From: Candidatus Woesearchaeota archaeon
GTDB lineage: Archaea; Nanobdellota; Nanobdellia; Woesearchaeales; ARS49
Direction: 5' to 3'
Assembly (NCBI GenBank): GCA_016203265.1
Contig: JACQNB010000074.1
Coordinates: 1 to 13,158 of the forward strand
Length of the DNA: 13,158 bases
How positions within the stretch are numbered: position 1 is the stretch's first letter; each line of letters starts with the position of its first letter. A model generated the notes under the pieces. It ran no database searches. It was not told the DNA's origin and worked only from the letters and a program-made list of their open reading frames with translations. Made by a program: the position numbers and the translations under genes. Of this stretch, positions 1 through 13,158 are shown piece by piece.

Positions 1-431
1 AGGTCTTCCTTGGTGAGCGTGCTGAACTTCATGCGATGCGCGTCCTTTTGCTTGCACGCATAACGCACAATGTTGAGCCCAATGACTTCGCCTTCGACAT
101 CGTAGTCGGTCGCGACCGTGAACGTGTCGGCGTCCTTCGCGAGCCGTTTCAGTTCCTCAAGATATTTTTTTGAGAATGCCGCGCCCTTCGAGACGTCGCT
201 CGTGGGCACCCATTGGATGTCGAACACGGGATACTGGAATCCCTTGCTCTTGACCTTTTCGGCCAATCCATACAGGTGGCCGACCGCGCAACCCACGACA
301 ATGTCCTTGCCGTTGTGCGTCAGATGGTAGTATGGCGCTCCCGTGCCGCCTTTCACGAGCTTGCCGTCCGCCAGCGCTTCCGCGATCTTTTTGGCCGCGT
401 TCGGCTTTTCCGTGATGATGAGCTCGGTCAT
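1..431 (-). CDS. topA: DNA topoisomerase I (type IA), N-terminal part, cut by window edge
   Basis: Type IA topoisomerases cut one DNA strand through a tyrosine and relax negative supercoils or decatenate DNA. The 143 visible residues are the N-terminal Toprim domain. The strand opens with LIITEKPNAAKKIA, which carries the Toprim glutamate (E8), followed by GCAVGHLYGL around residues 48-55. The metal-binding signature TDYDVEGE follows at 108-115 with D109, D111 and E113. The catalytic tyrosine and zinc fingers lie beyond position 1, so archaeal TopA cannot be fully separated from a Topo III-like or reverse-gyrase-derived enzyme. There is no helicase domain before the Toprim domain, which argues against reverse gyrase in this reading frame. 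The ATG at 431 sits about 26 bases after a TTTTAAAC box, so the mRNA is probably leaderless. The gene is divergent from the one at 526. Confidence 0.9.
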   Translation of the reverse strand, partial: MTELIITEKPNAAKKIAEALADGKLVKGGTGAPYYHLTHNGKDIVVGCAVGHLYGLAEKVKSKGFQYPVFDIQWVPTSDVSKGAAFSKKYLEELKRLAKDADTFTVATDYDVEGEVIGLNIVRYACKQKDAHRMKFSTLTKED

Positions 432-452
432 TGCCCTGGGAGAGCGGCGGGG

Positions 453-460
453 GTTTAAAA
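453..460 (-). promoter_or_regulatory. TATA box for topA
   Basis: On the minus strand this reads TTTTAAAC, centred about 26 bases upstream of the topA ATG. That is the usual archaeal TATA-to-start distance, so transcription should begin at or next to the start codon. An AT-rich stretch at 471-483 could be an alternative, but it lies farther away. Confidence 0.6.
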
Positions 461-496
461 GCTTTCCCGCTACTATATTATATGCTAAAAGAAGGG

Positions 497-506
497 TATT
501 TAAATA
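497..506 (+). promoter_or_regulatory. TATA box for the gene at 526
   Basis: TATTTAAATA is preceded by a purine-rich GAAGGG (a BRE-like position) and centred about 25 bases before the ATG at 526. This predicts a leaderless transcript. With the topA box on the other strand it forms a compact divergent promoter of about 95 bases. Confidence 0.7.
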
Positions 507-525
507 AGGGCATGCTGGAACCGGC

Positions 526-1113
526 ATGAGCATCCTGATGGCGTTCAGCAACCTGTTTCATCGCGATGAACGCCAACGTGTCTTGGGCGAGCTGCGCAAC
601 GATGCGACATTACAGGCAAAAATCCAGCATGCCTTCCAGTTCACGGTCACGTACCCCTTACTCATCAAGAACATTCTGGTCGCGAAAAAGCTCTATGATG
701 ACAAGGTGGAGACTGTGCTCTACCACCGCGGCTTCAGTGTCGGCCAGAGCGCAGAAGCCATCGCCGAATCGTACGGTTCTGCATTTTTTGCCGCGCGGAA
801 CGCGCTCAACGATTTGTTGTACGCGCTCACGCCCGAAGGCACGATGCCCAAGGACAAAAAACCGTTTTCAGACCTGATGGCGATGCTCACGACGAACTTC
901 AAGACACACTTCATGCGCGAACTCGAATCACTCTGCGAAGAGATTGTAAAGGCGCGCAGGGGAACCGAAATCCGGCGCAAAGGCCAGGAATCGAAACACA
1001 ATAGCAAGGCGCTTTATGGTGAATTGCTGCTCTCGCTCGAGGAAGAATTCCTGAATTTGTCCGACTTGTCAACCGCAATCTACCGTGTTGAGCTGCGCCA
1101 ATTGCAACGTTGA
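526..1113 (+). CDS. Unrecognised helical protein, 195 aa
   Basis: I do not recognise this family. The protein is rich in charged and leucine residues and looks almost entirely alpha-helical, with no signal peptide, membrane segment or cysteine-rich site. A middle stretch around residues 80-105 (SYGSAFFAARNALNDLLYAL) has the spacing of a HEPN-type helix, and a basic patch with RRGTEIRRKG follows near residues 143-152. No clear HEPN R-x4-6-H catalytic motif is visible, so that likeness is only a suggestion. The ATG at 526 is chosen because it lies about 25 bases after a strong TATA box. The MoxR-type ATPase gene starts 41 bases downstream with its own TATA box, so the two share orientation but are probably transcribed separately. 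Confidence 0.75.
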   Translation: MSILMAFSNLFHRDERQRVLGELRNDATLQAKIQHAFQFTVTYPLLIKNILVAKKLYDDKVETVLYHRGFSVGQSAEAIAESYGSAFFAARNALNDLLYALTPEGTMPKDKKPFSDLMAMLTTNFKTHFMRELESLCEEIVKARRGTEIRRKGQESKHNSKALYGELLLSLEEEFLNLSDLSTAIYRVELRQLQR

Positions 1114-1121
1114 CGCGAACG

Positions 1122-1129
1122 TTTAAATA
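1122..1129 (+). promoter_or_regulatory. TATA box for the MoxR-type ATPase
   Basis: TTTAAATA is centred about 28 bases before the ATG at 1154, in the 40-base gap after the preceding stop codon. This spacing predicts a transcript with no leader or one of only a few bases. Confidence 0.7.
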
Positions 1130-1153
1130 CCCACTTTTCAACAGTTTTTCACC

Positions 1154-2170
1154 ATGAGTGACTTCATTAAACGTCTGCAAGCCGAAACATTCGCGTCCAT
1201 CCTCGGACAGGAAGAGACCAAGCGACAGCTCAAGTCCGCACTCTTGATGGACCGTCATGTCATCATTGTCGGACCGCCGGGCATCGGCAAAACGACATTG
1301 GCGAAGAGCGTGGCCGCGCTCTTGCCTGAACTGACCGTGAACGATTGCGACTTCCATTGTGACCCGAAGCATCCCGTGTGTCCTTCGTGCCGTGCCAAGA
1401 AGCCGAAAACCCGCACCATCACGGGCGAGGAACGGTTTGTGCGCGTGCAGGGCAGCCCGGACTTGACTGCCGAGGATTTATTGGGAGACATCGACCCGGT
1501 CAAGGCGTTGAAGTTCGGCCCCACCAGCATGGAAGCGTTCACGCCAGGCAAACTGTTCAAGGCCAACCACGGCATCCTGTTCTTTGACGAATTGAACCGT
1601 GCGCCTGAAAAGTTGCAGAACGCGCTCTTGCAGGTCTTGGAGGAAGGCAAAGCCACCATCGGCAGCTATTCAGTCGATTTGCCGGCAGACTTCATCTTCA
1701 TCGGCACCATGAACCCGGAAGAGACGGCGGCAACAGAGAAATTATCTGACGTGTTTTTGGACCGTTTTGACATCGTGCACATGCACTATCCTGAAACCGT
1801 CGAAATCGAACAGCAAATCGTGCTTGCGCACGGCAAAAAGCTCGATGTTGAGTTCGACTTGACACTGTTGAATCTTGCATTGATGTTTATCAGACTCTTG
1901 AGGCAACACAAAGATGTGCAGCGCAAGCCGTCCGTGCGAGCGTCTTTGGGCGTGTACGAGCGCGCGCAAGCCAACGCATTCCTGGCCAAACGCAAGATGG
2001 TCACGGCCAAGGACGTCGCGGACGCCTTGACGAGCGTCGTCAGCCACCGTCTGGAACTCAAGCCGTCCGCGAAATACCTGCAGACGACCGACCAGTTCGT
2101 CGCCGAACAGTTCAAGCAGTTCGTCCGAGATAATCCCGAATTCGAGGAAGTCGGTGGTGGTGGTCTTTGA
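1154..2170 (+). CDS. MoxR/ChlI-type AAA+ ATPase with cysteine-rich insertion
   Basis: This AAA+ ATPase belongs to the MoxR / magnesium-chelatase subunit I group, which remodels or loads partner complexes together with von Willebrand A proteins. Visible motifs: Walker A GPPGIGKTT (40-48), Walker B ILFFDEL (141-147, D145/E146), sensor 1 GTMNPEE (N187), arginine finger in DVFLDRFD (R204) and a sensor 2 region SVRASLGVYERAQ (R262). Between Walker A and B lies a four-cysteine block, C65-x3-C69-x6-C76-x2-C79, which could bind zinc and resembles the CDP...CP.C insertion I recall from archaeal ChlI-like proteins. The length of 338 aa fits the family. Magnesium chelation is unlikely to be the role, because no large BchH-type subunit is nearby. 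The gene overlaps the downstream vWA gene, its likely partner. Confidence 0.88.
   Translation: MSDFIKRLQAETFASILGQEETKRQLKSALLMDRHVIIVGPPGIGKTTLAKSVAALLPELTVNDCDFHCDPKHPVCPSCRAKKPKTRTITGEERFVRVQGSPDLTAEDLLGDIDPVKALKFGPTSMEAFTPGKLFKANHGILFFDELNRAPEKLQNALLQVLEEGKATIGSYSVDLPADFIFIGTMNPEETAATEKLSDVFLDRFDIVHMHYPETVEIEQQIVLAHGKKLDVEFDLTLLNLALMFIRLLRQHKDVQRKPSVRASLGVYERAQANAFLAKRKMVTAKDVADALTSVVSHRLELKPSAKYLQTTDQFVAEQFKQFVRDNPEFEEVGGGGL
2144..2156 (+). promoter_or_regulatory. Ribosome site and tandem GTG starts of the vWA gene
   Basis: GAGG at 2144-2147 lies 6 bases before GTG 2154 and 9 before GTG 2157, inside the 3' end of the ATPase gene. No ATG occurs near the start of this frame, so one of these GTG codons is the likely start, with translation coupled to the upstream gene. 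Confidence 0.5.
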
Positions 2171-3347
2171 CTCCGTTGCCACCCAGGTTGAACAACTGAG
2201 CGACATCGATGAGGTCGAGGGCAAGCTTGCCACGTCGAAAGACGAAGCATTGATGCACTCGGTCTTGCAGAACGACAAGCAGACGATTGAGGAAGGAAAA
2301 TTAGTCGCGGACGCGTTCAATCGAGGTATTGGTTCGTTCACTCCTGACCTGTTCTTTCAGCAGATGGTCAAGAATTATTCCATGGCACGACAGCTCTTTG
2401 GCGACACGCTGCTTCGCCTGGTGTCCGGGTTTGATCCCAACTACATCGAGAAGAACCTGCCCATCCCCGAATTCAGGAAGCAATTGCTGTTCAACATCCG
2501 GAAAAAGATCGATGTGCTGAAGGACAAGAAGCTGCTGGACGACCAAGGCATGATTTCCGAGAAAGGCGTTGACTTGGCCAGTATGGTATTGTACGTCGAA
2601 GAACTCGACCACCTGATTCCGCGCGGGCTTATCGGCGAACGCGTCGTGAAGAAACGCTCGCAGTACGGCGAGCATGGGCAGGCGCGTGCGTATCGTAAAG
2701 GAGACTTGTACAAGGACGTCAGCGTGCGCAAGAGCGTTCGCATGGCCGTGCGTCGGGGGCATCTTTCAATTGAAGTGCCCGACTTGAAGATTCAAGAGCG
2801 GCAGAGCAAAGGCACCATTTATGTCCTTTATGGCATTGACGCAAGCGCGAGCATGAAAGGGGCGAAGATCGAGACGTGCAAAAAGGCAGGGATTGCGTTG
2901 GCGTACCAGGCATTGCAGCACAAGGACAAAGTTGGTCTTGTGGTGTTTGGGGCTGATGTGAAAAGTTTTGTGCCGCCGACCGATGATTTCACGCAATTGC
3001 TGCGGACGTTGACGACCATTCGCGCGTCGCGCGAGACTGACTTCACTGCTTTAGTTGAGAAATCGATCGAGCTGTTCCCATCCGTTGAAGCCACGAAGCA
3101 CTTGATTATTCTTACCGATGCGATGCCAACGGTCGGAGAGAAGCCGGAAGAGGAGACGCTCGCTGCCGTTTCGAAGGCCGCGGCTGCCGGCATCACGCTT
3201 TCGCTCGTGGGCATCCAACTGGATACCAAAGGCACCAAGCTCGCGAAAGAGATGGTGCGCATCGGCCAAGGTAGATTATACTTGGTTTCGAACCTTTCCG
3301 AGGTCGATAAATTGGTGTTGCAGGATTATGATGCGATTCGTTCTTAA
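2154..3347 (+). CDS. von Willebrand factor A (MIDAS) protein, MoxR partner
   Basis: The C-terminal half (about residue 220 to 397) is a von Willebrand A domain with an intact metal-ion-dependent adhesion site: D229-x-S231-x-S233 in GIDASASM, T295 in the SRETDFTAL stretch, and D322 in ILTDAMPT. The N-terminal 220 residues are helical and charged, with a very basic segment around 165-202, and match nothing I can name. Such proteins work with MoxR ATPases much as BchD works with BchI, presenting a substrate or acting as an activator in the cytoplasm. No signal peptide or membrane helix is seen, which separates it from membrane-anchored BatA/BatB types. The start overlaps the ATPase gene by 17 bases (GTG 2154) or 14 bases (GTG 2157), strong evidence that the two are made together. 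Confidence 0.87.
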   Translation: MVVVFDSVATQVEQLSDIDEVEGKLATSKDEALMHSVLQNDKQTIEEGKLVADAFNRGIGSFTPDLFFQQMVKNYSMARQLFGDTLLRLVSGFDPNYIEKNLPIPEFRKQLLFNIRKKIDVLKDKKLLDDQGMISEKGVDLASMVLYVEELDHLIPRGLIGERVVKKRSQYGEHGQARAYRKGDLYKDVSVRKSVRMAVRRGHLSIEVPDLKIQERQSKGTIYVLYGIDASASMKGAKIETCKKAGIALAYQALQHKDKVGLVVFGADVKSFVPPTDDFTQLLRTLTTIRASRETDFTALVEKSIELFPSVEATKHLIILTDAMPTVGEKPEEETLAAVSKAAAAGITLSLVGIQLDTKGTKLAKEMVRIGQGRLYLVSNLSEVDKLVLQDYDAIRS

Positions 3348-3355
3348 AAGGAAGC

Positions 3356-3365
3356 TTTATAAATA
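3356..3365 (+). promoter_or_regulatory. TATA box of the surface-protein operon
   Basis: TTTATAAATA is centred about 25-26 bases before the ATG at 3386. It sits just after the vWA stop codon and predicts a leaderless mRNA for the following four genes. This spacing also supports the small ORF at 3386 as a real first gene. Confidence 0.7.
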
Positions 3366-3385
3366 AAGAAGCGATTGGTTCACCC

Positions 3386-3508
3386 ATGAAAAAGAGGCTG
3401 AGTCACAAACATCCAGGAGTCCGTCGCGACCATGATACGCTCTTCGTGTTCTGGGTCCTTGCGTCCGTGCTTCTGATCATTGTCGTGGCTTTACTTCGAG
3501 CGGCATGA
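3386..3508 (+). CDS. Small single-span membrane protein, 40 aa
   Basis: This short gene encodes 40 residues. A basic, histidine-containing N-terminus (MKKRLSHKHPGVRRDHD) is followed by one uninterrupted hydrophobic helix at about 18-37 and a short RAA tail. The positive N-terminus predicts that it stays inside, with the helix crossing the membrane. Support for it being real: its ATG lies about 25 bases after a strong TATA box, and its TGA overlaps the next gene's ATG as ATGA (3505-3508), giving translational coupling. It could help anchor or export the cysteine-rich protein encoded next, but that is inference from position only. No family is recognised. Confidence 0.65.
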   Translation: MKKRLSHKHPGVRRDHDTLFVFWVLASVLLIIVVALLRAA

Positions 3509-4722
3509 AACGGCAGGATTCTCCCGTACTGAGCCTGATGCTCGTCATCGCGCTCGTTGGGCTTGTCGCGTCCGTATCCGATCCTTCCATCACGGGCCTG
3601 TTCCACAAGGAAAATCCTGACTTCGCTGATCTTGTCTGCAACAAACGGGGACTCTGTCCCACGTCGTTTGCCGGCGCGACACCGTTCGGTTGCGTCGAAA
3701 CCGGGCCCGTGAAGATCGCGGACTCGTGCGTTCCCGCCCCGATCCCTGATCCTGGCGCGACTGCATGTTATGATTATCCGGGTGGCACCGGAACGACCGT
3801 GCACGCGTGCTCAAGCTCGAGCGTCACGTATGTCTGTGACAATACTGGATTCTATGAAATAAAAAAATCAAGCTGTTTAGGCAACACAGGTTGCAGCGAT
3901 TCGGATGGTGGCGTTGTCGTCTCTGAAAAGGGAATCGTCACCGCGCCCTCGCGCCTGTTGCCGTTCGTCGGTGCGTATATCGCAAGCGCGGCCACGGCAT
4001 ACAAAGACCATTGCGTAGGCGATGGAGGAGTGGCTGTTGAAACCAGCAGCATCTTGCGCGAATACTACTGCACCGGCGAAGGCGTGAGTTTTGTCGATTA
4101 TGATTGTACTGCCGATGGGGGTTACTGTCGAGATCCGCCGGGTGGGCCAGACAGGTGCACCGCGTTGGCGCAAGGGCAAACTCCCCCGCCTGCGCCATGC
4201 GCGGGTGTGCTCAACCCTTGCGCAACGTCTTCCGACTGTCTTGCAGGCCAAACCTGCTTGGGCTGCCAGTGCTTCGGGAACATACCCCCTCCATCTCCGT
4301 TCAACGCCATCTGGGGCTATCCTATCGTCAATCAGGAATGCGTCCCGGGCGAGGTCATGACGCTGTACGGCAAGTCGCGCGTCTGCACGTCCGGCGCGTG
4401 GGAAGTCGTCAATCCCGTGCCGACCACGGACAGCTTCTTTGATGTCTTCACCACCGTGCAGGATCAGAATGAGGCGCAGACCTTAGCAGAAGCGACCATC
4501 GCGCCGGCGGTCGCGCCCGTTGCTCCATCGGTCACATCGCGCTGTCCTGACAACACGCAGTGCGCTGGCATCGTGCCAGGCTCGACAGAATCGTTCTCGT
4601 ACTGCACGAACCTCTTCCGGACGTCCCCTGATCTGCAATCACAACCAACCGTTATTTCCGGCGTTGCGCTCGGGTGCAATGCGCAATGCCAATGCGCTCC
4701 GACGCAGCCTCCGCAGGGTTAA
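3505..4722 (+). CDS. Secreted or membrane-anchored cysteine-rich protein, 405 aa
   Basis: A hydrophobic segment at about residues 8-24 near a basic start serves as signal peptide or anchor. All 28 cysteines fall after it (first at C45), an even number that fits disulfide-stabilised extracellular domains. One module has C130-SDSDGG, then C170, EYYC189, YDC201, C208 and C218. I recall this pattern from repeats in surface proteins of uncultivated archaea. A second short module, C232 to C256, has the NPCATSSDCLAGQTC arrangement, followed by a Pro-rich linker and a CVPGE...VCTSGAW pair at 279-294. An Ala/Pro/Val-rich linker near 325-343 precedes the last cysteine cluster, which ends CNAQCQC. No catalytic motif is visible, so binding, adhesion or a cell-surface structural role is likely. 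The ATG is set by the ATGA overlap with the upstream gene. Confidence 0.75.
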   Translation: MKRQDSPVLSLMLVIALVGLVASVSDPSITGLFHKENPDFADLVCNKRGLCPTSFAGATPFGCVETGPVKIADSCVPAPIPDPGATACYDYPGGTGTTVHACSSSSVTYVCDNTGFYEIKKSSCLGNTGCSDSDGGVVVSEKGIVTAPSRLLPFVGAYIASAATAYKDHCVGDGGVAVETSSILREYYCTGEGVSFVDYDCTADGGYCRDPPGGPDRCTALAQGQTPPPAPCAGVLNPCATSSDCLAGQTCLGCQCFGNIPPPSPFNAIWGYPIVNQECVPGEVMTLYGKSRVCTSGAWEVVNPVPTTDSFFDVFTTVQDQNEAQTLAEATIAPAVAPVAPSVTSRCPDNTQCAGIVPGSTESFSYCTNLFRTSPDLQSQPTVISGVALGCNAQCQCAPTQPPQG

Positions 4723-4724
4723 TC

Positions 4725-5318
4725 ATGAAAGTTCTCGCATTCGCCGATGTCCACGCCAGTCTGACCGCCATGAAGAAACTTGACGCGCTGGTCAAGAAAG
4801 AAAAACCTGACCTGCTCGTGAATCTGGGAGACTTCACCATCTTTGAACAGCATCTGGAGGACGTGTGTTCGCGACTTGCGAAGTTGCATCCTGTTCAGCT
4901 GGTCGTGCACGGCAACCACGAGGAAGACTTGACAACGGCGCAGGTGTGCAAACGCCACGGCTGGGTGTTCTGCCACAAAAAATGCGTCCAGATCGGCGAC
5001 GCGCTGTTCGTGGGCTATGGCGGCGGAGGATTCTCATCGCGTGAGCCCGAGTTCGAGCGCTGCGTCAAGAACGTGCACACGACCATCAAAGCGGCGAAAA
5101 AGGTCGTTCTTCTGACGCACCAACCCGCGTTCGGGACTGCGGTAGATAACTTATATGGTCGGCATGTCGGCAATACTTCATTCACCGCATTCATCAAAAA
5201 GTATAACGTCGCGATGGCGCTCTCCGGACACATCCACGAGACCGCGGGCAAGACCGGCAAGCTCGGCAAAACCATCGTCGCGAATCCCGGACCGTTCGGC
5301 AAGGTGTTCACGGTATGA
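4725..5318 (+). CDS. Calcineurin-like metallophosphoesterase, 197 aa
   Basis: The five motifs of the two-metal phosphoesterase fold are all present: D8-x-H10 in FADVH, GD at 35-36, GNHE at 63-66, H132 in THQP, and GHIH at 168-171. The enzyme should hydrolyse phosphomono- or phosphodiesters with Mn, Fe or similar metals; the substrate cannot be read from the sequence. At 197 aa it is a compact archaeal form with no extra domain or signal peptide, so it is cytoplasmic. An in-frame ATG exists at 4674, but it lies inside the upstream gene and would add 17 residues ahead of the first beta strand. ATG 4725 gives the family's usual MKVLAFADVH opening and follows the upstream stop by 2 bases. The gene ends in an ATGA overlap with the transporter gene. 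Confidence 0.9.
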   Translation: MKVLAFADVHASLTAMKKLDALVKKEKPDLLVNLGDFTIFEQHLEDVCSRLAKLHPVQLVVHGNHEEDLTTAQVCKRHGWVFCHKKCVQIGDALFVGYGGGGFSSREPEFERCVKNVHTTIKAAKKVVLLTHQPAFGTAVDNLYGRHVGNTSFTAFIKKYNVAMALSGHIHETAGKTGKLGKTIVANPGPFGKVFTV

Positions 5319-6643
5319 AGCTCAACCAGAACCAGAAGCACATCCTGCACTCCGGCGGATTATGGGGGCTGTATGACGGCTTGACTGCGGGCTTCCTGCT
5401 CGCGTATGCCTTGGCGCTGGGCGCGAACAACACCATCGTCGGCATTCTCGGAGCAGTCCCGTTCATCGCGGCGTTGGTGAGCGAGATGCCCGGCGCGAAA
5501 CTCCTGGAAAACATCGGCAAGGTGCGCGTGTATGGATGGGCGACGTCATTGGGACGGCTTGCTTGGCTCGGCATCATCTTCGCTCCCGTGCTGTTCGCGA
5601 AGCAGCCCTTGCTCGCGCTCATCCTCTTTTATTTTCTCTCGCGATGCCTTGAGTATCTCGCGGATCCGGCATGGACGGTGCTTGTGGCCGACGAAGTGCA
5701 GGCCAAGATCCGCGGCGAGTTCATCGCGAAACGAACGCGTCTCGTTGGCATCGCGGCCATGGTTGCGCTGGTCGCGGCAGGATGGTATTTGGACTTCTTT
5801 TCCGACCTGACTGGATTCATGACGATGTTCGCCGTCGGCATCGGTCTCGGGCTGCTGAACACGTTCATCGTGACAAGAGTCAAAGACGGCAAGGAACCCG
5901 ACCATCTGCACCACGGCTTCCGCGAGTTCTTCACGTTGGATGCTGATTTCCGCAAGTACCTGTTCTTCGTGTTCTGCTTCAACTTCGCGTTCATGCTCGC
6001 GTCGCCGTTCTTCACGGCGTACATCCTGAGCGATTTGCGGCAGAGCTACACGATTTTTGCGCTGTCAACGGCGGTAGCGGTCATCACCAAAATCTTTGTT
6101 TACACGCACATGGGGCGTCTGGCTGACAAGTACGGGGACAAGCCCGTGCTGTTGTTGAGCGTGATGAGCACGGCATTGGTGCCGATCACGTTCCTGTTCA
6201 TCACGCCCGAGAGGATCTGGCTGCTGTGGTTCGGACAAATCATGGCCGGCATCACGTGGGCGGGCTATGACGTCTCCATCTTCAACATGTTCATCAACGT
6301 CACGACGCCCGAAAAACGGGCGATGCAGACGGCGACGTACAACATCATCACGAGCATACCGCTGATCATCGCGCCGGTCGTGGCGGGCTTCATCGCGGAC
6401 AATATCGCGTTCATCTTCGCGGGCATCCCGTTGCTCTTTGCGATATCCGCGGCGTTACGGTTCTTGAGCTCGCTGTTCCTGTTTTCCATCCCGGAGAAAC
6501 GCGTGAAGTACGAGTATCCGCTGTCAGAGGTGCTGATGCACGCGGTCGAAATCCATCCCTCGCGAGGCGTGCAGCAGCGCTGGGTGGGTGTCTTGAAAGG
6601 CGTCAAGAAGAGAGGGATGCTGTTCACGGGACTTTTGCGATAA
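5315..6643 (+). CDS. Major facilitator superfamily transporter, 12 transmembrane helices
   Basis: This 442-residue integral membrane protein shows about twelve hydrophobic spans: near 17-37, 40-60, 72-94, 98-118, 142-162, 166-187, 215-238, 246-265, 277-297, 301-325, 343-361 and 364-391. A long polar loop near 188-214 divides the two six-helix halves. The loop after span 8 has GRLADKYGDKP (267-277), matching MFS motif A, and the stretch IRGEFIAKR after span 4 is also typical. The substrate is unknown. Its ATG overlaps the phosphoesterase TGA (ATGA), and AAGGTG at 5301-5306 is a well-placed ribosome site. The protein ends in a basic cytoplasmic tail of about 45 residues. Being co-transcribed with a phosphoesterase and a secreted protein hints at uptake or export tied to the envelope, but no substrate can be assigned. 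Confidence 0.88.
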   Translation: MKLNQNQKHILHSGGLWGLYDGLTAGFLLAYALALGANNTIVGILGAVPFIAALVSEMPGAKLLENIGKVRVYGWATSLGRLAWLGIIFAPVLFAKQPLLALILFYFLSRCLEYLADPAWTVLVADEVQAKIRGEFIAKRTRLVGIAAMVALVAAGWYLDFFSDLTGFMTMFAVGIGLGLLNTFIVTRVKDGKEPDHLHHGFREFFTLDADFRKYLFFVFCFNFAFMLASPFFTAYILSDLRQSYTIFALSTAVAVITKIFVYTHMGRLADKYGDKPVLLLSVMSTALVPITFLFITPERIWLLWFGQIMAGITWAGYDVSIFNMFINVTTPEKRAMQTATYNIITSIPLIIAPVVAGFIADNIAFIFAGIPLLFAISAALRFLSSLFLFSIPEKRVKYEYPLSEVLMHAVEIHPSRGVQQRWVGVLKGVKKRGMLFTGLLR

Positions 6644-6645
6644 TC

Positions 6646-6653
6646 TTTTATAG
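6646..6653 (+). promoter_or_regulatory. TATA box for the gene at 6675
   Basis: TTTTATAG is centred about 25-26 bases before the ATG at 6675, immediately after the transporter stop codon. The spacing predicts a separate, leaderless transcript. Confidence 0.6.
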
Positions 6654-6674
6654 TGTCTTTTCTCGACGTCCGTC

Positions 6675-7166
6675 ATGGAATTCAAGGACGCATTGATGCA
6701 TTTGGAGAAGAGCAAGGAGTTCGTGTCTTGGCGCAAGGAACATAAGGGATTTCTTGCGCACGCGTTCAAATTGCTTGATGACGCCAACGCGGACACGTGG
6801 CAGCTGGGCTACTATGACGGTTCGACCATCACGACCTTTGTCGTTTCTGCCCGGTTCATTGAAGTCATCCCAGACCAAGAAATCCTGAGAAGCGAGCACG
6901 CCATCGAGGAACTGGACGTCACGCACGTGAAGATTTCCAGCGAGGATGCGTTGAAGACCGCGCGCGAGTTCCACCAATTGCACCATCCCCGTGAGATGAC
7001 GCTGAAGCAGTTCTTCATCATCCAGAAACTGCCTTCCGGCGTGGTGTACAATGTCACGTTCTTCTTCCAGTCCATGAAGACCTTGAACGTGAAGATTGAC
7101 GCCGCTTCCGGCAAGGTCGTGCAGCACTCGTTCCAGTCCCTGATGGAAATGGACGGAAAGAGCTAG
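6675..7166 (+). CDS. Conserved-looking small protein with possible PepSY-like C-terminus, 163 aa
   Basis: The product is a soluble protein without signal peptide, membrane helix or cysteines. The second half suggests a PepSY-like unit: a helix with VKISSEDALKTAREF (85-99), then beta strands with VVYNVTFFF (123-131) and VKIDAASGKVVQHSFQSL (139-156), where an Asp...SGKVV turn resembles the typical PepSY ending. PepSY domains often bind or inhibit peptidases or small ligands, but most are exported and this one is not, so the assignment is tentative. The first half has an aromatic-rich strand pair, WQLGYYDGSTITTFVV (42-57). The start is supported by a TATA box about 25 bases upstream. The stop codon lies inside a 12-base perfect palindrome (7159-7170). 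Confidence 0.7.
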   Translation: MEFKDALMHLEKSKEFVSWRKEHKGFLAHAFKLLDDANADTWQLGYYDGSTITTFVVSARFIEVIPDQEILRSEHAIEELDVTHVKISSEDALKTAREFHQLHHPREMTLKQFFIIQKLPSGVVYNVTFFFQSMKTLNVKIDAASGKVVQHSFQSLMEMDGKS

Positions 7167-7182
7167 CTCTCGACAAATGTGG

Positions 7183-7231
7183 GTTCACTCGCGCGTGAAC
7201 ACGGAAGTGTGTGGTGCATTCTCTACTTTTT
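7183..7231 (+). terminator. Possible terminator: hairpin plus T-run after the gene at 6675
   Basis: A 6-bp inverted repeat GTTCAC...GTGAAC (7183-7200, 6-base loop) lies 16 bases after the stop, and a TTTTT run follows at 7227-7231. Archaeal termination mostly needs the T-run, so the hairpin may be incidental. The 26-base separation of the two is longer than in a bacterial intrinsic terminator. Confidence 0.35.
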
Positions 7232-7242
7232 GTGATAACAGT

Positions 7243-7250
7243 GTTTAAAA
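7243..7250 (+). promoter_or_regulatory. Candidate TATA box upstream of a structured leader
   Basis: GTTTAAAA would place transcription start near 7272, inside a region without a long gene. It is too close to the ATG at 7262 (about 15 bases) to serve that codon. It therefore suggests a transcript that begins with the self-complementary stretch at 7274-7333. Confidence 0.4.
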
Positions 7251-7273
7251 GCAGGAACAGGATGGCAAGATTG

Positions 7274-7342
7274 TTCCGCACCGAACGCGTTTTCGGACAA
7301 CTCCGAAAGCAGAGCTTTCGGCACGCGCGGGAAAAAGAGGTG
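7274..7342 (+). promoter_or_regulatory. Candidate structured RNA leader with alternative hairpins and ribosome site
   Basis: Four arms alternate in complementarity: CCGAA (7281-7285), TTTCGGA (7291-7297), TCCGAAAGC (7302-7310) and GCTTTCGG (7314-7321). Fold A pairs arm 1 with 2 and arm 3 with 4 (the latter 8 perfect pairs around AGA). Fold B pairs arm 2 with 3 (7 perfect pairs around CAAC, extendable by a G-T wobble and a G-C pair) and can stack arm 1 on arm 4. TTCCGC (7274-7279) can close the whole unit with GCGGGAA (7327-7333, one bulge). A strong GAGGTG ribosome site follows at 7337-7342. The arrangement looks like an attenuator or riboregulator, or a small RNA. Function is inferred only. 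Confidence 0.35.
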
Positions 7343-7347
7343 TTGTT

Positions 7348-7434
7348 GTGGAAATGAAGAAAAGTAACATCAGTTACGCGACCATCAAGAAGAACCAAAC
7401 ATTGATGGGATTTGATGAAGCAAAGGAAGAATGA
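7348..7434 (+). CDS. Possible 28-aa mini-protein after the structured leader
   Basis: A short frame runs from GTG 7348 (or ATG 7354) to TGA 7432-7434, and ends one base before the convergent tmk stop codon at 7435. GAGGTG at 7337-7342 lies 5 bases before the GTG, a near-ideal ribosome site. The product, with ISYATIKKNQTLMGFDEAKEE as its C-terminal part, is polar and lysine-rich and lacks a membrane segment; I do not recognise it. A 31-codon basic frame (7262-7357) overlaps it through ATGA at 7354-7357 but has no good promoter spacing. It could be a leader peptide, a real small protein, or chance. Confidence 0.3.
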   Translation: MEMKKSNISYATIKKNQTLMGFDEAKEE

Positions 7435-8547
7435 TTATTTTATCACATTTTCTTCAAGAAATTTGTCCGTGATGACGCGGATTCTCGCCTGCATCTCATC
7501 GATGCCGTTCACGATATAGGGGATGACGTGGACATTTCGATGGCGTTCCGCAGCCGCGAGATACCCTTGGCGCACCCGTGCATGGAATTCTTGACCTTCG
7601 CGTTCGATCCTGTCGCGGTCGTTGCCAAATTCGCCCACGGCAATTTTTGCTTGGCTGAAATCAACATCAATGATGAACGCAAGGTCAGGCGAGATGCCGT
7701 CTGTCGCCAATTGGTTCAAGGGATCGATTGTTTGCACGCCGAGCTGTCGTCCGAATCCCTGATACGCAAAGGTCGAGAGAAAACTGCGGTCAGTCACCAC
7801 CATGCGTCCTTCGCGCAGATTCGGTTTGATGACTTGATCAAACAATTGTGCACGAGCGGCTTCAAATAAAAACAATTCCGCCAGCGGATGCAAGGGTTCT
7901 TTTTCTCGCGGTGAGAGCAGAACGTTTCTGATGCGTTCTGCTTGCTCTGTTCCGCCCGGTTCTCGGCTTCCGGCAACGTCATATCCTTTTTCTTTGAGAT
8001 ATGCGCTCAAGCGGCCACTTTGCGTACTCTTACCGCAGCCATCGCCACCTTCAACGACGATATAGAGCCCGTTTCTTGGCGGAAGCGCCTTTTGGACGCC
8101 TGAGCAGAACGTTTTGATGATACCTTCAAGATGGTCTTCTGATTCGTAAGGAATAAGTTGCAGATTTGGTGGAGCGCATGACGAATTCGCCCACTGCGTA
8201 ATGTACCACGAAGCGTGATGTGCCTTGTGCCACGTTGCCAAGACGGGCATGCCCGCGCGGATTGCGTAATCGACCTCGGCACCACCGCCCGTGGTCGCGC
8301 CGGAAAGCTCGGCGACAAGCGCCACACTGTTCCGCAACCCGGCGAAATCAAAGTCGTGGACGTTATCAGATTTTCTTTTCTTTCCAACGAATGGATGGTA
8401 GGGATCGTCATCCGCGACATGCGCGCTCGGCACGCGACCAAACTCTTGCATGGTCTTGACGATACGTTTGTACGCGGGTAAAAGCTCAGGCGGCCGTGTC
8501 GTGATCGCGCCCGTGAAATACCATTCCAATGCGCGTTTGATGTTCAT
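7435..8547 (-). CDS. tmk: DNPH1-like deoxynucleotide N-hydrolase fused to thymidylate kinase, 370 aa
   Basis: Two domains. Residues about 8-148 match the nucleoside 2-deoxyribosyltransferase superfamily and specifically resemble DNPH1/Rcl: opening YFTGAI, then YKRIVKTMQEFGRV, HVA, D67 in HDFDF, and VAELSGATTGGGAE with the presumed catalytic E91. DNPH1 splits 5-hydroxymethyl-dUMP and similar dNMPs into base and deoxyribose 5-phosphate. Residues about 158-370 are thymidylate kinase (dTMP + ATP to dTDP): P-loop EGGDGCGKST (166-175), REPGGT (195-200), DRS (253-255) and an arginine-rich lid region at 307-329. The linker between the domains is short. The ATG overlaps the thyX TGA as ATGA, with AGAGGG about 7 bases ahead, so it is the last gene of the dcd-thyX-tmk operon. 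An ordinary Tmk is about 200-215 aa, so the extra 150 residues are a true addition. Confidence 0.9.
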   Translation of the reverse strand: MNIKRALEWYFTGAITTRPPELLPAYKRIVKTMQEFGRVPSAHVADDDPYHPFVGKKRKSDNVHDFDFAGLRNSVALVAELSGATTGGGAEVDYAIRAGMPVLATWHKAHHASWYITQWANSSCAPPNLQLIPYESEDHLEGIIKTFCSGVQKALPPRNGLYIVVEGGDGCGKSTQSGRLSAYLKEKGYDVAGSREPGGTEQAERIRNVLLSPREKEPLHPLAELFLFEAARAQLFDQVIKPNLREGRMVVTDRSFLSTFAYQGFGRQLGVQTIDPLNQLATDGISPDLAFIIDVDFSQAKIAVGEFGNDRDRIEREGQEFHARVRQGYLAAAERHRNVHVIPYIVNGIDEMQARIRVITDKFLEENVIK

Positions 8548-10250
8548 TGCGCCGCCCTCTTGCGGTCTTCGTCCAACGCTCTCCTTTCTTTTGCGGTAGC
8601 ACGTTCCTCGGCGTCCTGACGCCCGCTGGAGGTCTTCGTCATGACTGCGCGTATGTATTTCGCGAAACGAGGCGCGACTTTTTCGATTTCAAGAAATTCC
8701 TCCTGAAACAAGCGACGGTAGGAGAAGTGTCCGGCATCCGGCGTCCGGAGTTCGACAACATAGGATCCCTGACGCGAATGATGTTCGTAGAGCCAACGCC
8801 CGAGGTGCCCCATCGAGGGGATGTAACAAGCATCTTCGGGGAATTCCTGGTACACTTCGTTGTACAACCGGCTCGTCTCTTCCATTAACTGCTCATATTC
8901 TGCCTTGAGCGGCGCGAGTTCGGTTTCGTGTTCAAGGAATTCAGGGTAGGAATATCCCTCATCCGCGCCGATGCGCTGGTGGAGCATGGTGCCGACACGC
9001 TGACGCTTGACGTCGCGTGCCGCACCGTGGTCGATGCAGTACTCAAACAAGAATTGGCCGAGTTTTGTGCCGCGCATCATCAGGTCGTGATCGCCGCGAC
9101 GGCTCAGATATTCGCGGAAGACTTCATCTTTCTGCGCATCGGTGAACCCTTTGACGGCTTGACTGATGGCTTCGAATGATTGGTTCTTCGTGAACTCGTA
9201 GAGCATTCCGGTAATGAGCAGGTCTTCAAGACCGGGCGTCGCATGCAGAAGCGTCGCATGTTTCAGACCGCTGTCACCGCGATGATAGACCGTCGGCGTT
9301 GCGGGAAGCAGACGATCGGTAAGCCCGCCCATTGCCGCAGTCGTCTGTCCGAAGTAGTCGTTCGGCTTCACGTGTTTAAGCAGGCCTGGCGTGATCTTCA
9401 CTCCCTCTTCCCAAATGTGCTTTCCAAGCATCTGCAGTTCTTCCGTCGGGTGGCTCATCATCTGCGAGAGGTGCGTTTCAGCCACGCGTGTGGGCCACGT
9501 CGCGCCCAATGAGGTCGTGAGGCCCAACGGCAAGAAGTAGCGCATCATGTCAAAGGTCTTTGCGGTGAGCGTGCCGGTGAAGGCGCCCTTGTCCTTGAAA
9601 TTCGCGGCCAAAACGATGTTTTCTTCCAACCACTTGCGGACAAATGGTGTCCCGCGCTCGTACGCCACCATGCGCGCGTCGTTCAATGCTTTGGTGCGTG
9701 CGCCAAAACGAGACGCCTGTAGCCGTGGAGGAATCACGACGTCATCGCGGCTGAACGGGATGTATCGCGTCGACTTTTCCTGGTATGCGCCGAGTTCGGG
9801 GTCGGGCATCTCGATGAAATTCGTCGCCGTCTGCGTCACTCCTTCGATGGCGACGCGGAGCATGTCCGCGTCCTTCAGCGAATTGTGCCCGAATTTCACG
9901 CCCCATTTCGCCAGGAATTGCTCGGCGGTCTTGAAAAAGTAATCCAGCTGCATGTCCTTGCTCGATGCGATGACGTCGGCCGCCTGCTCGACCGTGACCA
10001 GCTCATTCTTCGGCCAATCTCCTTTTTCGACTTTTTTCTTCATTTCGTCGAAGACATTGAGGAACCGTTCGCGCATCGAGACCGGTGTGCGGCTGTATTG
10101 GCCGACCAGGAACGTCCAGACGGGAAACGGCATCTTGTCCGTGGGACAATAGATGTTCTTGTCCGTATTCGTGAAGAAATGATCAAGGACAATCTTTTCC
10201 GGCTCGGAAAATGTTCTGTGCTTGACCAATGGCGCTAGTGTTCCTGTCAT
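8544..10250 (-). CDS. thyX: Tandem-domain FAD-dependent thymidylate synthase, 568 aa
   Basis: ThyX makes dTMP from dUMP with methylene-tetrahydrofolate, FAD and NADPH. A standard ThyX is about 220-270 aa; this protein is about twice that and contains two ThyX-like halves. The N-half has GHNS (121-124), YQEKSTRY (156-163, the end of the RHRxxSxNExSxRY signature) and a helix at 238-261. The RHR part is absent; NFIEMPDPELGA occupies that place. The C-half has RRGDHDL (384-390), then RDVKRQR (412-418) in the RHR position but no STRY, and ends with the family-typical ELRTPDAGHFSYR (500-512). So the active-site signature is split over the two halves. A strong GAGGTGA site precedes the ATG, and a basic tail (540-568) is probably disordered. 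It is the middle gene of the thymidylate operon. Confidence 0.87.
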   Translation of the reverse strand: MTGTLAPLVKHRTFSEPEKIVLDHFFTNTDKNIYCPTDKMPFPVWTFLVGQYSRTPVSMRERFLNVFDEMKKKVEKGDWPKNELVTVEQAADVIASSKDMQLDYFFKTAEQFLAKWGVKFGHNSLKDADMLRVAIEGVTQTATNFIEMPDPELGAYQEKSTRYIPFSRDDVVIPPRLQASRFGARTKALNDARMVAYERGTPFVRKWLEENIVLAANFKDKGAFTGTLTAKTFDMMRYFLPLGLTTSLGATWPTRVAETHLSQMMSHPTEELQMLGKHIWEEGVKITPGLLKHVKPNDYFGQTTAAMGGLTDRLLPATPTVYHRGDSGLKHATLLHATPGLEDLLITGMLYEFTKNQSFEAISQAVKGFTDAQKDEVFREYLSRRGDHDLMMRGTKLGQFLFEYCIDHGAARDVKRQRVGTMLHQRIGADEGYSYPEFLEHETELAPLKAEYEQLMEETSRLYNEVYQEFPEDACYIPSMGHLGRWLYEHHSRQGSYVVELRTPDAGHFSYRRLFQEEFLEIEKVAPRFAKYIRAVMTKTSSGRQDAEERATAKERRALDEDRKRAAQ

Positions 10251-10254
10251 CCGT

Positions 10255-10261
10255 TCACCTC
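10255..10261 (-). promoter_or_regulatory. Shine-Dalgarno site of thyX overlapping the dcd stop codon
   Basis: On the minus strand GAGGTGA ends 4 bases before the thyX ATG, and its last three bases are the TGA stop of dcd. A ribosome finishing dcd would stop on the thyX loading site, which implies tight translational coupling. Confidence 0.75.
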
Positions 10262-11406
10262 AGACTTCCTGTTTCTTCTGTCTTGACGACAAACTGCTTC
10301 GGCAGGTTGGGGCCGCGGGGCTGGCCTTGGTAGTTGCCGGCGTAGAGCGCTCGTTCCCCTTTTTCGTCGCAAGGCACTTCCAACATATGGTCATACTGCA
10401 GTACGCAGATCGGTTGGCGGTGCTTGATCGTAAATGGAGCATCGCGGATGCGCATCTCCAAGGTGGCGCAGGCGAAGAAGCCCGAGTCAAAGAAGCCCGC
10501 ATAGTGCGCCCGTCCTTCGGCTGACGTGACGTCGTACGCCATGAGTGTGCCGCACAAGTCTTCCGGGATGAATGCCTTTTCGTACGTCCCCAACAGGTAG
10601 AACACGTCCTTTTCGAGGATGAGTTTCCCATTTCTTGGGCGCTCAATCGGTTCGAAGAATTTTGCCTTTTCTTCGGCAAGTTCCCCTTTTCCCGCGCTCA
10701 AATCAAATTCGACGGATGAGTTGATCTTCGCCCGATACCCCACGATGTCAGCCTCGAGATCAACCGTCAGTTCCAATCCGCCTTTCTTGAACCTTGTAGT
10801 CTTGAGCTCAATCGGACGGTTTTCAGGATCAAGGAGCAATGGGCGTTTCATGTATTCCATCTTGAGCGCGAGCTCATCAACCGGGTTCTCACCATAATGC
10901 AACCGCAACTGGTTCAGGGCGAGCCCTTTCGTGACTTGGACGTTCCAGCTCAGAGGAGTGATTTCAACCCAGCATTTGCGTTTCGCGCCGGGTGTGATCG
11001 TGTCATAGTTGCGTACGCCGTCGACAATGACGCGCGTCAGGCAATCCGCGCGTCCCGTGGTGCTTTTTGGGTTGAACGGGCCGATTAATCCATCCGGCAA
11101 ATCAGCGCCAATGTCCAATTCAATCAGGTAGGTCTGGCCGCGATCGAGCGTTTTTGGTTTGAGCGTGCCAAGATAAAATTCCTCGCGGCTCAATTCTTTG
11201 ATGTTTTCTTCCACAGAACCGATGTGGTCTTCGGGCAAAAAGGCAGCTCGAAGGCGGATGACGCGTTCGCCTAATGGGATGTCCAAGCTGGATGGCTGAA
11301 TGTACGGTTTCGGATCACTATCGCTCGTCAATAGTCCTGCATTGAACGCTTTCAGAATTCTCTGGCGCGGCAGCACTCCGTACTTCTGAGTTGCATATTC
11401 CCCCAT
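10255..11406 (-). CDS. dcd: dCTP deaminase, long double-domain form, 383 aa
   Basis: dCTP deaminase turns dCTP into dUTP, feeding dUMP to thymidylate synthesis. The short bacterial Dcd is about 190 aa. This is the long form, known to me from alphaproteobacteria, with two dUTPase/Dcd-fold halves. The N-half has YIQPSSLDIPLGERVIRLRA (35-54), NPKSTTGRADCLTRVIVDG (112-130; the Ser and Arg are substrate-binding in Dcd), E148 in VEITP (equivalent to the catalytic Glu) and LNQLRL (164-169). The C-half has GTYEKAFIPEDLCG (273-286), YDVTSAEGRAHYAGFFDSGF (291-310) and an ending with YQGQPRGPNLPKQF (359-372). No separate dUTPase gene is in the window, so whether the second half hydrolyses dUTP (as in bifunctional DCD-DUT) is open. 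A TATA box centred 29 bases upstream makes this the first gene of the operon. Confidence 0.9.
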   Translation of the reverse strand: MGEYATQKYGVLPRQRILKAFNAGLLTSDSDPKPYIQPSSLDIPLGERVIRLRAAFLPEDHIGSVEENIKELSREEFYLGTLKPKTLDRGQTYLIELDIGADLPDGLIGPFNPKSTTGRADCLTRVIVDGVRNYDTITPGAKRKCWVEITPLSWNVQVTKGLALNQLRLHYGENPVDELALKMEYMKRPLLLDPENRPIELKTTRFKKGGLELTVDLEADIVGYRAKINSSVEFDLSAGKGELAEEKAKFFEPIERPRNGKLILEKDVFYLLGTYEKAFIPEDLCGTLMAYDVTSAEGRAHYAGFFDSGFFACATLEMRIRDAPFTIKHRQPICVLQYDHMLEVPCDEKGERALYAGNYQGQPRGPNLPKQFVVKTEETGSLR

Positions 11407-11430
11407 GTTCGCTGTTGCTTGTTCGGACGA

Positions 11431-11439
11431 TATTTAAAT
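11431..11439 (-). promoter_or_regulatory. TATA box of the dcd-thyX-tmk operon
   Basis: On the minus strand ATTTAAATA is centred about 29 bases before the dcd ATG at 11406. It lies in the 100-base divergent region shared with nucS and is the only good promoter seen for the three genes. Confidence 0.65.
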
Positions 11440-11480
11440 CGATTATTGTCATCCAACGTGTATTCTTGACTGGTGGAACG

Positions 11481-11488
11481 TTTATATA
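11481..11488 (+). promoter_or_regulatory. TATA box of nucS
   Basis: TTTATATA is centred near 11484.5. The usual 25-28 base distance points to transcription start around 11510, which is the second in-frame ATG, not the first at 11504. This is the basis for the start chosen for nucS. Confidence 0.6.
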
Positions 11489-11509
11489 TCGAGAACGAAC
11501 CGAATGCGC

Positions 11510-12247
11510 ATGCACCTGTCCGAATACGCGACGCTCATCACTGACGCGATGCTACGCAACGAAACCGTCGTGCTGGGCTGCACGTGCTCAATTCGATACT
11601 CGGGCAGAGCCGAAAGCCAGCTCGGACGAGGCGACAGGATCATCCTCATCAAGAGCGACAAGGCCATTTTGGTGCATCAGCCGACCGGCAACGCACCCAT
11701 CAACTACATGAAGCCCGAAACCAGCCACAGCGTTGTCGTTGAAGGCAACCATCTGCTGCTGAAAAGCAAAAATCTGGCGTTGAAAGAGTTCCTCGACGTC
11801 ACGATCGAGCGCATTCACTTCTACAATTCGCACAAGCTCGAAGACTCGCAGACCATCATCGTTGCCGGCACCGAAGAGGACATGAGCAACATGCTGTACG
11901 AGCATCCGGACATGATTGAGGACGGATTCAAGCCCGTTTCACGGGAAGAACAGACCGCGTATGGCTTTATCGACGTGTTCGGCACGGACAAGCACGGCAC
12001 GCTCACCATCGTCGAATGCAAACGCTACTGCGCTGACTTGTCCGCCGTGACGCAACTGCGCCGTTATATCGAGAAAATGATGGTCTCGAAAGGAGTGTCC
12101 AAGATTCGCGGCATCCTTGCCGCACCCAAGATCACCGAAAACGCAGAACAGATGCTCAAGGACTGGGGCTACGAGTTCAAGTCCATCAGGCCACCGAAAT
12201 ACCTGGAAGCATTCGACAAGAAACAGGCAAAACTGGACTTTTTCTAG
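11510..12247 (+). CDS. nucS: NucS/EndoMS mismatch-specific endonuclease, 245 aa
   Basis: NucS (EndoMS) cuts both strands at mismatches such as G-T, G-G and T-T, replacing MutS/MutL-type repair in many archaea and actinobacteria. Numbering from the first ATG (11504; subtract 2 for the chosen start): the N-terminal DNA-binding and dimer domain has SGRAESQLGRGDRIILIK (33-50) and VHQPTGNAPINYMKP. The RecB-like nuclease has GFIDVFG (D157), E171-x-K173 in VECKR, and AVTQLRRY with Q184. The last residues, KKQAKLDFF, resemble a PCNA-interacting (PIP) box but are one residue shorter than QxxLxxFF between Leu and the aromatic pair. ATG 11504 would add Met-Arg but lies too close to the TATA box. The gene is divergent from dcd. 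Confidence 0.92.
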   Translation: MHLSEYATLITDAMLRNETVVLGCTCSIRYSGRAESQLGRGDRIILIKSDKAILVHQPTGNAPINYMKPETSHSVVVEGNHLLLKSKNLALKEFLDVTIERIHFYNSHKLEDSQTIIVAGTEEDMSNMLYEHPDMIEDGFKPVSREEQTAYGFIDVFGTDKHGTLTIVECKRYCADLSAVTQLRRYIEKMMVSKGVSKIRGILAAPKITENAEQMLKDWGYEFKSIRPPKYLEAFDKKQAKLDFF

Positions 12248-12435
12248 CAGTACTTTCTTTTTTCCGTGCGCGTCATGAGCCGCGTGTACTGCACGTTGCA
12301 TTTCGGGCAATAAACGTTCATGACTCTTGCGTCTGCGACGGGTGCCTTGAGGGACGTGTCAGAATGCTCCCTTTTACAGATGGTGGCCTTTGCGTGATGA
12401 GTATTGACGGTTGCTTCAAGCGATACGGTTTCCAT
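12244..12435 (-). CDS. Small cysteine-containing protein, 63 aa
   Basis: I do not recognise this protein. It has C20, H24, the pair CPKC at 43-46 and a terminal C63. C20-x3-H24 with C43-x2-C46 could bind one zinc, as in small zinc-ribbon or treble-clef proteins, and the basic C-terminus (RTEKRKYC) would suit nucleic-acid contact. ATG 12435 is chosen because AGGTGA at 12441-12446 lies 5 bases upstream; a GTG at 12450 in the same frame would add five residues and would bury that ribosome site. Its TAG lies within the CTAG that also ends nucS, so the two convergent genes overlap by 3 bases. A TATA-like CTATAAATTC at 12481-12490 could start its transcript about 25 bases before the ATG. Confidence 0.6.
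   Translation of the reverse strand: METVSLEATVNTHHAKATICKREHSDTSLKAPVADARVMNVYCPKCNVQYTRLMTRTEKRKYC
12254..12263 (+). terminator. T-rich terminator after nucS
   Basis: TTTCTTTTTT begins 6 bases after the nucS stop. Archaeal RNA polymerase commonly ends at such T-runs. It lies inside the coding part of the convergent 63-aa gene, whose Lys/Arg-rich C-terminus (KRKYC) is its complement. Confidence 0.45.
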
Positions 12436-12440
12436 AGTCT

Positions 12441-12446
12441 TCACCT
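12441..12446 (-). promoter_or_regulatory. Ribosome site deciding the start of the 63-aa gene
   Basis: AGGTGA on the minus strand, 5 bases before ATG 12435, matches the archaeal anti-Shine-Dalgarno sequence. It favours the ATG over the in-frame GTG at 12450. Confidence 0.55.
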
Positions 12447-12466
12447 TCACTGTTGATATGATAATG

Positions 12467-12479
12467 AAAATAAAAAAAA
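12467..12479 (-). terminator. Oligo-T terminator after hppA
   Basis: On the minus strand TTTTTTTTATTTT starts 5 bases after the hppA TAA. An 8-T run is a good archaeal terminator. It sits immediately downstream of the TATA-like sequence proposed for the next gene, so hppA termination and the next initiation are packed within about 30 bases. Confidence 0.6.
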
Positions 12480-12480
12480 T

Positions 12481-12490
12481 GAATTTATAG
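12481..12490 (-). promoter_or_regulatory. TATA-like element upstream of the 63-aa gene
   Basis: CTATAAATTC on the minus strand spans the hppA stop codon. Start of transcription near 12460 would give a leader of about 25 bases carrying AGGTGA, unlike the leaderless pattern of the other promoters. Confidence 0.4.
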
Positions 12491-13158
12491 GAACAACGGC
12501 GCCAGCACGAGCGTCAAGGTAGCGAGCAGTTTGATTAAGACATGCAATGAGGGACCTGCCGTATCCTTGCACGGATCGCCCACGGTGTCTCCCACGACCG
12601 CTGCCTTGTGCGCGTCCGAGCCTTTGCCGCCGAAGACGCCTGTTTCGATGTACTTCTTGGCGTTGTCCCACGCGCCTCCGCCGTTGTTCAGCACGATCGC
12701 GAGCAGGATGCCGCCGATAGTGCCGACCATGAGGAAGGCGGCCATGGCTTCCGCGCGCAAGGTCAATCCGACGAGAATCGGAAAGCCAATCGCGAGAATG
12801 CCCGGCAAAATCATGTTCTTGAGCGCGCCCTTGGTCGTGATGTCGACGCACGCGGCGTAGTCGGGCTTCTTCGTTCCTTTCATGATTCCTTTGTCCTTGA
12901 ACTGCCTGCGGACTTCATTGATGATGTACTGCGCTGTTTTGCCGACAGCCGCAATTGTCAATCCCGCGAACACGAAAACAAGCATGGCGCCCAAAAGCCC
13001 TCCGATGAACACCGGCACTTTTGCGATGTCCACCGTGCTGAAAATGGTGCCGGTGAGTTTTGTAACCTCATCCATGTAGGCGGCGAACAGCAAGAATGCG
13101 GCCAAGGCAGCGGAGCCAATGGCGTAACCCTTGGTCAACGCCTTTGTCGTGTTGCCGA
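12485..13158 (-). CDS. hppA: Membrane-bound proton-translocating pyrophosphatase, C-terminal part, cut by window edge
   Basis: Membrane pyrophosphatases couple PPi hydrolysis to H+ or Na+ pumping. The frame is open to the window edge and enters with GNTTKALTKGYAIGSAAL, a conserved block. Its Lys after GNTT and the Thr three residues later are the pair that marks potassium-independent H+ pumps (potassium-dependent forms have Ala there). Later come GGGAWDNAKKYIE and GDTVGDPCKDTAGPSLH, the C-terminal conserved loop that helps hold Mg-PPi, then a last hydrophobic helix ending APLFL. About 230 of the roughly 650-750 residues of the family are present, with five or so membrane spans. A TTG at 13138 is internal and not a start. 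The stop is a normal family C-terminus followed by a T-run. Confidence 0.95.
   Translation of the reverse strand, partial: GNTTKALTKGYAIGSAALAAFLLFAAYMDEVTKLTGTIFSTVDIAKVPVFIGGLLGAMLVFVFAGLTIAAVGKTAQYIINEVRRQFKDKGIMKGTKKPDYAACVDITTKGALKNMILPGILAIGFPILVGLTLRAEAMAAFLMVGTIGGILLAIVLNNGGGAWDNAKKYIETGVFGGKGSDAHKAAVVGDTVGDPCKDTAGPSLHVLIKLLATLTLVLAPLFL

Follow-up and report, generated by a model that had tools for sequence, protein, structure and literature searches.

A DNPH1-type domain fused to thymidylate kinase in archaea: a possible cleaning gate on thymidylate synthesis

What does a DNPH1-type domain do on a thymidylate kinase? In animals, DNPH1 is a sanitiser of the nucleotide pool and a drug target, and the archaeal relatives described here are tied to thymidylate synthase and thymidylate kinase both by fusion and by neighbouring genes. 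The question was raised by one gene on a contig of a Candidatus Woesearchaeota archaeon (JACQNB010000074.1; 'the window' denotes the whole stretch of 13,158 nucleotides analysed). The following features were identified on this stretch.

7435..8547, minus strand: DNPH1-Tmk fusion gene (ORF, 370 aa plus stop; both domains by profile and fold)
8077..8547, minus strand: DNPH1/Rcl-type domain, residues 1-157 (PDB profile search and fold search)
7438..8076, minus strand: dTMP kinase domain, residues 158-370 (PF02223, TIGR00041 and fold)
8023..8049, minus strand: kinase P-loop, residues 167-175 (G167, G170, G172 and K173 invariant)
8544..10250, minus strand: long ThyX with two Thy1 stretches, 568 aa (PF02511, 1.3e-14; 4-bp overlap with the fusion gene)
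10255..11406, minus strand: dcd, two-domain dCTP deaminase, 383 aa (PF06559, PF22569; 4 bp before thyX)
11504-12247, plus strand: NucS endonuclease gene (PRK04247, 248 bits versus 216; divergent from the dcd-thyX-fusion operon)
1154-3347, plus strand: MoxR-type AAA ATPase gene overlapping a VWA-domain gene (ORFs and Pfam)

The original prediction, that a DNPH1-type half and a full Tmk half lie in one chain of 370 aa, was confirmed. Within its superfamily, the fold of which is shared with MilB, BlsM and the nucleoside 2-deoxyribosyltransferases, the N-terminal domain was nearest to DNPH1 in both sequence (PDB profile search) and fold (fold search). Since DNPH1 was nearer than the 2-deoxyribosyltransferases by both measures, and the best match was not a plain transferase, the identity of the domain as a transferase was rejected. 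The kinase half scored 156.5 bits against TIGR00041 (curated cut-off, 83.25), covering model positions 3-195 of 196; the window protein thus has the complete kinase domain of the bacterial-type thymidylate kinases, to which it adds the N-terminal glycosidase-type domain. No other PF02223 match was found in the genome (profile search), and this half is predicted, by homology, to phosphorylate dTMP. A match to the defence model PDC-M51B (1.5e-11) covered only the kinase half, with no defence match for the N-domain, and the identity as a defence system was therefore rejected. An assembly artefact was ruled out by the many separate homologues of the fusion.

On the minus strand, the genes are arranged in the order dcd, thyX and fusion, with a 4-bp gap followed by a 4-bp overlap, and together encode a predicted route from dCTP to dTDP. 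ThyA (PF00303) was not found by profile search in the genome of the window, which is 74% complete; the same genome gave no archaeal SSU match. The signature of the long ThyX is divided, S-x-R-Y (STRY at 160) being carried by the first half and the RHR part by the second; the same split was observed in loci L142-L146 and L159, and RQR takes the place of RHR in the ThyX of the window and of L144. The divergent NucS is of the PRK04247 type, which we take to be archaeal.

To describe the active site of the DNPH1 half, residues were mapped by alignment onto human DNPH1, with residue roles as reported in PMC10603095. All of the positions below are on the minus strand.

8518..8520: Tyr10, aligned with human Tyr24
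8500..8502: Thr16, at the place of the base-reading Arg30
8419..8424: Ala42-His43, at the place of Glu55-His56 (roles, PMC10603095)
8347..8349: Asp67, aligned with Asp80
8275..8277: Glu91, aligned with the nucleophile Glu104
8209..8211: Ser113, by its position the probable equivalent of the phosphate-binding Ser128 (other subunit)

Besides being fused to Tmk, the window protein differs from human and rat DNPH1/Rcl at several of these sites. The catalytic triad Tyr24/Asp80/Glu104 of the human enzyme is present as Tyr10, Asp67 and Glu91, and the catalytic Asp and Glu on which the original prediction depended were therefore found. The Glu of the LTEHV motif by which the intermediate is resolved (Glu55) is replaced by Ala42; the phosphate-binding Ser98 is replaced by Thr; and the base-recognition pair Arg30/Asp73 is replaced by Thr16/Ser60, with His56 retained as His43. 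The Ser113 column holds Ser in 11 of 13 rows (Thr and Gly in one each), and this residue starts helix 114-120 of the structure model.

Conservation of these residues was compared between fused and stand-alone proteins. Among 19 fused rows, Tyr24 was kept in 18, Asp80 in 17, Glu104 in 18, His56 in 14 and Glu55 in 13, and Arg30 only in the degenerate P0011; the corresponding numbers for 29 stand-alone rows were 29, 29, 29, 25, 27 and 23. These tallies, and the set of 29 itself, leave out stand-alone DNPH1 matches below 33 bits (12 of the 31 non-fused ORFs) and a broken ORF in L160, and count only once the identical P0013 and L142 (the fusion of genome G005). The equivalent of Glu55 was lost in six of the 19 fused rows, the window included, versus two of the 29 stand-alone ones. 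Because Tyr, Asp and Glu are mostly kept and Arg30 is mostly lost, the fusions retain the predicted residues of chemistry and alter those predicted to read the base. P0011 lacks Tyr, His, Asp and Glu, and shares 29.8% identity with the window protein in the N-domain and 55.7% in the kinase; its residues 1-160 are likely a pseudoenzyme domain. The fusion of L144 lacks the catalytic Asp. Judged by these residue losses, not every member of the fusion can be active.

Two fusions with Ala42, the window protein and P0002, are 82.8% identical in the N-domain and 72.8% in the kinase; the N-domain being the more conserved, it is therefore still constrained in that pair. Ala at position 55 was also found in 9 of 12 proteins (11 of the 12 stand-alone) among the matches of a separate search, which picks candidates by words in common with the query and may favour the Ala motif. 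On this ground, we withdrew the view that Ala42 means a dead enzyme. Nine stand-alone DNPH1-like proteins (P0122-P0130) have SAHVAD versus the human TEHVA, with Ala at 55 and the other site residues intact, and offer a natural experiment on what Glu55 does. Most of the stand-alone archaeal copies (L147-L166, L226-L235) retain the human active-site residues, and ordinary DNPH1 seems to be present in these archaea as well.

The same fusion was sought in other archaeal genomes, and it recurs. In a protein search, 13 full-length fusions, the window protein included, were present among the matches listed. A search seeded with five divergent fusions listed 20 proteins, eight of which (P0133-P0137, P0140, P0142 and P0143; 370-402 aa, 88-100% query coverage) were called fusions by length and coverage; P0133 is the protein of genome G404. 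The database names of the listed fusion proteins, where given, are dTMP kinase, thymidylate kinase or hypothetical protein. The DNPH1-domain profile matched 36 of 352 genomes of the order, and DNPH1 was fused to Tmk in six (G000, G005, G020, G090, G260 and G306). A draw from the phylum (40 of 371), which overlaps the order sample, added two fusion genomes of the same class (G404 and G422). Genome G001, of the same genus as the window, carries dcd, thyX and an unfused tmk, and the DNPH1-domain profile found no match in it; the domain is therefore dispensable in that genome. The dcd ORF of G001 (L236:2523-4382, 619 aa) has a long unmatched C-terminal part, the Pfam matches stopping at residue 378. 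In a scan of genome contigs, none of the 80 loci kept had a match starting before residue 95, and hence no fusion came from that scan. Two scans of IMG/VR viral sequences gave no confirmed relative of the fusion, and among 267 phage records with a match none covered 80% of the query (start at residue 129 or later in the 20 listed). A viral origin was rejected on the lack of a full-length relative in these searches.

A thymidylate synthase gene is adjacent to the fusion in all eight readable loci. Thy1 is directly upstream on the same strand in seven of them (the window, L142, L143, L144, L145, L146 and L224), and in L225 the genes for ThyA and DHFR lie 118 bp from the fusion, on the opposite strand. 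A rule of 'ThyX only' was therefore ruled out by genome G422, which has ThyA. For stand-alone DNPH1, Thy1 is next to or near the gene in at least 3 of 29 loci (>40 bits; G139, G510 and G497), a lower bound because some contigs are short; one profile gave 2/29, and a second raised the count to 3/29. No ThyA was found next to any of these 29 genes. In G139, the genes for ThyX, DHFR, SHMT, Tmk, DNPH1, a small kinase and dCMP deaminase all run in one direction; in G510, DNPH1, ThyX and Tmk are separate genes in one direction; and in G497, DNPH1 is back to back with separate ThyX and Tmk genes. The three stand-alone copies beside ThyX carry Thr (L159), Phe (L234) or Arg (L228) at the position of Arg30, and the last of these ruled out the idea that DNPH1 copies near ThyX always lack Arg30. 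A small P-loop kinase adjoins dCMP deaminase near three DNPH1 loci (L145:12476-13501, L146:8586-9571 and L159:9033-10141), and in L145 the two are fused.

As a control, we analysed plain tmk loci of the order, in which a synthase gene lies within 1.5 kb in 14 of 27 (Thy1 in 10, ThyA in 4). The difference from 8/8 gave a one-sided Fisher p of 0.014, which serves as a guide only, the rows being related. Synthase adjacency is thus partly a habit of tmk, and DNPH1 is tied to synthase and tmk by the fusion itself and by G139, G510 and G497, where the genes are separate.

The 19 fused kinase domains fall into four clades in a tree of 53 and need at least four changes. Forcing them into one clade cost 230.6 log units (AU p 5.8e-33), and descent of every fusion from a single ancestor by simple inheritance was therefore rejected. 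One of the fused groups has the G497 kinase as its sister. For the second kinase tree, L018 was replaced by the longer L236. The DNPH1 halves lie on one side of a branch with support of 88/86 (48 rows, without P0011 and L166) and, in an earlier tree of 38 rows, of 91/62; the placement of the long branches L144, L145 and L146 is unsure. These trees suggest either several fusion events involving similar DNPH1 domains or an old fusion whose kinase was exchanged more than once.

From these observations, we propose that the two-domain enzyme ends the operon route dCTP to dUMP to dTMP to dTDP and that its DNPH1-type half acts as a cleaning gate on thymidylate synthesis, a reading to which we give slightly less than an even chance. 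The DNPH1-type half would bind a 2'-deoxynucleoside 5'-monophosphate and, judging from the fold and the kept residues, cut off the base via a covalent intermediate on Glu91 with the help of Asp67. Placed between synthase and kinase, the gate would spare dTMP and destroy a deoxypyrimidine monophosphate before the kinase could let it into the triphosphate pool. The most plausible targets are 5-hydroxymethyl-dUMP (hmdUMP), which would form when thymidylate synthase intermediates take up water, or else dUMP. In the species of the window, hydrolysis is perhaps slow, owing to the Ala in place of the Glu that frees the intermediate. As a substrate of the predicted hydrolase, dUMP is an equal candidate, being an intermediate of this very pathway and a weak substrate of Tmk enzymes. 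The idea of hmdUMP is grounded in chemistry: acid quench of ThyX reactions yields the intermediates in the form of hydroxymethyl-dUMP (PMC3498832, PMC4913046), and human DNPH1 is reported to prefer 5hmdUMP (52,380 per M per s) over dUMP (27 per M per s) (PMC10483697). Acid-quench recovery does not show the release of hmdUMP by ThyX in cells.

The gate is supported by the DNPH1 identity, the retention of the triad, the 8/8 synthase adjacency, the side-by-side separate genes in G139, G510 and G497, the presence of the domain on four kinase lineages and the high N-domain conservation between the window protein and P0002, as well as by the ThyX chemistry, the substrate preference of human DNPH1 and the phage precedent described below. 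Against it stand the loss of Arg30 in 18/19 and of Glu55 in 6/19 fused rows, the dead site of P0011, the one fusion that adjoins ThyA, the frequent synthase neighbours of plain tmk, and G001 without DNPH1. In human DNPH1, E55A is reported to trap the covalent intermediate and slow turnover ~150-fold, with a burst that matches the amount of enzyme, whereas R30A costs only ~6-fold (PMC10603095). The lost Arg30/Asp73 pair and the change from Glu55 to Ala42 thus weaken the hmdUMP claim; they do not refute it, because of the small cost of R30A and the Ala at 55 in 9 of the 12 listed proteins. The dead site of P0011 and the missing Asp of L144 also speak against that claim. Pool proofreading within thymidylate synthesis, as originally predicted, is partly supported, by the DNPH1 type, the triad, the Tmk fusion, its recurrence in other archaeal genomes and the synthase adjacency, and is weakened in its specificity for hmdUMP.

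Besides DNPH1/Rcl itself, a close known system is DmtZ-DutZ of the PurZ0 phages, in which, as described in PMC12884076, a DNPH1-like domain is fused to a dUTPase-like domain and cleans the nucleotide pool (77 of 85 dmtZ are fused). As in the window protein, the DNPH1-like domain is N-terminal on another enzyme of nucleotide metabolism, and DmtZ-DutZ purges a competing nucleotide. The phage protein acts on dAMP with a dUTPase-like partner, whereas the window protein is archaeal with a Tmk partner. DmtZ carries Asp12, six positions beyond its catalytic Tyr, and also Asn77; the window protein has Thr16 and Asp67 at these places. A change of Asp12 abolished activity (PMC12884076), and by its spacing from Tyr we equate this residue with the Arg30 position. 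With its Tmk partner and Thr16, the window protein falls outside the DmtZ-DutZ type.

Other roles of the N-domain were weighed against the gate. The domain might bind nucleotide with little or no hydrolysis, sensing dUMP or dTMP, tying subunits together or docking the kinase to ThyX; the more frequent loss of Glu55 in fused than in stand-alone rows and the degenerate P0011, whose kinase is still similar, agree with this, but pure binding has no need of Tyr, Asp and Glu, each of which 17 or 18 of the 19 fused rows retain, and Ala at 55 is also common in the word-based search. We consider this role unlikely, though the most probable of the alternatives. DNPH1 enzymes are reported to release base and deoxyribose 5-phosphate (PMC10483697), as would suit a salvage of both from surplus dNMPs with no editing, the fusion merely providing co-expression; the synthase gene next to every readable fusion indicates a synthetic rather than degradative setting, and we regard salvage as improbable. 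More improbable still is a transferase in which a long-lived intermediate hands deoxyribose 5-phosphate to another base, for example dUMP plus thymine to dTMP. The replacement by Ala42 of the Glu that admits water would fit such a reaction, but Glu55 is kept in 13 of 19 fused rows, and the residues Asp12/Asn77 of DmtZ differ from Thr16/Asp67 of the window protein (our own equivalence, by spacing and triad).

The DNPH1-Tmk fusion was not found in the literature searched (open-licence PMC papers). DNPH1 itself, and the fusion of a DNPH1-like domain to another nucleotide enzyme for pool cleaning in PurZ0 phages, were already known; DNPH1-Tmk adds a new domain architecture and places a known enzyme family in a new setting. 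Returning to the cleaning gate, we tentatively suggest, with clearly less than even confidence, that several archaeal lineages built a proofreading thymidylate kinase from one DNPH1 subfamily and four kinases, in which leaked or competing hmdUMP or dUMP would be destroyed before phosphorylation. If this is true, nucleotide-pool editing would be physically part of DNA-precursor synthesis, and the pool-cleaning principle of the phage DmtZ-DutZ would extend to the cell's own precursor pathway. The archaeal fusion makes it testable whether ThyX leaks hydroxymethyl-dUMP and whether cells edit it before phosphorylation. The fusion and the adjoining synthase gene suggest that quality control of a DNA building block is built into the enzyme.
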